Source of the DNA: Opitutaceae bacterium EW11
GTDB lineage: Bacteria; Verrucomicrobiota; Verrucomicrobiia; Opitutales; Opitutaceae
DNA: 64,000 nt
Reading direction: 5' to 3'
NCBI GenBank assembly: GCA_003054665.1
Contig: QAYY01000001.1
Span: 1,043,501-1,107,500, forward strand
Shown: positions 1 through 64,000 of the stretch, in pieces
Numbering within the stretch: the first letter of the stretch is position 1
Layout: each line of letters starts with the position of its first letter
Translations under genes and position numbers: made by a program
The notes under the pieces: generated by a model
What the model saw: the letters and a program-made list of their open reading frames with translations, nothing else
Told to the model about the DNA's origin: nothing
Databases searched by the model: none

Positions 1-167
1 CTTGGTGTAAACAGGATACTGTAATTCCTCTTATACACGCCGGAGCGGACGGCAGGGACTAATCCCATGTTCTAGGCTCGCCGGCGGCGTTTCGGCGGAC
101 GAAGCGCGGCTAAAAAACGCGAAGCGAGCGGCGCACTCGGCCCTCGTCCGGCCAAGTTAAACGCCGC
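1..167. other. Intergenic sequence at window edge, nothing recognised
   Basis: GC-rich sequence downstream of the S4-domain gene on the minus strand. I see no convincing open reading frame, terminator with a T tract, or RNA gene in it. Confidence 0.4.
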
Positions 168-614
168 TCAGCCGAGCAGTCGATCGAGGGCGCGGCGATC
201 GCGTTTCGTCGGGCGCCCGGTCCCTTTTTCCCGCGCGAGAAACTGCTGCACGCGAGATTCGCGCGCTTTCTCAAATTCTTCGGGAGGCGTCCGGTCCTCG
301 CAGAACTCGGCGACCCGCGGAGCTCCCACGCGGTGCGGCGGCACGCCGAGAACGTGCAGCGTTCGCGTGACGAGTCCCTGGCGCAGGGTGATTATCTCGC
401 CCGAACGCACGTCCCGCGCGGGCTTCGCCGGCTGGCCGTTCACTTCGACGCTGCCGGCCCGGCACGCGTCGGTGGCGAGGCTGCGCGTCTTGAACGCGCG
501 CACGGCCCAGAGCCACTTGTCGAGACGGCCCTCGGCCAGCCCCGCTTTTCCCTGCTCCCCCGGCGCGGGGCGCGCAAGCCCGGCGCCGGGCAAGGATGAT
601 TCTGTCGTATTCAA
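168..614 (-). CDS. hslR: S4-domain RNA-binding protein, Hsp15 (HslR)-like
   Basis: A 148-residue protein whose core begins RLDKWLWAVRAFKTRSLA at about residue 30, the typical start of the S4 fold, followed by the second S4 strand region (VNGQPAKPARDVRSGE). The basic C-terminus contains GRPTKRDRR, a hallmark of the Hsp15 family, which binds the 50S subunit carrying a stalled nascent chain and helps recycle it. The reading frame opens with a TTG directly abutting the stop codon of the DUF3016 gene upstream, with no ATG before the S4 domain; a second in-frame TTG seven codons later is an alternative start. The first 30 residues are Gly/Pro/Ala-rich and poorly constrained. Family assignment is firm; the start is not. 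Confidence 0.85.
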   Translation of the reverse strand: MNTTESSLPGAGLARPAPGEQGKAGLAEGRLDKWLWAVRAFKTRSLATDACRAGSVEVNGQPAKPARDVRSGEIITLRQGLVTRTLHVLGVPPHRVGAPRVAEFCEDRTPPEEFEKARESRVQQFLAREKGTGRPTKRDRRALDRLLG

Positions 615-1142
615 CTATTTCTTACGCGCCCGCAGCTCCCTGCTCATCCAGTCGTCGAGCAGGCGCTTTTCGTAGCGCAGCGAGTCGGAGCGGTCGAGCG
701 ACGTCCCAATATCGTTCTGATAATCCAGGTTCGTCAGGGTCTCCGAGCCCTCCTTCACCACCGCGCCCTGGGCGTCGGTCACGCGATAGTTGAACTTCAG
801 CCGCGGGGGATAGATGGCCTTGAGAATTCGAATGTCCTGAGCCGAGGGTCCGCGCTGAGGCTCGAAATCGCCGGCCATGTCGATGTCGGTGAAGGTGATC
901 GTCAGCTTCTGGCCGTCCGCCAAATAACGCGGGGCACGGCTCTGAAGGTACTCCTTGAACATCTCCAGGTACGCGTCTCTCCCCCGGTCGGTTCCCATGT
1001 AGGTATCCTTCACGTCGGTGAACTTCTCCGGGTTCTGAAACTGCACATCCACGCGGTCCGCTTTCGAAGTGTCGGAGTCCGCGGCACGAAGGCCGCCGGC
1101 CAGAGCCAGCACGGCTAACAAGAGGGTAAGCTTCGTTTTCAT
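615..1142 (-). CDS. DUF3016-family exported protein
   Basis: 175 residues from the ATG at 1142, chosen because it gives a clean Sec signal peptide (MKTKLTLLLAVLALAGGLRA) and because the longer upstream frame overlaps the neighbouring lyase gene. The mature part carries the DUF3016 pattern: an early VQFQNPEKFTDVKD segment, a stretch LTITFTDIDMAGDFEPQ, then PPRLKFNYRVTDAQG and a C-terminal basic DDWMSRELRARKK. DUF3016 proteins are periplasmic or outer-membrane-associated proteins of unknown function. The stop codon touches the start of the Hsp15-like gene, so the two are probably co-transcribed. Confidence 0.8.
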   Translation of the reverse strand: MKTKLTLLLAVLALAGGLRAADSDTSKADRVDVQFQNPEKFTDVKDTYMGTDRGRDAYLEMFKEYLQSRAPRYLADGQKLTITFTDIDMAGDFEPQRGPSAQDIRILKAIYPPRLKFNYRVTDAQGAVVKEGSETLTNLDYQNDIGTSLDRSDSLRYEKRLLDDWMSRELRARKK

Positions 1143-1225
1143 GGTGGTATGCCGCCTTGTGACGCACCCTAGCACAGAATTGTTTCCTCCGCCACGGCCC
1201 GCAAGCGGCTCGGAGAAGCCTCCGG

Positions 1226-3184
1226 TCACCGAGCGGGGCGACGCACCACGGAAATCGGGACCGGCTTGAACGCCGGCATATCGTCTCCCAGGTAGAAGCT
1301 GGGGTGCGGAGGCTGGTTGTAGGCCACGTTCTGCCACGCGACCGCCAGCCGGTACTGCGGATCGTGCATCAGGGTTGGAAAGCGGTGCGGTGTCGGAATC
1401 GTCGTGGTGTAAATGCGGAGTTCTCTGCCATCCGTGGTCCGCCAGACGATTTCTTCGCGCCAATCCCCAAGGATGTCCGCGCTGAGCGCCGGGGTTGCCT
1501 TGGTGCCATTGTTGGAACTGCAGCGCTCGGCCGTAAACAGGGGAACGGCGCGGTTCTCATTCCAATCCCACTTGTACACGACGTTCTGATCGAGCAGCTC
1601 GCGAAGCAGGTCCCCGTCCCACCAGACGCCGAAATTCACAGGGTGTGGTTTGATCTCGGAAATCCGTTCTCCGCGGGCGCTGTACAGCCCGGTGATGCCG
1701 CCGGAGCCGGCAACCCAGCATTCATTGCCTGGATACCGCGGGTCGATGTTCATCGCGTTTCCCCGGCCGGGGCCCTCGCCTTTGTCCCCGCCGGATTCGT
1801 CGGCGTGCAGCGACGGTTTTTTCCAGAGAATCTCCCCGGTCCTCGCATCGCGGAAACTCATGCCCGCGTCGTCAAAACGCTCCTGGATATCGAACACCTC
1901 CTGGCCGGGATGCGTCGGATCGAGGTCGGAAACGTGCAGCGCATCGCCGTGACCCAGGCCGGTGGAATACAGGCCGCGGCCGTCGTGATCGATCACGGCT
2001 GCGCCGTAGACGATCTCGTCCCGACCGTCGCCGTCCACGTCGGCCACGCTGAGGTTGTGATTACCCTGACCGCGATAGGCGCGGTTTCCGGGAGTGCCGT
2101 CGTCGGAGTCGAACGTCCAAACCCGCGTGAGCTTCCCGTCGCGCCAGTTCCAGGCCGCCAGCACGGCGCGAGTGTAGTATCCGCGGCACATGACGAGGCT
2201 CGGTCTCTCGCCGTCGAGATACGCGATACAGGCAAGGTAGCGATCGGAGCGGTTGCCTCGCCCGTCGCCCCAGATCTCCGCCAGCTCTTCCGGCGTGGGA
2301 TCGAGCTTCGTCGGATGGCGCGCCGGAACGTAGGGCACGGTGACGAGCTCGGCGCCGGTGCGGCCGTCGAAAAGAGTGAGAAACTCCGGCCCCTTCAGGA
2401 TGTGTCCGGAGGCATTCCGATAGTCCGCGTGGGGATCGCCGATCGTCTTGCCGCAGCCGTCGATCGTGCCGTCCGCCGTCTTGCACGCCACCTCCGCTCG
2501 GCCGTCTCCATCGAGATCATACACCATGAACTGCGTGTAGTGGGCGCCCTCCCGGATATTCGGCCCGAGATCGATGCGCCAGAGAAACGTCCCGTCCAGC
2601 CGGTAGGCCTCGAGCTTCGTCTGCCCGGTGACGCCGGCCCGGGAGTTGTCCTGGGGCGACCGCTCCTGTTTCACGACGATCTCGTACTCGCCGTCGCCGT
2701 CCAGGTCGCCGACCGACGCGTCTCCGGGCATGTAGCCCTCGGGCGTCCGGAGCGGAATCGAGAGATACGGCCGCGGTTCGGAGCCCGCCGGGAGGCGGAA
2801 GCCGGGGCCGGCCTCCTGCTCGACGCCGTCGACCACCGCCCGCACGGAATAGGTCGTGTCCCGGGCAAGGTCGGGTTTTTCGTCGAGGTACCAGGTGCCG
2901 GCCGAGAGCGGCTGCGAGTTCAGCCGGACCGGAGCGGCGTCACCGCTGGCTCGATACACGTTGAAGGACGTTTCGAGGGGCTCGGTGCCGAGCAGCCTCC
3001 AGCTGACAAATACGCTGCGATCGGGTTTCTGGATGGCGACTACGCCCCGGCCCAGATCCTCCATCCGTCGGGGGCCGGTTTCCGCGCCCGCTGCCCGGAG
3101 CGAAAAGAGGGCGAGGCTAGCGAGGAGCGCGCGGGCGGCGCGGCGGCTTGAGTTCCCGAAAAGCGCAAAGCGGGCGAAGGGCAT
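1226..3184 (-). CDS. Rhamnogalacturonan lyase, polysaccharide lyase family 11
   Basis: 652 residues beginning with a signal peptide (about residues 1-34, ending SLRAAGA). It cleaves the rhamnose-galacturonic acid backbone of pectic rhamnogalacturonan I by beta-elimination, outside the cytoplasm. PL11 features seen: the N-terminal fibronectin-like part starting MEDLGRGVVAIQKPDRSVFVSWR, then a beta-propeller with several calcium-binding DxDGDG loops (GDLDGDGEYEIVVK, YDLDGDGRAEVACK, ADVDGDGRDEIVYG) and the C-terminal TPHRFPTLMHDPQYR segment. Length is normal for the family. It stands alone, not in an obvious pectin cluster. The 5' end has a GGAGG followed by TTTTTT and CCTCC directly before ATG, which can fold into a small hairpin over the only SD-like sequence. 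Confidence 0.93.
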   Translation of the reverse strand: MPFARFALFGNSSRRAARALLASLALFSLRAAGAETGPRRMEDLGRGVVAIQKPDRSVFVSWRLLGTEPLETSFNVYRASGDAAPVRLNSQPLSAGTWYLDEKPDLARDTTYSVRAVVDGVEQEAGPGFRLPAGSEPRPYLSIPLRTPEGYMPGDASVGDLDGDGEYEIVVKQERSPQDNSRAGVTGQTKLEAYRLDGTFLWRIDLGPNIREGAHYTQFMVYDLDGDGRAEVACKTADGTIDGCGKTIGDPHADYRNASGHILKGPEFLTLFDGRTGAELVTVPYVPARHPTKLDPTPEELAEIWGDGRGNRSDRYLACIAYLDGERPSLVMCRGYYTRAVLAAWNWRDGKLTRVWTFDSDDGTPGNRAYRGQGNHNLSVADVDGDGRDEIVYGAAVIDHDGRGLYSTGLGHGDALHVSDLDPTHPGQEVFDIQERFDDAGMSFRDARTGEILWKKPSLHADESGGDKGEGPGRGNAMNIDPRYPGNECWVAGSGGITGLYSARGERISEIKPHPVNFGVWWDGDLLRELLDQNVVYKWDWNENRAVPLFTAERCSSNNGTKATPALSADILGDWREEIVWRTTDGRELRIYTTTIPTPHRFPTLMHDPQYRLAVAWQNVAYNQPPHPSFYLGDDMPAFKPVPISVVRRPAR

Positions 3185-3372
3185 GGGAGGAAAAAACCTC
3201 CGACAGTCTCCGCGCCGCGCACGGAGGCGCCACGCAAATCAGATCGACCGGTATGATCGATCCGGCCCCTTCACTCGCAAGAAGCCACCGCAGATCCCCA
3301 GAAATCGGGATGCTTGCCGAACGGACGCCGGCGACTGTTCGCCTTCCCGCGGGAACGTCCGACCCTGCGCGC

Positions 3373-3609
3373 TCAGCCTGGATACACGCAGTCGATCTCG
3401 ATTTTCTCGCCGCAGGTGCAGGTGACGATCAGGCGCACGACCTTGTCGCCCTGCTTGACGCATTCGACGGTGGGCTGGGCGTCGCCCTCCGCCCCGGTCT
3501 TGACGTGGCTGTGTCCGACAACGCGAATGCCGGATTCCCGAACGGAGGCGAAGGACGATTGGAGCGAGGCGTTCGGCACCTGAGCGCGGCCGGAGAGGAA
3601 CGGTTTCAT
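3373..3609 (-). CDS. Small CxC protein downstream of motAB, function unknown
   Basis: 78 residues, ATG at 3609, 13 bp after the motB stop and so probably the third gene of the motA-motB unit. The N-terminal half is polar (KPFLSGRAQVPNASLQSSF); the C-terminal half is a compact beta-like segment, VVRLIVTCTCGEKIEIDCVYPG, with three cysteines in a CxC-x7-C arrangement, plus one earlier Cys (VECVKQGDKV). The cysteines could bind a metal or form disulfides; there is no signal peptide. I do not recognise a named family. Position suggests a flagellar or chemotaxis-linked role, but this is inference only. Confidence 0.75.
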   Translation of the reverse strand: MKPFLSGRAQVPNASLQSSFASVRESGIRVVGHSHVKTGAEGDAQPTVECVKQGDKVVRLIVTCTCGEKIEIDCVYPG

Positions 3610-3622
3610 GGATGTTCGAGAG

Positions 3623-4480
3623 TCAGGGATGTGTCGTCACGGCCGCGGTTGGCGTGGCGGGTGAGGTGGTTTGCGGAGGCAATCCGGATTCGGACGGCTT
3701 TGGAACGGTATTCCCGGCGGCGGGTTTGTCGGCGGGGCGCACGCGGCGCATCGTCAGGCTCAAGGTCACGCGCTGGTTGCCCTCCGAGTCGGCGGGCTGG
3801 AAAGGCACGGGACGCGTGTCCGCGAAGCCGGTGACGCGTTCGATGAGCGAATTGTCCACGGCGTAATGCGTGAGCGCGCGGCGCGCGGCGTTGGCGCGAT
3901 CGGTGGAGAGCTCCCAGGCGCCGTAGTTCGCGTCGGGCAGCACCAGCCCCTTGCGGGTGTGGCCTTCGATCACGACGCGGAACTGGTGGCGGTCGATGAG
4001 CCAGGCGAGGCTTTGCATGACAAAGCGGCCCCACTCGGTGAACTCGGCGTTGTTCTCGCCGAAAAGGGGGCGGCGCGCCCGGTCGTAAAGCGTGATGCGC
4101 AGGCCGTCGCTGGTCACCTGGATGTCGATCGGCTTGTCCGCGAGGTCCTCGTCGACGTGCAGGAGGCGGAAGAAATCCTTCGCGAGCGAATTGAGGAATT
4201 GGAGGTCGATCTCGCGGCTGTTCGGCTGCTGGCGGTTGGTGCCCGAATCGTCGCCGTGCGGCTTGCTCGGCTCGTTTGTATCGTACGGCAGGATACCGGG
4301 CGATTTGTCCATGAGCGAGTTGAACGGATTCTGGAAATAGCGGGACGTCGCGATGAGGATTTTTTGGTCCTGCGCCGAGATCCAGAGCACCATGAAGAGC
4401 GCCATCATCGCGGTGACGAAGTCGGCGTAAGCCACCTTCCAGGCCCCGCCGTGATGCGCCGCTGCTTTCTTCCTAGCCAT
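3623..4480 (-). CDS. motB: Flagellar motor stator protein MotB
   Basis: 285 residues. The N-terminus GGAWKVAYADFVTAMMALFMVLWI is the MotB type membrane segment with the conserved ion-binding Asp at residue 20 (YADF), which with MotA forms the stator channel. A linker to about residue 120 is followed by an OmpA-like peptidoglycan-binding domain (VVIEGHTRKG, then NYGAWELSTDRANAARRAL). The Pro/Ala/Thr-rich tail is poorly conserved. The AxADFVTAMMA sequence resembles proton-driven rather than PomB-type stators, though I cannot prove the coupling ion. Upstream lies a family B repeat separating it from motA. Confidence 0.95.
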   Translation of the reverse strand: MARKKAAAHHGGAWKVAYADFVTAMMALFMVLWISAQDQKILIATSRYFQNPFNSLMDKSPGILPYDTNEPSKPHGDDSGTNRQQPNSREIDLQFLNSLAKDFFRLLHVDEDLADKPIDIQVTSDGLRITLYDRARRPLFGENNAEFTEWGRFVMQSLAWLIDRHQFRVVIEGHTRKGLVLPDANYGAWELSTDRANAARRALTHYAVDNSLIERVTGFADTRPVPFQPADSEGNQRVTLSLTMRRVRPADKPAAGNTVPKPSESGLPPQTTSPATPTAAVTTHP

Positions 4481-4490
4481 GGTGAAGGCA

Positions 4491-4636
4491 AAAGGCTGAA
4501 GGCTGAAGGGCTGAAAGGCTGAAGGAGGCGGCCGTCAATGGCCCGGCGAAAAACCGGCCGGCAGGAGAATCGTTGTCTGTTTCCGCTGGATACATCTTTC
4601 AGCCCGTCAGTCTTTCGGACTTTCAGTCCTTTTCAT
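4491..4636. repeat. Family B inverted-repeat element between motA and motB
   Basis: Left arm 4491-4526 is a run of GGCTGAAGG-type units; the right arm 4596-4636 carries the complementary wording (TTTCAGCCCGTCAGTCTTTC and further CTTTCAGTCC). Together they can form a long imperfect stem around a GC-rich centre (GGCCCGG...CCGGCC near 4540-4562). The right arm reaches into the motA stop codon. A second copy lies at 58050-58260. Confidence 0.75.
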
Positions 4637-5499
4637 TTCCCTGGCGACGGCATCGATTTGAGGAGGTGCTCGAGCTCTTCGGCGCCGGGTTGGACGCCGC
4701 TGTCGAGGGAACGGCGCGCGACTTCAACCGCGGTCAGGGGAGCAAGGCCTTTCGCGAAGCCAGCCACCGCCGCCAGGATGCACTTGAGGTACATATGCTG
4801 GCTTTGGTTATCGAACTTGATCCGGTTCGCCAGCGGGTTGACGAAGCCATACGCGGTGAAAATGCCGAGCAGGGTGCCGGTGAGCGCCGCGGCGACGCGT
4901 TCACCAACCGCCTCGGGACCGTCCGAGATGGCGGCCATCGTGTTGATGATGCCGAGCACCGCGGCGACGATGCCGATGCCGGGGAGAGAATCGCCGACCA
5001 GCTGAAGCACGTGCACGGGATGGTCCGCCTCCTCCCCTTTCGCATCCAGCTCGGTCAGCATCAGGTTCTCGAGCTGGTCGGGCTTGATCTTGCCGTCGAT
5101 CACCGGCTTCAGGCCGTTGATGAGAAACTCCATTCTCTCGGGGTTGGCGGTAAACGCCGGGTACTTTTTGAAAATGCTGCTGTTGGTCGGATTCATCACG
5201 TGCTCTTCCAGCGCGATGAGTCCGTTGCGGCGGCCCACCATGAAGATCTCGTAGAGCATCTTCAGCAGGTCGACGTAGTCGGCCTTGGTCGCCATCTTCC
5301 CGGCGAGGGAAACCTTCACCTTGTGCACGACCTCCTTCAGCACGTGGCTCGGGCTCGCGATGATCAACATTCCGAGCGCCACGCCCAGAATCACCACGAA
5401 TTCCGACGCGTGCAGAAGCACGAGGGGATTGCCCTTCGCCAGCATGAACCCCCCCAGGGTCGAAGCGAGGACGATGAAGGCTCCAATCAGAATCAACAT
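4633..5499 (-). CDS. motA: Flagellar motor stator protein MotA
   Basis: 288 residues with four membrane segments: residues about 2-22 and 33-52, then a large cytoplasmic loop, then two segments around 160-215. The conserved stretch GDSLPGIGIVAAVLGIINTM contains the proline of the third transmembrane segment, and PEAVGERVAAALTGTLLGIF is the MotA family signature. The cytoplasmic loop contacts FliG. Translation starts at the ATG at 5499, directly after a 19-nt palindrome (5500-5518). It is preceded by a sigma-28-like promoter, consistent with a late flagellar gene dependent on FliA, whose gene lies just upstream. Confidence 0.96.
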   Translation of the reverse strand: MLILIGAFIVLASTLGGFMLAKGNPLVLLHASEFVVILGVALGMLIIASPSHVLKEVVHKVKVSLAGKMATKADYVDLLKMLYEIFMVGRRNGLIALEEHVMNPTNSSIFKKYPAFTANPERMEFLINGLKPVIDGKIKPDQLENLMLTELDAKGEEADHPVHVLQLVGDSLPGIGIVAAVLGIINTMAAISDGPEAVGERVAAALTGTLLGIFTAYGFVNPLANRIKFDNQSQHMYLKCILAAVAGFAKGLAPLTAVEVARRSLDSGVQPGAEELEHLLKSMPSPGK

Positions 5500-5518
5500 G
5501 GTAAACCGGGTGTTTACC
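5500..5518 (-). promoter_or_regulatory. Palindrome abutting the motA start codon
   Basis: On the minus strand GGTAAAC-ACCCG-GTTTACC, a perfect 7-bp stem with a 5-nt centre, ends at the base before the motA ATG. It could be an mRNA hairpin or a DNA operator. The predicted sigma-28 start site falls inside it, so an intact RNA hairpin would need transcription to begin further upstream. Confidence 0.6.
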
Positions 5519-5519
5519 C

Positions 5520-5548
5520 CTAACGGCTCAATGGAGCCCCGTCTTTAG
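5520..5548 (-). promoter_or_regulatory. Candidate sigma-28 (FliA) promoter for motA
   Basis: On the minus strand, CTAAAG at 5548-5543 and GCCGTTAG at 5527-5520. The flagellar sigma consensus is TAAA-N15-GCCGATAA; here spacing is 16 and six of eight bases of the -10 match. Position fits a short motA leader. Confidence 0.5.
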
Positions 5549-5554
5549 GCCATA

Positions 5555-5611
5555 GCCCGCAAATCGGGCGGCTAAGAAACGTAAATAGGCGGTGAGAATC
5601 ACCCACTTACG
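5555..5611. other. Two small palindromes between fliA and motA
   Basis: GCCCG-CAAAT-CGGGC at 5555-5569, and an interrupted palindrome CGTAA...GGTGA-GAA-TCACC...TTACG at 5580-5611. Neither is followed by a T tract on the minus strand, so they are weak as fliA terminators; they could be operators upstream of the motA promoter. Confidence 0.35.
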
Positions 5612-5673
5612 CTTCGGTTGCTTGCTAGGATAGGAGCGCGCAAACCGAACGTCGGCGCGGGCAGAATCGCCTA

Positions 5674-6474
5674 TCAGCGATTGCGCATCCGGCTAATGTA
5701 AGCGCGGAGGCCGAGGACCGTCTGGGCGTGAATCTGGCAGATGCGAGATTCGGTCAGGTTGAACACCGCCGCGATCTCCGCGAGGCGCATGTTCTCAAAG
5801 TAATACATCGCGAGGATCTTCTTCGGGACGTCGGGCAGCTCGGAGATGCGTTGGGCGACCAACTGCATCAGCTCGTCCTTCTCCATGCGGTCGCGCACGG
5901 AAACGTCGGACTCGTCGGCGATAAGTTCGTGGAGCGATGCGCCGTCGGATTCCTCGTTCTCGGCGGTTTGATCGATCGCGACGAAACACACCGGTTTCGC
6001 CTCCTCGACCCACTTAGCGTATTCCTTCGGGGAAAGTCCGAGGTGCTCGCGAACCTCTTCCTCGTTCGCCGCACGGCCGAGCTTCTGTTCGAGCTCGTTG
6101 ATCGATTCCTTGAGTTTTTTGGCCTTCGCACGGGCGCGGCGCGGGCACCAGTCGAGGCGGCGCAGCTCGTCGAGAATGGCTCCGCGGATGCGGGTCGTCG
6201 CGTAGCCGGCAAAAGTGTGACCCTGCTCGGGGTCGTACTTGCGCACCGCGGCGATCAGCCCGGTGACGCCGACGCTGTAGAGATCCTCGACGTCCACGTG
6301 CGGGGGGAGATTCAGTTTGATCCGGTCCACCACGTTGCGCACGAGCGGCAAATAACGCTCAATCAGCTCCTTCTCATCGATGCTCTGGTTCTGAGCTCCC
6401 TGATACACCCGCCACGCGTTGACCGGCGTGGGGGCGGCTTCTTGAGGGATGAGGGCGGCGGTGGCGGATTTCAT
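5674..6474 (-). CDS. fliA: RNA polymerase sigma factor for flagellar operons, FliA/sigma-28
   Basis: 266 residues, the normal length. Region 2 is clear (KELIERYLPLVRNVVDRIK, then VEDLYSVGVTGLIAAVRKYD and TFAGYATTRIRGAILDELR), region 3 follows (NELEQKLGRAANEEEVREHL) and region 4 has the helix-turn-helix (LAEIAAVFNLTESRICQIHA). The DxDWxPR-like turn is LDWCPRRAR. It directs RNA polymerase to late flagellar promoters such as the one suggested upstream of motA. An anti-sigma FlgM is not seen in this window. The gene has its own 362-bp upstream region with a sigma-54-like element and the shared palindrome, so it is probably a separate transcription unit. Confidence 0.95.
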   Translation of the reverse strand: MKSATAALIPQEAAPTPVNAWRVYQGAQNQSIDEKELIERYLPLVRNVVDRIKLNLPPHVDVEDLYSVGVTGLIAAVRKYDPEQGHTFAGYATTRIRGAILDELRRLDWCPRRARAKAKKLKESINELEQKLGRAANEEEVREHLGLSPKEYAKWVEEAKPVCFVAIDQTAENEESDGASLHELIADESDVSVRDRMEKDELMQLVAQRISELPDVPKKILAMYYFENMRLAEIAAVFNLTESRICQIHAQTVLGLRAYISRMRNR

Positions 6475-6595
6475 GACGCGAGCAGGTTGTTCTGAGGTTA
6501 ACGAGCACCGCCGCCGAAACCGGACCGGGCCCCATCGAGGACTAGGCAGATCTCAGTGTGATGAAGGGCGGTGATCATTGGATGCCACGCTAGTT

Positions 6596-6611
6596 TGCAT
6601 GGCCGATGCCA
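6596..6611 (-). promoter_or_regulatory. Candidate sigma-54 promoter for fliA
   Basis: Minus-strand TGGCATC-GGCC-ATGCA: GG and GC separated by exactly 10 nt as sigma-54 requires, but the -12 half is ATGCA rather than TTGCA, so this is the weakest of the four. Predicted start about 6585, leader about 110 nt. The palindromic motif lies 122 bp upstream of its -12 C, matching the flgB and flhB geometry (123 bp). Confidence 0.5.
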
Positions 6612-6718
6612 ACCCGAACAAAGCCGCCATAACCTGCTGGCCTCTAGATTAATACACCGATTTCAGAGACCCTCTCGCTCGACTTGCCTCGGAGCATCCA
6701 CAAGCGGCATACGTCAAC

Positions 6719-6731
6719 GGCAAAGTTTGCC
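6719..6731. promoter_or_regulatory. Palindromic upstream motif, fliA copy
   Basis: GGCAAAGTTTGCC, a perfect inverted repeat GGCAAA-G-TTTGCC. This is the best copy of the 13-bp motif shared by the four flagellar sigma-54-like promoters. Candidate binding site for an enhancer-binding activator of the FlrC/FleQ type; the activator gene itself is not in the window. Confidence 0.6.
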
Positions 6732-6836
6732 TAGCCAGTCCGGAGCGCGACCTTCCGACGGGTAGCGGCGGTGGCACGTCTGCACCCGGCGGCGATACCC
6801 TTGTATTCGGCACGGCATTACGCCCGCCGGGGTCTT

Positions 6837-7103
6837 TTACTTCGCCTTTACACCCACCGGCGCCGCCTTGGCGGCCGCCGCGGCAGCTTCTTCCGCCGCC
6901 TGTCGGGCCGCGCGTTTCAGCTTCACGGCCTCCGTCAGAGCCACGAGGAGCTTCTGCCAGAACCAGCGGAAGAGAAAGGCGCCGACGAGAGCTCCGAAGG
7001 CCGCGTCAAAAAGGACGCGGTCGCCCGAGCGGCCGGAGATCAGGCCGACCACGGCCACAAGCGAGAAACCGATAAAACCACCAAGGAGGAAAATGGAGCG
7101 CAT
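6837..7103 (-). CDS. Small membrane protein in the position normally held by flhG
   Basis: 88 residues. Two hydrophobic segments (about residues 3-22 and 34-55, the latter with FRWFWQKLL) followed by an Ala/Lys-rich C-terminal helix ending AAPVGVKAK. It follows flhF by 17 bp and is the last gene of the flhB-flhA-flhF unit. The MinD-like ATPase gene flhG is usually found at this place. I do not recognise a family. The amphipathic Ala-rich tail could be cytoplasmic and interact with FlhF, which is speculation. Confidence 0.7.
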   Translation of the reverse strand: MRSIFLLGGFIGFSLVAVVGLISGRSGDRVLFDAAFGALVGAFLFRWFWQKLLVALTEAVKLKRAARQAAEEAAAAAAKAAPVGVKAK

Positions 7104-7120
7104 GGGAGGCGAAAAGCGGT

Positions 7121-8290
7121 TCAGGAGCCGGGCACGGTACGGCGCAACACGGCGCCGAGGGGATCATCGTCACAATCGCCGGTCAGGCTCGGACCTGTCG
7201 CGAGGAAAAGCGGCGTCAACTCCCCGTCCAACAGGAAGTCCCACAGTTTTCCCCAGTGTTCGAGCTCGTCCATGTGGGTGAAAACGACATGGGTCGCGCC
7301 GAGGTCCGAGCCGGCGGCGTACCCGCGCCGGAGCATCGGCACATCGTACGCGGCATTCAGGACCAACACGCGCCCGGCAAATTTCTCCCGATCGAGGAAC
7401 TTGGCCAATTCGGCGTTCTCGGCCGGGTTGCGGAGCGATATGCCGGGCAGATCGGCGTAGAGGAAATGGCCGGCCGGAAGGGTCGAGCCTCCCGAGGGCG
7501 TCTGCTCGGGGGCGTAATACTCCAGGGAGAGACCGAGGGCTTCACAGAAAACGGCCAGGCCTTCCGCAGGATTCGGACGATCGAACTCGGCTTTCAGCAC
7601 TCGGCCGGAGCGGGACTGGGCAAAAACTTCCCGGGCGAGCCATTTGCAGAGAGCGGTCGTGCGCCCCACCCCAGGAGTCCCGAGAAACGCCACCCGGTCG
7701 GGAAGCGGACGGACTCGGCGCGTGGAGGCATGGCGGCGAAGCTGTTGGCCGACATCCGCAAGACGATGGTGCAGCGGACGTTCGTCATCCGGAGCAAACG
7801 CCGGCGTGCCTTCCAGCCGGCTCAGCATCGCTTCGGAAAAACCCGAGCGGCGAAGGAGGTCCGGAAGCTTCGGCAGCACGTCGCGGGTAAGCGCACGCTG
7901 TTCGGCCGGCTCGCCAGCGGAGCGGGCACGCGGGGTTGTCGCACCGGGGCCGTAGGCCGGGCGCTCGTCCCGAGGAGCCGGCGGAGCAAAACCGATCGGG
8001 GCGGCTACGTCGGAACTCACTCCGAGCGGCGCAGGAGCGGTGGAGGGCGTCTCGGATTCGCCGACTTGGGCGATCACCTCGAGTTTGGCCTTCGAAAACA
8101 GCCCGCTGAGGCCCTGGCCTCCGACTTGGCGGACGGAAAGCACCTTGGCGTTTTCGCCCAAGCGCTCGCGGATGGCCGTAACCGCCTCCTCGGTCGTACG
8201 CACGACGAAGCGGTAGGTGGCGCCGGGCTGCGGCGCACCCGCGGCGTCGGAGGGTTGCGGAGGAGCGGAAACGGAGTCGGTCGTGGCCAT
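7121..8290 (-). CDS. flhF: FlhF-like SRP-type GTPase, degenerate nucleotide site
   Basis: 389 residues from the ATG at 8290 (an in-frame TTG three codons earlier would overlap the flhA stop). FlhF normally binds GTP with an SRP-like NG domain and sets flagellar position. The N-terminal B domain is recognisable (TEEAVTAIRERLGENAKVLSVRQV), followed by a Pro/Ala-rich linker, an N domain (LLRRSGFSEAMLSRL) and the G domain. The P-loop is GTPGVGRTT at about 204-212, with Arg210 where GTPases have Lys. The G3 region reads YADLPGIS rather than DTAGR, and G4 is THMDE rather than TKLDE. So the fold is retained but GTP binding looks impaired. No flhG follows. Confidence 0.82.
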   Translation of the reverse strand: MATTDSVSAPPQPSDAAGAPQPGATYRFVVRTTEEAVTAIRERLGENAKVLSVRQVGGQGLSGLFSKAKLEVIAQVGESETPSTAPAPLGVSSDVAAPIGFAPPAPRDERPAYGPGATTPRARSAGEPAEQRALTRDVLPKLPDLLRRSGFSEAMLSRLEGTPAFAPDDERPLHHRLADVGQQLRRHASTRRVRPLPDRVAFLGTPGVGRTTALCKWLAREVFAQSRSGRVLKAEFDRPNPAEGLAVFCEALGLSLEYYAPEQTPSGGSTLPAGHFLYADLPGISLRNPAENAELAKFLDREKFAGRVLVLNAAYDVPMLRRGYAAGSDLGATHVVFTHMDELEHWGKLWDFLLDGELTPLFLATGPSLTGDCDDDPLGAVLRRTVPGS

Positions 8291-8295
8291 CGGGA

Positions 8296-10470
8296 TCAAG
8301 CAGCCTTGGCTTCAGCGCGGAGCAGGTGGGCGGGCATCGGAACGAAGCCCGCGTTCTCTATTTCGGTCGAAGTCGGCAGTTCCTGGAACGACAGAACCAC
8401 GAGTCGCGGCAGGGACGGCTCGAAGAAACGCTTCACCGGGAGGCGAATCTCCGTCGAGACCACGAGCGCGGCGGGCATGCCCTGCTGCACGAGTTCGGTC
8501 GTGCGCTGGTTCAGCTCGTTGAGCAGGTGGTGGCCGGTGGCCGGATCGAGGGCGAGGCCGATGTCGCTCGGCGTGCGGTGAACCTTGGTCGCGATCAGTT
8601 GCTCGAGGCGCGGGTCGAGGGTGACGGCTTTGACCACGCCGGGGCGGCATTCGTATTCGGGGACAAAGTACAGGCCGAGGCGGCGGCGGACCAGTTCGCT
8701 CAGGTCGTCGGGATTCTTCGTCATGCCGGCGAAATCGCCGATGCACTCAAGCACGAGCGGCAGGTTGAGGATCGAGATGTTCTCGCGGAGGAGATTCTGC
8801 AGCACGCGCTGGATGATGCCGAGGTTGACGAGGTCAGGCAGGAGTTCGGCGACGAGCGCGGGATGCGTTTCCTTGACGTGATCGATGAGCACCTGGACGT
8901 CCTGGCGGCCGAGCAGCAGGTGAGCGACGGACTTCAGCGTCTCGGAAAGGTGCGTGATCATGACCGACGACGGATCCACCACGGTGTAGCCGTTGAGTTC
9001 GGCCGTCTTCTTCTCGTCCTCGGCGATCCAGGTCGCCTCCAGATTGAAGACCGGCTCGCGCGTCGGCACGCCGCGAAGGCGCACGTTGCTGCCGGATACG
9101 TTCATCGCCATCCAGCGGCCCGGCATCACCGTGCCGCGGGCGATCGTCTTTCCGCGAAGGAGGAAACGGTAGTCGTTCTGCTCGAGCTCGAGATTGTCGC
9201 GCACCGAGACTGGGGGGACGAGGATGCCCTTCTCGCGGGCGAGAGTCTTGCGGACGCCGGTGACGCGGGAGAGCAGATCGCCGCCCTTGGTGACGTCGGC
9301 CAGCGGGAGCAGGCCGTAGCCGATCTCGATCGCAAACACGTCCATTTCGATGAGCTTGCGCAGGTCTTCGGGGCCCTTGCCCGGCCCTTGTCCAGGGGCT
9401 TCCTTGGCGCCGGCGGCGGCGCCTTTGCCCTTCGCGGCTCCGGGCTTGCCCGCGGCATCGGCCACCATCGCGGCATCTCCGGGCTGCTGTTTCTTCAGCG
9501 TCCAGGCGATGTACCCGGCGAGGCCGCCCAGGAGGAAAAAGGGAACGACCGGCATGCCCGGCATGAGGCCGAAAACGCCGAGCATCGCGGCGGCGATTCC
9601 GAGCGCGCGCGGGTAACGCACGAGTTGTCCGCCGATCTGGTTGCCGAGGTTGGTGCCCTCCGAGGCGCGGGTGACGAGAATACCGGCGGCAACCGAAATG
9701 ATCAGCGCGGGCACCTGCGCCACCAGACCGTCACCGATGGAGAGAAGGGTGAATTTCTGCAGCGACTCGGCGAGCGAAAGGTCCATCTGGAACACGCCGA
9801 TGGCGAAGCCGCCGATGACGTTGACCAGGGTGATGAGGATGCCGGCGATCGCGTCGCCGCGGACGAACTTGCTCGCGCCGTCCATGGAGCCGTAGAAGTC
9901 GGCTTCCTTCTGGACTTTCACGCGGCGGGCCGTGGCGGTGGTCTCGTCGATGATGCCGGCGTTCAGTTCGGCATCGATGGCCATCTGTTTGCCGGGCAGG
10001 GCGTCCAAGGTGAACCGCGCCGTAACTTCGGCGATGCGGCCCGCGCCCTTCGTGATCACGACGAAGTTGATCAGGATCAGGATGAGGAAAACGACGAAGC
10101 CGACGATGTAGTTGCCCTGAATGACAAAGTGACCGAACGAATCGATGATGTTGCCCGCGTGGCCCTTGGTCAGAATCAGGCGCGTCGAACAGATATTCAG
10201 CGCGAGCCGGTAAAGCGTCAGGCCCAGCAGCATCGTGGGAAAACCGGAGAACTCGGGCGGATCCTTGATGTAGACAATGATCAGCAGAACGACGAGGGAG
10301 AGCCCGATGCTGAGCGCGAGCAGCACGTCGAGCACGAACGGCGGCACCGGCACGATCAGCAGCATCACGGTGCCGAAGAGCGCGAGGGTGAAGATCAGGT
10401 CCGCGCGCTTCATCAGCCCGTTCAGGGGAACCGGGGCGGCGGCAGCGGCAGTGGCGGCAGGGGTGCTCAT
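8296..10470 (-). CDS. flhA: Flagellar export gate protein FlhA
   Basis: 724 residues. The N-terminal 330 residues hold about eight membrane segments with the FHIPEP signature region (NICSTRLILTKGHAG, then AGRIAEVTARFTLDALPGKQMAIDAELNAG), part of the cytoplasmic loop thought to handle protons. A Lys/Pro/Gly-rich linker (about 335-375) leads to the large cytosolic domain that forms the nonameric docking ring for export chaperones. Starts at ATG 10470, immediately downstream of the left arm of a family C repeat, so this repeat forms the flhB-flhA junction. Stop is 5 bp before flhF. Confidence 0.97.
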   Translation of the reverse strand: MSTPAATAAAAAPVPLNGLMKRADLIFTLALFGTVMLLIVPVPPFVLDVLLALSIGLSLVVLLIIVYIKDPPEFSGFPTMLLGLTLYRLALNICSTRLILTKGHAGNIIDSFGHFVIQGNYIVGFVVFLILILINFVVITKGAGRIAEVTARFTLDALPGKQMAIDAELNAGIIDETTATARRVKVQKEADFYGSMDGASKFVRGDAIAGILITLVNVIGGFAIGVFQMDLSLAESLQKFTLLSIGDGLVAQVPALIISVAAGILVTRASEGTNLGNQIGGQLVRYPRALGIAAAMLGVFGLMPGMPVVPFFLLGGLAGYIAWTLKKQQPGDAAMVADAAGKPGAAKGKGAAAGAKEAPGQGPGKGPEDLRKLIEMDVFAIEIGYGLLPLADVTKGGDLLSRVTGVRKTLAREKGILVPPVSVRDNLELEQNDYRFLLRGKTIARGTVMPGRWMAMNVSGSNVRLRGVPTREPVFNLEATWIAEDEKKTAELNGYTVVDPSSVMITHLSETLKSVAHLLLGRQDVQVLIDHVKETHPALVAELLPDLVNLGIIQRVLQNLLRENISILNLPLVLECIGDFAGMTKNPDDLSELVRRRLGLYFVPEYECRPGVVKAVTLDPRLEQLIATKVHRTPSDIGLALDPATGHHLLNELNQRTTELVQQGMPAALVVSTEIRLPVKRFFEPSLPRLVVLSFQELPTSTEIENAGFVPMPAHLLRAEAKAA

Positions 10471-10625
10471 TTCAGAAGTCGGATGTCAGAAGTCAGATGT
10501 CGGAAAGCAGAGGGCGGATGCAGGGCGATCAGGCGGCTTCGGAGAGGGTGCCGTTGGAGGTCCGGTCGGGAGTTCCGAGGTCCGACGGCTGGCTGCTGAG
10601 CCCCGATTTCGGACTTCTGACCGCC
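10471..10625. repeat. Family C inverted-repeat element spanning the flhB 3' end
   Basis: Left arm 10471-10517 is built of TCAGAAGTCGGATG-like units; the right arm, about 10555-10625, carries the complementary words (GGTCCGACGG, then GATTTCGGACTTCTGACC). The right arm lies inside the flhB reading frame and encodes its last residues; the left arm forms the flhA leader. Related sequence occurs at 26630-26720. Confidence 0.75.
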
Positions 10626-11752
10626 GGCCCCTGGCGTTTGGACTTCGGCTTGCTCCCCATCGCGGCGCGACGCGCCTTCAGCTGGTAAAAATAGTAGCGG
10701 TGGCTTCGATACACGACGGCGAGGATCTCGGCGACGGCCTGATAAAGCTCGCCGGGGATCGGTTCGTCGACCCGGCCCAGCGCGTACAGCATGCGGGCGA
10801 CCGGACGGTTCTCGACCATCGGAACCCCGTGTTCCGCCGCGAGGGCCTTGATGCGGCGCGCAAATTGATTCTCGCCCTTTGCCAGCACGATGGGGGCTTG
10901 GTCCTTGCCGCGCTCGTAGCGGAGCGCGACGGCGTAGTGGGTCGGGTTGGTGACCACGACGTCGGCCGTGGGCACCTGGGCGAGCATCTGCTTTTGCATG
11001 AGGCGGCGGGCCATGCGGCGCATCGCGCCTTTCACCAGGCCGTCGCCTTCCGTCTGCTTGTGCTCATCCTTCAACTCCTGCCGGGACATCTTCATGTCGC
11101 TGCGGCTCTTCAAGAACTCGTACCAGTAGCTGATCGACGCGATCACCCCGAGGGCGAAGATCAAGCGGCCGAGGAACGCCATGGTGGCTCGATCGAGGTA
11201 AACTCCGAGATAGCTCGCCTCCACCGGAGCGGAGAAAAGCGGGTCCTGCACCAAACTCCGGGCGGCGGTCCAGAGAATCAGCGCAATCGCGATTGTCTTC
11301 AGGAGATCGACGCCAGCGTGGACGAGAGTGCTCTTCGACCAGAGGCGTTGGAGGCCCTGCGAGATGTCGAGGTTCTCCATTTTGAATCCGAGAACCCCGG
11401 GGGTGAGGTTGAAACCGCTCTGAATCCCGCCGGCGAGCAGGACCCCCAGCAGGCAGGCGCCGAGGATCGGAAGAGCGACCTTCGCCACGACGATGATCGA
11501 CTCGTAGATCTGCGTCGGCGTCGTATCGAGATCGAGGCGGATGCTGCCCAGGCTGCTGAAAATGTGCGTCGCCAGCCCGGTGATATCCCGGGTGGCGGTG
11601 TTGATCGTCAAAGAAAACGCTCCCAGCGCTGCAGCCAGCATCAGAACGAGCGTGATCTCCGGGGCCCGCGGAAACTGCCCCTTGTCCATGGCGTCCTGAA
11701 GGCGCTTCGCGCTGGGCGCCTCTGTTTTTGACTCTTTGTCGTCGTCGGCCAT
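10529..11752 (-). CDS. flhB: Flagellar export switch protein FlhB
   Basis: 407 residues. Four membrane segments in the first 215 residues, then the cytoplasmic domain with the self-cleaving NPTH motif at residues 269-272 (VTNPTHYAVALRYE), which switches export from rod/hook to filament substrates. N-terminus DDDKESKTEAPSAKRLQDA is typical. After the folded domain (ends near YFYQLKARR) there is an unusual Ser/Pro/Gly-rich tail of about 30 residues (SGLSSQPSDLGTPDRTSNG) encoded by a family C repeat. Heads its own unit with a sigma-54 promoter 18-33 bp upstream; no SD sequence precedes the ATG. Confidence 0.97.
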   Translation of the reverse strand: MADDDKESKTEAPSAKRLQDAMDKGQFPRAPEITLVLMLAAALGAFSLTINTATRDITGLATHIFSSLGSIRLDLDTTPTQIYESIIVVAKVALPILGACLLGVLLAGGIQSGFNLTPGVLGFKMENLDISQGLQRLWSKSTLVHAGVDLLKTIAIALILWTAARSLVQDPLFSAPVEASYLGVYLDRATMAFLGRLIFALGVIASISYWYEFLKSRSDMKMSRQELKDEHKQTEGDGLVKGAMRRMARRLMQKQMLAQVPTADVVVTNPTHYAVALRYERGKDQAPIVLAKGENQFARRIKALAAEHGVPMVENRPVARMLYALGRVDEPIPGELYQAVAEILAVVYRSHRYYFYQLKARRAAMGSKPKSKRQGPAVRSPKSGLSSQPSDLGTPDRTSNGTLSEAA

Positions 11753-11769
11753 GGAGGAGGCTCCCTAGA

Positions 11770-11785
11770 TGCAAAGGCAGTGCCA
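11770..11785 (-). promoter_or_regulatory. Sigma-54 promoter for the flhB-flhA-flhF unit
   Basis: Minus-strand TGGCACT-GCCT-TTGCA, an excellent match to TGGCACG-N4-TTGCW with GG and GC 10 nt apart. The predicted start is about 11759, leaving a leader of 7 nt before the flhB ATG. Confidence 0.8.
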
Positions 11786-11893
11786 GCATGGCCATATCGA
11801 CTTCAACCCGTTGCCCTATCGCCTTTTAAAGTGTAAATAACCGCCGGCCGTGAGCAGAGCGGGACCCCAGGCGAATCTGGGGGTTGGAACTCA

Positions 11894-11906
11894 GGAAAAG
11901 TTTGCC
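11894..11906. promoter_or_regulatory. Palindromic upstream motif, flhB copy
   Basis: On the promoter (minus) strand GGCAAACTTTTCC. Its near edge lies 123 bp upstream of the -12 C at 11771, the same distance as at flgB. Likely enhancer site for the sigma-54 activator. Confidence 0.6.
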
Positions 11907-11940
11907 GGGCACCTGCGGCGCACCGACGGCGATTGGATCG

Positions 11941-12696
11941 TCAGGCCCGTGCCACCATTTCGAGGATGCGGATGGGCAACTCCGTGAATTCCGGCGCCAG
12001 GTACCGCGTGATCAGCGCGCCCGAGGTGGAAAGGAGCATGAAACCGACGATCGCGCGCAGCGGATAGCTGAGGACGAAGACGTTCATCTTCGGAACCGCG
12101 CGGCCGAGCACCGAGAACGACAAGTTGACGAGGAAATTCATCGCCATGAACGGCGCCGCGATTCGAAAGCCGAGCTCGATCACGTGGCCGGTCCCGCGGA
12201 TCAAGTGTTCGATCGCCAGCGGGCTGTAGCTCGGCGCGCCGGCAGGGGCAAAATCGAAGCTGCGGACGAACGCACTCATCGCGCCGAGGTGGCCGCCGAG
12301 AAGGAAAAACATCACTCCGGCAAATGTGGAGAGAAAGGCCGCCAGCGGTTCGGAGGACGGCGCGGGCGCCTCGATGCCGGGCGCGGCCATCAAGCCGATT
12401 TCCTGAGTGATCATGCGTCCCGCCATATCCACCGCGGCGAACACCAGCCGTCCGACGAAGCCCAGGACGAGCCCGAGCAGGACCTCGCCCAGACAGGCAA
12501 CGATCAAGGCGGCGTTGCCGCCCGGCAGAGTCGTGGCGCGCGGGACCAGGTTGTAGAGCAGGCTCGCCATCAGGATCGACATCGCCACCCGCAACATCGG
12601 CGGCAGGGGCCGGCTGCCGAGGGTCGGCAGCACGACGATGATTCCCAGCCCTCGCAGGAACACCATCATCCAGGTGAAAAGGAGATCGGCGGGCAC
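11941..12696 (-). CDS. fliR: Flagellar export gate protein FliR
   Basis: 251 residues with six or so hydrophobic segments (ADLLFTWMMVFLRGLGIIVVLP at the N-terminus; VLLGLVLGFVGRLVFAAVDMAG in the middle). FliR forms the FliPQR export core with FliP and FliQ. The frame starts with GTG at 12696; in-frame ATGs at residues 10-11 would cut into the first helix, so GTG is preferred. Last gene of the flgB-fliR block, separated from flhB by the flhB promoter region. Confidence 0.95.
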   Translation of the reverse strand: MPADLLFTWMMVFLRGLGIIVVLPTLGSRPLPPMLRVAMSILMASLLYNLVPRATTLPGGNAALIVACLGEVLLGLVLGFVGRLVFAAVDMAGRMITQEIGLMAAPGIEAPAPSSEPLAAFLSTFAGVMFFLLGGHLGAMSAFVRSFDFAPAGAPSYSPLAIEHLIRGTGHVIELGFRIAAPFMAMNFLVNLSFSVLGRAVPKMNVFVLSYPLRAIVGFMLLSTSGALITRYLAPEFTELPIRILEMVARA

Positions 12697-12766
12697 GGCG
12701 TGGGAAGATCAGGAACCGTCGGGGGCCATTTTTGGCGGGCAGGCGGCAAAGACCGGGCAGCGTCGC

Positions 12767-13036
12767 TCAATGCCCCAGCGTGCCCATCTGCGTGAGGATG
12801 CGGATCGTGAACTCGGTCATCGAGCGCAGCAGCCAGGGTCCCAGCGCGATGCAGAGGAGCGTCAGAGCGATGAGTTTCGGCGCGAACGCCAGCGTCGCTT
12901 CCTGGATGCTCGTCACCGACTGCAGCAAGCTTGTGATCAAGCCGACCACCAGCGTCACGCCGAGGAACGGGGCCACAATGTAGAGCGCGAAAAGAATCAC
13001 GTTCTTGAAAATATCGATGGCCATTTCAGGGGTCAT
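12767..13036 (-). CDS. fliQ: Flagellar export gate protein FliQ
   Basis: 89 residues, the family length, with two membrane helices (IFKNVILFALYIVAPFLGVT and LIALTLLCIALGPWLLR) joined by the conserved polar turn QSVTSIQEATLAFAPK. Four copies wrap around the FliP-FliR core in the export gate. 70 bp separate it from fliR. Confidence 0.95.
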   Translation of the reverse strand: MTPEMAIDIFKNVILFALYIVAPFLGVTLVVGLITSLLQSVTSIQEATLAFAPKLIALTLLCIALGPWLLRSMTEFTIRILTQMGTLGH

Positions 13037-13050
13037 GGGAGCCGCCTCCG

Positions 13051-13087
13051 GCGGAGAAGTTGGTAGTTAGTAATTGGAAATTGGTGA
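13051..13087. repeat. Half element of repeat family A between fliP and fliQ
   Basis: Words GAAGTTGGTAGTTAG and TAATTGGAAATTGGTGACAG match the left arm of the family A elements at 37891, 39550, 41921 and 42889. No right arm is seen here. Confidence 0.55.
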
Positions 13088-13100
13088 CAGAATCGCCGCA

Positions 13101-13967
13101 CTATGCTCGGAAACTCTCCACCAGGCTTTTCACGACCAGGTGCCAGCCGTCGACGAGGACGAAAAGCAGGAGTTTGAACGGGAGCGCCACCACGGTGGGC
13201 GGCATCATCATCATGCCCATCGCCATCAGCACCGAGGAAACGAGGAAGTCGATGACCAGGAACGGGAGGAAGAGCAGGAAGCCCATCTGGAACGCCGTCT
13301 GGAGTTCGCTGATCACGAAGGCGGGGATCACCACGCGCATCGGAAGCTGGTTGACCGGTGTCGGACCGAACCGGCCCATCTCGAGGAAAAATTCCAGATC
13401 GCGGGTCCGCGTCTGCTTCAGCATGAAGTCCTTCATCGGCACCGACGCTTTGTCGAAAGCCTGGGCGGACGTCATCTGACCGGCGAGGTACGGCTGAAGC
13501 GCCTCGTTGTTCACCCGGTCGAAGGTCGGGCCCATGAGGAAAAACGTGAGGAAGAGCGAGAGGCCGATGATGATCTGATTCGACGGAGCCATCGGCACGC
13601 CGATCGCGGTGCGGACGAAGCCGAGCACGATGACGATGCGGGTGAAGCTCGTCATCAGCATGACGATCGACGGCGCCAGCGTGAGCAGCGTCATCACGAT
13701 CACGATCTGGATCGCGACGCTCACATCGCCCGGGCGGTTGGTCCCCTCGAGCCCGATGTTCAGGCGAAACGGTTCGTTCGCACCGGCAGCCGGCGCCGCG
13801 GCGGTCGTGGGCGTCGTCGGGGCCGCAGCGGCCGGAGCGGTCGCGGCGGGCGGAGGCGTCACCACCGGGACGGGCGCCTGGGCCGAAGCCGCGCAGGACA
13901 GAAAAATCCCGATGAAGACAAAAAAGAAGATGCGGACGGCGCGAAGGTTTGTTGTGGGGACGCTCAT
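13101..13967 (-). CDS. fliP: Flagellar export gate protein FliP
   Basis: 288 residues from the ATG at 13967, which overlaps the fliO stop as ATGA; longer upstream extensions lie inside fliO. A cleavable-looking signal (VRIFFFVFIGIFLSCAASAQA) and a Pro/Ala/Thr-rich stretch precede the conserved core: VSVAIQIVIVMTLLTLAPS, MLMTSFTRIVIVLGFVRTAIG, then FFLMGPTFDRVN and the last helices DFLVSSVLMAMGMMMMPP. FliP assembles as a pentamer forming the export pore. Confidence 0.97.
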   Translation of the reverse strand: MSVPTTNLRAVRIFFFVFIGIFLSCAASAQAPVPVVTPPPAATAPAAAAPTTPTTAAAPAAGANEPFRLNIGLEGTNRPGDVSVAIQIVIVMTLLTLAPSIVMLMTSFTRIVIVLGFVRTAIGVPMAPSNQIIIGLSLFLTFFLMGPTFDRVNNEALQPYLAGQMTSAQAFDKASVPMKDFMLKQTRTRDLEFFLEMGRFGPTPVNQLPMRVVIPAFVISELQTAFQMGFLLFLPFLVIDFLVSSVLMAMGMMMMPPTVVALPFKLLLFVLVDGWHLVVKSLVESFRA

Positions 13968-14437
13968 TTCTCCCCCTCCCCCGCTTCGGCGGTCTTGTCC
14001 ACGCCCAGCTCGGAAAGGAGCTGTATCTGGCCCGTGGTGACGCCGAGGAGGAATTTCCGGCCGTCGTAGTTGGCCACGACGAGGTATTGGCGGTTGCCGA
14101 GCGGACGCGTCTCCTCGAGTTGGAGCTTGCGGGGGCCGCGCGAGACGAGCGGCGCGCCTTTGCGGCGCTGAATGAGAACCCAGGCGCCGACGGCCGCGAG
14201 GATGAGGGCAACGACCAGCACATAGCTGCCGGAGCCCTGATGCTCGTTCGGATCGGCGACCCCGGCCGGCTTCTCCGCCGAGCCCTTCGGGTAGATGATC
14301 GTGTCGGCCTTCCGGGAATCCGGAGCCGTCGCGTCGGACGAGGCTGCCCTCATCGGCTGCGCCGTCGCCAAAACGACGCAGCCGATTACCACTAGCAGCC
14401 AGCGGGTGACGCTGGTAAAGGGAAGGAAGCGATTCAT
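13964..14437 (-). CDS. fliO: Flagellar biosynthesis protein FliO
   Basis: 157 residues with an N-terminal hydrophobic segment, a periplasmic stretch, one strong membrane helix (SYVLVVALILAAVGAWVLI, about 70-90) and a cytoplasmic part containing LQLEETRPLGNRQYLVVANYDGRKFLLGVT, the FliO signature. FliO helps FliP assemble. Poorly conserved family; identity rests on this motif and on its place between fliN and fliP. Confidence 0.93.
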   Translation of the reverse strand: MNRFLPFTSVTRWLLVVIGCVVLATAQPMRAASSDATAPDSRKADTIIYPKGSAEKPAGVADPNEHQGSGSYVLVVALILAAVGAWVLIQRRKGAPLVSRGPRKLQLEETRPLGNRQYLVVANYDGRKFLLGVTTGQIQLLSELGVDKTAEAGEGEK

Positions 14438-14501
14438 GAAGCGATAAACCGAATACGCAGGCCACCGCCGTGGCAGTCGGCGGGGGCGGGAAAAAACAGG
14501 A

Positions 14502-14753
14502 TCAAGCCGGCCGCGAGCCGACGAGTTCCGTGATCTTGATGCCGAAGCTGTCCTCCACCACGACCACTTCGCCGTAGGCGATGAGCTTGTCGTTCACGTA
14601 GAGACCCACGGGATCGCTGGCGTGCTGGTTGAGCTGGATGACGGCGCCGGGGGCGAGTTCGAGGACTTCGCGCATCGGCAGCTGGCAGGATCCGAGTTGA
14701 ACGGTCACTTTGACCCGGACGTCCAGGACGAGGTCGAGCGTTTTATCTTCCAT
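14502..14753 (-). CDS. fliN: Flagellar motor switch protein FliN
   Basis: 83 residues, a minimal FliN made almost only of the SpoA domain: LVLDVRVKVTVQLGSCQLPMREVLEL, then LNQHASDPVGLYVNDKLIAYGEVVVVED and GIKITELV. It forms the lower C-ring with FliM and binds FliH. The start overlaps the end of fliM by 11 bp, so translation is probably coupled. Confidence 0.96.
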   Translation of the reverse strand: MEDKTLDLVLDVRVKVTVQLGSCQLPMREVLELAPGAVIQLNQHASDPVGLYVNDKLIAYGEVVVVEDSFGIKITELVGSRPA

Positions 14754-15786
14754 GGGGCTTCAGTTCGGAGGCTTCTTCCTCCGGAGTAAGTTTGCGGGTG
14801 ATCTTCACGGCGACGCGGTCGCTATCGAGACCGACGGTGCCGAGGAACTTGGGAGTGCCGTTGAGCGCGATGCGCGTCTGGTCGACGATGGTCGGGGGCA
14901 TCTCGATGACGTCTCCGACCCGGAGTTGCGTGATTTCGCGCAACGTGAGCTCGAACGCATCCCACTCGGCGCGAGCCGGGATCGTGATGCGTTCGTAAAT
15001 CGGTTTCCACTCCGCCTTGAGGCTGACCGAGCCCGGCTGCGAGTCCTTCTGCCGGCGGGCCTGCATCGTCTTCACCATCGGCTCGATGGTGTAATACGGG
15101 ACGCCGATCTGGAGCTGCTCGGCGCAGTCGCCGAAGTTCGCCTCGATCGAGAGGCCCAGCATGATCGCGTCTTTCGGGGAGGTCTGGAGGAATCGGCCGT
15201 TGTTCTCGTGGCCGATCAGCTGCGGGTGGAGCTCCTTCTCGTGTTTCCACTGGTGGCACCACTCTTCGAGGATGATCATGATGATGTCCTCGAGCAGGGC
15301 GATTTCGATCTCGGTCAGGTACCGCTCCAGCTTCACCGAATGGCCGCGGCCGCCGAGCATGCGGTCGACCAGCGTGAGCGCCAGGCGCGGATTGATGTCG
15401 AGAATGCCGACGCCGATCATCGGCTCGGCCTTGAAAAGGCAAACGTGCGTGGGGTTCGGCAGACCCTCGGTGAACTTCTGGTAGGTCAGCGTCGTCAGCT
15501 TCGACATCTTCAGCGCGAACTCCATGCGCAGAAAAAGCGAAAGCCGGGCCGTGAGGTACCGGATGAAATCTTCGTGGAGGAGACGGAGGCGCCGCAGCTC
15601 GACTTCGGTGAGGAAGACCGGGTTGCGGAAATCGTACGTCTCGATCTTCGGCACCTCGCGGCCGTCCACGCGATTGCCGTCCGCGCGGAAGATCTGCTGC
15701 TTCGGCGGCGCAATCGCCTCCGACAACAGTTTGTCGATCTCGCTCTGGTCGAGAACGTCGTTCAGCGGTTTCTCTTCGTCGGCCAT
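14743..15786 (-). CDS. fliM: Flagellar motor switch protein FliM
   Basis: 347 residues. The N-terminal CheY-binding peptide is present in modified form (LNDVLDQSEIDKLLSEA at about 7-23), followed by the middle domain (YDFRNPVFLTEVELRRLRLLHEDFIRYLTARLS ... MIGVGILDINPRLALTLVDRMLGG) and a C-terminal SpoA domain (ITIPARAEWDAFELTLREITQLRVGDVIEM). FliM carries the CheY-P signal to FliG. Confidence 0.97.
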   Translation of the reverse strand: MADEEKPLNDVLDQSEIDKLLSEAIAPPKQQIFRADGNRVDGREVPKIETYDFRNPVFLTEVELRRLRLLHEDFIRYLTARLSLFLRMEFALKMSKLTTLTYQKFTEGLPNPTHVCLFKAEPMIGVGILDINPRLALTLVDRMLGGRGHSVKLERYLTEIEIALLEDIIMIILEEWCHQWKHEKELHPQLIGHENNGRFLQTSPKDAIMLGLSIEANFGDCAEQLQIGVPYYTIEPMVKTMQARRQKDSQPGSVSLKAEWKPIYERITIPARAEWDAFELTLREITQLRVGDVIEMPPTIVDQTRIALNGTPKFLGTVGLDSDRVAVKITRKLTPEEEASELKPHGR

Positions 15787-15794
15787 GGCGGCGA

Positions 15795-16439
15795 TTACTG
15801 CACCACGAAATCGGAGAAGTAGACCTGCTCGGCGACTTTCTTGCCGAGCGACTGGTTATAGGCGCCGATCAGCTTCTCGCGGATGAGATTCTTGGCGCCC
15901 GCCTCCTCGAGATCGGTGAGGGAGAGGGACGAAAGCACGTTCAGGGTCACGTCGAGCAGTTGCGCCTTCTTGGCCTCGAATTGCCCGCGGAGAGTCTTGT
16001 CCGTGCCGGTGACGATGAAGGTGGTCTTGAGGTAGCGCGTGCCCATCGTGCCCGACAGGTTCACCACGATGTTGGTGAACTCGTAGGTGTTAGAACCGGC
16101 GTTGGCTTCGCCTTTCTTGCCCTTGCCTTCCTTGCCCTCTTCGCCGGAGCCCTCGGCCGAAGCCTCGGCCGCGGGAGCCGCGGCGGCGGCGTGCGGATCG
16201 ATCGGCGCGGCGAGTTCCTTCTTCAGCTGTGGAAGGAGGACAAATTGTCCGACCGCCCAACTGATCGCGGGAGCGAGAATCACCACCGCGATGAGCGGCA
16301 CGAAGGCCATGATGCCCTTGCCGCCGCTCTTTGCCGCCTCGGGAGCCGCGGCGGGAGCCTCTTTCGCAGCGGCAGCCGCAGGCGCTTCTTTCGCGGCGGC
16401 GGCGGGGGCGGGAGCAGAATCGGGTTTCGGGGCGGCCAT
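15795..16439 (-). CDS. fliL: Flagellar basal-body-associated protein FliL
   Basis: 214 residues. The N-terminal 40 residues are an Ala/Pro/Lys/Glu-rich cytoplasmic extension with near-repeats of KEAPAAA. One membrane helix follows (FVPLIAVVILAPAISWAVGQF, about 46-66), then an Ala/Gly/Glu-rich spacer and the FliL domain (NTYEFTNIVVNLSGTMGTRYLKTTFIV) ending KKVAEQVYFSDFVVQ, the conserved end. FliL surrounds and supports the stator. The long low-complexity parts are longer than in enteric FliL. Confidence 0.93.
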   Translation of the reverse strand: MAAPKPDSAPAPAAAAKEAPAAAAAKEAPAAAPEAAKSGGKGIMAFVPLIAVVILAPAISWAVGQFVLLPQLKKELAAPIDPHAAAAAPAAEASAEGSGEEGKEGKGKKGEANAGSNTYEFTNIVVNLSGTMGTRYLKTTFIVTGTDKTLRGQFEAKKAQLLDVTLNVLSSLSLTDLEEAGAKNLIREKLIGAYNQSLGKKVAEQVYFSDFVVQ

Positions 16440-16458
16440 GGGCTAGCGGATACGGCGG

Positions 16459-17313
16459 TTAGCGCTTCAAATTCACGATTTCCTCGAGCACCTGGTCGGA
16501 AACCGTGATCAGACGGGAGCTCGCCTGGAAGCTGCGCTGCGTGGAGATCATGTTGGCGAATTCGCCGGTGAGGTCGACGTTCGAAAGCTCGAGCGTGCTG
16601 CCCTGGATGTAGCCGAGGCCGTTGGAACCCGGGGCGTTCGACGCCGTGAGCGCGAGGCCGCCGATCGGTCCGGCAGCGGAGAAACCGGTGAACAGGTTGT
16701 CGCCTTTCTTCACCAGGGCGCTCGGGTCGGAATAGTTCTGGAGGAGGACCTGATTCGTGATGGCCGACGTGCCGTCCGAGTAGAACTCGGTCAGCTGGCC
16801 CTTGCTGTCGAAGCTGTACGACTGGAGCTGCGTGCCGGCCGGCGGCGTGGCGAGTTTGATGTTGCCCACGGTCGTCGGGGGCGTGCCACCGGAAAGGCCC
16901 TGCACGAAATAACCCTGCGAGGTGACGAGGTTGCCGTTGTCGTCCCAGCGGAAATTGCCGGAGCGGGTGGCGTACTCGGTGCCGTCGGGGGCGACGACGC
17001 GGAAGAAGCCGTTGCCCGAAACCGCGAGGTCGGTGCCGACGCCGGTCGGGTTCATGCCGCCCTGGCCGAAGTTGGTCGAGATGCCGGACACGCGCACGCC
17101 GGTGCCGACCTGGATGGCCGAGACGTTCGAGGTGCCCGCGCTGGACGGCGAGGAGACGCGAAGGGTGTTGCTGAAGCTGTCGGCAAACGACGTGGTGGAG
17201 GACTTGAAGCCCACCGTATTCACGTTGGCGATATTGTTGCCGATGACTTCGAGGTCTTTGGTGAAACTGCGGAGGGCGCTGATGCCCGAGCTGAGGGTAC
17301 CGATGAGTGACAT
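16459..17313 (-). CDS. flgE: Flagellar hook protein FlgE, short form
   Basis: 284 residues. N-terminus MSLIGTLSSGISALRSFTKD followed by VIGNNIANVNTVGFKSS, the axial-protein signature; then VGTDLAVSGNGFFRV, and C-terminus NVDLTGEFANMISTQRSFQASSRLITVSD. FlgE and FlgG share this architecture; location after flgD and before fliL argues for hook protein, and a true FlgG is encoded at 55889. It is short compared with enteric FlgE (about 400 residues), so the exposed outer hook domains are reduced. Confidence 0.92.
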   Translation of the reverse strand: MSLIGTLSSGISALRSFTKDLEVIGNNIANVNTVGFKSSTTSFADSFSNTLRVSSPSSAGTSNVSAIQVGTGVRVSGISTNFGQGGMNPTGVGTDLAVSGNGFFRVVAPDGTEYATRSGNFRWDDNGNLVTSQGYFVQGLSGGTPPTTVGNIKLATPPAGTQLQSYSFDSKGQLTEFYSDGTSAITNQVLLQNYSDPSALVKKGDNLFTGFSAAGPIGGLALTASNAPGSNGLGYIQGSTLELSNVDLTGEFANMISTQRSFQASSRLITVSDQVLEEIVNLKR

Positions 17314-17353
17314 GGCGGATGTTTGTTAAAGGCTTTGGTTTTGTGTTTCCGGC

Positions 17354-17794
17354 TCAGGCGGCGGGCACCGCGGCGGGCTCGATGTGGAGAATGGAGTCGA
17401 GCGAGTAGAGTTCGCCCTTGATCTCCACCTTCGGGGTGCCGTCGGTGGCGTCGACGCCCGTGACCGTGCCGGTCACTTCGGTGTCCTTGCTCTTCACCGT
17501 CACCTCGCGGCCGAGCAGCGTGCTGGCCGACATGAGATTCGAGCTGTAGCTGAGGGTGCTGAACCCCTTCACCATTTCCTGCGTCTGCTGCAGCGAGGAA
17601 AACTGGGCCATCTGCGCAATGAAGGAATTGTCGTCCATGGGTTTTTGGGGGTCTTGGTTAGCGAGCTGTACGGTGAGAAGTTTCAGGAAGTCCGACTGCC
17701 CGAGCTGCTTCGCAACGACGCGCGAACCGGTGTTGGCGGCATCGGCGGCGGTGTAAGGGTTGCCGGTGGTGGAATTGGTTGCTGGAACGGACAT
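17354..17794 (-). CDS. flgD: Hook-assembly scaffold (capping) protein FlgD
   Basis: 146 residues from the ATG at 17794; upstream frame is inside fliK. The conserved N-terminal FlgD region is clear: LGQSDFLKLLTVQLANQDPQ, then DDNSFIAQMAQFSSLQQTQEM. The C-terminal part (LLGREVTVKSKDTEVTGTV ... YSLDSILHIEP) is a short version; the FlgD Tudor-like/FnIII hybrid domain of enterics is trimmed. FlgD caps the growing hook. Followed by flgE. Confidence 0.95.
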   Translation of the reverse strand: MSVPATNSTTGNPYTAADAANTGSRVVAKQLGQSDFLKLLTVQLANQDPQKPMDDNSFIAQMAQFSSLQQTQEMVKGFSTLSYSSNLMSASTLLGREVTVKSKDTEVTGTVTGVDATDGTPKVEIKGELYSLDSILHIEPAAVPAA

Positions 17795-17804
17795 GGCGGT
17801 GGAT

Positions 17805-19442
17805 TCAGGCGATGGCGTGGAGATAACCGGCCGACTCGAGGCGCGAAGCCTGAGCCGAGGCGGAGGAGGCAGTCGTTGAAGGGGCGTTGCGCACCGAGCC
17901 CGAGACGGCGAGCCGCTCGAACGGCACGGACGATTCGGCCTGGCGCTGCTGGCGGGAGGTGTCGCCGCCGCCGAGCGAAAAGCCGGAGCTGGAACTGAAG
18001 AGCGGATCCGCGACGCGGTAGGGACGCTCGGCCGAGGACGACTGCGTCTGCCACTCGCGGGCGATGATGTCGCGGATCTCGGGCGAATCCGTGCGGAAGG
18101 TCGCCTGGACGGCGCCGTCGCGGTATTCAACCCGCACCGACAAACGATCGTTCTCGCCGAAATTGAACTTCACCTCGACCGAGTTGCGGTCGACCGCCCA
18201 GAGACCGTCGGCGATTTCGCGGATCTCGTGGACGAGTTGGCTGGCATGCGTCTGCGTGGCGGGAGAAGTCGAAGGCGTGGCGGAGAACTCCGTCGCGGCC
18301 GGGCTGCTCAATGCCGGGGTTCCGAACTGGACTTCGGCGGCGGCAGAGGGAGTTTTGCGCGATTCTTCGAACATGGGTTTTCCCCAGTTTGCAGCGGTCG
18401 TGCCAACGCGAGCGCTCGTCGCCTTAACTTCTTTATCCTCAGTCGTTAGGCTTGCATTTTTCCCTCGGACACCCGGGGTCTTACCCCCAGAAACCGCGGT
18501 CGAGGCGGGTTCCTCGGCAAGTTTTTCCCCAGGCCGCTGTGAGGCCTTGGCGGGCGCGGGGGCGCTTGCCGTCGCTGCCGCCGTGGCGACAACCGGGGCG
18601 TCAGGCTGGGCGGCAGAGCTTGCCGGGGTCGCCGGGACGGTCGGATCGGCCGCTGGCGACGGGGTCGTAGAAGCATCCGAAGCCTGCGGGGCGGCCGACG
18701 TCGGGAGATTCGGCTGCGTCTTCTGCGCGGACGCGGCTTCTTTCACGCCGTAGGCGTTGGTCACGGCGCGCGCCGGGGTCGTTGGCGCCGGGGTTGCGGC
18801 AGCGGTGGCAACTGTCGGGTCCTGGTTTGCCGAAACGGCCGGAGCGGCGACGCCGGGCGTGGCGGACGCCGGAAGCTGGGCCGTCGCAACGGCGGGTGCG
18901 GAGGCGGGATTCGCGGCGGCGCTGTCCACAACGGCGGCGCCGGCGGCCTTGCCGTCGGTCGACTGGGCAGAAGCTGCCGGGTTCTGCACCGGGCCGGGAA
19001 GATTGTATTCAAGAACCGCTACGCCCTGCGCGAGCATCTGCGGCACGCTGCGGCCCGCGGCGCCGACCGGCGTCAGGTCCGAGTCGCCCGCCTGGGCGGC
19101 CGGTGCCGGCTGGGGTTGCGTCGCGACCGCAGCAGCTGGAACCGAAATTCCGAGGGACGCCATCAGGACGATTTGCTCCGGCGTGAGCGGAGCGGCAGGG
19201 GCGGTATCCGTGTCGAGCTTCTCGTCCGCGGCCTTGTCTTCGGACGCGGCTGGAGTGGAAACGGAATCGTTGTTGGCAGCGGCGGCAGGAGTGTCGCCGG
19301 CCTGGGCAAGCACGGTATCGAACGTCGGTGCGTTCGGATCGGCGGGACGCGACGCGCCGGCGCCGGGGAGTGCTGCGTTTGAGGCAGCAGCGGCGGCGGC
19401 GGAAGCGTCAGGAGTGAAAAAGCTGGAGCACGGAGGCGACAT
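17805..19442 (-). CDS. fliK: Flagellar hook-length control protein FliK
   Basis: 545 residues. The first 370 residues are a low-complexity Ala/Pro/Thr/Ser stretch without regular repeats, as expected for an exported molecular ruler. The conserved C-terminal domain follows (about 400-470): LVHEIREIADGLWAVDRNSVEVKFNFGE, VRVEYRDGAVQATFRTDSPEIRDIIAREW. FliK measures hook length and triggers the FlhB switch at NPTH. Starts with ATG at 19442; 120 bp of untranslated sequence separate it from the MotE-like gene. Confidence 0.9.
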   Translation of the reverse strand: MSPPCSSFFTPDASAAAAAASNAALPGAGASRPADPNAPTFDTVLAQAGDTPAAAANNDSVSTPAASEDKAADEKLDTDTAPAAPLTPEQIVLMASLGISVPAAAVATQPQPAPAAQAGDSDLTPVGAAGRSVPQMLAQGVAVLEYNLPGPVQNPAASAQSTDGKAAGAAVVDSAAANPASAPAVATAQLPASATPGVAAPAVSANQDPTVATAAATPAPTTPARAVTNAYGVKEAASAQKTQPNLPTSAAPQASDASTTPSPAADPTVPATPASSAAQPDAPVVATAAATASAPAPAKASQRPGEKLAEEPASTAVSGGKTPGVRGKNASLTTEDKEVKATSARVGTTAANWGKPMFEESRKTPSAAAEVQFGTPALSSPAATEFSATPSTSPATQTHASQLVHEIREIADGLWAVDRNSVEVKFNFGENDRLSVRVEYRDGAVQATFRTDSPEIRDIIAREWQTQSSSAERPYRVADPLFSSSSGFSLGGGDTSRQQRQAESSVPFERLAVSGSVRNAPSTTASSASAQASRLESAGYLHAIA

Positions 19443-19562
19443 GAGAGCGGGTTACCCTTCCCTGGGCGAGACGCTCGCGCCATCCGTGGTGCGAGGATTG
19501 AGACTGAAACGCGCCGGAGCGCGTGGCCGAGAGGCCGTTGATAAAAAAGAGCGGAGCTGGAT

Positions 19563-20174
19563 CTAGGGCGCGGTTTTACCGGCCTTGATCAGACGGAGTT
19601 TTTCGGAAAGGGCCGCGGCGCGCTTTCCCATGGCGGGATCGGTCGCGGCCTGTTTCGTCATTTCCTCGAAGAGCGGGCTGACGACGTCGGTCTTCATCAG
19701 GCTGAGAAGTTTCGCGACGCTGAGGTCGTCCATCTCCTTGAAGATCGTGAGCGTGGCCTTCGGGGTGAGATTGCTGTACATCGCGGCGAGCGATTTGAGG
19801 TTCTTCAACTCGTCCGCCTGGATCTCGATCATCTTGTTGCCGATATCGGCGCGCAGCGTTTCGAGTTCCTGGCGCTGCTTGAGCAGCTCCTGCTTTTCGG
19901 CGACGAGCCGGGCCTCGCGGGCGGCGAGTTCCTCCTCGCGCTTTTTCACCACCGCGCGGCCGTCCTTGAGTTCGGACGCAAGGTTCTCGATCTCGATCGT
20001 CCAGAAATCCCAGGGCGCTTCCGGCCGGTTCGCGTTGACCGCCTTCACCCTCGCCTCGCGGGCGGCGCGGATCAGCGGTTTGGCCGCGCGGTAGAACATG
20101 CCCACGCCGGTGCCCACCCCGAGCAGCAGCCCGAGGACGAGCAGGACGATCGGATTGGACGCGAGTTTGTTCAT
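19563..20174 (-). CDS. MotE-like flagellar membrane coiled-coil protein
   Basis: 203 residues. One N-terminal membrane helix (NPIVLLVLGLLLGVGTGVGMFY, about 6-28), then a long coiled coil (AVVKKREEELAAREARLVAEKQ and following, about 75-125), then an MgtE-N-like C-terminal domain (LKSLAAMYSNLTPKATLTIFKEM ... AKLLSLMKTDVVSPLFEEM). This is the arrangement of MotE/FliG-like chaperones found between fliJ and fliK in many bacteria. It may support stator or FliK/FliJ function; here it overlaps fliJ by 4 bp (ATGA). Confidence 0.8.
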   Translation of the reverse strand: MNKLASNPIVLLVLGLLLGVGTGVGMFYRAAKPLIRAAREARVKAVNANRPEAPWDFWTIEIENLASELKDGRAVVKKREEELAAREARLVAEKQELLKQRQELETLRADIGNKMIEIQADELKNLKSLAAMYSNLTPKATLTIFKEMDDLSVAKLLSLMKTDVVSPLFEEMTKQAATDPAMGKRAAALSEKLRLIKAGKTAP

Positions 20175-20623
20175 GAAGCTTTGGCGTGGCGGGCGGCGAG
20201 GGCGCTCGCGCGGTCATCCATCGCGAGCTGGTTCTCGCGTTCCACTTCGTGCAGGTAGGCCTGCTTCGCCTTCGTCTCGAGGTTCTCGATCACGCGCACA
20301 TCCCGGCGCGCCTCGAGCCAGGCTTGGCGGGCGGCTTCGAGCGCGGTGCGGGCCTTGGCGACCTCCGCTTCGGCCTTGGTGGCGTTGATCGTCTCCTGCT
20401 TCAGGGCGTTGAGGAACGACACCTGGTCGCCTGCGCGAAACGCGTTTCCGCGGTCGGAAAGCAGGATCTCCTGAAACTGGCGGATGCGGTCCCGGATCGC
20501 GCGAAGATGCTGTTCCGCCTCGACAAACACCTGCACCGCCTTCGAGAAGGCCTCGCGGGCTCGCAGCTCCGCGAGCGAACGCACCGTGGCTACCGACCGG
20601 AGGGGAAAACGGAATTTCTTCAT
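20171..20623 (-). CDS. fliJ: Flagellar export protein FliJ
   Basis: 150 residues, almost entirely alpha-helical coiled coil: KKFRFPLRSVATVRSLAELRAREA at the N-terminus (the FliJ start pattern) and a middle TKAEAEVAKARTALEAARQAWLEARRD. FliJ acts as the central stalk of the FliI ATPase ring. It overlaps fliI by 4 bp at the start and the MotE-like gene at the end. Confidence 0.92.
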   Translation of the reverse strand: MKKFRFPLRSVATVRSLAELRAREAFSKAVQVFVEAEQHLRAIRDRIRQFQEILLSDRGNAFRAGDQVSFLNALKQETINATKAEAEVAKARTALEAARQAWLEARRDVRVIENLETKAKQAYLHEVERENQLAMDDRASALAARHAKAS

Positions 20624-21939
20624 GAGACGATGCGCTTGAGGTTGGCGAAGCTGTCGGACCGGGGGACCCGCTCGTCCACCGACTGGCGAAGGAAGGATTT
20701 CATCGGCGCATACAGCGCCACCGCGCGGTCGAGCTCGGCGTTGGTGCCCTTCTGGTAGGCGCCGATTGTCACCAGATCTTCATTACGGCGGTAAACCGCG
20801 AGGTGCTCGCGGGCGCGGGCCGCGGTTTCGACCTCCTCCGGCGTGCAGACGTCGCGGGTCAGACGGCTGATGCTCTCGAGCACGTCGATCGCCGGATAGT
20901 GGTTGGCGTGCGCCAGGGCGCGGGAAAGCACGATGTGCCCGTCGAGGATGCCTCGGACGGCGTCCGCCACGGGCTCGTTCATGTCGTCGCCCTCGACGAG
21001 CACGGTGTAGAGCGCGGTGATCGCGCCGACCTCGCCGGCGCCGGAACGCTCCAGAAGGCGGGGCAAGAGGGCAAAGACGGAGGGCGTGTAACCGCGGGTG
21101 GCGGGCGGCTCGCCGACGGCCAGTCCGATTTCGCGCTGGGCCATGGCGAAGCGCGTGACGGAGTCCATCAGGAGGAGAACGTTCTTGCCGGCATCGCGGT
21201 AGGCCTCGGCGATGGACGTCGCGGTGAACGCGGCGCGCAGGCGGAGCGGCGCGGGCGTGTCGCTGGTCGCGACCACCACCACGGCGCGGGCCAGACCCTC
21301 GGGGCCGAGGTCCTTCTCGATGAATTCGCGGACTTCGCGGCCACGTTCGCCCACCAGAGCGATGACAACGACGTCGGCCTCGGCGCCGCGCGCAATCATG
21401 CCCATGAGCGTCGACTTGCCGACGCCGGAACCGGCGAAAAGACCGAGTCGCTGGCCGCGACCGAACGGGATGAACGTATCGATGGCGCGGACACCGGTGA
21501 CAAAGGGATCGCTGATGCGCTGGCGGCGCAGCGGATGCGGCGGACGGGCGTTGCCCTCGGTGCGGGCGGCGGGCAGCAGGCCCAAGCCGTCGTAGGGTTT
21601 GCCCAGGGCGTCGAGCACGCGGCCCATCAGTTGCGGGCCCGGGAGCGGCAGCGGCGGGCGGTCGCTGGCGGCGACTTCGCAGCCGGCGTGGAGTCCGGCG
21701 GTCTCGCCGAGCGGCATGAGCAGCACGCGCTCGCCGCGGAAGCCGACGACTTCGGCGGTGACGGAGAAATTGTCGCGCTCGGAGCGCAGCTGGCAGAGCT
21801 CGCCCAGCCCGACGTTCGGGCCTTCTGACTCGATGATCAGCCCCGTCACGGCGGTGACGTGCCCCAGGCGGCGCGCGGCCGGGAGCGAGCGCACCTGGGT
21901 GCGCAAGGCTTCGATCATGGGGGCTACGGAGGAGGTCAT
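20620..21939 (-). CDS. fliI: Flagellum-specific ATPase FliI
   Basis: 439 residues. F1-beta-like ATPase with Walker A GSGVGKST (residues about 168-175), Walker B VLLLMDSVTRFAMAQREIG, and the family stretch ALVGERGREVREFIEKDLG. It drives unfolding or release of export substrates at the base of the export gate, with FliH and FliJ. Start at ATG 21939, 12 bp after the fliH stop. Confidence 0.98.
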   Translation of the reverse strand: MTSSVAPMIEALRTQVRSLPAARRLGHVTAVTGLIIESEGPNVGLGELCQLRSERDNFSVTAEVVGFRGERVLLMPLGETAGLHAGCEVAASDRPPLPLPGPQLMGRVLDALGKPYDGLGLLPAARTEGNARPPHPLRRQRISDPFVTGVRAIDTFIPFGRGQRLGLFAGSGVGKSTLMGMIARGAEADVVVIALVGERGREVREFIEKDLGPEGLARAVVVVATSDTPAPLRLRAAFTATSIAEAYRDAGKNVLLLMDSVTRFAMAQREIGLAVGEPPATRGYTPSVFALLPRLLERSGAGEVGAITALYTVLVEGDDMNEPVADAVRGILDGHIVLSRALAHANHYPAIDVLESISRLTRDVCTPEEVETAARAREHLAVYRRNEDLVTIGAYQKGTNAELDRAVALYAPMKSFLRQSVDERVPRSDSFANLKRIVS

Positions 21940-21951
21940 CGCGGCGGGAAA

Positions 21952-22533
21952 TCAGGCGCTCAGGAGCTCGCGCGAGAGGGCTTCCAGTTTCGCCTGGCGG
22001 CGGGCGTCGGTCAGGCCGAACCGGCTGCGCACCTGGCAGTCGCCGGGTCCAAGCGTAGCGTCGGAGGTGATACGCAGGCCCGGGTAGCGGGTCTTCCAGT
22101 CGGGGGAAAGCTGGTCGAGCAGTCCGGCGTCGCGGGGCGAAAGAAAGAGCTCGAGGTTGTCCCGCTCGGGATAGAGCTGCGAAAGGGTTTCCTCGCAGAG
22201 GCGCTGCACCTGCTCCGGGGTGGGCTCGAAGCCGGCGAGGAGCCGGCGGGCGATCTCGACCGCGAGGGACGGCAGCGTCTCCTGAAGTTGCGAGAGAAGG
22301 TCGACCTCGACTGCGGCGAGCTTCTGGAAGAGGCCTTCCTGGAGCGCCTGCACCTCGGCCCGAAACTCGACCAGCTGCTGATTCGCGAAGGAGCGGGTGG
22401 CCTCGGTGCCTTCCTGGTAGGCCTTGGCGCGGATCTCGGCGACTTCAGTTTCGGTGTAGAGACGGCCCGCGTTGGCGACGGTGGCGCCGGAGAGCGGGCG
22501 GTCGAACTGGACGATCTTGCGGTAGGGGCTCAC
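21952..22533 (-). CDS. fliH: Flagellar assembly protein FliH
   Basis: 193 residues with a GTG start at 22533. N-terminal part MSPYRKIVQFDRPLSGATV, a helical middle (AYQEGTEATRSFANQQLVEFRAEVQAL) and a C-terminal FliH/V-ATPase-E-like domain (LLSQLQETLPSLAVEIARRLL ... DNLELFLSPRDAGLL). FliH regulates FliI and tethers it to the C-ring. Between fliG and fliI as usual. Confidence 0.93.
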   Translation of the reverse strand: MSPYRKIVQFDRPLSGATVANAGRLYTETEVAEIRAKAYQEGTEATRSFANQQLVEFRAEVQALQEGLFQKLAAVEVDLLSQLQETLPSLAVEIARRLLAGFEPTPEQVQRLCEETLSQLYPERDNLELFLSPRDAGLLDQLSPDWKTRYPGLRITSDATLGPGDCQVRSRFGLTDARRQAKLEALSRELLSA

Positions 22534-22564
22534 GCGGAAAAGCGGCGGAGGGTTGGGGAGCGGT

Positions 22565-23587
22565 TCAGGCGATCAGCGCGCCTTCGTTGCCGCCGTCCAG
22601 CGAGATGGAGCCTTCCTCCTCGAGACGACGGACGACCTGGATGATGGCGTCCTGGGAAACTTCGACGTCCTTCAAGCGCACCGGACCGAGCATGCTGATT
22701 TCGTCGCGCAGGCTCTCCGCCGCGCGCTTGGAGATCGCGTTGTAGATCTTTTCCTTCAGCGCCTCGCTGGCCGACTTCATCGAGATCGCGAGATTCGCCG
22801 AGTCGACTTCGCGCAGCACGCGCTGCAGGTCCTGAGCCGCCAGGCGGCCGAGGTCCTCGAAGCTGAACATCTTCTTGCGAATCGCGGCGCCGAGGCTGGC
22901 GTTCCGCTCTTCGAGGCGGGCCAGCAGGCTCTTCGACGTTTCCTTGTCGATGCCGTTGAGGAGATCCGCCACCGCGCGCACGCCGCCGGAGCGGTGGTAG
23001 GTCGGGCGGACCTTGTTGTCGAAATGCTTGCTGAGATTCCGGACGATCTTGCTCACCAGATCCAGCGAGGTGCTGTCGATCGTGCCGAGCCGCTCCACGA
23101 CTTCCTCGCGGAGGTCCGGATTGAGCAGGGCGAAGATCTGCGCGGACTTGGTGCCCTCGAGGTACGAGAGGACGAACGAAATCGTCTGGGGCTGCTCGTT
23201 CTTGATGAGGTTGTAGATCTGCCGCGCCTCCATCTCGGAGATTTCCTTGATCACCTCGACGGCCGTGCCGGCGGGCCCGAGTCGTCCGATGATCGAACCG
23301 GCCTTGTAGTCGCCGCGGGCGATTTCGAGCGTCCGGCGGGCATAGTCGAGTCCGCCGAGGGTGGCGGCGATGCTCTCGCCGATCACCGGGGAAAATTCTT
23401 CCAGGGCCCGTTCCTTCAACCCTTCCGAGACCATCGAGAACTGGGCCATCTCGCGGCAGACGATCTCGATCTCCGTGTCGTCGAAATGCCGCAGCACCTC
23501 GGCGGCCGCCTCAGGGCCGATGACGATGAGGAAGATCGCGAGCTTCTGATGCCGCGAGAGCTTGTTGAATTCCGCTTCGGTCGACAT
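22565..23587 (-). CDS. fliG: Flagellar motor switch protein FliG
   Basis: 340 residues. N-terminal FliF-binding domain (LSRHQKLAIFLIVIGPEAAAEVLRHF), middle domain with the EHPQ-like patch as NEQPQTISFVLSYLE, and C-terminal torque domain (FSFEDLGRLAAQDLQRVLREVD) with the charged residues that contact MotA. Length is normal. It follows fliF with 7 bp between. Confidence 0.97.
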   Translation of the reverse strand: MSTEAEFNKLSRHQKLAIFLIVIGPEAAAEVLRHFDDTEIEIVCREMAQFSMVSEGLKERALEEFSPVIGESIAATLGGLDYARRTLEIARGDYKAGSIIGRLGPAGTAVEVIKEISEMEARQIYNLIKNEQPQTISFVLSYLEGTKSAQIFALLNPDLREEVVERLGTIDSTSLDLVSKIVRNLSKHFDNKVRPTYHRSGGVRAVADLLNGIDKETSKSLLARLEERNASLGAAIRKKMFSFEDLGRLAAQDLQRVLREVDSANLAISMKSASEALKEKIYNAISKRAAESLRDEISMLGPVRLKDVEVSQDAIIQVVRRLEEEGSISLDGGNEGALIA

Positions 23588-23594
23588 GGCTGGA

Positions 23595-25163
23595 TCAGGA
23601 CTTCTTCACCGCGACCCAATCGCGGAGCGCCGTGCCGATGTTCGCCGGCTTCTGGCGGATGAGTTCGTTCAAGATCTCGGGCGAAAGGGCGCCGTTGGTC
23701 TGAAGCGCGCGCTTCGTCGCATCGGGCGGCTCGCGGAGCAGCTCCATCGGGACGGGCTCGATTTTCTGCTTCTTCAGCATCTTCCAGAAGACGAAGAGCA
23801 CCAGGAGGGCGGCGCCGACGCCGACGTAGCGGCTCGCGGTTTCGAGCCAGCCCTGCACGCGGGTCTCGCTCTGGATCTGCTGGATCTGCTGGGAAATGGG
23901 TTCGGTCTGGAAGGCGACTTCCTGCAGGCTCACGAGGCTGTCGACCGACTGTCCGGGCTGGGCCTTGAGGCCGAGGGCGTTGACCACGACCTGCTTCAGG
24001 GCGGCGAGCTCCTCCGCGCTGCGCTTGAGCGGCTTGCCGTCGGAGCCGACGCCGCGTTCGGCGACGAACACCGAGGCGGTGAGGCTGCGGACCGTGCCGG
24101 GCATCCGTGTAATGTTGGTCACACTACGGCCAATCTCGTATGAGGTCGTGCGGTTCTTGCGATTCGACTCGGTGACCTGCGTGGGCTTGGTCTGCTGTTC
24201 GGCCGCGCCGCCGGCCTTTTCCGGCGTGTTCGCGGAAATGCCGACCGCACCGCCGGCGCGAGCCTCGGTGGAATTGGAAGTGTCTTCCGTGACCGTCTGG
24301 CTGCGCACCACCTGGCCCTCGGGATCGTACTTCTCCTGCATCAAGCTCGTGGATTCGGTCTCGATCTCCGCGGAGACGCGGACGATGGCGTTGTTCGCGC
24401 CGACCACCGGGACGAGCATGCTCTCCACCTTCTTGGCGAGGTAGTCCTCCACCTGCTGGCGGTAACGCATCTGGCTCGAGGCGGTGCCGAGCGTCGGATC
24501 CTGCTTCAATTCCTCGGAAAGGACGTGGCCCCGCTGGTCGACGACCGCGACTTGGTCGGGCTGCAGGCCCTGAACCGCGTTGGCGACGAGGTTGCGGACG
24601 GCGTTCACGGCGTCCGGATCCATGCGGTTGCGCGCGAGTTCGACGAAGACCGACGCCGTCGGCTTGATGTTCTGGTCGGTGAGGAGGAGCCGGTTTTCCG
24701 GCTGCACGATCATCACCCGGGCGCTGCGCACGCCGTCGAGTTGGGAAATGGTGCGGGCCAGTTCGCCCTGCAGGGCACGGAGGTAATTCGTCCGCTGGAC
24801 GAAATCGCTGAGGCCGAACTGGCCCTTGTCGAAGATTTCAAAACCCACGCCGTCGCCGCTCGGAACGCCCTTCGAGGCGAGCTCCATGCGGAGGCGGTAA
24901 ACCTGGTCGGAGGGAACGTAAACCGTGCTGCCGCCGCCGAGAACCTTGTGCGGAATGTTCTGCGCCTGGAGCTGGCTGATGATCGCCGCGGCATCTTTTT
25001 CCGAGAGGCGCCCGTAGAGCAGCTGCATGTCGGGCCGGCGGGACCAGAAGACGAGGGCCACCATGCCGGCGAGCAGCACGCAGGCCGCGATGGCGAGCGA
25101 TACGCGCTGGTTCAGGCCGAGTTCCTTCCAGAGGGAAAGCAGGGATTGGGAGAAATTTTTCAT
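23595..25163 (-). CDS. fliF: Flagellar MS-ring protein FliF
   Basis: 522 residues. Two membrane helices: residues about 20-40 (VSLAIAACVLLAGMVALVFW) and about 440-460 (YVGVGAALLVLFVFWKML). Between them are the ring-building motifs (DMQLLYGRLSEKDAAAIISQL; ALQGELARTISQLDGVRSAR, the YscJ/FliF signature) and a Ser/Thr/Ala-rich loop. The C-terminus (LNELIRQKPANIGTALRDWV) binds FliG. FliF is the first ring to assemble. Confidence 0.97.
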   Translation of the reverse strand: MKNFSQSLLSLWKELGLNQRVSLAIAACVLLAGMVALVFWSRRPDMQLLYGRLSEKDAAAIISQLQAQNIPHKVLGGGSTVYVPSDQVYRLRMELASKGVPSGDGVGFEIFDKGQFGLSDFVQRTNYLRALQGELARTISQLDGVRSARVMIVQPENRLLLTDQNIKPTASVFVELARNRMDPDAVNAVRNLVANAVQGLQPDQVAVVDQRGHVLSEELKQDPTLGTASSQMRYRQQVEDYLAKKVESMLVPVVGANNAIVRVSAEIETESTSLMQEKYDPEGQVVRSQTVTEDTSNSTEARAGGAVGISANTPEKAGGAAEQQTKPTQVTESNRKNRTTSYEIGRSVTNITRMPGTVRSLTASVFVAERGVGSDGKPLKRSAEELAALKQVVVNALGLKAQPGQSVDSLVSLQEVAFQTEPISQQIQQIQSETRVQGWLETASRYVGVGAALLVLFVFWKMLKKQKIEPVPMELLREPPDATKRALQTNGALSPEILNELIRQKPANIGTALRDWVAVKKS

Positions 25164-25197
25164 CGAGCGAGGGACGGGCGACGAGGAAGGGGATCAA

Positions 25198-25551
25198 TCA
25201 AACCGCCATGCGCATCAGCTCCTGATAGGAGTCGACGACCTTGTTGCGGACTTCGACCATCAGCTGGAAGGCAACGGAGGCCTCCTGCATGGCGATCATC
25301 GATTGGTGAACCTGGTCGTTCTTGCCCATCAGAACGTCGCGCGTGATCGCGCTGGCCTCGTTCTGCTTGGCGTCGACCGAGGAGATCATCTGGTCCATCA
25401 CCTTGCCGAAGCCCTCGGTGGGCGTCGTGCCGGAGGGCGACTGGATCCCGGGCAGGCTGACCGGACCGGTCGGCGAATCCGTCGACTTCGTCGGCTGGAG
25501 ACGGTTGAGGAAGGGACTCGTGAGGCCGCCGATGGAACCGATGAGAGACAT
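25198..25551 (-). CDS. fliE: Flagellar hook-basal body protein FliE
   Basis: 117 residues. C-terminal half carries the FliE pattern: FGKVMDQMISSVDAKQNEAS, then DQVHQSMIAMQEASVAFQLM and VRNKVVDSYQELMRMAV. FliE joins the MS ring to the rod and is one of the first export substrates. N-terminal 40 residues are Pro/Ser-rich. 34 bp from fliF. Confidence 0.94.
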   Translation of the reverse strand: MSLIGSIGGLTSPFLNRLQPTKSTDSPTGPVSLPGIQSPSGTTPTEGFGKVMDQMISSVDAKQNEASAITRDVLMGKNDQVHQSMIAMQEASVAFQLMVEVRNKVVDSYQELMRMAV

Positions 25552-25598
25552 GACGATGAAGAAGAGGGATTCGAGGCGTCAGGGGTGGGCAGCCGGCA

Positions 25599-26024
25599 CT
25601 ATTTGCCGATCTCGAGGGCCTTGAGGGCCATCTGCCGGGAGTTTTTCACCACACTAAGATTGGCTTCGTAAGCGCGAGAGGCGGTCATCAGATCCACCAT
25701 TTCGAACGCCATGTTCACGTTGGGCATCGTGACGTAGCCGTCGGTGCCCGCGTCCGGGTGCTGGGGATCGTACACACGCTGTCCGGGCGTCGGGTCATTG
25801 CGGATACCGGAGACGTGGACGCTCTGAAGGCCGGCGGAGGTCGGGGAACCTTCGGTGCGGCGGATGAGCTCGGTCTCGAACGAAACGATCTTGCGCTGAT
25901 AGGGAAGGCCGTTGGGGCCGCGCGTCGTCTGCGCATTGGCGATGTTCTGCGCCACGATATCGAGCCGGGTCTTCTGCGCGTTGAGCGCGCTGCCAGTCAC
26001 GTCGATGCCGGAAATGAGGTTCAT
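25599..26024 (-). CDS. flgC: Flagellar proximal rod protein FlgC
   Basis: 141 residues. N-terminus MNLISGIDVTGSALNAQKTRLDIVAQNIANAQTTRG and C-terminal VNMAFEMVDLMTASRAYEANLSVV are the rod-protein signatures. Normal FlgC length. Rod subunit exported through the gate; second gene of the flgB unit. Confidence 0.96.
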   Translation of the reverse strand: MNLISGIDVTGSALNAQKTRLDIVAQNIANAQTTRGPNGLPYQRKIVSFETELIRRTEGSPTSAGLQSVHVSGIRNDPTPGQRVYDPQHPDAGTDGYVTMPNVNMAFEMVDLMTASRAYEANLSVVKNSRQMALKALEIGK

Positions 26025-26050
26025 GGGACGAAAGAAGAGGGTTCGGCGGC

Positions 26051-26437
26051 TCAGGCGGACCGGCCGGTGATCGCCAGTCGCAGCTGCTTGATGTTCCGGC
26101 TGACGATTTCGGTGAGGTAATCGTACTCGACCGTGTTGCGGTTCATCTCGAGGAGTTCGCGCTCCACCTCGACCGTGTTGCCGTCGGGCCGCACGGACCG
26201 CGCATGCAGGTCCTCCGCGAGGGTGGGCTGCACGCTCTGCGCGTTGGCCGAAAGTTCGCCGCTGGCCAGCTTGGTCTTCAGCGTGGAAGCGAAGTCGGGA
26301 GCAAGATCCACGCGGCGGTAGCCGGGGGTTTCCGCATTGGCGATGTTCGACGCGAGCGCCTCCTGCCGTAGTACCGACGCGTCGAGGAGCTTCCGCGCGA
26401 GCAGGTAGTTATCGGACTGGAAAATGGGGTCGACCAT
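26051..26437 (-). CDS. flgB: Flagellar proximal rod protein FlgB
   Basis: 128 residues from the ATG at 26437. A GTG ten codons earlier would also be in frame, but the ATG start (MVDPIFQSDNYLLARKLLDA) matches the usual FlgB N-terminus and the GTG lies within the sigma-54 promoter. ALASNIANAETPGYRRVD is the axial signature. First gene of the largest flagellar unit, which runs to fliR. The leader from the predicted start site is only about 3 nt, with no SD sequence. Confidence 0.95.
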   Translation of the reverse strand: MVDPIFQSDNYLLARKLLDASVLRQEALASNIANAETPGYRRVDLAPDFASTLKTKLASGELSANAQSVQPTLAEDLHARSVRPDGNTVEVERELLEMNRNTVEYDYLTEIVSRNIKQLRLAITGRSA

Positions 26438-26450
26438 CGGGGCCCCAATT

Positions 26451-26466
26451 AGCAACGGCGGTGCCA
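26451..26466 (-). promoter_or_regulatory. Sigma-54 promoter for the flgB-fliR unit
   Basis: Minus-strand TGGCACC-GCCG-TTGCT, a near-perfect match to TGGCACG-N4-TTGCW with GG and GC 10 nt apart. Predicted start about 26440, just 3 nt before the flgB ATG. It differs by one base from the flgF promoter at 55100. Confidence 0.85.
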
Positions 26467-26574
26467 CGCTCGCTTTTGGCCGTGTAAGCCACTCGTCGTT
26501 AGTCGATTAAAAATATCAGGGTGTTTCCCCCAGACTCTCCCGGGTACGACCCCCAGATTTTGCAGCCGAGCATA

Positions 26575-26587
26575 GGTAGAATTTGCC
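26575..26587. promoter_or_regulatory. Palindromic upstream motif, flgB copy
   Basis: Promoter-strand GGCAAATTCTACC; the near edge is 123 bp upstream of the -12 C at 26452, identical to the spacing at flhB. Being between the divergent flgB and cheR genes, it could also influence cheR. Confidence 0.55.
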
Positions 26588-26629
26588 GGGTCGCCGAAAC
26601 GAGCGCTGGGCAGCGTATCCCCCACCCGT

Positions 26630-26720
26630 CCGGCATCCGACCTCCGATCGCTGACTTCTGGCATCTGACTTCCGGCTCCTGGTTTCTGCCCTCTGTCCTC
26701 CGACTTCTGTCGTCTGTCCC
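26630..26720. repeat. Family C repeat in the cheR leader
   Basis: A run of words such as CGACCTCCGATCGC, CTGACTTCTGGCATCTGAC and CTCCGACTTCTG matches the wording of the family C element at 10471-10625 on the opposite orientation. Only one arm orientation is obvious here. It lies 46-137 bp before the cheR ATG. Confidence 0.65.
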
Positions 26721-26766
26721 CTTCATTCCCGGCCAATTGCGCCGATATCTCGGACAACCTTCGTCT

Positions 26767-27603
26767 ATGAGGGAAAGCGATTACCAATTCATTCGGAAAC
26801 TCGTCTACAGCCACAGCCGCATCAACCTGGGCCCGGACAAGAAGGAACTGGTATCCGCCCGACTCGGGAAGCGGCTCCGCGAAACCAAGATCACCTCGAT
26901 CAGCGACTACTGCCGTTTCCTCCAGGAGCGCGAGGGCGAGGAGGAGCTTTCGCACCTGATCGACGCGATCTCGACGAACTACACGTTCTTCTTCCGGGAG
27001 ATCGAACACTTCGACTTTCTCAACAAGACCATCCTGCCGGAGATGATGCGGCGGCGCACTGCGGCGAAGTGGGCTTCGTTCAACGTGTGGAGCGCGGCCT
27101 GCGCGTCGGGCGAGGAGCCCTACTCCATCGCCATCGCGCTTTCCGAGTATTTCGGATCCCAGGGCGCCCAGCCGAAATGGGCCTGGCGTATCGAAGCCAC
27201 GGATATCTCCCACCGGATCCTGCAGCGCGCCCGGGTCGGCATTTACCGCGAGGAGTCGGTTTCGAAGGTCCCCGCCACGGCGCTCCGCGCGCATTTCCAG
27301 CGCGGTTTCGGTCCGCAGGAGGGAAACTACCGCGTGAAGCCGCACATCCAGCACGGCGTGACGTTCCGCCAGCTCAACCTCCTGGACGGCGCGCCTCCGT
27401 TCACCGAGCCCTTTCACCTCATCTTCTGCCGGAACGTGATGATCTACTTCGATCGCCCGACGCAGGAAGAGCTGATTCACAAACTTTCACAGCGGTTGGT
27501 GCCCGGCGGCTATCTCTACGTGGGCCATTCCGAAAGCCTGAGCAGCATCAAGCACGGACTGGAGACGGTGAAGCCTGCGATCTACCGGAAGCCGTTGAAC
27601 TAA
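26767..27603 (+). CDS. cheR: Chemotaxis protein methyltransferase CheR
   Basis: 278 residues from the ATG at 26767; the longer upstream frame runs through repeat sequence and has no family support. CheR transfers methyl groups from S-adenosylmethionine to glutamates of chemoreceptors. The N-terminal helical domain (DYQFIRKLVYSHSRINLG) is followed by ISTNYTFFFREIEHFDFL and the SAM site NVWSAACASGEEPYSIA, then EATDISHRILQRAR and IFCRNVMIYFD. First gene of a cheR-cheB-pseudokinase-REC/HD-GYP unit. Confidence 0.96.
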   Translation: MRESDYQFIRKLVYSHSRINLGPDKKELVSARLGKRLRETKITSISDYCRFLQEREGEEELSHLIDAISTNYTFFFREIEHFDFLNKTILPEMMRRRTAAKWASFNVWSAACASGEEPYSIAIALSEYFGSQGAQPKWAWRIEATDISHRILQRARVGIYREESVSKVPATALRAHFQRGFGPQEGNYRVKPHIQHGVTFRQLNLLDGAPPFTEPFHLIFCRNVMIYFDRPTQEELIHKLSQRLVPGGYLYVGHSESLSSIKHGLETVKPAIYRKPLN

Positions 27604-27618
27604 CCTCTGCCACCCCTC

Positions 27619-28815
27619 ATGCCCCCCCACCGAATCCGCGTGCTGGTCATCGATGACTCTGCGGTTGTCCGCAAGCTCGTCACGGAAGCGCTCGCCGCCG
27701 ACCCGGAAATCGAGGTCGTCGGGACCGCCATGGACCCGTACGTCGCGCGGGACAAGATCGTGAAGCTGCAGCCGGACGTCCTCACGCTCGACATCGAGAT
27801 GCCGCGGATGGACGGGCTGACGTTCCTCAAGATCATCATGGAGGAGCGTCCGCTTCCCGTGATCATCATGAGCTCGTTGACGAAGACGGGCTCTCATCAC
27901 GCGATCGAGGCTCTGCGCCTGGGGGCGGTCGATGTGCTCGGCAAGCCGGGCGGCTCCTACTCCTTCGGCGACCTCGGGCCCCAGCTCATCCAGAAGATCA
28001 AGGCCGCGGCGGTGGCCAAACTGCGCCGCCCCACCCCGACCAACGCCCCTTTCCGCAAGGCGACTCCCCCCGCCCAACCGCAGACCGCGTCGAATCCTCC
28101 GGTCGCGCCGCGGGCGATTCCCTCGATTTCGCGCCCCGCATCGGCCGACGGCCGATCCTCCTCGCGCCCGCCGCTCCAGGTGCTCGGCTCGCCTCCGAAA
28201 CACCATCCGCGGCGCATCATCCTGCTCGGCGCCTCGACCGGCGGCACCGAGGCGCTGCGCGAGGTGCTCACCCATCTTCCCGGAGACCTTCCCGGCATCG
28301 CCATCGTGCAGCACATCCCGGCGCATTTCTCGCGAGCTTTCGCCGACCGGCTCAACGCCTGCTGTGCGTTCGAGGTGCGCGAAGCCGTGGATGGGGATCG
28401 CCTCGTTCCGGGCCTCGCGCTCGTCGCGCCCGGCAACTACCACATGATGCTCCAATGGGCGGGCGACGCCTACCGCGTGCGCATCGCCGACGGCCCGATG
28501 GTCTGGCACCAGCGCCCCGCGGTCGACGTGATGTTCAAGTCCGCCGTCGACATCGCCGGCCCCTACGCCATCGCCGGCGTGCTGACCGGCATGGGCAAGG
28601 ACGGCGGGGAGGGTCTGCTCCGGCTGCGCGAGAAAGGCGCACTCACTTTTGCCCAGGACGAGGAAAGCAGCGTGGTCTACGGCATGCCGCGCGTCGCGTG
28701 GGAATTGGGAGGGGCGCAGCGGCAGGTGTCGCTCGATCGCGTGGCGGACCAGATCATGCAGTCCGTTGCCACGCCCCCACAGACGGCGAAGGCGCCCAAC
28801 CATGCCAGTGTCTGA
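27619..28815 (+). CDS. cheB: Chemotaxis protein-glutamate methylesterase CheB
   Basis: 398 residues. N-terminal receiver domain with intact residues: VLVIDDSAVVRK, phospho-Asp in LTLDIEMPRMDG, and Lys in VLGKPGG. A linker of about 55 residues rich in Pro/Ala/Ser is longer than usual. The C-terminal esterase has the catalytic Ser in LLGASTGGTEALR, His in IAIVQHIPAHFS and Asp in GVLTGMGKDGGEGL. It demethylates or deamidates receptors, opposing CheR. The next gene overlaps its end by 14 bp. Confidence 0.97.
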   Translation: MPPHRIRVLVIDDSAVVRKLVTEALAADPEIEVVGTAMDPYVARDKIVKLQPDVLTLDIEMPRMDGLTFLKIIMEERPLPVIIMSSLTKTGSHHAIEALRLGAVDVLGKPGGSYSFGDLGPQLIQKIKAAAVAKLRRPTPTNAPFRKATPPAQPQTASNPPVAPRAIPSISRPASADGRSSSRPPLQVLGSPPKHHPRRIILLGASTGGTEALREVLTHLPGDLPGIAIVQHIPAHFSRAFADRLNACCAFEVREAVDGDRLVPGLALVAPGNYHMMLQWAGDAYRVRIADGPMVWHQRPAVDVMFKSAVDIAGPYAIAGVLTGMGKDGGEGLLRLREKGALTFAQDEESSVVYGMPRVAWELGGAQRQVSLDRVADQIMQSVATPPQTAKAPNHASV

Positions 28816-30838
28816 ACCGTTCTCCACCTCGGGCGGTTTCTCCGACGACCCGACGCCGGCCTCTCCGTGGGCCCGCGACGGCGGCCGCCACGGCGCGCAC
28901 GAGCCGGCGCGGGAGGCCGAACCCGGCGGACACACGATTCCCGCCGAGTGCTCGCTCTTCGTCCTGAAGGAGGACGACACCGTCGCCGCGGCCCAGGTGA
29001 GTTCCAGCCAGCCCTGGTTCCTGCAGAACGTCGCGCTCGCCGGGAAAAAGCTCCGCGTGCTCCTGCTCCAACTCCGGCCCGACTGGGAACCGCACCTCCC
29101 GTCGCGTATTGCAGACGGGGATACCCCTCTGCACCTGCCCGAGGCCGTGCTGGGCTCGACCGGCATCGTGCTCACGCTGCGGCGTCTGCGGCACGGGAAT
29201 CTGACGTTCGTCACCGCCGTGCCCGAGCTCGCGCCGCCCGAAATGCTGAAGGAGGCCGGAATGGCGGACTTCCGCCCGGATCCCCGCACCTTCGCCAAAC
29301 TCTTTCTCCGGCTCCGCACGATCGAGAACCGGCTCGAACACTACCTCGCGCATCTGCCCGGCATCGTTTTCCACCAGCGGGCCGATCTCTCTTTCGCTTT
29401 CGTCAGCCGGAGCGCCGAGACGCTGCTCGGCATCGGCTCCGATACGCTCCTGCGCGACAGTCACGCCCTCCTGCGGCTCATTCATCCGGCGGACGAACGC
29501 GCGTATTACCACGAGCTGGACCGCAACGCCGAAAGCCGCCGCAGCTTCAGCCTCGTTTACCGCATCATCCATCCGCAGACGCGGGCCTGCCAGTACCTGC
29601 TCGATGTCCGGTGCCCCATCCGCTCCGCGGGCGGACTGCTCCTCGGCTATGAGGGCGTGTGGCTCGACGTCACACGGCAGAAGATCGCCGAGCACGGTCT
29701 CACGACCCGCGCGTGGAAGGAAAGCCTGTCCACGCTGACCGGCGGCCTGCTGGACGACTTCGACACGGTGATGACGGGCATCTTCTCCCTCAGCGAGCTG
29801 TACCACAACACGCTGCCCGTCAGCCATCCGCTCCACGAGGGTCTCGGCCTGATCAAGGAAAACGCCGCCCAGGCGCAGCGCCTGGTGAAGAAAATCCTCG
29901 AGCTGAACCGCGAGTCTCCGGGAGACCGGAACTACGTGAACGTCGGCAAGATTGTCCGCGACCAGATGGACCTCCTGCGGGTCATCCTGCCGCGCGGAAC
30001 CGGTCTCTCGGGGCCCCCGGCCGAGATCGACTGGCCGGCTTATCTCGACGAAAGCTCGTTCCGACAGGTGCTCGTAAACCTGGCGATGAACGCCCGCGAC
30101 GCCCTCGCCAAGCAGGGCAAAATCCAGATTTCGCTGCGCCGGCTCGAGCCGGGCCAGCCGCCCGCGGCCGACACCGTGCCCGCACTGTCGCTGCCGCACG
30201 TGCCCACGGCCGAGCTCGTTTTTTCCGACAACGGCTGCGGCATCCCGCCCAACCTGCTCGCCCGGATCTTCGATCCCTTCTTCACCACGAAGGACTCCTC
30301 CCGCGGCGCCGGCCTCGGTCTCTACAACGCCAGGCTCTTTGCCGAAGCCCACGGCGGCCAGATCGCGGTGCGCAGCGTCGTCGGCAAGGGCACCGAAATC
30401 GTCCTCCATCTCCCCCTCGCCGACCTTTCCCTGGCCGACGCCCCAGCTCCTTCGGCCGCATCGCAGAAACGGATACAGGTCCTGTTCTTCGACCCGCACG
30501 CCACCGAGGAGCTTCCCCTCGCGGAGAACCTGCGCCAGCGGGGATGGACCGTGCGCAGCGTCACCACCCCGGACCACGTGCGACGGTTGCTCCGGGAGCA
30601 GGGGGTGCGCCTCGACGTCCTGGTCGTGCGCGAGCGGAAGGCCGACTCCAACCTGCGCCTCCTCATCGCCGAGATCCGTCGGGACCATCCGGGTCTTCCC
30701 ATCGTGTTCACGGCCTCCGGGCGCCTGAGGTCCGACGCGCTCGCGGCATTAAGGAGTCAGGTTGACCTTGTCCTGACGCCTGACTTAGGTGACCGCGATG
30801 CTGCCGACTCCATGATCAAGCTGCTACGCCTACCATGA
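28802..30838 (+). CDS. Hybrid sensor protein, probable pseudokinase with pseudo-receiver
   Basis: 678 residues from the ATG at 28802. Order: N-terminal region of unknown type (1-175), PAS domain (about 180-300; LPGIVFHQRADLSFAFVSRSAETLLG), DHp-like helices, HATPase (N-box VLVNLAMNARDAL; DNGCGIPPNLLARIFDPFFTTKD; RGAGLGLYNARLFAEAHGG) and a C-terminal receiver-like domain. In the kinase subfamily with GGIAHDFNN, the phospho-accepting His lies in AHD; here the segment is GGLLDDFDT with Asp318 in its place. In the receiver-like part the phospho-site reads LDVLVVRE with Arg610 for Asp, and the conserved Lys is also missing. ATP binding looks intact. No membrane segment. Position suggests a regulator of the chemotaxis or flagellar system that works without phosphotransfer. 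Confidence 0.85.
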   Translation: MPVSEPFSTSGGFSDDPTPASPWARDGGRHGAHEPAREAEPGGHTIPAECSLFVLKEDDTVAAAQVSSSQPWFLQNVALAGKKLRVLLLQLRPDWEPHLPSRIADGDTPLHLPEAVLGSTGIVLTLRRLRHGNLTFVTAVPELAPPEMLKEAGMADFRPDPRTFAKLFLRLRTIENRLEHYLAHLPGIVFHQRADLSFAFVSRSAETLLGIGSDTLLRDSHALLRLIHPADERAYYHELDRNAESRRSFSLVYRIIHPQTRACQYLLDVRCPIRSAGGLLLGYEGVWLDVTRQKIAEHGLTTRAWKESLSTLTGGLLDDFDTVMTGIFSLSELYHNTLPVSHPLHEGLGLIKENAAQAQRLVKKILELNRESPGDRNYVNVGKIVRDQMDLLRVILPRGTGLSGPPAEIDWPAYLDESSFRQVLVNLAMNARDALAKQGKIQISLRRLEPGQPPAADTVPALSLPHVPTAELVFSDNGCGIPPNLLARIFDPFFTTKDSSRGAGLGLYNARLFAEAHGGQIAVRSVVGKGTEIVLHLPLADLSLADAPAPSAASQKRIQVLFFDPHATEELPLAENLRQRGWTVRSVTTPDHVRRLLREQGVRLDVLVVRERKADSNLRLLIAEIRRDHPGLPIVFTASGRLRSDALAALRSQVDLVLTPDLGDRDAADSMIKLLRLP

Positions 30839-32106
30839 CGACGAGCACGCCAGTCACCCCAGCCTCACTATTGATCGTCGACGACGAACCGATCGTGCTG
30901 GCGGCACTGAAGGAAACGCTGGAGCGCGAAAAATACACCGTCGTCGCCACGACGAGCGCGAGCAAGGCGCTGCAGATCCTGAAGGAACGCGAGTTCGCCG
31001 TGATCATCTCCGATCAGAGGATGCCGGAGATGATGGGCCTGGATTTCCTCATCGAGAGCAAGAAGCTCCGCCCGCTCTGTTCGCGCATCCTCATCACCGC
31101 CGTGCTGTCGCTGCCGACGATCGTCGACGCGATCAACAAGGGCGAAATCTTCCGTTTTGTCGCCAAACCTTGGTTACGCGAGGAGCTTACCGCCACGGTC
31201 AAGAACGCGATCAACCGCTACGAGCTGATCGTGAAGAACGAGCAGCTCACGGCCGAGACGCAGCGGTTGAACGAGCAGCTCACCGTCGCCAACGCCGCGC
31301 TCGCCGCCCAGGTGCGCAACCTCGAGGCGCAGAAGCTCGAGCTCGACCGCGCCAACCGCGACCTTGCGATTTCCTACGAGCACTCGCTGGAACTCTGCGT
31401 CCGCATCATGACCACCTACGACCCGCTCCTCGGCGGGCAGACGAAGGCGATGGTCGAGATCGCGAAGAAGATGGCGGAGACGGAACACTTCTCCGAAGAG
31501 GAGCGCCACGTGCTCATCGCAAGCGCCTGGCTCTGCGACCTGGGCCTGATCGGCGTCGGCCGCGACCTGATGCGGAACTTCCGCACCGCGCCGCACCGCC
31601 TGAGCGATCGCGAACTTTCCACGCTCCACAGCCACCCGATCTACAGCCAGACCCTCGCGTCGTTCGTCGACAGCCGCGCGGCGGTCGGCGAGACGATCCG
31701 CGCTCACCACGAGCGCTTTGACGGACAGGGTTATCCGGACGGTTTGAGCGGCATGGCCATTCCGTGGACCGCCCGCTGCCTCGCCGTCGCGGTCTGGTTC
31801 GTCGAGTGCGGTCTTTCCAAGGACCAGGCCATCGAAGCCGTCGTCAGCGAATCGGGCCGCGGTCTCGATCCCGAAGCCGTGCGCCTTTTCCTGAAGGTGA
31901 CCCACCTGCTTCAGCTCCCGCGACAGGTGAAGGAAATCCTGCTCGATGAGCTGCAGCCCGGGATGATCCTGGCCAACGGACTCTACAGCCCGCACGGACT
32001 GCTCCTCGTCGGCGAAGGCCAGATGCTGAGCACCGCGATGATCTCGAAGATCCGAAACCACAACCTCGTGGACCCCATCAGCCAGCGCCTGCTGGTGTAT
32101 TCCTGA
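30835..32106 (+). CDS. Response regulator with receiver and degenerate HD-GYP-type domain
   Basis: 423 residues, overlapping the previous gene as ATGA. The receiver (1-125) is intact: LLIVDDEPIVLAALKE, phospho-Asp in VIISDQRMPEMMG, Lys in RFVAKPW. A coiled coil (about 135-185) links it to an HD-GYP-like domain. That family degrades cyclic di-GMP, using His/Asp metal ligands. Here the first ligand His is Gln202 (GGQTKAMVEIA), the HD pair is Cys234-Asp235 with Lys replaced by Leu238 (LCDLGLIGV), and the late Asp of the VADxxDAL motif is absent; HHERFDGQGYPDG is kept. A catalytically dead effector, perhaps binding the nucleotide or a partner such as the degenerate kinase encoded before it. Confidence 0.88.
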   Translation: MTTSTPVTPASLLIVDDEPIVLAALKETLEREKYTVVATTSASKALQILKEREFAVIISDQRMPEMMGLDFLIESKKLRPLCSRILITAVLSLPTIVDAINKGEIFRFVAKPWLREELTATVKNAINRYELIVKNEQLTAETQRLNEQLTVANAALAAQVRNLEAQKLELDRANRDLAISYEHSLELCVRIMTTYDPLLGGQTKAMVEIAKKMAETEHFSEEERHVLIASAWLCDLGLIGVGRDLMRNFRTAPHRLSDRELSTLHSHPIYSQTLASFVDSRAAVGETIRAHHERFDGQGYPDGLSGMAIPWTARCLAVAVWFVECGLSKDQAIEAVVSESGRGLDPEAVRLFLKVTHLLQLPRQVKEILLDELQPGMILANGLYSPHGLLLVGEGQMLSTAMISKIRNHNLVDPISQRLLVYS

Positions 32107-32116
32107 GAAGAGCGCG

Positions 32117-32194
32117 TCGGAAGCCAGAGGTCGGAACGGCTTTACTGGGAGCATCGGCCGCTGGCCGACGATCTTTTGACGCCCGCCAGCGGCC
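32117..32194. other. Inverted repeat between convergent REC/HD-GYP and cheD genes
   Basis: GGCCGCTGGC at 32156-32165 and GCCAGCGGCC at 32185-32194 form a perfect 10-bp stem with a 19-nt loop. No clear T tract follows on either strand. Could be a factor-assisted bidirectional stop. The words GTCGGAAGCCAGAGGTCGG just before (32117-32135) resemble family C. Confidence 0.45.
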
Positions 32195-32207
32195 GGCGCT
32201 CCGTGGA

Positions 32208-32729
32208 TCAGGAAAGGCCAAACTGCTCGCTGCGATCGGGCATCTTGAGCGTCACGCGCCCGGTGCCGATCTCGAGATGGACGGTGCGGTTGATCGAACC
32301 GCCGACATCCTGGCCGGCCACACCGCAGCCGTTGGCCGCGAGAAAACGTTTCACCGCGCTGGCGTTCCGCTCGCCGATTTTGAAAGGGTCTGCGCCGTTC
32401 AGCACGCTCGCGCCGCCGGCCAGGAAAATCCGCAGGCGGTTCTTTTCGGCACGCACGCCGCTCAGGGCCTTCACCAGCATCGGGAGTCCCGTGTCGGCAA
32501 ACATCGCCGGTTGCGTCACGGCTTTTTGCGGCGAGATGGTGGAGTCCGGCAGCATGAGGTGCAGGATCCCTCCCGCCTTCGCGACGGGATCGTACGCGAT
32601 CACGCCCACGCAGGATCCCAGGGCGTACGTGCTCAGGGTGACCGTCTCGTTGTTCGACACTGCCATGTCGCCCACCCCGATGACGACACGCTGCGAAAAC
32701 AGGGCGGAAATGGAAGGTGCGCCGGCCAT
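32208..32729 (-). CDS. cheD: Chemoreceptor glutamine deamidase CheD
   Basis: 173 residues. Catalytic Cys and His are present: TLSTYALGSCVGVIAYDP and GGILHLMLPDS; the Thr-rich C-terminal motif follows (GQDVGGSINRTVHLEIGTGRVTLK). CheD deamidates receptor glutamines and, in some species, cooperates with CheC. No cheA, cheW or cheY is in the window, so the rest of the system must be elsewhere. Reads towards the chemotaxis unit (convergent). Confidence 0.95.
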   Translation of the reverse strand: MAGAPSISALFSQRVVIGVGDMAVSNNETVTLSTYALGSCVGVIAYDPVAKAGGILHLMLPDSTISPQKAVTQPAMFADTGLPMLVKALSGVRAEKNRLRIFLAGGASVLNGADPFKIGERNASAVKRFLAANGCGVAGQDVGGSINRTVHLEIGTGRVTLKMPDRSEQFGLS

Positions 32730-33053
32730 GAATCAGGCGATCGAAATGCGGAGGAGGGTGCCCAACGCGAAAAAGTGGTTAAACGGAGAGGGCCAGCCGG
32801 AGAGCCGGCTGACGTTGCATAACAACGGCTCGGGCCAACCAAACTTGAGATAACGCGGCCCAATTCCGTGCCGAATTCCCCTCGGAGATCCACTCATTCC
32901 CGAGGCGAATGCTCTTCTTCAAAAACCATTAGCAAATCGCACGCCCGGTCGCGGCCCCTCGGCGAGGCGGCGGCGCACCGTCCCCATCCTCCACGCGTCG
33001 CCGGAAGCCGCCCCGAATCGCCGGACCTGCCGGTCGTATCCCGGAATTCCGGC
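32730..33053. other. Intergenic region upstream of cheD
   Basis: About 320 bp with no coding potential I would trust on either strand. It holds the putative cheD promoter, which I could not define, and ends at the argG terminator. Confidence 0.4.
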
Positions 33054-33090
33054 AAAAAAACTCGCGTAGGCCTGGAAGCACTACGCGAGT
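33054..33090 (-). terminator. Rho-independent terminator of argG
   Basis: Minus strand: ACTCGCGTAG stem, 11-nt loop, CTACGCGAGT, followed by a run of seven Ts. Lies 24 bp after the argG stop codon. Confidence 0.9.
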
Positions 33091-33113
33091 AAAACGGACG
33101 ATGACGCTTGGGC

Positions 33114-34346
33114 TTACTTGCCGACGACCGGGCCGCCCTGGGCGGCGTAGCGGGCGCGGAGGCGCAGGCCGTTCAACCGGATGAAGCCCGTGGCATCGTT
33201 CTGGTTGTAGCTGCTCTTCACGCCTTCCATCGACGCGACGTGCGGATCGTAGAGCGAGTACTTCGACTTGCGGCCGCAGGTGATGACATTGCCCTTGTAG
33301 AGCTTCAGACGGACGGTGCCGGAAACGTATTTCTGGCTCTCGTCGACGAGCGCCTGGAGCGCCTCGCGTTCCGGGGCGAACCAGAAACCGTAGTACACCA
33401 GCTCGGCGTACTTCGGGACGAGCGAGTCGCGCAGGTGCATGACCTCGCGATCCATCGTCAGCGTCTCGATCTGGCGGTGGCCGTGCATGAGGATCGTGCC
33501 GCCCGGAGTCTCGTACACGCCGCGGCTCTTCATGCCGACAAAGCGGTTCTCGACCAGGTCCACGCGGCCGATGCCATGTTTTCCGCCGAGTTTGTTGAGG
33601 GTCTTGAGCACGCCGGCGGGCGACAGCTTCTTGCCGTTCACCGCGACGCAGTTGCCCTTCACGAAATCGAGTTCGACGTACTCCGCCTTGTCCGGCGCGT
33701 CTTCCGGCGAAACGGAAAGCTTGAACATGCCCTTGTTCTCCGGGGTGGTCGGGTCGAACCAGGGGTCCTCGAGAATGCCGGCCTCGTAGGAGATGTGCAG
33801 GAGATTCCGGTCCATCGAATACGGCTTCTTCAGCGAAGCCTCGACCGGGATCGCGTGCTTCTGGCAATACGCGATCATCTCCGCGCGGCCCGGGAAGAGA
33901 TCGCGGAAGGCGTCGATCTTCCACGGAGCGATGATCTTCAGCTCCGGCGCCATCGCGGCGTACGTCAGCTCGAAGCGGCACTGGTCGTTGCCCTTGCCGG
34001 TCGCGCCGTGGGCCACGCTGTCGGCCTTTTCTTTCTTCGCGATCTCGATCTGGGCCTTCGCAATGAGCGGACGCGCGATGGAGGTGCCCAGGTAATACTG
34101 GCTCTCATACACCGCGTTCGCGCGGATCATCGGATAGATGAAGTCGCTCGCGAACTCCTCGACGAGGTCGAGGGTGTAGTGTTTGGAAGCGCCGGTCTTC
34201 TTCGCCTTCTGCGGAAGGCCCTTCAGCTCCTCCTCCTGGCCGATGTCAGCCGCGAAGGTGATGATCTCAGCGTCGTAGGTCTCCTTGAGCCATTTGACGA
34301 TGACGGACGTGTCGAGGCCGCCCGAGTAAGCGAGGACAATTTTCAT
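33114..34346 (-). CDS. argG: Argininosuccinate synthase
   Basis: 410 residues, normal length. Joins citrulline and aspartate with ATP. ATP-binding PP-motif at the N-terminus ([18 protein letters not shown]); further signature [16 protein letters not shown] and the Gly-rich [13 protein letters not shown]-type region as [17 protein letters not shown]. No argH is seen here. The gene ends at a clear terminator and has its own 89-bp upstream gap after argF. Confidence 0.97.
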
Positions 34347-34435
34347 AGCGTTCGAAAGGGGTTTATCGGTGGTAGCGCACCGAGGAGCAAAGGAAAACCA
34401 GAGGCGAACGACGAGCGGCCGGCGCTCCGGAAGAA

Positions 34436-35380
34436 CTACTTCCCGCGCAGCTCGGACAACTTCGCCATGATCGCCTTCTGGATGTGCAGGCGATTCTCCG
34501 CCTGGTCGAAGATGATCGAGCGAGGGTTATCGAGAACTTCCTGCGTCACTTCCTTGCCCGGGTACGCCGGCAGGCAGTGCATGAAGAGTGCGTCGCGCTT
34601 GGCGGCGGCAAAGAGCTTCTTGTTCACCTGAAAGGGCGTCATCGTCTTGATGCGCTCCTTGGCCTCTTCCTCCTTGCCCATGCTGACCCACACATCCGTG
34701 TAAACGACGTCCGCGTCCTTCACCGCCTCGTACGGGTCTTCGGTGAACTGATACCCGCCGGCGAAACCTTCCTTGCCAAGCAGCGAGTTGAACTCGGCCG
34801 ACGGCTCGAAGCCGCTCGGGCCCGCGAGCGAGATCTTCATGCCGAAGAGATTCGCGCCGAGGATCCAGGAGTTCGCCATGTTGCAGGCCGTATCTCCGAG
34901 GAACGCGATCTTGCGGCCCTTCAGCGAACCGAGCAGGTCGCCGGCCTTGCCCCAACGCTCGGCCAGGGTGAAGGCGTCCGCGTAGATCTGGCAGGGATGG
35001 AGGAAGTCGGTCAGCGCGTTGATCACCGGAATCGTTCCGGCGCTGGCGAGGCGCTCGACATCGGCGTGGTCATACGTGCGGACGACCAGACCGTGCACAA
35101 AACGCGAAAGCACCTTGGCCGTGTCCTCGATCGACTCGCCGCGGCCAAGCTGAATGTCGTTCCGGTTGAGGAAAAGGGGATTGCCGCCCAGCTCGTGAAT
35201 GCCGACCTCGAACGATACACGGGTGCGGGTGCTGGATTTGGAAAAGATCATCGCCCACGTCTGATGCTGCAGAACCGGCGGCGTCGTCTTTCCGCGTTGC
35301 TGCTTCAGGCTCTGCGCCAGCGCAAACACCTCAGCCACCTCTCGCGGCGTGAAGTCGGTCTCTTTCAGGAAGTGTTTCAT
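34436..35380 (-). CDS. argF: Ornithine carbamoyltransferase
   Basis: 314 residues from the ATG at 35380 ([15 protein letters not shown]), which matches the typical start; an upstream in-frame TTG at 35410 is less likely. Forms citrulline from ornithine and carbamoyl phosphate. Carbamoyl phosphate motif [24 protein letters not shown], and the ornithine loop [15 protein letters not shown] are intact. Sits between argD and argG. Confidence 0.96.
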
Positions 35381-35458
35381 GGGAGAAACCGGCTGGTCTA
35401 CGGCACTCAAAGGCGCGCGACCAGCCCAAAATAGGGAGTGGCAGCCCGGCCTCTCGGC

Positions 35459-36676
35459 TCAGGCCTTCGTCTTCAGAACGCCGCGGATGAGCTCGATGGA
35501 CTTTGCCAGCTCTTCCGGCGTGGCGGTAAGCGGCGGCACGAGCCGAATGACGTTTCCACCGGCGACGGGCGCCAGGAGCCCGGCCTCGCGCAAGGCGGCG
35601 AGGTAGGGCCCCGGATCGCTCGCCAGCTGGAGACCGACGAGGTATCCACGGCCGCGCACCGCCAGCGCCTGGCTGGGGAAGTCCTTCACCAGCTCCTGCA
35701 GCGCCGCCATCCAAGCCACGCTGTTGAACGTCACTTTCTCGAGCAGCTTCTCGCGCTCGATCACATCGAGCACGGCCAGGCCCGCGGCGCACGCGAGCGG
35801 CGTGCCGCCAAACGTCGTGCCGTGGGATCCGGGGTGGAAATAGTCCGCGGCGTTTTCGCGGATCCAAACGGCGCCGATCGGGAAACCCCCGCCCAGTCCT
35901 TTGGCCATGGATACAGCGTCCGGCTGGATCGGCGCGTGCTGGAAACCGAAGAACTTTCCGGTGCGCCCGACGCCGGTCTGCACCTCGTCGAACATGAGGA
36001 GCAGGTTGTGCCGGTTGCAGAGTTCGCGCAGGCCGATCAGGAACTCCGTCGTGGCGCAGTTGATACCGCTCTCGCCCTGGATCGGCTCGATGAGGATCGC
36101 CGCGGTCGAGTCGTCAACGAGCTCGGCGAAGCTCTGGAGATCGTTCAGCTCGGCGAAAGCGAAGCCGGGCACGAGGGGGCGGAACCCCTTCTGGATCTTT
36201 TCCTGCGGCGTGGCGCTCATCGCGCCGAAGGTCCGGCCGTGAAACGCGCTTTTTGCGCAGATCACCTTGTAGCACTTCCCTTCGACGCCGCCGGCTTTCT
36301 CGAGTCCGTGAAGCCGGGAGAGTTTGATCAGGCCCTCGTTCGCTTCGGCGCCGGAATTGCAGAAAAACACCCGGCCCGGTCCGGCGTGGCCGACAAGGCG
36401 CCGCGCGAGTTCACCCTGGTTTGGATTCCGAAACAGATTGCTCGTGTGGATGAGTTCCCCCGCCTGCCGCTGCACCGCGGCGACCCAATAGGGGTGGCAG
36501 TGGCCCAGGGCGCTGACCGCGATGCCGGAGGTGAAATCCAGATACTGCTTGCCCTGGTCGTCCCAGACGAGCGAACCGCGTCCGCGCACCAAGGTGAGAG
36601 CGGGACGCGCATAGTTCTTCAGAACGTGCGCATCGTACAAATCAGCCGTACTGGTGCGGAGGATGGTCGGGTTCAT
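35459..36676 (-). CDS. argD: Acetylornithine aminotransferase
   Basis: 405 residues from the ATG at 36676; longer upstream sequence lacks family character. A PLP-dependent class III aminotransferase that makes N-acetylornithine. PLP lysine in SMAKGLGGGFPIGA, cofactor motif LLLMFDEVQTGVGRTG, phosphate site NSGAEANEGLIKLSR, and FGGTPLACAAG near the C-terminus. 169 bp downstream of argB; 78 bp before argF. Confidence 0.95.
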   Translation of the reverse strand: MNPTILRTSTADLYDAHVLKNYARPALTLVRGRGSLVWDDQGKQYLDFTSGIAVSALGHCHPYWVAAVQRQAGELIHTSNLFRNPNQGELARRLVGHAGPGRVFFCNSGAEANEGLIKLSRLHGLEKAGGVEGKCYKVICAKSAFHGRTFGAMSATPQEKIQKGFRPLVPGFAFAELNDLQSFAELVDDSTAAILIEPIQGESGINCATTEFLIGLRELCNRHNLLLMFDEVQTGVGRTGKFFGFQHAPIQPDAVSMAKGLGGGFPIGAVWIRENAADYFHPGSHGTTFGGTPLACAAGLAVLDVIEREKLLEKVTFNSVAWMAALQELVKDFPSQALAVRGRGYLVGLQLASDPGPYLAALREAGLLAPVAGGNVIRLVPPLTATPEELAKSIELIRGVLKTKA

Positions 36677-36845
36677 GTTTTCGGGAATGCTTCTCAGACG
36701 GTTTTGCCAGTCCGCACAAGCGCGGGGCCGCGGCGGCGGGCTTTGAAAGCAGCACAGCTCCGGAGATTTTTCGGGCCGGACGTGAGAGCCTGTTCGACGA
36801 CGAACGCCAACCGCGCGCTCCGCGTCCGCGGTTCCGGACCTCGCC

Positions 36846-37727
36846 TCAGCCGTGCACGATCTCCGTGCCGATGCCTTTGTCGGTGAAAATCTCCAGCAGC
36901 AGGCTATGCGCAAGGCGGCCGTCGATGAAATGCACGCGCTGCACGCCTTCCTGGAGGGCGCGGATCGCGCTCCCCACTTTCGGCCGCATGCCTTTGTCGA
37001 TCACGCCCTTCTTCTTCAGGTCGTCGACCTGGCTGATCTTGAGCGTGGAAATCAGGGAGGTCGGGTCGGGCGGAGCGGAAAGGAGCCCCGGGACGTCGCT
37101 CATGTAGACGAGGCGCCGCGCACGCAGGGCGCTCGCGACACGGCCGGCGACGAGGTCCGCGTTCACGTTGTAGGGTTTGCCGTCGTACCCTTCCGCCACC
37201 GGCGAAATCACCGGCACAAAGCCCTCGGAAATCTCTTTTTTGATCAGCTTCACCTTCACCTCGGTGACTTCGCCAACGTACCCAAGGTCGATCGGATTGC
37301 CGTCGTCGTCGGTCGTCATCTTCTGGCAGACGAGCACGGTGTCGCCCGGCAAACCCTTGGGCTTCGCGTTAGCGGAGCTGATCGCCTGGCACACATCGGC
37401 GTTCACCACTTCGTCGAGCGTCTTCTTCACCACCGCGATGGTGGCCTCGTCGGTGACGCGAAAGCCGTTCACGAAATTCGCCTTGAGCCCGGAGGTCTCC
37501 ATCGCGCGCGTGATCGCCTTTCCTCCGCCGTGCACGACCACGACGTTGATCCCGACCGCGGCGAAAAACGCCAAATCCTTCGCGATGCGAACGCGCGCTG
37601 CAGGATCGGGATCGTCCATGAAGCTCCCGCCGTATTTCACGACGAAAGTCGAACCACGAAAATCTTGGATATAGGGCAGCGCTTCGAGGAGCACCTCCGC
37701 CTTGGCAGTGACTTCAGCGACGTTCAT
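36846..37727 (-). CDS. argB: Acetylglutamate kinase
   Basis: 293 residues. Amino acid kinase fold: [54 protein letters not shown] and [29 protein letters not shown]. Phosphorylates N-acetylglutamate, normally the feedback-controlled step; the N-terminal extension associated with arginine sensitivity (about 20 residues, [20 protein letters not shown]) is present. Divergent from argJ across a 482-bp gap with a family A repeat. Confidence 0.96.
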
Positions 37728-38209
37728 CAGCGATCAGTACACGTGCCGGTATGGCAGCGGTGTGAAAAAGTACGGGAGAGTGCGCTCACGTTTGTTTGAA
37801 AGCGGTGAGATGCTTAACTCACTCGTGATGCGCATTTCCATAAAAATTTCCACCGCCGCGCGAAGAATCTTCCGGCGCGGAGCGCGCCGGCGAAGTTCTC
37901 GGAAGTTGGAATTTCGAAGTTGGCCGGGCGACTCGGACGGCTCGCTCACCCGCCAAATCCTCACCGCTGCTCGTCTCCTCTGCCGAACGCGTACGACGTG
38001 AAACGAGATCGTCGTTCGTGCGTTTCGTCTCTTCGCGCAACCCGCCGACTGTTCCGCGAAAAACGGAGCCCGCAGCTCACCGCTCACCCGCGACCACCAA
38101 CTACCAAATTCCAACTTTCACTCCCCAACTTACCGCCGCGGTTCAACGCGCTGCGGCGCCCGCACGTTTTCACTTCACAGGACAGGCGCGTCACACCAGT
38201 TACTGAAAC
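37728..38209. other. Divergent argB-argJ intergenic region
   Basis: 482 bp. The argB side (37730-37860) holds an AT-rich stretch with, on the minus strand, the direct repeat GGAAAT-TTTTAT-GGAAAT (about 37840-37857), a possible operator; I do not find a proper ARG box. The remainder is mostly the family A repeat described separately. Confidence 0.5.
37891..38133. repeat. Family A inverted-repeat element between argB and argJ
   Basis: Left arm 37891-37925 with GGAAGTTGGAATTTCG and AAGTTGG; right arm 38093-38133 with CCACCAACTACCAAATTCC and CCCCAACTT. The arms are complementary in wording but not base for base. No terminator hairpin is seen between them here. Confidence 0.75.
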
Positions 38210-39526
38210 GTGGCAAGCACCCATCTGGTCTTCTCCTCCCGCGACGAACATCGCGCCTGGCTCGCGCAGCAGGCCGCTCTTCCGGCGGGCTTCCGCGTCG
38301 GAACCACGCGTTTCGAATTCGTCCCGCGCGAGGCGCCGAAACCGGCGAAGATGACGATCACCCTGATCGCGCTCCACCAGCCAACCCGCGACTTCGCCGC
38401 AGTGTTCACGAAAAACGCGTTGCCCGGCGCACCCGTGATCATCGGACGACGCCGACTGGCCGAACCGAAGCTCGGAGCGATCGTGGTGAACAACAAGATC
38501 TCCAACGTCTGCGCGCCGAACGGGGTCGAGACGGCCGAGCGCATCTGCTCCGCCGCGGCGTCCTCGCTGGGGCTGCAGCCCCACGAGATTCTGCCCAGCT
38601 CCACCGGCGTGATCGGCTGGAGTCTTCCGGCCGAGGCAATAGTGGCGGCGCTTCCCGCCGCCGCCGCTTCGCTGACGGCGAGCTCCATCCTTCCGGCCGC
38701 CGAGGGGATCGTCACGACCGACTTGTATCCAAAAATCCGTCGCGCCCAGGTCGGCGCCGGCAGCATCGTCGGCATCGCCAAGGGCGCCGGCATGATCGAG
38801 CCGAACCTCGCCACGATGCTCGTCTACATCCTCACGGATCTCGCCGTGCCACGCGACACGCTGCGCGCGATGCTCGGCCGGGCGATCGACCAGTCGTTCA
38901 ACACCATCAGCATCGATAGCGACACCAGCACCTCCGACACCGTCGCCGTGCTGTCGTCCAGCCTCGTGCCGTGCTCCGATCACGCGGCATTTGAAGCCGC
39001 GCTCACGCAGGTCTGCCGCGATCTTTCCGAAGACGTCGTCCGCAACGGCGAAGGTGTCCGGCACGTCATCCGGGTGCAGGTGACCCGCGCCCCGTCGCGC
39101 GAAACCGCCCGCGCGCTCGGCAAGGCGATCGTGAACGCGCCCCTCTTCAAATGCGCCGTGGCCGGCAACGACGCCAACGTCGGACGCCTCGTCCAGGCGA
39201 TCGGCAAATACGCCGGGGCGCTCTCCACGCCGCTCGATCTTTCGAAGCTGCGGCTCCGGATGGGCGGACTCGACATCTATGGAGACGGAGTCTTCCGCCT
39301 GGATCCGACCAAGGAACTCGCTCTCGCCGCCCACCTGAAGAACGCCGAATTGTACGCCAGCGCGGCGCCGAAAGACGGCGTATTCACTCCGCCCATCTCC
39401 CACCCCGCCCATGAGCGCTGCGTGGAAATCGAGGTCGACCTCGGCACCGGCTCGGGCGAATGCACCGTGATCGGCGGCGACCTCACGCACGAGTACGTGA
39501 GCGAAAACGCGGACTACCGGAGTTGA
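38210..39526 (+). CDS. argJ: Bifunctional ornithine acetyltransferase / N-acetylglutamate synthase
   Basis: 438 residues, GTG start at 38210 (GTG-GCA-AGC-ACC). ArgJ recycles the acetyl group from acetylornithine to glutamate. Self-cleavage occurs before a Thr; the site KGAGMIEPNLATMLVYILTD is intact (Ala-Thr). The beta chain continues with FNTISIDSDTSTSDTVAVLSS and ends ENADYRS. The oxyanion Thr-Gly region is STGVIGWSLP. N-terminal 45 residues are somewhat longer than in classical ArgJ. Opposite in orientation to the rest of the arginine genes. Confidence 0.94.
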   Translation: MASTHLVFSSRDEHRAWLAQQAALPAGFRVGTTRFEFVPREAPKPAKMTITLIALHQPTRDFAAVFTKNALPGAPVIIGRRRLAEPKLGAIVVNNKISNVCAPNGVETAERICSAAASSLGLQPHEILPSSTGVIGWSLPAEAIVAALPAAAASLTASSILPAAEGIVTTDLYPKIRRAQVGAGSIVGIAKGAGMIEPNLATMLVYILTDLAVPRDTLRAMLGRAIDQSFNTISIDSDTSTSDTVAVLSSSLVPCSDHAAFEAALTQVCRDLSEDVVRNGEGVRHVIRVQVTRAPSRETARALGKAIVNAPLFKCAVAGNDANVGRLVQAIGKYAGALSTPLDLSKLRLRMGGLDIYGDGVFRLDPTKELALAAHLKNAELYASAAPKDGVFTPPISHPAHERCVEIEVDLGTGSGECTVIGGDLTHEYVSENADYRS

Positions 39527-39549
39527 GGCCAGCGCGCCACGGGCGCGCA

Positions 39550-39680
39550 GGAGAAGTTGGAAGTTGGAATCTCGAAGTTGAGACGCCGTCGGCGCGGCCC
39601 GCTTCTCCGCGTTCTGAGAAGAAAAAGCGCAGGCACCGCGCCTGCGCCCAACTTCAAACTACCAAATTCCAACTACTCCG
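39550..39680. repeat. Family A inverted-repeat element between argJ and argC
   Basis: Left arm 39551-39585 (GAAGTTGGAAGTTGG, then CTCGAAGTTG); right arm 39649-39679 (CAACTTCAAACTACC, then AATTCCAACTACTCC). The argC terminator hairpin sits inside it. Confidence 0.8.
39622..39647 (-). terminator. Rho-independent terminator of argC
   Basis: Minus strand: GCGCAGGC stem, 5-nt loop, GCCTGCGC followed by TTTTTC. It lies 82 bp after the argC stop codon, nested in the family A element. Confidence 0.85.
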
Positions 39681-39728
39681 GCGCGCGCGAGGGGCCACCG
39701 CAACTCATGCGGCGCCCTCGCGCGCCGG

Positions 39729-40748
39729 CTACAACCCCGCCGTTTCCGGGAAGCCGCACCAGAGATTCATGATCTGGACGGCCTGACCGCTGGCGCCTTT
39801 GACGACGTTGTCCACGACCGAGGTGATCACGAAGTTCTTCGTGCGCGGATCGAAGACGGCGGACATATCGACGCGGTTGGTGCCGACGACATGAGCCGTA
39901 TCCGGAGTCTCACCACTGGGGAGAACATGGATGAAGGGCGTCTGCGCGTAAACCTTCCGCCACGAGGCATAGAGTGGCTCGGCGGAATCGGCCTTCGCCG
40001 GGACGGTGATGGTCGTCGCAATGCCCCGGCGCATCGGCGCGAGGTGCGGGTTAAACTGGATGACGGTCGGTGCGCCGGTCCGAAGAGCGAGCTGCTCCTC
40101 GATTTCGGCCAGATGCCGATGCTTCGTGAGCCCGTACGCCTTGATGCTCTCGGCGCGCTCCACGTAGAGGTACATCTCCTCGACCTTCTTTCCCGCGCCG
40201 CTCACGCCGCTGTAGGAGTTGACGACGATGTGGTCGCGCGAAATCACGCCGTCTTTCAGCAACGGGACCAGCGGAACGAGGACGCTGGTCGGGTAGCAGC
40301 CGGGCGCCGCAATGAGCTTCGCCTCGGTTTTCCAGGAAGGAGGCGTGAGCTCCGGGAGGACAAACCGCGCGCTCGGCAGGAGTTCGGGCGCGTGGTGTTT
40401 GCCATAGTACTTCTCGTAGGTCGCCAGATCGGCGATACGGAAGTCGGCGCTCAGATCGATGACCTTCTTGCCCGCGGGCACGAGCACCTTGGCGAAATCG
40501 GCCGCCGCGCCGTGCGGCAGCGCGAGGAAAAACAGGTCGATGTCGCTGGCCGCGAGCGAAGCGGCGTCGGAGTCGACGAACTTCAGCCCCCGGTCGAAGC
40601 CGCGCAGCGCGGGGATCACCTGCGCGAGGCCCTTGCCCGCCTGCGAACGCGACGTAACCGCCGCCAGCGTGACGTTCGGATGGGAGAGCAGGAGCTTCAC
40701 GAGAAGCTCACCGGAATAACCAGAGGCACCAATGACACCGACTTTCAT
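39729..40748 (-). CDS. argC: N-acetyl-gamma-glutamyl-phosphate reductase
   Basis: 339 residues from the ATG at 40748; the upstream frame has no family character. Reduces acetylglutamyl phosphate with NADPH. Dinucleotide motif VGVIGASGYSGELLVKLL at the N-terminus, active-site Cys in AAPGCYPTSVLVPLVPLL, and the conserved FNPHLAPMRRGI. Follows rpsI after a gap holding the rpsI terminator. Confidence 0.96.
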   Translation of the reverse strand: MKVGVIGASGYSGELLVKLLLSHPNVTLAAVTSRSQAGKGLAQVIPALRGFDRGLKFVDSDAASLAASDIDLFFLALPHGAAADFAKVLVPAGKKVIDLSADFRIADLATYEKYYGKHHAPELLPSARFVLPELTPPSWKTEAKLIAAPGCYPTSVLVPLVPLLKDGVISRDHIVVNSYSGVSGAGKKVEEMYLYVERAESIKAYGLTKHRHLAEIEEQLALRTGAPTVIQFNPHLAPMRRGIATTITVPAKADSAEPLYASWRKVYAQTPFIHVLPSGETPDTAHVVGTNRVDMSAVFDPRTKNFVITSVVDNVVKGASGQAVQIMNLWCGFPETAGL

Positions 40749-40912
40749 GGGCGAGCAGATTTCAGAACCGAAGGGGAAGAATCCAGACGGAATTTCCGAC
40801 AGCGCCGGGATCGGCCGGACAACACAGATTCGACGCGTTCCATGCCCCCGTCGGACCGCGACTCGGGCGATTCTGCCTCGCGCAACGGACCGGACCGCGT
40901 CCCACGCACAAC

Positions 40913-40941
40913 AAAAAAGCCGCCTGGCGAAAGGCGGCTTT
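40913..40941 (-). terminator. Rho-independent terminator of rpsI
   Basis: Minus strand: AAAGCCGCC stem, 8-nt loop, GGCGGCTTT followed by TTTG. It lies 25 bp after the rpsI stop codon. Confidence 0.9.
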
Positions 40942-40965
40942 GTGCATGAAAACGTTCGAGAGCGA

Positions 40966-41364
40966 TCAGCGCTTCGAGAACTGGAAGCGCTTGCGAGCGC
41001 CGGGCTGACCCGCCTTCTTGCGTTCCTTTTCGCGAGGATCGCGGGTGATGTGGCCGGCCTTCTTGAGGGCCGCACGGAGCTCCGGGTTCAGCTTCTGGAG
41101 GGCGCGGGCGATGCCGTGCGCGACCGCGCCGGCCTGACCCGCGACACCGCCACCCTGCACCTTGGCGACGACGTCGATCTTGTCGCGCAGCTCAACGGTG
41201 AGGAGGGGCGAATACGCCTGCTTGGAGAAATTCTCGTGGGAGAAGTATTCGTCGAACTCGCGATCATTCACCACGAGCTTGCCGGAACCTTCGAAAAGGC
41301 GGACGCGGGCGGTGGAGGTCTTGCGGCGGCCTGTGCCGGTGAAAATGGCTTTGTCAGCACTCAT
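40966..41364 (-). CDS. rpsI: 30S ribosomal protein S9
   Basis: 132 residues. N-terminal [21 protein letters not shown] and the basic tail [25 protein letters not shown] reaching the P-site tRNA, ending in SKR as in all S9 proteins. 11 bp downstream of rplM, the usual pair. Confidence 0.98.
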
Positions 41365-41375
41365 GTGGCTTCAAC

Positions 41376-41804
41376 TCAGACGGAAATCTTGACGGGGTTC
41401 TGCGCCTCGTGCGTATGGGCCGAGCCCTTGAACACGCGGAGCTTGGTCAGCATCTTGGCCGCCAGACGGTTCTTCGGGAGCATGCCCTTGACGGCGTGCT
41501 TGATGATGAACTCCGGGTGGCGTTCGCGCATCAGCTTCAGCGAGCGGTAGCTTTCGCCGCCAACGAAGCCGGAGAAGAACATATACTCGTTCTGATCTTC
41601 CTTCTTGCCGGTGAGGACGACCTTCTCGGCATTGATGATGACGACATAATCACCCGTATCGACGTGCGGGGTATAGGACGCCTTGTTGCGACCGCGAATG
41701 ATGTTGGCGGCCTTCACGGCGAGACGGCCAAGAACCAGCCCTTCGGCATCAATGAGATACCACTTGGGTTGGACCGTCTCTTTTTTCGCAAGGAACGTTT
41801 TCAT
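41376..41804 (-). CDS. rplM: 50S ribosomal protein L13
   Basis: 142 residues from the ATG at 41804 (MKTFLAKKETVQPKWYLID), the typical start; an upstream in-frame start would add six residues without support. Conserved segments: GRLAVKAANIIRGRNKASYTPHVDTGDYVVIINAEKV and HAVKGMLPKNRLAAKMLTKLRVF. Sequence before the ATG is pyrimidine-rich (TTTTCCTTTC), with no SD motif, unusual for a ribosomal protein gene. Confidence 0.97.
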   Translation of the reverse strand: MKTFLAKKETVQPKWYLIDAEGLVLGRLAVKAANIIRGRNKASYTPHVDTGDYVVIINAEKVVLTGKKEDQNEYMFFSGFVGGESYRSLKLMRERHPEFIIKHAVKGMLPKNRLAAKMLTKLRVFKGSAHTHEAQNPVKISV

Positions 41805-41920
41805 GAAAGGAAAAGAGGCCAACAGCTAGGGCTTCGCCCGGGCCTGTCAACACGCATTTCTGGGAAATAGCGCCACGGTAAGCATGCGTGTCGCGTGTAC
41901 CTACACGATCGCGCCGCGGC

Positions 41921-42083
41921 GGGAAGCTGGAAGTTGGTAAATCGAAGTTTGGCTCAGCCCCGCGATGGAACGTTGAGCACGAGGCCGCTGAAGCGGGGCG
42001 GGCAGGTTCTGGACGGCAAGCAAAAGGCCCCGGGGAAACTCCTCCGGGGCCCAGCTTCAAAGCTCTAAATTCCAACTTCTCCG
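41921..42083. repeat. Family A inverted-repeat element after the porin gene
   Basis: Left arm 41921-41952 (GAAGCTGGAAGTTGG, then AATCGAAGTTTGG); right arm 42050-42082 (CCCAGCTTCAAAGCTC, then AATTCCAACTTCTCC). The terminator of the porin gene lies between the arms, the same nesting as at argC. Confidence 0.8.
42022..42051 (-). terminator. Rho-independent terminator of the TorF-family porin gene
   Basis: Minus strand: GGCCCCGG stem, 10-nt loop, CCGGGGCC followed by TTTTGC. It lies 63 bp after the stop codon. Confidence 0.85.
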
Positions 42084-42113
42084 CAGCGCCGGTGGCGTTG
42101 CGGCCGCGCTGCG

Positions 42114-42833
42114 TCAGAATCCAACCGTGACACCGGCCGTCCACCAGAGGTGGTCGTCGTCGACGTCGGTCGGCAGGTTCTTGTTATGGGCCCAGTGGCC
42201 GCCGAGCGTGAACGTGGCCTTGTCGGTCAGCTTGTACGGCACGGAGACATCGACGCCGTAGTAGTTGTACGATTCGCGGAGCTTGTCCGGGCCCCACGGA
42301 TTGACGTCGCCGGTGTCGACCACGCCGTAGTAGCCCGTCACGTCGAGCGAAGCGCCGATCGCCTCGAGCGGGAGGCTGTAGCCGACGGAGCCCTGGACGG
42401 TGTTAGCGTCCAGCTTGAAGTCGCGGTAGTAATACACGCTGGTCGAGATGCCGCGGAAGGTGTACGTCGCGCCGAGCCCCGCCTCTTCGGAATGCTTGAC
42501 GCCGTTCGTCGGCGCCTCCGGGTACCAGTAATAGGTCCCGACGGCCTCGAGTTCGAGGTTCTCGGTAAGCTTGTATTTGTATCCCGCGTACAGGTCGATC
42601 TCGTCGTCCTGGTGGCGCGTGATCGGCTGGTTGCTCCAAACGCCGAGATAGAAATCCTTCACCGTCGCCTCGACGGAGCCCTGGAACGAGTTGTCCGCAA
42701 TCTTCACGCCGCGGAACACGTAGTCCGAGGTGAATGTGAAATCCGTCGTCACGGAGTAGGAGCTCTTCGGCTCCTGTGCGTGGGCTGCAGCGGCGATGGC
42801 AGACGCCGCCAGGATGATCGCAGTTCTTTTCAT
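42114..42833 (-). CDS. TorF-family putative outer-membrane porin
   Basis: 239 residues from the ATG at 42833, giving a clear signal peptide (KRTAIILAASAIAAAAHA). The mature protein starts SYSVTTDFTFTSDYVFRGVK, the conserved start of the TIGR02001/TorF family, and alternates beta strands with DDEIDLYAGYKYKLTENLELE and TYYWYPEAP, ending in Phe (WTAGVTVGF) as outer-membrane barrels do. Substrate unknown. Confidence 0.88.
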   Translation of the reverse strand: MKRTAIILAASAIAAAAHAQEPKSSYSVTTDFTFTSDYVFRGVKIADNSFQGSVEATVKDFYLGVWSNQPITRHQDDEIDLYAGYKYKLTENLELEAVGTYYWYPEAPTNGVKHSEEAGLGATYTFRGISTSVYYYRDFKLDANTVQGSVGYSLPLEAIGASLDVTGYYGVVDTGDVNPWGPDKLRESYNYYGVDVSVPYKLTDKATFTLGGHWAHNKNLPTDVDDDHLWWTAGVTVGF

Positions 42834-42888
42834 GGTGTTCTTAGTCTGTAGTTTCGTAGTTCGCTGCACGGGCAGCTTTCGTGACGGA

Positions 42889-42981
42889 AAGGTTGGATAT
42901 GTTGGAAACTCAAGTTCTAACTTCCGCGCCGGCCGTCGGTTTGACCATGACCGAAAGGCGTGCTCCACGTTCCAACAACCC
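42889..42981. repeat. Family A-type element between porin and DUF423 genes
   Basis: Left arm GGTTGGATATGTTGGAAAC (about 42891-42910) and CAAGTTCTAACTTCC; right arm GTTCCAACAACCC (42969-42981). More degenerate than other family A copies. It occupies the divergent promoter region. Confidence 0.5.
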
Positions 42982-42987
42982 ACGCCC

Positions 42988-43392
42988 ATGCGAACCTCCA
43001 ATCTGCTTCTGATCTGCGCGTTTCTCGGAGGCACCGCCGTCGCTGCCGGAGCTTTCGGCGCGCACGCACTGAAGGCTCAGCTCGCGGCCACGGGCCACAC
43101 TCCGGTGTGGGAGACGGCTGTCCTTTATCATCTCGTGCACTCGGTGGCGTGCCTCGCCGCAGTGCTCGCAGCGGGTTCCGAAATCGCCGCGGCTGGCCGC
43201 ACCTGGCTCGTGCGTGCGACCCGCTGCTGGGCGGTCGGCGTCGTGTTTTTCTCCGGCTCGCTCTACGCGCTGGCGCTCGGTGCGCCGCGCTGGATCGGCC
43301 CCGCCACGCCGCTCGGCGGCGTGGTCTTGATCGCCGGGTGGATCTGCGTCGGCGTCGCGGCACGCAAGGCCGCCGCGCGCGCGGACTCCTGA
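42988..43392 (+). CDS. DUF423 family inner-membrane protein
   Basis: 134 residues, ATG at 42988. Four hydrophobic helices with LGGTAVAAGAFGAHALKAQL near the N-terminus, the DUF423 signature, then TAVLYHLVHSVACLA and FFSGSLYALALGAPRWIGPATPLGGV. Function unknown in all bacteria. 5 bp before the nucleotidyltransferase gene, so co-transcribed. Confidence 0.92.
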   Translation: MRTSNLLLICAFLGGTAVAAGAFGAHALKAQLAATGHTPVWETAVLYHLVHSVACLAAVLAAGSEIAAAGRTWLVRATRCWAVGVVFFSGSLYALALGAPRWIGPATPLGGVVLIAGWICVGVAARKAAARADS

Positions 43393-43397
43393 TTTTC

Positions 43398-44804
43398 ATG
43401 CGGCTACCCGACGATCTTCTCCAGGTTTTGCGCGCGCTCCGCGAGATCGCCCGCCCGCGACTGGTCGGCGGCTGCGTGCGCGACTGGCTGCTGGGAGGAA
43501 ACGCCAAAGACTTCGACGTCGAAGTGCCCGACGTGACGTTCGAGCAGCTGCAGCGGGCGCTCGCGCCGTTCGGAGCGACCGACATCGTCGGCCGGAGTTT
43601 CGGCGTGATCAAACTGCGGCTTGGCAGCGCGGAATACGATTTCAGTCTGCCGCGCCGGGAATCGAAAACGGGCGCCGGGCACCGGGGCTTCGCCATCCAG
43701 CCGGAAGCCGGCCTGAGCGACGCCGAAGCCGCCGCGCGGCGCGACTTCACCGTGAACGCGATGGCGTACGATCCGTTCAGCGGAGCCATCATCGACCCTT
43801 TCAACGGCCGACGCGACCTGCACGCCGGCATTCTCCGCCACACCGGCCCGGCGTTCACCGAAGACCCGCTGCGCGTGCTGCGCGGGTTTCAGTTCGCCGG
43901 GCGTTTCGATTTCAAGATGGCGCCCGAGACGGTCGAACTCTGCCGGAGCATCGTCGACACCTACCGCGAGCTGCCGGTGGAGCGGGTTTGGGGCGAGTGG
44001 GTCAAGTGGGCCGAAAAGTCCTCGAAGCCGTCCCGCGGCCTCGAGGTGCTCGAGGAAACCGGCTGGCTGGTGCATTTCCCGGAGGTCGCGGCGCTGCGCG
44101 GAACCGTGCAGGACCCGGAATGGCATCCGGAAGGCGACGTCTTCACCCACACCGCGCACTGTCTCGACGCGCTCGTGAAACTCGAGATGTGGAAAAGCTC
44201 CGGCCCCGAGATCAGGCGCGTCCTGACGCTCGCGACCCTGGCGCACGATTTTGGGAAGCCCGGCACGACGAGCTACTCCGAAAAGCGCGGCCGGATGCGG
44301 TGGGTCAGCCCCGGCCACGAGGCCGCCGGCGGGCCGATCTCGGACGCGTTTCTCCAACGGATCGGCGCGCCGCGCGATGTCGTCGACCATGTCCGCCCGC
44401 TGGTGGTGAACCATCTGGCCCACCATCAGGGCGGGAGTAGCGAGTTCACGGATACCGCGATCCGCCGTTTGGCCCGGCGCCTCACGCCCGCGTCGATCGA
44501 CGAGCTGTGCGCGATCATGCGGGCCGATCACGACGGGCGTCCGCCGATCTATACCCCGGAGTCAATCGCCCGCATCGAGGAGCTTCAGGCCCGCGCCCAC
44601 GCCCTGGAGCTGCAGAGCGGAGGGCCGAAGCCGATCGTCCAGGGCCGGCACCTCATCCAGCTCGGGATGAATCCGGGGCCGAGCTTCAAGCCGGTGCTCG
44701 ACCAGGCGTTCGAAGCCCAGCTCGACGGGCGTTTTCACGACGAAGCGGGCGGTCTGGAATGGTTGAGGAACCGGTTGCAGGGTCCGGCGCACGAGGTAGA
44801 CTGA
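43398..44804 (+). CDS. CCA-adding enzyme / poly(A) polymerase family nucleotidyltransferase
   Basis: 468 residues from the ATG at 43398. Class II nucleotidyltransferase head: [14 protein letters not shown], then the metal-binding DFDVEV and [17 protein letters not shown]; the RNA-binding ERVWGEW part follows. A C-terminal HD domain is present ([28 protein letters not shown]), as in tRNA nucleotidyltransferases with phosphatase/phosphodiesterase activity. It probably adds or repairs the 3' CCA of tRNA; distinguishing this from a poly(A) polymerase by sequence alone is uncertain. Confidence 0.88.
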
Positions 44805-44847
44805 GGCGTCCAGCGCGCCCGTCATCACCCTCATCGCCACCCGCATC

Positions 44848-45810
44848 ATGTCCGTCACCGAAGTTCAAACAACCCAGCTGGATCAACTCAAAGCGTTCAC
44901 CAAGGTCGTCGCCGATACCGGCGACTTCGAAAGCATCCGGGAGTTCGCGCCGCAGGACGCGACCACGAACCCCAGCCTCATTCTCAAGGCCGCCGGCATG
45001 CCCGGTTACGCCCACCTGGTCGACCAGGCCGTCAAGGAGGCAGGCGCCGGCGAACCGGTCGGCCACATCATCGACCGCCTGCTAGTCGTATTCGGCATCG
45101 AAATACTGAAGATCGTTCCCGGGCGGGTCTCGAGCGAGGTGGACGCGCGCCTCTCCTTCGATCGCGAGGGCACGATCGCGAAGGCCCGGGAGATCGTGTC
45201 GCTCTACGAAAAGGCCGGCGTCGACCGTGAGCGGGTGCTCGTCAAGGTCGCGTCGACCTGGGAAGGCATCCGCGCCGCCGAGCAGCTCCAGAAGGAACGC
45301 ATCAACTGCAACCTCACCCTGCTCTTTTCCTTCGCCCAGGCCGTCGCGTGCGCCGAAGCCGGCGTGAAGCTGATTTCGCCGTTCGTCGGCCGCATCCTCG
45401 ACTGGTACAAGAAGAACACGGGGAAGGATTATCCGCCGAGCGAGGATCCGGGCGTGAAATCGGTCACGGAGATCTACCACTATTTCAAGAAATTCGGCTA
45501 TGCCACGGAGGTGATGGGCGCCAGCTTCCGCAACAAGGGCGAGGTCCTCGAACTCGCCGGCTGCGACCTTCTCACCATCTCCCCCGCCCTGCTCGCCGAG
45601 CTGAACTCGTCGAGCGAGCCGGTCGTGCGGAAACTCGACCCCGAGAAATCCCCCTCGGCCGACTTGAGGCGTGTGACGTTCGACGAAAAATCGTTCCGCT
45701 GGGCGATGAACGAAGACCCGATGGCCACCGACAAGACCGCCGAGGGCATCCGGACGTTCGCCGCCGACATCGTGAAGCTGGAGAAGCTGATCGCGCAAAA
45801 GCGCCGCTGA
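44848..45810 (+). CDS. tal: Transaldolase
   Basis: 320 residues, TalB type. Transfers dihydroxyacetone units in the pentose phosphate pathway. Schiff-base Lys in [19 protein letters not shown]; also [14 protein letters not shown] near the N-terminus and [21 protein letters not shown]. Normal length. Plus strand, 43 bp after the nucleotidyltransferase gene. Confidence 0.97.
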
Positions 45811-45864
45811 ACCGGCGGATCCGGGCAAACCAAGCCTTCGCCGAATCGCGGCCGCTCCGCCGCC

Positions 45865-46833
45865 TCAGTCTTTCGGCAACGGTTTCAGCTGGATCAGCAG
45901 ATTCGCCCCGGTGATCAGGCCGCCACCGACGAGGAGATTCGCGGTGGCGGTTTCGTTCGGATAGTCGATGCCGGCCCAGACGGAGAACAGCGCGGGCAGG
46001 AACAACGCCAGCAACGAACCGAAGATCGGCTCGATGCAGTAGATCAGCCCCGCCTCCGTCGCGGTGATGCGGGGTTGGAACGTATTCATGATCAGATACG
46101 AGCCGATCGTGCTGAAGAGCGTCAGCATCGCGGTCAGGCCGACCCAGGGCACGGACCGGAACGTCGCCACCAGCGAATCGAGATGCGGGGCCGTCCCGGC
46201 GGACAGCGCCAGGAACACGAGCGCCTCGACGGCAAACATGATGATCGTGACCGGCATCACGCGATTGCCGGAAAACACCTTCTTTTCCAGCCACAGGATC
46301 TGGCCCATGAAAAAGAGCGAGGCGATGAGCGTCTCCGCCTCGCCCCGGCCGAAGCGCAGCGCCGCCCAGTCGAAGCGACCGAGGATTGCGACGCCGGCGA
46401 GCACCATCACCGAGCTGACGCCGACCGTCCAGGGAGGCAGCCGGCGCAGGCGCAGCGCCAGATAAAGCGGGATGAGGATCGCGTACAGCTGGGTGAGAAA
46501 CGCCGACGTCGACGCGGCCGTGAACTGCAGACCGTCGGTCTGCAGCAGCATCCCGATGGCGGCGAAAAGCCCAAGCCCGAGCCCCTGCACCCATTCACGC
46601 CGGGTGGCGGACCCGAGACTGCGCCCGAACAACGCGAGCAGCACGACCGTGGCCAGGATGAAACGGGGGCCGACGGACCAGCTTGCGATAAACCACGTCG
46701 AACTCTCCGGCAGCAGCCGGGCGTGCGTCATCGCGATCGCTTTGATCACGGGAAAACTGAGGCCCCAGAACAGATTCGCCAAAATCAGCATCAGGAGCGC
46801 CTCGGTGCGTTGTCGCGAGGAGACAGCTGTCAT
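45865..46833 (-). CDS. EamA/DMT-family membrane transporter
   Basis: 322 residues from the ATG at 46833. About ten membrane helices in two EamA halves: LILANLFWGLSFPVIKA at the start, LGLGLFAAIGMLLQTDGLQFTAASTSAFLTQLYAI closing half one, and AGLIYCIEPIFGSLLALFLPALF in half two. Probable metabolite exporter; the substrate cannot be told. Convergent with tal. Confidence 0.9.
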   Translation of the reverse strand: MTAVSSRQRTEALLMLILANLFWGLSFPVIKAIAMTHARLLPESSTWFIASWSVGPRFILATVVLLALFGRSLGSATRREWVQGLGLGLFAAIGMLLQTDGLQFTAASTSAFLTQLYAILIPLYLALRLRRLPPWTVGVSSVMVLAGVAILGRFDWAALRFGRGEAETLIASLFFMGQILWLEKKVFSGNRVMPVTIIMFAVEALVFLALSAGTAPHLDSLVATFRSVPWVGLTAMLTLFSTIGSYLIMNTFQPRITATEAGLIYCIEPIFGSLLALFLPALFSVWAGIDYPNETATANLLVGGGLITGANLLIQLKPLPKD

Positions 46834-46934
46834 GGAAACGCTCCAGCCTTGCCAGGTGCGGGCTCGGCGCAATCTTGGACGCGATGGCGGGCCCGCGCGA
46901 CGGGAGCCAACCTTTTCCCTCTCGTTCTGCTACC

Positions 46935-48212
46935 ATGAAACCGTTGCACGCTCTGCTGGTTCTGTCCCTGTCGGCCAACGCTGCTCTCGGCGTGTACCTC
47001 GTCTCCAAGCCCAAGGCCGCCCCCAAGGCGGCTGCCGCCGCGCCGGCGAGAACCGCGAGTGCGGAAACCCCGGAGAGCAAGGCTGCGGCCCAGCGCGCCG
47101 CCGCCGCAGAAGCCTTCATCGCCGCCGCCAACGCGGGCGACGCGGCCGCGGTGCGCGACCAGCTCCGGGCCATGGGACTTCCGGAACACGTCGTGCGAGC
47201 CGCGGTGCACGCGGTCGTATACCAGCCGTTCTCGGATCTGCAGAAGCGATTTCAAAGCCAGCAAGGGGACGCGTACTGGCGCGGCATGACAGGCTATTTC
47301 GGATTCAACCGCATGACTCCGGAACAGCAGAAGCAGCTGCGCGAGGCCAATCACGACGTTGTCCGCAAGATGGAGCAGCTCCTCGGTCCGGACCCGGACA
47401 ACCCGCTGGTGAAGATGTATTCATATCTCCCAGACGAGAAGGCCGCCAAACTCCGCGCACTGGAGCAGGACTACAACGACCTGCGCTCGCAGCAGTACCA
47501 GGAGCAATCGGGATTCCAGCTGCCCAGCGACAGGGACAAAATCGCCTATCTCGAGCGCGAAAAACGCAAGGACATCGAGGCACTCCTCTCGCCCGAGGAA
47601 CTCCAGGCGTACGACCTGCGGCAGTCGCCCGCGGCCGCGCGCGCGCGCGGCATGCTGATGAATTTCGAGTCTACGGAGAGTGAATACAAAGCGCTCGTTG
47701 CCGCCCTGCAGGCTTCTGAGTCCGGTTCCGGTGCCAGCGGGCCCTTCGGCATGGCCGGAGCCGGCGCTCGCGACGGCCAGCAGATCCAGGACGCGCTGCG
47801 CGCCGCCCTCGGCGACGAACGCTACAGGGAATACCAGCGGACCCAGAACAACGACTACCGCATGCTCGAAGCGGCGGCGAAACGCTTCAACCTGCCCAAG
47901 ACCACCGTCGACCAGGTGATGAGCACGCGCGACCAAGTGCTCGCAAACGCCCAACAGATTTCCGCCGACACCTCGCTCACGCAGGAGCAGCGGCAGGCCG
48001 CGCTCAGCAGTCTGGCCGAGCAGATGAGCACGCAGGTGCGCGCTTCGCTCGGGACCGAGGTCGGCGACGCCTATCTCAAGTCGGGGGGAAGCTGGCTCGA
48101 CCTGATGAAACGCGGGCTCCCGATCACCGTCACCCCCGACGGCAGCGTTCGGGTCGCGCAGCCGCCGGTCCAGCGCCGCACTCCGCCGGTCGTCGCCGCG
48201 CCGCAAGGTTGA
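46935..48212 (+). CDS. Exported helical protein of unknown function
   Basis: 425 residues from the ATG at 46935. N-terminal signal or anchor (LHALLVLSLSANAALGVYL), then an Ala/Lys-rich linker and a mostly helical body with many Gln/Glu, e.g. FNRMTPEQQKQLREANHDVVRKMEQLLG and DKIAYLEREKRKDIEALLSPEELQAYDLR. The latter pattern recurs in large paralogous sets of secreted proteins in Verrucomicrobia, as far as I recall, but I know of no function. C-terminus is Pro/Ala-rich. Confidence 0.7.
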   Translation: MKPLHALLVLSLSANAALGVYLVSKPKAAPKAAAAAPARTASAETPESKAAAQRAAAAEAFIAAANAGDAAAVRDQLRAMGLPEHVVRAAVHAVVYQPFSDLQKRFQSQQGDAYWRGMTGYFGFNRMTPEQQKQLREANHDVVRKMEQLLGPDPDNPLVKMYSYLPDEKAAKLRALEQDYNDLRSQQYQEQSGFQLPSDRDKIAYLEREKRKDIEALLSPEELQAYDLRQSPAAARARGMLMNFESTESEYKALVAALQASESGSGASGPFGMAGAGARDGQQIQDALRAALGDERYREYQRTQNNDYRMLEAAAKRFNLPKTTVDQVMSTRDQVLANAQQISADTSLTQEQRQAALSSLAEQMSTQVRASLGTEVGDAYLKSGGSWLDLMKRGLPITVTPDGSVRVAQPPVQRRTPPVVAAPQG

Positions 48213-48261
48213 GCGCAGGAGCGCCCGAGGCTCGGAGCCGGCGGTTGTAGCGACGGCCTTG

Positions 48262-49677
48262 CTACACCGTGGCGGGATTGGGACACTCGCGAACGACGGC
48301 GCGGGAAAGGAGATTGAGGAGCGTCCGGTGATGCACCGGCTTGTTCAGCAGCGTGCGGATGTGCGGGCGCAGGAACTGGCGATCGAGGTTCGTCATCGTC
48401 GCCGAGACGAGCCCGACGGTCTGATTGGGCCTCCAGCCGGTCTCCCGTGCATACACGTCGAGGTCGGCCATCACGTTCTCGGTGCAGTCGATCACCGCGA
48501 GTTCGCAGCGTGATTGGACGAGCTCCGGCAAGGCGACGACCACCGGTTCGGCCCCCGCTTCGGACAGGAGGCGCCGCAACTCCGCCCGGAGTTGCTCGTG
48601 TTCGATCAGGAGCCCGACGCGGCAGCTGCGGAGAACGAGCGGCGAGGCGAAACCGTCCGTTTCGGACGGCGCGGGAAGGCGCCCGCGCACGGTGAAGTGG
48701 AAGGTCGAACCGTTTCCCAAGGCGCTCTCCACCCAGATGTCGCCGCCCATCAGCTTCACCAGGTTTCGGGAGATCGCCAGGCCCAGGCCGGCGCCCGCGA
48801 ACCGGCGCACCGTCGATGTATCCAGTTGGGTGAACGGCTGGAATAGGCGGGGGCGATCCTGACTGGAAATACCGATGCCCGTGTCCCGCACGGTGAATTC
48901 GAAGGTGACACTCCCGTCCTCGAGTTCGGCCACGAGTTGCCCCGCGCTCGTGCTGATGTCGAACGGCGCAAACGAGACGCCCTTGCCGGTGAGGACCCGC
49001 GCCGTCACCTCGACCTCCCCGGAACGGGTGAACTTGATGCCGTTGCCCACCAGGTTGACGAGGATCTGGCGAAGCCTCCCGCAATCGAGGAGGGCCTGAT
49101 GCGGGATGTCGGCCTCGACCGTGTGCAGGAGTTCGATGCCCTTGTCCGCCGCGCGAGCCGCAAACAAATCCAGCGCCTCCTCGATCGTGGCGCGCAGGTC
49201 GCACGCGGACGCTTCAAGCTGGAGGTTGCCGGCTTCCATCCGGGAAAAATCGAGAATATCGCCCGTCAGCTGGACGAGGGCCTCGCCGCTCGTCCGGATG
49301 GTCTGAACGTACTCGCGCTGCTCCTGACTGAGCGGCGTATCCAGCAGGAGGTTCGTGAAGCCGACGATCCCGTTCAGCGGCGTCCGGACTTCGTGGCTCA
49401 TCGTCGCCAGAAACTGGCCCTTGGCACGGTCGGCCGACTCCGCGAGTTCCTTGGCCCGCCTCAGCTCGTCCTCGTTTCGGAGCTGCTCCCGCGTCGGCCG
49501 AAGCGGCGCCGGCGGAGCGGGCCGGCACATGCGCACCTTCAGAAACAGCCAGACCCCGACGGCGCCAGCGGCAAAGCCCAGGCATAAAGCTCCTGGCCAC
49601 GCCAGCGCCAAAACGAAAACGACGGGGTAGGCACTCACCGGAATCGTGGACACAATGTGCCCCGCCACCGATGGCAA
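48262..49677 (-). CDS. Hybrid sensor histidine kinase
   Basis: 471 residues. Two short hydrophobic stretches at about 9-46 ([32 protein letters not shown]) anchor it. The H-box is intact ([19 protein letters not shown]), followed by N-box [18 protein letters not shown]1 VRDTGIGIS and [25 protein letters not shown]-terminal receiver-like domain keeps the phospho-Asp (CELAVIDC) and Lys (LLNKPVH) but replaces the acidic pair by LIEHE. No sensor domain beyond the membrane part. Start uncertain: TTG at 49677, with in-frame GTGs 3 and 8 codons later. The signal and partner are unknown. Confidence 0.88.
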
Positions 49678-49773
49678 CGCGGAAGCCCGCCTAGGGCGTT
49701 TCCCCGGGCTAGATTATCGAATTCTTGACGGCCACAGCCTCTGTGTGGGCCGCTCCCGTCCGGTTTGTCCCCG

Positions 49774-49816
49774 AAAAAGCAGAGCCGCCGCCGATCCAGA
49801 GGACCGGCGGCGGCTC
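49774..49816 (-). terminator. Rho-independent terminator of the SWIB gene
   Basis: Minus strand: GAGCCGCCGCCG stem, 11-nt loop, CGGCGGCGGCTC, then CTGCTTTTTC. It lies 19 bp after the SWIB stop codon. The T tract starts four bases after the stem. Confidence 0.8.
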
Positions 49817-49834
49817 AATAAAAGGGACGCTGGA

Positions 49835-50107
49835 TTACTTAACGAGGTGCTCGGAAACGAGCTTCGTCAGTTCGAACATGCTGACGGACTTCTTGCCGCC
49901 GACGACCGGCTTCAGCTTCTCGTCCGAATTGATCTGGGTCTTCACCTTCTTGTCCTGGAGACCGTTCTTCTTGATGTAGTCCCAGAGCTTCTTGGTGAGC
50001 TCCGTACGGGGGAGGGGTTTCGAACCGACGATGACCGCGAGGGCTTCGTCAGGCTGAACCGGTTTCATGAACGCTGCGTTGGGTTTACGAGCAGATTTTT
50101 TAGCCAT
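49835..50107 (-). CDS. SWIB/MDM2-domain protein
   Basis: 90 residues from the ATG at 50107 (MAKKSARKPNAAFMKPVQPD). Almost the whole protein is one SWIB fold: LAVIVGSKPLPRTELTKKLWDYIKKNGLQ, then INSDEKLKPVVGGKKSVSMFELTKLVSEHL. SWIB domains are best known from eukaryotic chromatin factors and from Chlamydiae and relatives; a stand-alone basic copy may bind DNA or topoisomerase, but this is not established. It has its own terminator and a repeated upstream motif. Confidence 0.92.
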   Translation of the reverse strand: MAKKSARKPNAAFMKPVQPDEALAVIVGSKPLPRTELTKKLWDYIKKNGLQDKKVKTQINSDEKLKPVVGGKKSVSMFELTKLVSEHLVK

Positions 50108-50150
50108 AACGGAATGCGGGTCTAAAGCCCCTGCCTCTGAATGCAACGCT

Positions 50151-50189
50151 ATTTTGAGAGGTAAAACGACTGATTTTCAGAGGTAAAAC
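50151..50189. promoter_or_regulatory. Direct repeat upstream of the SWIB gene
   Basis: ATTTTGAGAGGTAAAAC at 50151-50167 and ATTTTCAGAGGTAAAAC at 50173-50189: 16 of 17 bases identical, start-to-start spacing 22 bp (about two helical turns). They lie 44-82 bp before the SWIB ATG and just after the ABC exporter operon. Candidate operator. Confidence 0.6.
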
Positions 50190-50196
50190 CGGACTC

Positions 50197-52128
50197 TCAA
50201 CGCGCATCTGGCGCCATATCATCCACCTGCACGAACTGCCGGTACAACGCTGCGTAGTGCCCTTTCAACGACAAGAGTTCCGCGTGCGTTCCCCGCTCGA
50301 TCACGCGCCCGTGCTCCAGCACGAGGACGCAGTCGGCGTGGCGGATCGTGCTGAGACGGTGCGCGACGATGAAGCTCGTGCGGCCGCGCAGGAGCTCGAC
50401 GAGCGCCTTCTGTAACCGGTTTTCCGTTACAGCGTCGATCGCGCTCGTGGCCTCGTCCAAAATCAGGATACGGGGGTCGGCGATGAGGGCGCGCGCGAAG
50501 CACACCAGCTGGCGCTGCCCGACCGACAGGCCTCCGCCGCGTTCGCCGGCCTCCGTCATCAGCCCCTTCGGCAGGGACTCGAACAGATCGAGGCAATCGA
50601 GCCGCCGCGCCGCCTCGCGCACCTCGTCGTCCGTCGCCTCGGGACGGCTGAAGCGGATGTTGTCGAGCAGCGTGCCGCTGAAGAGGAAGTTCGCCTGCTG
50701 CACCATGCCCATCTGCTCGTGCAGCGACGCGCCCGAAATGCCGCGGATCTCGCGCCCGTCGATCAGCACCTCGCCCGCGGTGGGAAGGTAGAACTTGGCG
50801 ATGAGATTGATGATGGAGCTTTTCCCGCTCCCGGTGTGGCCGACCAGCGCGATCGTCTGTCCCGGCTCGGCGGCGAAACTCACGTCGTGCAGGACGGGCC
50901 GCCCCGGATCGTAGGCGAAGGTGACGTTTCGAAACTCCACTTGAGCGCCCACCCTGTGGTGGAGTATCGGATACGCCTCGGCCGGGCGGCCCGCCGCCGC
51001 GGCGCCCGCGGAACCGCGCCGCGGGTCCGGCAGAGGGGTCGCCGCCGGGTCGTCGGTCCACTCCGGCTTCATATCCAGCAGCCGGAACACGCGTTCGGCG
51101 CTGGCCATGGCGATGAGCGCCTGGTTGTACATGTTGCCCAGCACCTGCAGCGGGGCGAAGAACTGGTTCGCGAAGAGGAGGAATTGGATCAGCACCCCCA
51201 GCTCCATCGTGCCGTGCAGCACGCGCCAGCCGCCCAGCACGAGCAGGATGGCGACGAAGAACTGGCTGTTCAGCTCGAGGAGCGGAACCAGGACCGCGGA
51301 CGTTCGCGCCAGGGCGACGTTGTACCGGGAGTGATCGAAGAGAAGCCGGCGGAAGAGCCCGGCGTTGGTCTCCTGGCGGACGAAGCCCTGCGTCACGCGG
51401 ATGCCGTTGACGGACTCGGCGAGCGTGGCGGTGACGCGGCTGAAGCTTTCCTGCGCCGCGCGCGAATGCAGGCTGAGGCGTTTCCGGAAGTGGTGGTTCA
51501 GCGACCAGAGGATGGGCGCGAGCGCCAGCACGACGACGAAGAGCCGCCAGTCGGTGAAAGCCATGACCAGCGCCGCGGTCGTGATCTGGCCGAACTGCAC
51601 GATGCTGACGAAAAACGAATCCTGGATGCCGAGCCGGACGGTTTCGACGTCGGACGTCACACGACTGAGGATACGCCCGAGCTTCATCTTCTGGAAGAAG
51701 CTCATCGGCATGCGCTGGACGTGGAGAAATATCTCCGACCGGAGCGTGTTCACGACGTACTCGCCGATCTCGAGCGCGAACCGCTGCCGGAAGTGGAACA
51801 GCCCGTCGGTCACCAGGGCGAGGGCCAGGTAGCCGAGCACGCCCCAGAAAACCCACCCGGCCTCGTGGCGGGCGATCGGTCCGGCGATGATCCGGCTGCT
51901 CAGCCAGACCAGGCAGGGCAGCTGCGCCGAGCGCAGGAGCGTGAGCACGATCAGCCAGTTCCGTTTTCTGATCCGCCCGCGGGTGTATCCAAAAAGCCGG
52001 CGGATGATCCCCCACTCCAGCGGCTTGAACTGCGGCTCGTCGTCGTCCTCGTCGCGCTGGCGGCGGACCAGCGTGAGACCGTCGGCGCGATCGGGGCGGA
52101 TTCCCAGCGGCGAATTGGATCCGCTCAT
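50197..52128 (-). CDS. ABC exporter half-transporter, subunit with canonical Walker B
   Basis: 643 residues from the ATG at 52128, overlapping the upstream gene as ATGA. Six membrane helices (about 60-340) then a nucleotide-binding domain: Walker A LVGHTGSGKSSIINLIAKF, Walker B ILILDEATSAID with the catalytic Glu, H-loop FIVAHRLSTIRHAD. The signature motif is LSVGQ (Val536) instead of LSGGQ. With the partner at 52125 it likely forms a heterodimeric exporter of lipids, peptides or drugs. The N-terminal 45 residues are acidic and charged. Confidence 0.93.
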   Translation of the reverse strand: MSGSNSPLGIRPDRADGLTLVRRQRDEDDDEPQFKPLEWGIIRRLFGYTRGRIRKRNWLIVLTLLRSAQLPCLVWLSSRIIAGPIARHEAGWVFWGVLGYLALALVTDGLFHFRQRFALEIGEYVVNTLRSEIFLHVQRMPMSFFQKMKLGRILSRVTSDVETVRLGIQDSFFVSIVQFGQITTAALVMAFTDWRLFVVVLALAPILWSLNHHFRKRLSLHSRAAQESFSRVTATLAESVNGIRVTQGFVRQETNAGLFRRLLFDHSRYNVALARTSAVLVPLLELNSQFFVAILLVLGGWRVLHGTMELGVLIQFLLFANQFFAPLQVLGNMYNQALIAMASAERVFRLLDMKPEWTDDPAATPLPDPRRGSAGAAAAGRPAEAYPILHHRVGAQVEFRNVTFAYDPGRPVLHDVSFAAEPGQTIALVGHTGSGKSSIINLIAKFYLPTAGEVLIDGREIRGISGASLHEQMGMVQQANFLFSGTLLDNIRFSRPEATDDEVREAARRLDCLDLFESLPKGLMTEAGERGGGLSVGQRQLVCFARALIADPRILILDEATSAIDAVTENRLQKALVELLRGRTSFIVAHRLSTIRHADCVLVLEHGRVIERGTHAELLSLKGHYAALYRQFVQVDDMAPDAR

Positions 52129-54014
52129 GGGTGCGCCTCCCCGGTGAGGGCCTGCAGTTCCTGGCGGTCGACCAGCTGCAGGTCGGCGACGCGCAGGTAC
52201 GGGCCGGGCGTCGCCATGAGTTCGTCGTGCGTGCCGCGCTGCACGATGCGCCCGTTTTCCATCACGATCACGAAGTCGGCGCGGCGCAGCGTGCTCAGCC
52301 GGTGCGCCACGATGAAGGTCGTCCGGCCGGCGATGGCGTTGTCGAGCGCGGAGAAAATCTCGTGTTCGGTGCGCGAGTCGATCGCGGCGGTGGGGTCGTC
52401 GAGCAGGAGGATGGCGGGTTCGAGAAGGACGGCCCGGGCGATCGCGAGCCGCTGGCGCTGTCCGCCGGAAAGATTCGTTCCGCTCTCGCCCAGGACCGTC
52501 TGGTAACCCTGCGGAAGGGCCATGATGAAGTCGTGCGCCGAGGCGATGCGCGCGGCTTTTTCGATCTGCGCCTGCGTCGCCTCCGGGTGGCCGAAAGCGA
52601 TGTTCGCCGCGACAGTGTTGCTGAAGAGAAAGCTCTCCTGGAAAACGAGCCCGATGTTCCGGCGCAGGTCGTCGAGGTGCAGCCGGCGGACATCGATGCC
52701 GTCGACCAGCACGCGGCCGCCGGTCGCGTCGAAAAACCGCGGGATCAGGCTCATCAACGCGCTTTTTCCTGCGCCGGTGGCTCCGAGGATCGCGACGCAC
52801 TGGCCGGGTTTGACGGCGAGCGAGACGTTCCGCACGACGGGCGTGGAGTCCGGCTGGTAGCTGAAAGACACGTTCTCCAGCGTGACCGCACCGTCCAATC
52901 TGGGGCGTCGGAGAGCGTCGGGGGCGTTTTTCACCTCCAGCGGCGCATCCAGGATTTCGAATACGCGGCGGGCGCCGATGAGCGACTGCTGAACGCTGTT
53001 GGCGATCGTCGCGACCTGGTTCACCTGACCGGAGAACTGCTCGAGCAGACCCGCGAAGACCACCAGACCGGCGCCGAGCGGGAGTTGGTCGTGCATCACG
53101 AGCCAGCCGCCGTAGCCGAGCAGGACCATCATGTTGACCCGGGTGAGAAAACCCACGGCGGGAGAAAACAAACTCACGCGCCAGAAGATGCTGCGCTGCT
53201 GGGCGAGCACGGCTTCGTTGCTCCGTTCGAAGCGGGCCCGGTCCTCCGCCTCGCGACCGAACGCCTTCGTGACCTGCACGCCGGCAATGCTCTCGGTGAT
53301 GGCTTGAACCATCTGCTCCACCAGCGTGCGGTTCTGCGCATAGGCAGGCTGGATGCGCCGGGAAAAGTTTGCCGCCAGGATCCAGAGCAGAGGCGTGGTC
53401 GCGAGGCAGGCGAGCGTGAGACCCGCGTGCAGGCTCGCCATGTAGATGACGTACACGGTCAGCGAAACGACCATGATCACGCTCTGCATCATCACCTGGT
53501 CGACAAACATTCGGACCGACTGCACGTCGCCGGTCACCCGCGTGATGATCGAGCCCGTCGTGTTGGCGTCGAAAAACCGGAAGCTGAGCTGCTGGAGCCG
53601 CTCGTAGATTTCGGAGCGGAGATCCACCACCAGGCTCTGCTGCACCAGCCGGTTGATGGAGATCGTGTAGAAATAATTCAGCACCGCCCGCATCACCGCG
53701 AGGGCGAGGATCGCGGCCGCGATCGCCGAAACGACATGAAGCGGGTCGGCCGAGACGGGAATGGCGATGCCGAACTTCATCGCCGGAAGCGGCACCGCCT
53801 GCCCAGGAGCCGCGGAACGCGTCGCCAACACCCACCGCAGGTAGTCGATGCCGGTGCCGGTGAGACTCAGGCCGCTGAGGCCCATCGTCAGGAGAACGAG
53901 CTGCAGCGTCAGAACCTTTAGCGACTGCGCCCGGTACCTCCAGGCGAGCCCGAACATCCGCCGGATCAAGACCCCATTGCCAAGGGGCTGGGCGGTGTTC
54001 GGTGTATCAGCCAT
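52125..54014 (-). CDS. ABC exporter half-transporter, subunit with degenerate Walker B
   Basis: 629 residues. Membrane domain about 25-345 (six helices), then Walker A ILGATGAGKSALMSLIPRF, signature LSGGQRQRLAIARAVLLEP and Walker B ILLLDDPTAAID, in which Asp540 replaces the catalytic Glu; H-loop FIVAHRLSTLRRAD. It therefore pairs its degenerate Walker B with the LSVGQ of the second subunit, making one weak ATP site and one normal site. Followed directly by that subunit, so expressed as one operon. Confidence 0.93.
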   Translation of the reverse strand: MADTPNTAQPLGNGVLIRRMFGLAWRYRAQSLKVLTLQLVLLTMGLSGLSLTGTGIDYLRWVLATRSAAPGQAVPLPAMKFGIAIPVSADPLHVVSAIAAAILALAVMRAVLNYFYTISINRLVQQSLVVDLRSEIYERLQQLSFRFFDANTTGSIITRVTGDVQSVRMFVDQVMMQSVIMVVSLTVYVIYMASLHAGLTLACLATTPLLWILAANFSRRIQPAYAQNRTLVEQMVQAITESIAGVQVTKAFGREAEDRARFERSNEAVLAQQRSIFWRVSLFSPAVGFLTRVNMMVLLGYGGWLVMHDQLPLGAGLVVFAGLLEQFSGQVNQVATIANSVQQSLIGARRVFEILDAPLEVKNAPDALRRPRLDGAVTLENVSFSYQPDSTPVVRNVSLAVKPGQCVAILGATGAGKSALMSLIPRFFDATGGRVLVDGIDVRRLHLDDLRRNIGLVFQESFLFSNTVAANIAFGHPEATQAQIEKAARIASAHDFIMALPQGYQTVLGESGTNLSGGQRQRLAIARAVLLEPAILLLDDPTAAIDSRTEHEIFSALDNAIAGRTTFIVAHRLSTLRRADFVIVMENGRIVQRGTHDELMATPGPYLRVADLQLVDRQELQALTGEAHP

Positions 54015-54150
54015 AAGGATGCGGTGTTATAGGTGTTCGGATCGGGCTTTCGCAACTCGCAGAGGCGCCCGGTGCGGGCGCGCCCCCCCCGGGCAGACCA
54101 GACGGTCCCTCGCCCCGACTCGGCGCATGGGAGGGATACGCCGTGGCACG

Positions 54151-54184
54151 AAAAAGGCGGCGCACCAAAGAAACGCGCGCCGCC
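54151..54184 (-). terminator. Rho-independent terminator after the secreted unknown gene
   Basis: Minus strand: GGCGGCGC stem, 13-nt loop, GCGCCGCC followed by TTTTT. It lies 26 bp after the stop codon of the 54210 gene and separates it from the ABC operon. Confidence 0.85.
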
Positions 54185-54209
54185 GGACGGTTCGGGTCTT
54201 TTTTCCGGA

Positions 54210-54809
54210 CTACTTCGGCTGAGGCACGCCGCCCGGCTGATGCTGACCCGGAACCGCGACAGGTCCCGGTGCCACCGCGGGGCCGCCGGGCTGCTGAGCC
54301 GCAGCCTGACGGAGCATGCGACGGCGGCGGACCTCCGCAGCGACGCCTTCGAGCCGGCGCGCCTCGTCGGCCGCGCTCGGATTCAGGATGGCCGTCGGTT
54401 GATTCGGCGGCCGGGGCATGTTCGCAAGGGCTGGATTGGGAAGCACCCCCATCGACTCAACCTTGGCGGTCTTCAACGCCAACGTCAGGGTGCGGCCCTG
54501 GTATTCGACGTTGACGGTTTCGTTCGCCACGTCGTGGGAACGCACCACGAAATTCGCGCCGGGCTCGTTCAGCCGCGCCCAGGTGCTCTGCTTTTTGGAC
54601 GGATCGAACAATCCGAAGAGATAGCCGTCCTTCGTCGCCACAATCCCGCGCAGCTCCAGCGGAGCGTTGTCGGTCGGAACGCCCGCCGCGGCGGCGCCTT
54701 CAGGCATGAACGGCGAACGCGTGCTCAGGGTCTGCGCCGACGCAGGAAGCAGCGGATACGCGGCAAGCGCCGCCACTAGAAAGAGAATCCTCGCGCTGGA
54801 AGGGTTCAT
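54210..54809 (-). CDS. Secreted protein of unknown function
   Basis: 199 residues from the ATG at 54809, which opens a good signal peptide (LFLVAALAAYPLLPASA). A beta-rich core follows: LELRGIVATKDGYLFGLFDP, ARLNEPGANFVVRSHDV, VNVEYQGRTLTLALKTAKV, resembling small periplasmic secretion-linked (PilP/GspC-type) beta domains, though I cannot confirm homology. The C-terminus is Arg/Gln/Pro/Gly-rich. Divergent from the flgF unit. Confidence 0.72.
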   Translation of the reverse strand: MNPSSARILFLVAALAAYPLLPASAQTLSTRSPFMPEGAAAAGVPTDNAPLELRGIVATKDGYLFGLFDPSKKQSTWARLNEPGANFVVRSHDVANETVNVEYQGRTLTLALKTAKVESMGVLPNPALANMPRPPNQPTAILNPSAADEARRLEGVAAEVRRRRMLRQAAAQQPGGPAVAPGPVAVPGQHQPGGVPQPK

Positions 54810-55000
54810 GAAGCGATGCCCGGCCACCCTAGGCGCGTGAAAGTGAGGGTCAAGCGACGCTCTTTCGCCGTCCGCAGTCTGCCCCCCGGGGCGGCTCAAC
54901 TCTTCCGAAAACAAGCCGAGGTTCTGGAGCGTTCGCGCGATCATCTCGCGTGGATAGACGGAAGCGCTGCAGTCAGGTTGCGCAGTTCTTTCAGCCGGTC

Positions 55001-55049
55001 GGCAATTGCTGCCGAGCCGGGGGGTTCACCCGACTGGGCAAAACTTTCC
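55001..55049. promoter_or_regulatory. Palindromic upstream motifs, flgF copies
   Basis: Two candidates on the promoter strand: GGCAATTGCTGCC at 55001-55013 (GGCA and TGCC arms) and GGCAAAACTTTCC at 55037-55049, which fits the 13-bp motif of the other flagellar promoters. The near edges are 101 and 65 bp upstream of the -12 C at 55114, closer than the 122-123 bp at the other promoters. Confidence 0.5.
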
Positions 55050-55099
55050 GCCGTCGGTCGACAAAACGGAAGATGCCAGCCCACCGCGAGTAACAAAGG

Positions 55100-55115
55100 T
55101 GGCATCGCCGTTGCT
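55100..55115 (+). promoter_or_regulatory. Sigma-54 promoter for the flgF unit
   Basis: TGGCATC-GCCG-TTGCT, a near-perfect sigma-54 element with GG and GC 10 nt apart, one base different from the flgB promoter. Predicted start about 55126, 7 nt before the flgF ATG. Confidence 0.85.
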
Positions 55116-55132
55116 GAGGGAGAACCCCCAGA

Positions 55133-55870
55133 ATGAACATCGGTATGTACCAAAGCGCAGCTTCCCTCACCGCTCTCGAGCGGTGGCAGGACGCCGTTGC
55201 GCAGAACATCACCGCGAGCCAGGTCAACGGATTCAAGAAACGCACGGTCGAGTTCAGCGCGATGCCGATGGGAGAAATCTCCACGGGCGCCGAAAGGGGG
55301 ACGGAAGAGCTGAGCGGCATGATGCCGAAGGCGTCGTACGGAATCAGCTTCACCGCGGGGGAAACGACCCCCACCGGCCGCAACCTCGACGTGGCGCTGC
55401 AGGGCGAGGGTTTCTTCAAGATCCAGACGGCGTCGGGCCAGCCCATCTACACCCGCACCGGGCAATTCCAGCTTTCTCCGGAGCGCACGCTCGTCACCTC
55501 CGACGGCAGCCCGGTCCTTTCCGAAAACGGCGCTCCGATCACCGCACTCGCGCAGGCCGGCGATCTCGCCATCGCGACCGACGGCACCGTTTCCCAGGGC
55601 GACACGCAGCTCGGCAAGATCGGCGTGTTCCGTTTCGCCAACAACTCCGTGCTCACGCCGATCGGCGGCGGCGCCTTCGACGCCGGAACGGCCACGCCGA
55701 CGACGGTGGAGAAGCCCAACGTCCTCCAGGGCTACCTGGAGTCGAGCAACGTCACCCCGCTCCGCGAAATGGTCGCCCTCGTCCAAATCGCCCGTGCCTA
55801 CGAAGCCAACCAGAAGATCATCACCAGCCGCGACCAGACCATGCAGCGCGCGCTGGAAACGCTCGGATAA
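55133..55870 (+). CDS. flgF: Flagellar rod protein FlgF
   Basis: 245 residues. N-terminus MNIGMYQSAASLTALERWQDAVAQNITASQVNGFKKR, then LDVALQGEGFFKIQTASGQPIYTRTGQF and C-terminus SNVTPLREMVALVQIARAYEANQKI. Rod subunit below FlgG. First gene of a plus-strand unit that runs to flagellin. No SD motif before the ATG. Confidence 0.93.
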   Translation: MNIGMYQSAASLTALERWQDAVAQNITASQVNGFKKRTVEFSAMPMGEISTGAERGTEELSGMMPKASYGISFTAGETTPTGRNLDVALQGEGFFKIQTASGQPIYTRTGQFQLSPERTLVTSDGSPVLSENGAPITALAQAGDLAIATDGTVSQGDTQLGKIGVFRFANNSVLTPIGGGAFDAGTATPTTVEKPNVLQGYLESSNVTPLREMVALVQIARAYEANQKIITSRDQTMQRALETLG

Positions 55871-55888
55871 TTTTAGCCCACCGTCCCC

Positions 55889-56671
55889 ATGAACCTGTCG
55901 CTCTACTCAGCCGCCACCGGAATGGAGGCGCAGCAGCTCAACCTCAACACGATCTCCAACAACCTGGCCAACGTGAACACGCCCGGGTTCAAGCGGAGCA
56001 AAATCGAGTTCCAGGACCTGCTCTATCAGAAGCCCCGCACGGCGGGCGCCGAGGCCGGCGGCGGCAACGTCGTCCCGACGGGCATCGAAGTGGGCAACGG
56101 CTCGCGCGTCGCTTCGACCTGCAAGGTTTTCACCCAGGGCCAGCTGACGCAGACGGGCGAGAAATTCGACGTCGCCATCCAGGGCGACGGTTTCTTCGAG
56201 ATCCAGAAGCCCGACGGCACGCTCGCCTACACCCGTGACGGCACGTTCAAGGTTTCCCCCACCGGCCAGATCACGACCAACGACGGCCTCCCCGTGCTGA
56301 GCGGCTTCCAACCGGTTCCGGCCGGCACCAGCGAAGTCACGATCTCCGACGACGGAAACGTGACCTACACCGGCGCGAGCGGCTCCCAGACTTTCCGCCT
56401 CACCCTCACCCGTTTCGCAAACCCGAGCGGTCTCCGCAGCCTCGGCGGCAATCTTTACGAGGAGACGGCCGCGAGCGGCACGCCGGAAACCGGCAGCCCG
56501 GGCGAAAACGGCTTCGGCAACACCAAGCAGGGCTACATCGAGACCTCCAACGTGAACATCGTGGAGGAGATGGTGAACCTGATCGTCGCCCAGCGCGCTT
56601 ACGAGATCAACAGCAAGTCCGTCCAGACCTCGGACGAGATGCTGCAGAACATCGCCCAGATGAAACGCTGA
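55889..56671 (+). CDS. flgG: Flagellar distal rod protein FlgG
   Basis: 260 residues, the standard length. MNLSLYSAATGMEAQQLNLNTISNNLANVNTPGFKRSK at the N-terminus, FDVAIQGDGFFEIQKPDG, and C-terminal TSNVNIVEEMVNLIVAQRAYEINSKSV. Builds the distal rod that passes the P and L rings. Its stop overlaps the flgA start (TGATG). Confidence 0.96.
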   Translation: MNLSLYSAATGMEAQQLNLNTISNNLANVNTPGFKRSKIEFQDLLYQKPRTAGAEAGGGNVVPTGIEVGNGSRVASTCKVFTQGQLTQTGEKFDVAIQGDGFFEIQKPDGTLAYTRDGTFKVSPTGQITTNDGLPVLSGFQPVPAGTSEVTISDDGNVTYTGASGSQTFRLTLTRFANPSGLRSLGGNLYEETAASGTPETGSPGENGFGNTKQGYIETSNVNIVEEMVNLIVAQRAYEINSKSVQTSDEMLQNIAQMKR

Positions 56672-57423
56672 TGAGCTTCTCGACCTCCATTCTCGCCCGT
56701 CTCGCCCTTCTCGCGGCCCTCGCCGCCGGCCCTGCGTTCGCCCAACCGGCCAGCGTATCCACCGGCACCGCACAACCCGCGACCCGCCCGTCCTACGCCT
56801 ACACGCAGGACAATCTGCTGGCGGACCTCGCCCGCCAGATCTCCGACCGGTATCGCGCCTCCGGCGACGTGAAGGTCGAGTTGCTCCGGCCCTGGACCGC
56901 TCCGGAGCCGGCCTCCGAGCAGATCGTCGCCGAAATCGTCGAGGCGCCGGCCAACCTGGCGTCCAATCTCCTTCTCCGGGTCAAGCTGGTCAGCGGACAA
57001 ACGACGGTGTGCGACACCTCGCTTCTCGTCCGCGTGCAGCTGATTCGCGACGTGTGGGCCACCCGCACGCCGGTCGAGCGCGGAGACTTTTTCAATCCCA
57101 CCGAGCTGGATACCCGCCAGGTCGACGTGCTCCGCGAGCGCGACACGGTCGCGGCCGCCGAGACCAACGGCGAACTCACCTACACCCGCGCCGTCCCCGC
57201 CGGCCGGCTTCTCTGCTGGCGCGACGTCGCCAAGCGCTCGCTGGTCCGCCGCGGCGAGGTGATCGAGGTGGCGGCCGTCGAGGGCGCCCTCTCCATCACG
57301 ATGAAGGCGCTCGCCATGCAGGACGGCTCCGCCGGCGACACCGTCCGCGTCCGCAATTTGGATACCCGCAAGGAATTCTCCGCCCTCGTGGTGGCAGAGT
57401 CCCGCGCCCAGGTCCGCTTCTGA
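56671..57423 (+). CDS. flgA: Flagellar P-ring assembly chaperone FlgA
   Basis: 250 residues with signal peptide (about 1-24, LAALAAGPAFA). C-terminal SAF/FlgA domain: VRVQLIRDVWATRTPVERGDFF, TYTRAVPAGRLLCWRDVAKRSLVRRGEVIEV and SAGDTVRVRNLDTRKEFSALV. It chaperones FlgI in the periplasm. Between flgG and flgH. Confidence 0.93.
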   Translation: MSFSTSILARLALLAALAAGPAFAQPASVSTGTAQPATRPSYAYTQDNLLADLARQISDRYRASGDVKVELLRPWTAPEPASEQIVAEIVEAPANLASNLLLRVKLVSGQTTVCDTSLLVRVQLIRDVWATRTPVERGDFFNPTELDTRQVDVLRERDTVAAAETNGELTYTRAVPAGRLLCWRDVAKRSLVRRGEVIEVAAVEGALSITMKALAMQDGSAGDTVRVRNLDTRKEFSALVVAESRAQVRF

Positions 57424-57431
57424 TCCCCCCG

Positions 57432-58046
57432 ATGAAAGCCCTCCCGCTTCTCTGCACCCTCTGCCTCGCGGCTCCTCTGGTCCGCGCCGACTCCCTCTGG
57501 ACGACTCCGACGAACAACGAGCGTTCGATGTACTCGGACAAGAAGGCGTCCCGCACGGGCGACATCCTGACCGTGGTCGTCTCGGAAACCGCGGCGACGC
57601 AGTCCTCGCAGTCGAAGAAGTCGAACAATGATTCGTCGATCGACGCGGGCATCAGCCAGTTCCTGTTTCCCCCCTCGGTCAGCGGCTTCGGCACGAAGGG
57701 CGGCGCCCTGCCCGCGACGAAACTCGCGGCAAAGAGCGACTTTTCCGGCGGCGGCTCGGTGAACAACACCCAGAGCCTCACCGCCCGCGCCGCCGTGCTC
57801 GTGACCGACGTGCTCCCGAACGGGAACCTCGTGATCGAGGGCGTCCGCGTCGTCATCTTCTCCGGCGAAACCCAATTCGTCGTCCTGCACGGACTCGTGC
57901 GGCCCGACGACATCACCTCCGCGAACACGATCGCCTCGAGCAACATCGCCGACGTGCGGATCGAGTTCATCAGCGAAGGCTCGCTCACCGACGCCCAAAA
58001 GAAGGGCTGGCTGACCAAACTCTACGACAAGCTGCGGCCGTACTGA
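57432..58046 (+). CDS. flgH: Flagellar L-ring protein FlgH
   Basis: 204 residues from the ATG at 57432. Conserved core GDILTVVVSETAATQSSQSKKSN and LVTDVLPNGNLVIEGVRVVIFSGETQFVVLHGLVRPDDI, C-terminus GWLTKLYDKLRPY. FlgH is normally a lipoprotein, but the signal here (LPLLCTLCLAAPLVRADSLW) has no acceptable lipobox and looks like a signal peptidase I substrate (LVRA/DSLW). Forms the outer-membrane bushing. Confidence 0.93.
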   Translation: MKALPLLCTLCLAAPLVRADSLWTTPTNNERSMYSDKKASRTGDILTVVVSETAATQSSQSKKSNNDSSIDAGISQFLFPPSVSGFGTKGGALPATKLAAKSDFSGGGSVNNTQSLTARAAVLVTDVLPNGNLVIEGVRVVIFSGETQFVVLHGLVRPDDITSANTIASSNIADVRIEFISEGSLTDAQKKGWLTKLYDKLRPY

Positions 58047-58049
58047 GAA

Positions 58050-58260
58050 TCAAAGGCTGAAGGACTGAAGGGCTGAAAAGCTGATAAAGAGCACCCCATG
58101 TATCCACAATTCCAGTTTTCCATTCTGTTTGTTCGGAACTCGGCGTCGCGTCCAAGCCCGCTCAGCCGTTGTTCGGCCTTTCGGCGCGTCAGCCCTCCTG
58201 CCCTGCGCCTTCTTGCACTTTTCTTCAGCCTTTCGGTCCTTCAGCTCTTCAGCCCTTCCC
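58050..58260. repeat. Family B inverted-repeat element, right arm inside flgI
   Basis: Left arm 58050-58084 (AAAGGCTGAAGGACTGAAGG and GCTGAAAAGCTGA) in the flgH-flgI gap; right arm about 58160-58260 with TTCAGCCTTTCGGTCC and TTCAGCTCTTCAGCCC. The right arm is within the flgI coding sequence and encodes its signal peptide. Same wording as 4491-4636. Confidence 0.8.
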
Positions 58261-59306
58261 TGTTCGCCGCGCGCGTGAAGGATCTCACCCTCGTCGAGGG
58301 CGACCGCGACAATCAGCTGGTCGGCTACGGACTGGTGGTCGGTCTGGCCGGCGACGGCGACAGCAACGCCATCGCCACCATGCGCACGGTCGCCAACGCC
58401 CTCCAGCGCCAGGGGCTGATCGTCCCCTCCGACCAGATCAAGGCGAAGAACGCCGCGGTCGTGATGGTCACCGCCGACATCGGCGCCTTCCTCAAGCCGG
58501 GTGCGCGGATCGACGTGGTGGTCGCCTCGATGGGCGACGCCAAGAGCCTCCAGGGCGGCGTGCTCCTCCAGACTCCTCTGATGGGTGCCGACGGACGCAT
58601 CTACGCGGTTTCCCAGGGTCCGATCGCCGTCGGCGGTTTTCTCGGCGGCTCGGGCGGGCCCGGGGGCGCCACCGTCCAGAAGAATCACCCGACCGTCGGA
58701 TCGATCTCCAACGGCGCCATCGTCGAGCGCGAGATTCCCGCCACCATCGTCCACGACGGCACGGTCACGCTCCAGCTGCACAACCCGGACTTCACCTCCG
58801 CGTCCCGCATGGCCCAGGAGATCAACAAGACCTTCGCCGGCGCCGCCACGGCCAAAGACGCCGCGACGGTCACGGTCGCGATTCCCCCTTACTTCAACGG
58901 CAAGTCCATCGACTTCGTGGCCGAGCTCGGCGCGATCGAGGTCACGCCCGACAGCCTGGCGCGCATCGTGATCAACGAGCGCACCGGCACGATCGTCGCC
59001 ACCTCGACGGTCAGGATCTCGCAGGTCGCGATCAGCCACGGCGCCCTGACCATCACCGTCACCTCGAACCTCGCGGTTTCTCAGCCCAATCCCCTGAGCA
59101 AGACCGGCGACACGGTGGTCACGCCCAGCACCCAGACCAACGTCACGGAGATCAAGGGCGGCTTCAAGGTGGTGAACGACGCGCCCACCATCGATCGGCT
59201 CGCCGCAGGGCTCAACGCCCTGGGGGTTTCCACCCGCGAGATGATGTCCATTTTCCAGACGCTCAAGCGCTCCGGCGCCCTCCAAGCCGAACTCGTCATC
59301 AACTAA
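58098..59306 (+). CDS. flgI: Flagellar P-ring protein FlgI
   Basis: 402 residues. Mature part from about residue 57 (ARVKDLTLVEGDRDNQLVGYGLVVGLAGDGD) is typical, with PLMGADGRIYAVSQGPIAVGGF and the C-terminus STREMMSIFQTLKRSGALQAELVIN. The first 56 residues are odd: a charged, Ser/Arg/Pro-rich stretch, then a hydrophobic core (LRLLALFFSLSVLQLF) ending SPSLFAA. That core is translated from a family B repeat. There is no alternative start giving a shorter signal, so the repeat seems to supply the export signal for the P-ring. Confidence 0.93.
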   Translation: MYPQFQFSILFVRNSASRPSPLSRCSAFRRVSPPALRLLALFFSLSVLQLFSPSLFAARVKDLTLVEGDRDNQLVGYGLVVGLAGDGDSNAIATMRTVANALQRQGLIVPSDQIKAKNAAVVMVTADIGAFLKPGARIDVVVASMGDAKSLQGGVLLQTPLMGADGRIYAVSQGPIAVGGFLGGSGGPGGATVQKNHPTVGSISNGAIVEREIPATIVHDGTVTLQLHNPDFTSASRMAQEINKTFAGAATAKDAATVTVAIPPYFNGKSIDFVAELGAIEVTPDSLARIVINERTGTIVATSTVRISQVAISHGALTITVTSNLAVSQPNPLSKTGDTVVTPSTQTNVTEIKGGFKVVNDAPTIDRLAAGLNALGVSTREMMSIFQTLKRSGALQAELVIN

Positions 59307-59307
59307 C

Positions 59308-59721
59308 ATGAGCATTCCGGCACTCAGCGCCCAGCCCACCGTGCAAGCCGCACTCTACGGCCTGAAAACGGACAGCACCCCGACCGCCGCCCAGCTCGCA
59401 GCCGACCGCAAGGCGTTGAGTGAGACGGGAAAGGCGAGCGGCGCCGGCGCCTCCAACTCCGTGGCCGACGTCAAGAAAGCCGCGTCCCAATTCGAAGCCA
59501 TCATCCTCCGCCAGCTCCTGGCCCCCAGCATCGAACCCGTCATGTCGGGCGGCATGGGCGGCACCTCGAGCGCGGGTGGGGGGATTTATGGATACATGCT
59601 GACCGACGTCCTCTCCAACAGCCTCGCCCAAGGCGGAGGCATGGGACTCGGCCGCATGCTCGAGAAACAACTCACTCCGGCCCACTCCGGGGCCGATAAC
59701 AAGACAGAGAAGTCTTCCTAA
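59308..59721 (+). CDS. flgJ: Rod-binding protein, FlgJ N-terminal type
   Basis: 137 residues. Only the rod-capping domain is present: VADVKKAASQFEAIILRQLLAPSIEPVM, then GGGIYGYMLTDVLSNSLAQGGGMGLGRMLEKQL. The peptidoglycan hydrolase half of enteric FlgJ is absent, so wall cutting must be done by another enzyme. It begins 1 bp after the flgI stop. Confidence 0.9.
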   Translation: MSIPALSAQPTVQAALYGLKTDSTPTAAQLAADRKALSETGKASGAGASNSVADVKKAASQFEAIILRQLLAPSIEPVMSGGMGGTSSAGGGIYGYMLTDVLSNSLAQGGGMGLGRMLEKQLTPAHSGADNKTEKSS

Positions 59722-59744
59722 CCCTCAAACGCCCTTCCGACGCT

Positions 59745-60239
59745 GTGAGCACTACCTGGGAACTCATCACCGAAAACCTGCGCAACGAACTGCAGGAATA
59801 CGGCGCGCTTCTCGGCCTTTTCGAGGAACAGCAGGCCAACCTGCTGCGCCGCGACGCCGACGCCGTCCTCGCCATCGCCTCCTCCATCGAGGAACGCGTC
59901 CGCGCCATGCAACTGTGCCGCGACCGCCGCGAGGAATCGCTCCGCCGCTTCGCCGCCGAAAACGGCCAGGCGGGCACGAGCAGCCTCCGCCAGCTCCTCC
60001 CTTTTTTCCCCGCCGAAGTGCAGCCGCTCCTCAGCGCGCTGCTCGCCGAGATCAACCACCTGATCCATCGGATCCGCCGGGGCGCCCGCCAGAACCAGCT
60101 TCTCCTCTCCCGTACGGTCGAGGCCCACAACGACGCTATTCGCACGCTGCGACCCGACCTCTTCCCCGCCTCCACGTATTCAGCCCGTGGATCGGTGTCG
60201 ACCGCCTCCACCGCGCACGCGTGGCAGGCCGCCGGCTGA
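59745..60239 (+). CDS. flgN: FlgN-like export chaperone for hook-filament junction proteins
   Basis: 164 residues with a GTG start at 59745. All-helical: TTWELITENLRNELQEYGALLGLFEEQQANLL and a middle LRDRREESLRR-type region, ending in a Ser/Ala-rich tail. The FlgN family is weakly conserved; the call rests on length, helical content and position directly before flgK and flgL, its usual clients. Confidence 0.78.
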   Translation: MSTTWELITENLRNELQEYGALLGLFEEQQANLLRRDADAVLAIASSIEERVRAMQLCRDRREESLRRFAAENGQAGTSSLRQLLPFFPAEVQPLLSALLAEINHLIHRIRRGARQNQLLLSRTVEAHNDAIRTLRPDLFPASTYSARGSVSTASTAHAWQAAG

Positions 60240-60267
60240 AAACGCCAACCCCGAACTCTTTCCAGCC

Positions 60268-61707
60268 ATGTCCGGTCTTTTCGGCGCGCTCACCAACAAC
60301 GTCAAAGCCCTCACCGCGCACTCGCGCTCCATCGAGACCGCGGGCCGAAACCTGGCCAACGTGAACAACGCCAACTATGCGCGCCAGCGCGTGGTGTACG
60401 GCGACAGCGGCACGGTCCAGACCGACCTCGGCGCGATGTCGATGGGCCTCGAAGCGAAGTCCATCGAACAGCTCCGCGACTATCTCCTCGACCGCCAGGT
60501 CGTACGCGAGGTGTCGATCAAGTCGTCCTACGAGGCCGAGCAGGCCGCGCTGCAGAAGGCGCAGGCCGGTCTCGGCCAGTCGATCGACCGCACGGGCGAA
60601 ACCCAGACCAGCGGCTTCTCCGGCAACGGCGCGGGCGTGGCCGAATCCATCGCGGAATTCTTCAACGCTTTCCAGAGCCTCGCCGCGCGCCCGACCGATC
60701 CCGGCGAGCGCGAAACGCTCCTGCAGAAGGCCGGCATCCTCGCCGACCGCATGCAGATCACGGATACACGCCTGAACCAGCTGCAGTCCGACCTGACCGC
60801 GCAGGTGCAGAGCGATGTCGACGACGTCAATCGCATGCTCGGCCAGATCGCCAATCTCAACAACGAGATCGGCCGCTTCGAGATCGCGAAGCCCGGCAGC
60901 GCGGTCGACCTCCGCGACCAGCGCCAAGGCCTGCTCGAGGATCTGGCGAAGAAGATCAATTTCGAGTCGGAGGTCGACACCTCCGCCACCACCAACGGGC
61001 AGATCAAGCTGTTCGTCAAAGACGGCTCGGGCAACAAGGTCTACCTCGTCGACAATTCCACCGTCACCAACACGATCGCCCTGAGCGGCTCCTCGATCAC
61101 CGCGGGAGCGTCGGCGACTCCGGTCGTGATCAGCGGCGGCTCGATCAACGGCGCGCTGACCGCCCGCGACGGCACGGTCCAGAGCATGATCAACTCGCTG
61201 GACAGCATCGCCCACCAGCTCGTGGTCTCGGTCAACGCCGCGTACAATCCGCCCCCCAGCGCGGCCGCGGGAAATTTCTTCGATCCCGCCCACATCACCG
61301 CGGGCGACATCTCGGTCGTCTCCGGCCTTCAGGCCGCCGACATCAAGGCGACCATCACCGGCGCCGCGGGCGACAACGACATCGCGCAGGCGGTGGCCGA
61401 CCTTTCGACGAAAACATTCTCCACCAGCGGCGTGCCCGCCGACTTCATCGACGGCACGTTCGCCGGTTCGTATTCGACCGCGGTGACCAACCTCGGCCAG
61501 TCCCTCTCCAGCACCAACCTGCGGGTGGAGGACCAGTCGAACATCGAGCAGCTTGTCCGCAAGCAGCGCGACGCGGTGAGCGGCGTCTCCATGGACGAGG
61601 AGCTCGCCGACATGATGAAGTACCAACGCGCGTTCCAGGCCTCCTCGCGGGTGATTTCCACGATCAACGAGCTGCTGGACAACGTCGTCAACCTAGGCCG
61701 CGCGTAA
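60268..61707 (+). CDS. flgK: Hook-filament junction protein FlgK (HAP1)
   Basis: 479 residues from the ATG at 60268. N-terminus FGALTNNVKALTAHSRSIETAGRNLANVNNANYARQRV; QIANLNNEIGRFE and VDLRDQRQGLLEDLAKKINFE in the middle; C-terminus VSMDEELADMMKYQRAFQASSRVISTINELLDNVVNL, the coiled-coil end found in axial proteins. First junction protein on the hook. Confidence 0.96.
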   Translation: MSGLFGALTNNVKALTAHSRSIETAGRNLANVNNANYARQRVVYGDSGTVQTDLGAMSMGLEAKSIEQLRDYLLDRQVVREVSIKSSYEAEQAALQKAQAGLGQSIDRTGETQTSGFSGNGAGVAESIAEFFNAFQSLAARPTDPGERETLLQKAGILADRMQITDTRLNQLQSDLTAQVQSDVDDVNRMLGQIANLNNEIGRFEIAKPGSAVDLRDQRQGLLEDLAKKINFESEVDTSATTNGQIKLFVKDGSGNKVYLVDNSTVTNTIALSGSSITAGASATPVVISGGSINGALTARDGTVQSMINSLDSIAHQLVVSVNAAYNPPPSAAAGNFFDPAHITAGDISVVSGLQAADIKATITGAAGDNDIAQAVADLSTKTFSTSGVPADFIDGTFAGSYSTAVTNLGQSLSSTNLRVEDQSNIEQLVRKQRDAVSGVSMDEELADMMKYQRAFQASSRVISTINELLDNVVNLGRA

Positions 61708-61771
61708 AACCCCGCCGGATACGCGACATCCGCCGCATCTTCCCTTTCGGTAAGCCCAGCCCCCTTTCGCC

Positions 61772-62668
61772 ATGCGCATCGCCACCAACTCCGCTTCCGA
61801 GTCCGTGCTCGTGCAGATCCAGAAACTGGCCGAGCGCCAGTCCCGTCTGCAAACCCAGGTCGCGACCGGCCAGCGCATCTTTCAGCCGGAGGACGATCCC
61901 TCCGCTGTCGGCCGGCTCCTCGGCCTCGACGTCGAGCGCCGCCGCATCGCGCAGTACTCGAACAACGCGAGCCGCGCGCTCGAGGTTTCCCAGGCGTCGT
62001 ATTCAGGTCTCCAGGACGTGAAGAAGATCTCGGACCGCGCGGGCGAACTCGCCACCCTCGGCGCCGGCACCGCCAGCCCCGACGCCTACAAGGCCTACGC
62101 GAAGGAAGTGAACCAGCTGATCGAACAGGCCGTGCAGCTGGGGAACACCAAATTCCGCAACGACTATCTTTTCGCCGGGACCGCCGTCACCACGAAGCCG
62201 TTTGCCGAGACCCGCAACGTCGCGGGCGACATCACCTCGGTCGCCTACGCCGGCAACGCCAACCAGGCGGAGATCCAGCTTTCCGAAAGCTCCAGCATCG
62301 CTCCCGGGACCAACAACGCGACCAACACCGGCCTCCGCGACTTCATCAACAATCTCGTCACCCTCCGCGACGCTCTGAACTCCGGGTCCGGAGCCGCGGT
62401 CTCCGCCGCCCAGCCTTCGCTCGAGACGTCGGAAAACATGCTGGTGAACTCGCTCAGCGAACACGGCGCGATCGAACTCCGCATCGAGGTGAACCAGAAG
62501 CAGCAGCAAACCCGCGCCGACGACATCGAGAAACTCGTCTCCAGCGAGGCCGACGCCGATCTCTCCACCACGGTGGTGAAACTGAACCAGACGTCGCTCG
62601 CCTACGAGGCGGCCCTGTCGTCGGCGAGCAAGATCCTCAACATGTCGCTGCTCGACTATCTGAAATAG
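61772..62668 (+). CDS. flgL: Hook-filament junction protein FlgL (HAP3)
   Basis: 298 residues. Flagellin-like ends: MRIATNSASESVLVQIQKLAERQSRLQTQVATGQRIFQPEDDPSAVGRLL at the N-terminus, and LNQTSLAYEAALSSASKILNMSLLDYL at the C-terminus. Second junction protein; 64 bp after flgK. Confidence 0.96.
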   Translation: MRIATNSASESVLVQIQKLAERQSRLQTQVATGQRIFQPEDDPSAVGRLLGLDVERRRIAQYSNNASRALEVSQASYSGLQDVKKISDRAGELATLGAGTASPDAYKAYAKEVNQLIEQAVQLGNTKFRNDYLFAGTAVTTKPFAETRNVAGDITSVAYAGNANQAEIQLSESSSIAPGTNNATNTGLRDFINNLVTLRDALNSGSGAAVSAAQPSLETSENMLVNSLSEHGAIELRIEVNQKQQQTRADDIEKLVSSEADADLSTTVVKLNQTSLAYEAALSSASKILNMSLLDYLK

Positions 62669-62713
62669 CCGATTGCCCTTCCCTCTCCGACGCTCACGCT
62701 TCCCACGCCCTTC

Positions 62714-63163
62714 ATGAAAGTCAGCCCAGACCCCTACAAGACCGACCTAGCCAACGGTGCCCCGGGGACCATCCGCTTGCCCGAGGGGCTTGTCGGCTTT
62801 CCAGAACATCAGTCGTTCGACCTCACCCTCGTGCCGGATCAGGCGCCTTTCATGTGGATGCACCTCCACGGCCCCGACCCGCTGCATTTCGTCGTCCTGG
62901 AGCCCAACGGCATCATCCCCGACTACGAGCTGGAGCTTTTCGACGAAGACGCCGAGTTTCTCGGCATCAAGGATGCGGCCGACGCCGCCGTGCTCAATAT
63001 CGTGACGATCCGCCGCAACCAACCCGCCGCCGCGACCGTGAACCTCGCCGGCCCGATCATCATCAATCGGCGCACCGGGAACGCGAAGCAGTGCGTGCTG
63101 GCCAACTACGCCCGATACAGCGCGCATCATCCCTTGGTGGACTCCGCGACCGCGGGCCGCTAA
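62714..63163 (+). CDS. fliW: Flagellar assembly factor FliW
   Basis: 149 residues. IRLPEGLVGFPEHQSFDLTLV near the N-terminus, LHFVVLEPNGIIPDYELEL and TVNLAGPIIINRRTGNAKQCVL are FliW signatures. FliW binds newly made flagellin, or else CsrA, releasing or blocking flagellin translation. Directly followed by csrA and flagellin, which completes the regulatory unit. Confidence 0.96.
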   Translation: MKVSPDPYKTDLANGAPGTIRLPEGLVGFPEHQSFDLTLVPDQAPFMWMHLHGPDPLHFVVLEPNGIIPDYELELFDEDAEFLGIKDAADAAVLNIVTIRRNQPAAATVNLAGPIIINRRTGNAKQCVLANYARYSAHHPLVDSATAGR

Positions 63164-63175
63164 CTCACAACCGTC

Positions 63176-63451
63176 ATGCTGGTTCTTACGCGCAGAGTTA
63201 ACGAATCGATCGTCATCGGCGGGAATATTGAGATCAAAATCACCCGCATCGACGGCGATATCGTGAAGATCGGGGTCGACGCCCCGCGTGAGATTCCCGT
63301 GTTTCGCAAAGAGGTCCTGACGGAAATCGCCGCCACGAACCAAGCCGCCGCCATGAAACCCGCGGCCGGACTCCCCGGACTCGCGCTGCCCAAGATCGGG
63401 CGTCCTCCCGCGAAACCCGCCGCGCCCCCTCCGACCGCCGGCACGCCATGA
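63176..63451 (+). CDS. csrA: Carbon storage regulator CsrA, with extended tail
   Basis: 91 residues, longer than the usual 61-75. The RNA-binding core is normal: [23 protein letters not shown], then [23 protein letters not shown]. The 40-residue extension is Ala/Pro/Gly-rich ([20 protein letters not shown]). It represses translation by binding GGA hairpins and is antagonised by FliW. Its stop overlaps the flagellin start as ATGA, so flagellin translation may be coupled to csrA. Confidence 0.95.
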
Positions 63452-64000
63452 GCGCCTCCGTCAATTCACAGACTTTCGAGAACGCCCAGTTCCTCGGCCG
63501 CGTCCAGGATCTGCTCACGCGTTCCCTCAGCCGGCTCAGCTCCGGCGAACGAATCGTCTCGCCGGCCGACGACTCGCAGGGAGTGGGACTGATCGAGAAG
63601 CTCGGCGCGCAGGACAAGCGCGTGCAGGCCGCCTCGACCAACGTCCAGAACGCCGCGTCCTATCTCCAGTCCGTCGACGGATTCATCGCCGCGATGAATA
63701 AGATGGTCACCCGCATGTCGGAGCTTTCCGTCATGGCGTCCGACGGCATGAAAAACTCGGGCGACATCGCGCTCTACCGCGAGGAGTTTCGCCAGATCCA
63801 GCAGCAGCTCCGCTCCACCATCGGCGGAACGACGGCCGAAATCGGCGGCACCGCCGACATCACGAAGCCGCTCGGAACGTTCAACGGCATCGTCCTCTTC
63901 GGAGCCAACCCGGCGGGCCTTCCGATCGCCAGCGGCGCGTCCGGCGAAACGATCGTCATCCCTCAGAACAATCTTCGGGACGGCGCGATGCTGGACGTCA
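63448..64000 (+). CDS. Flagellin, 5' part (runs off the window)
   Basis: The first 184 codons are visible. N-terminal flagellin domain: [29 protein letters not shown], then [36 protein letters not shown] and [19 protein letters not shown]. This is the D0/D1 coiled-coil region; the variable part and C-terminus lie beyond the window. A true flagellin or a flagellin-like protein cannot be told apart from this portion alone. No SD or GGA-containing leader is visible because the start overlaps csrA. Confidence 0.9.

Follow-up and report, generated by a model that had tools for sequence, protein, structure and literature searches.

The STRR heptamers of cyanobacteria are short, interspersed tandem repeats of intergenic DNA. 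Repeats can also be translated, and in the accessible parts of the respective reports, two precedents are the RU-2/YPAL repeat of Yersinia, which lies within the predicted signal peptide of YPO1552 (PMC2759123, PMC2229807), and the Rickettsia palindromic elements, palindromic repeats that are translated in frame within genes for conserved proteins (PMC2229807). The accessible text on the TAACTGA heptamers of the Beggiatoaceae describes tandem units located a few nucleotides ahead of start codons, some of which are translated, mostly at protein ends, with a patchy distribution over taxa (PMC4679880). Tandem repeats known from a methanotrophic verrucomicrobium, considered as a further parallel, are irrelevant here, to go by the accessible part of that paper (PMC4210602). 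A literature search, in which few subscription journals were covered, found no paper on an octamer repeat in Opitutaceae or on a repeat-made FlgI signal.

Here, we describe a repeat arm at the start of flgI in Opitutaceae bacterium EW11 (genome size 6.4 Mb), within a stretch of 64,000 nucleotides that we refer to as the window. The arm is part of a family repeat, shares its reading frame with the one start that is usable, and has the mature protein downstream. From the sequence, we consider it probable that a repeat arm was exapted as the FlgI signal peptide in this genome. The origin of a signal peptide is usually erased by rapid divergence; here, it appears to be traceable.

The octamer repeat family

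The repeat unit is an octamer, (TTCAGCCC)n, interspersed through the EW11 genome in arms mostly of about four octamers. At up to three mismatches, its family consensus has 118 matches in this genome, compared to none for the reversed pattern, and 67 arms (median length 35 nt) were found in 33 of the 35 EW11 stretches taken around listed sites. Among 200 sampled genomes of the family, 63 have at least one octamer match. The open strand of the octamer is translated as FSPSALQP or FSLSAFQP in every frame, and the other strand has TGA in every frame; being open one way and stopped the other is a property of about 19% of all 8-mers, and thus not rare, but it allows an arm to be read toward a downstream gene in any frame.

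Neighboring arms are oriented −,+ in 26 of 27 pairs in EW11, 29 of 31 in an Oleiharenicola MAG (G249) and 13 of 15 in a third genome (G002), with spacers of 21–373 nt in EW11 and 12–379 nt in G249, and with many single arms besides; the 76 arms of G002 form only 15 adjacent pairs. Of 26 arm pairs in EW11 and 29 in G249, 15 and 22, respectively, have co-directional genes to either side, and the median distances in these two genomes are 4.5 and −1 nt to the upstream stop and 9 and 7 nt to the start, respectively. The arms are usually untranslated: in the stretches from these genomes, an ATG that begins an open, coding-like frame lies 0–25 nt past the outer end of 73 arms (21 in EW11, 26 in G249 and 26 in G002, a few of them spurious, including the one at FlgI of G249). 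The genes behind these arms, named by eye, include those for ATP-synthase subunits, phosphoglycerate kinase, threonyl-tRNA synthetase and Nuo subunits.

We note several further occurrences. One EW11 site (L186, C4:212900-221800) has arms at 1988, 4400, 5379 and 6889 in an apparent ATP-synthase operon (by eye), where an octamer arm pair surrounds each of four junctions and the right arms lie 3–10 nt ahead of an ATG. Long perfect octamer arrays occur in EW11 at L175 (1977-2087), L184 (2093-2251) and L195 (1990-2026); one array flanks an N run and another is found where a contig ends, so that the assembly is interrupted by the repeat. The window holds a second octamer element (Table 1), the left arm of which is 18 nt ahead of the ATG of a minus-strand, MotB-like gene (named by eye), as well as distant inverted copies of another degenerate short repeat (AGTTGGAA-like) at 13051-13084, 39535-39580 and 42052-42097.

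The flgH–flgI junction and the predicted FlgI signal peptide

The gene order at this locus is flgA, flgH, flgI, and then a gene with a weak FlgJ match below the cut-off. The flgI product matches PF02119 (E 1.7e-123, 412 bits against a cut-off of 25.3, domain from residue 59) and NF003676 (387 bits, above the curated cut-off of 300), and the flgH product, queried without its first 11 residues, matches NCBIfam FlgH models with a best E of 7e-45, under the curated cut-off. The junction runs from the flgH stop through the left arm, which begins five bases past it, the ATG, the loop, the degenerate arm, a linker and the outer arm to LFA/ARVKDL (Table 1), and its left and right arms are complementary at 91% over 22 nt and 94% over 18 nt.

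Table 1. Positions of genes and octamer arms in the window
Feature	Position	Strand	Remarks
Second octamer element, left arm	4499..4525	−	score 27
Second octamer element, right arm	4596..4631	+	score 21
flgH	57432..58046	+	upstream of left arm; stop 58044-58046; start MKALPLL taken from the ORF
Left arm of octamer element at flgI	58052..58084	−	GGCTGAAGG strand on +, TTCAGCC strand on −; arm score 27; pairs with right arm
flgI, P-ring protein	58098..59306	+	ATG start inside element loop; PF02119, NF003676
Inner right arm, degenerate	58172..58204	+	residues 26 to about 36; arm score 15; 78% like outer arm region
Outer right arm	58223..58258	+	residues 43-54 (FSLSVLQLFSPS), second half of signal hydrophobic core; arm score 27
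Likely cleavage region A57/A58, before RVKDL	58266..58271	+	inferred from relatives ending in A before S/A-R-V/I-K-D

The first-pass annotation had proposed a repeat arm inside flgI, and this identification stands beyond chance: the score of the right arm is 27, with a maximum of 10 among 1296 control windows taken from within flgI genes, and chance likeness is rejected on these interior-gene controls together with the reversed pattern. It had drawn the arm as a single unit at 58160-58262, encoding residues of about 22-55 including the hydrophobic core. The repeat is present in this span, but as two arm copies, and residues 36-42 (LRLLALF), which form the linker between them, contain no recognizable arm sequence, so that the outer arm accounts for no more than the latter half of the hydrophobic core as quoted. 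The further assertion that no other start would give an export signal is correct for ATG, GTG and TTG, as the ATG at 58098 is the sole such codon in frame upstream of the conserved RVKDL, but an in-frame CTG at 58203 would yield a short signal, with the outer arm still included. Self-periodicity at the locus is 9.5, below the control 99th percentile of 13, and would alone have missed it, such that detection of the arm relies on the family consensus; this measure is a weak generic detector, with 2 of 97 FlgI signal windows above the 99.9th control percentile and 7 of 97 above the 99th.

FlgI of E. coli is made as a Sec precursor. For the EW11 protein, we infer translation from 58098, Sec export, and cleavage near A57, and the features of a predicted Sec signal are present by simple measures: a positive n-region (Arg within the first 37 residues), a hydrophobic core (peak of 2.52), and a small residue at −1 (A57 before A58). 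The n-region is long, at about 35 residues. The Kyte-Doolittle hydrophobic peaks of ten repeat-built FlgI signals (eight loci with arm scores of at least 14, plus L155 and L071) lie between 1.85 and 2.95, compared to a median of 2.66 for 88 others (p 0.30). Bare arm peptides are weakly hydrophobic on this scale (0.57–1.11). In the five FlgI arms that share a register, the proline codon of the outer arm has become leucine in four (L061, which is the locus of this window, L121, L147 and L138) and serine in one (L091), and the 209 corresponding triplets from 61 other EW11 arms comprise 156 proline, 41 serine and 2 leucine codons. This pattern fits a tuning of the arm toward a better hydrophobic core; common descent may account for part of it, because three of the four leucine cases share one codon.

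Relatives, other proteins, and a second repeat

We examined 110 FlgI loci, of which L120 and L149 were dropped for having less than 90 nt upstream, leaving 108 windows with 11 duplicate proteins. The arm score reaches at least 14 in eight of the 108 (L061, L091, L138, L147, L121, L112, L134 and L068), all in genomes with at least six octamer matches. Leaving out duplicates and six loci without an octamer count, carriers make up 8 of 16 repeat-rich genomes and 0 of 75 others (p 1.5e-7, with related carriers counted separately; L068 and L134 are closely related, so that the cases are not all independent), and eight repeat-rich genomes have no FlgI window scoring at least 14. A further locus, L155, scores 12, below this threshold, and is repeat-built in appearance (by eye).

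The distance from the end of the arm to the conserved Val codon is exactly 16 nt in L061, L091, L138, L147 and L121. Together with L071, these five make up the six carriers of the shared layout, which are scattered on a tree of 99 FlgI proteins built by a quick method, where they require six changes, at least five of which are forced by starred branches. An old origin with many losses, transfer, or repeated gain could each account for this history, and the shared register and n-region would favor an old origin with losses, or transfer, over repeated gain. We note that, at the flgH–flgI junction of Geminisphaera colitermitum TAV2 (L134), an upstream ATG is enclosed by a further inverted repeat (ATTAGGAATTAAAAATTA / CTAATTCCTAATTTC), in addition to the octamer in the signal peptide.

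The first-pass annotation had suggested comparison with relatives lacking the repeat, most of which, judged by eye, carry different hydrophobic regions ahead of the same mature FlgI. It had also named, as evidence against co-option, a close relative with the same signal peptide and no nearby arm. L071 comes close to being such a case, as it has a similar signal peptide in a genome with zero octamer matches, but a degraded arm (score 13) remains there. This locus shares ATGAACGCACGGATGC and the n-region with L138, and the degraded arm together with the shared n-region leads us to read it as a relic, an eroded copy; taken alone, it may reflect the reverse order of events. The overall proposal that a non-coding repeat has turned into a Sec signal finds support in these comparisons, with octamer FlgI signals confined to octamer-rich genomes and a repeat family that is mostly untranslated.

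The flgI locus is one case of many. In the Oleiharenicola MAG (L121, G249), flgA, identified by ChapFlgA, has a copy of the flgI layout, with a left arm past the stop codon of its upstream neighbor (flgG by eye), an ATG, the shared non-repeat n-region and right arms, and the flgA and flgI of this MAG thus carry paralogous start-plus-signal cassettes. Arms similar to TTCAGCTTTTCAG lie in the N-termini of FlgA, FlgH and FlgI of Geminisphaera (L134) and of FlgH and FlgI of G005 (L068). The N-terminal arms of G002 precede SBP_bac_5, FG-GAP, VWA, metallophosphatase and DUF3857/transglutaminase domains, with the export call for the VWA and metallophosphatase proteins partly circular because it was judged from the N-terminus alone, and others are found ahead of a beta-helix in G122 and of a TonB plug in G065. 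Predicted signal peptides that contain arms thus include those of FlgA, FlgH, a solute-binding protein and a TonB receptor, among others. G249 has an alpha-amylase with an arm that sits before the hydrophobic stretch. There are also counter-examples in G002, namely E1_dh and epimerase proteins, apparently cytosolic, with in-frame arms near the N-terminus, and L318, which has a Tat-like N-terminus with the arm outside it. Frames with in-frame arms at L274, L280, L293, L299 and L309, as well as antisense-looking frames, were set aside or not counted as genes.

A profile of the cassette signals gave matches in 39 of 200 genomes at an E of 0.05; its strong matches are FlgI, and many of the weak ones are other copies of the repeat, some containing stops. 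By eye, arms are seemingly in frame within non-exported genes at two G002 loci, L309 (1086-1119, AroE-like) and L299 (1087-1122, glycosyltransferase-like). A weak, sub-threshold match to TcdB-midN in the FG-GAP protein L296 was put down to beta-propeller likeness.

A second repeat family is found at the same gene. In G004, which holds the FlgI nearest to that of EW11 (77%), and in G292 (L165), the FlgI signal is made of (TTGGTCA)n, read LVIGHWS. The heptamer has 183 matches in G004 (30 for the reversed control) and 368 in G292 (control 0), with none in EW11, and the scores of the FlgI windows are 28 and 20, respectively, compared to a control maximum of 9 in 1100. L161 has a different 7-nt repeat in its n-region, which scores above the 99th and below the 99.9th control percentile.

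Taken across EW11 and several of its relatives, the recruitment of a non-coding repeat as an export signal seems to have occurred repeatedly. We lean slightly toward a broader reading, in which the Opitutaceae draw Sec signals time and again from a standing supply of short tandem repeats between genes, different genomes use TTCAGCCC or TTGGTCA for the same gene, and a cassette can be copied within an operon. On this reading, a repeat whose unit length is not a multiple of three, with a stop on one strand and with the other strand open, partly hydrophobic and directed toward the start, gives the same stop-free peptide in every frame, and any copy adjoining an exported gene could thus become its signal, which would be the reason one repeat class can supply signals.

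Alternative readings and known systems

The co-option of the arm would have proceeded from an inverted-octamer element located at the flgH–flgI junction, as at many co-directional junctions in EW11, with a right arm that is stop-free in any frame and gives a peptide rich in serine, leucine and phenylalanine. At flgI, this arm occupies the place of the relatives' own hydrophobic region, and, with initiation at the loop ATG, the leucine-rich linker and the arm would form the Sec signal, the repeat probably having displaced an older signal rather than vice versa.

The alternative that survives best, which we nevertheless regard as improbable, is that the element acts chiefly as RNA, with a hairpin from the flgH stop past the flgI start coupling translation and signal coding as a by-product. 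The junction does fold into a long hairpin with its arms paired (z −3.44, with 0 of 200 shuffles as stable), and the co-directional flanks and −,+ order of the arm pairs described above are in line with such a role. Translation of flgH and flgI may be coupled by this predicted hairpin. However, complementarity to an arm's own partner is no higher than across elements (p 0.78 and 1.0). Selection keeping the arms complementary within an element is thus unsupported, and the pairing may follow from the shared consensus. Furthermore, several signal-peptide arms have no partner in view (for example L237, L238 and L253), and pairs are few among the arms of G002. An RNA role is, in any case, compatible with signal function.

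Somewhat less probable still, and in our view distinctly unlikely, is that FlgI initiates downstream of an untranslated arm, as do the genes behind the 73 arms counted above. A candidate codon exists in the GTG at 58275, 16 nt past the outer arm, but it encodes the Val of the RVKD/RIKD motif that is common to relatives, which have a hydrophobic stretch before it, and initiation there would abolish any signal; starting at the CTG at 58203, on the other hand, would still translate the outer arm. Finally, signal peptides are compositionally biased and self-periodicity at flgI is unremarkable, yet it is very hard to credit that this is an ordinary signal in which the TTC, CTT and AGC codons used by Leu/Phe-rich signals resemble the repeat by chance or convergence, given the arm score relative to its controls, the inverted partner arm after the flgH stop, the restriction of carriers to repeat-rich genomes and, as the 1296 control windows came from mature gene sequence, the finding that none of the 75 FlgI signals from repeat-poor genomes reaches 14.

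We return to exaptation of the arm as our preferred reading. As the repeat at flgI is intact in some relatives, eroded in another (L071) and absent from others, the conversion of intergenic sequence into an export signal becomes testable in these genomes, and annotators should be warned that intergenic repeats in them may be coding at exported genes.

Of the known systems, bacterial MITE and RPE elements resemble the octamer element in having terminal inverted repeats (here, the −,+ arms), but the octamer element has no single unit size of ∼100–200 bp, its spacers vary, and many arms are alone. The TAACTGA heptamers, as far as the accessible text goes (PMC4679880), are similarly a short, tandem, interspersed unit just before starts (octamer arm-to-start medians of 9 and 7 nt), and the octamer likewise has one strand without stops in any frame and another with stops in every frame. 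In that text, however, it is the stop-bearing strand of the heptamer that points toward the start codon and direct arrays dominate, in contrast to the octamer, with its open strand TTCAGCCC toward the start, its inverted pairs and its signal peptides, and the phrase “signal peptide” has 0 occurrences there.

The Rickettsia palindromic elements are given in the accessible part of their description as units of 105–146 bp inside genes (PMC2229807), unlike the short octamer arms, which have variable spacers, are mostly extragenic and, in the cases found, are translated chiefly at exported N-termini. The Yersinia RU-2/YPAL case, in the parts of its reports accessible to us, concerns one hypothetical protein and a 168-bp element (PMC2759123, PMC2229807), whereas the present case involves octamer arms in a well-known ring protein, extends to several protein families and lineages, and includes a second repeat and a copied cassette. 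Translated repeats have precedents in Rickettsia and, within a predicted signal peptide, in Yersinia, and what differs here is its recurrence over genes and lineages, its conserved exported targets, the second repeat and the copied cassette.
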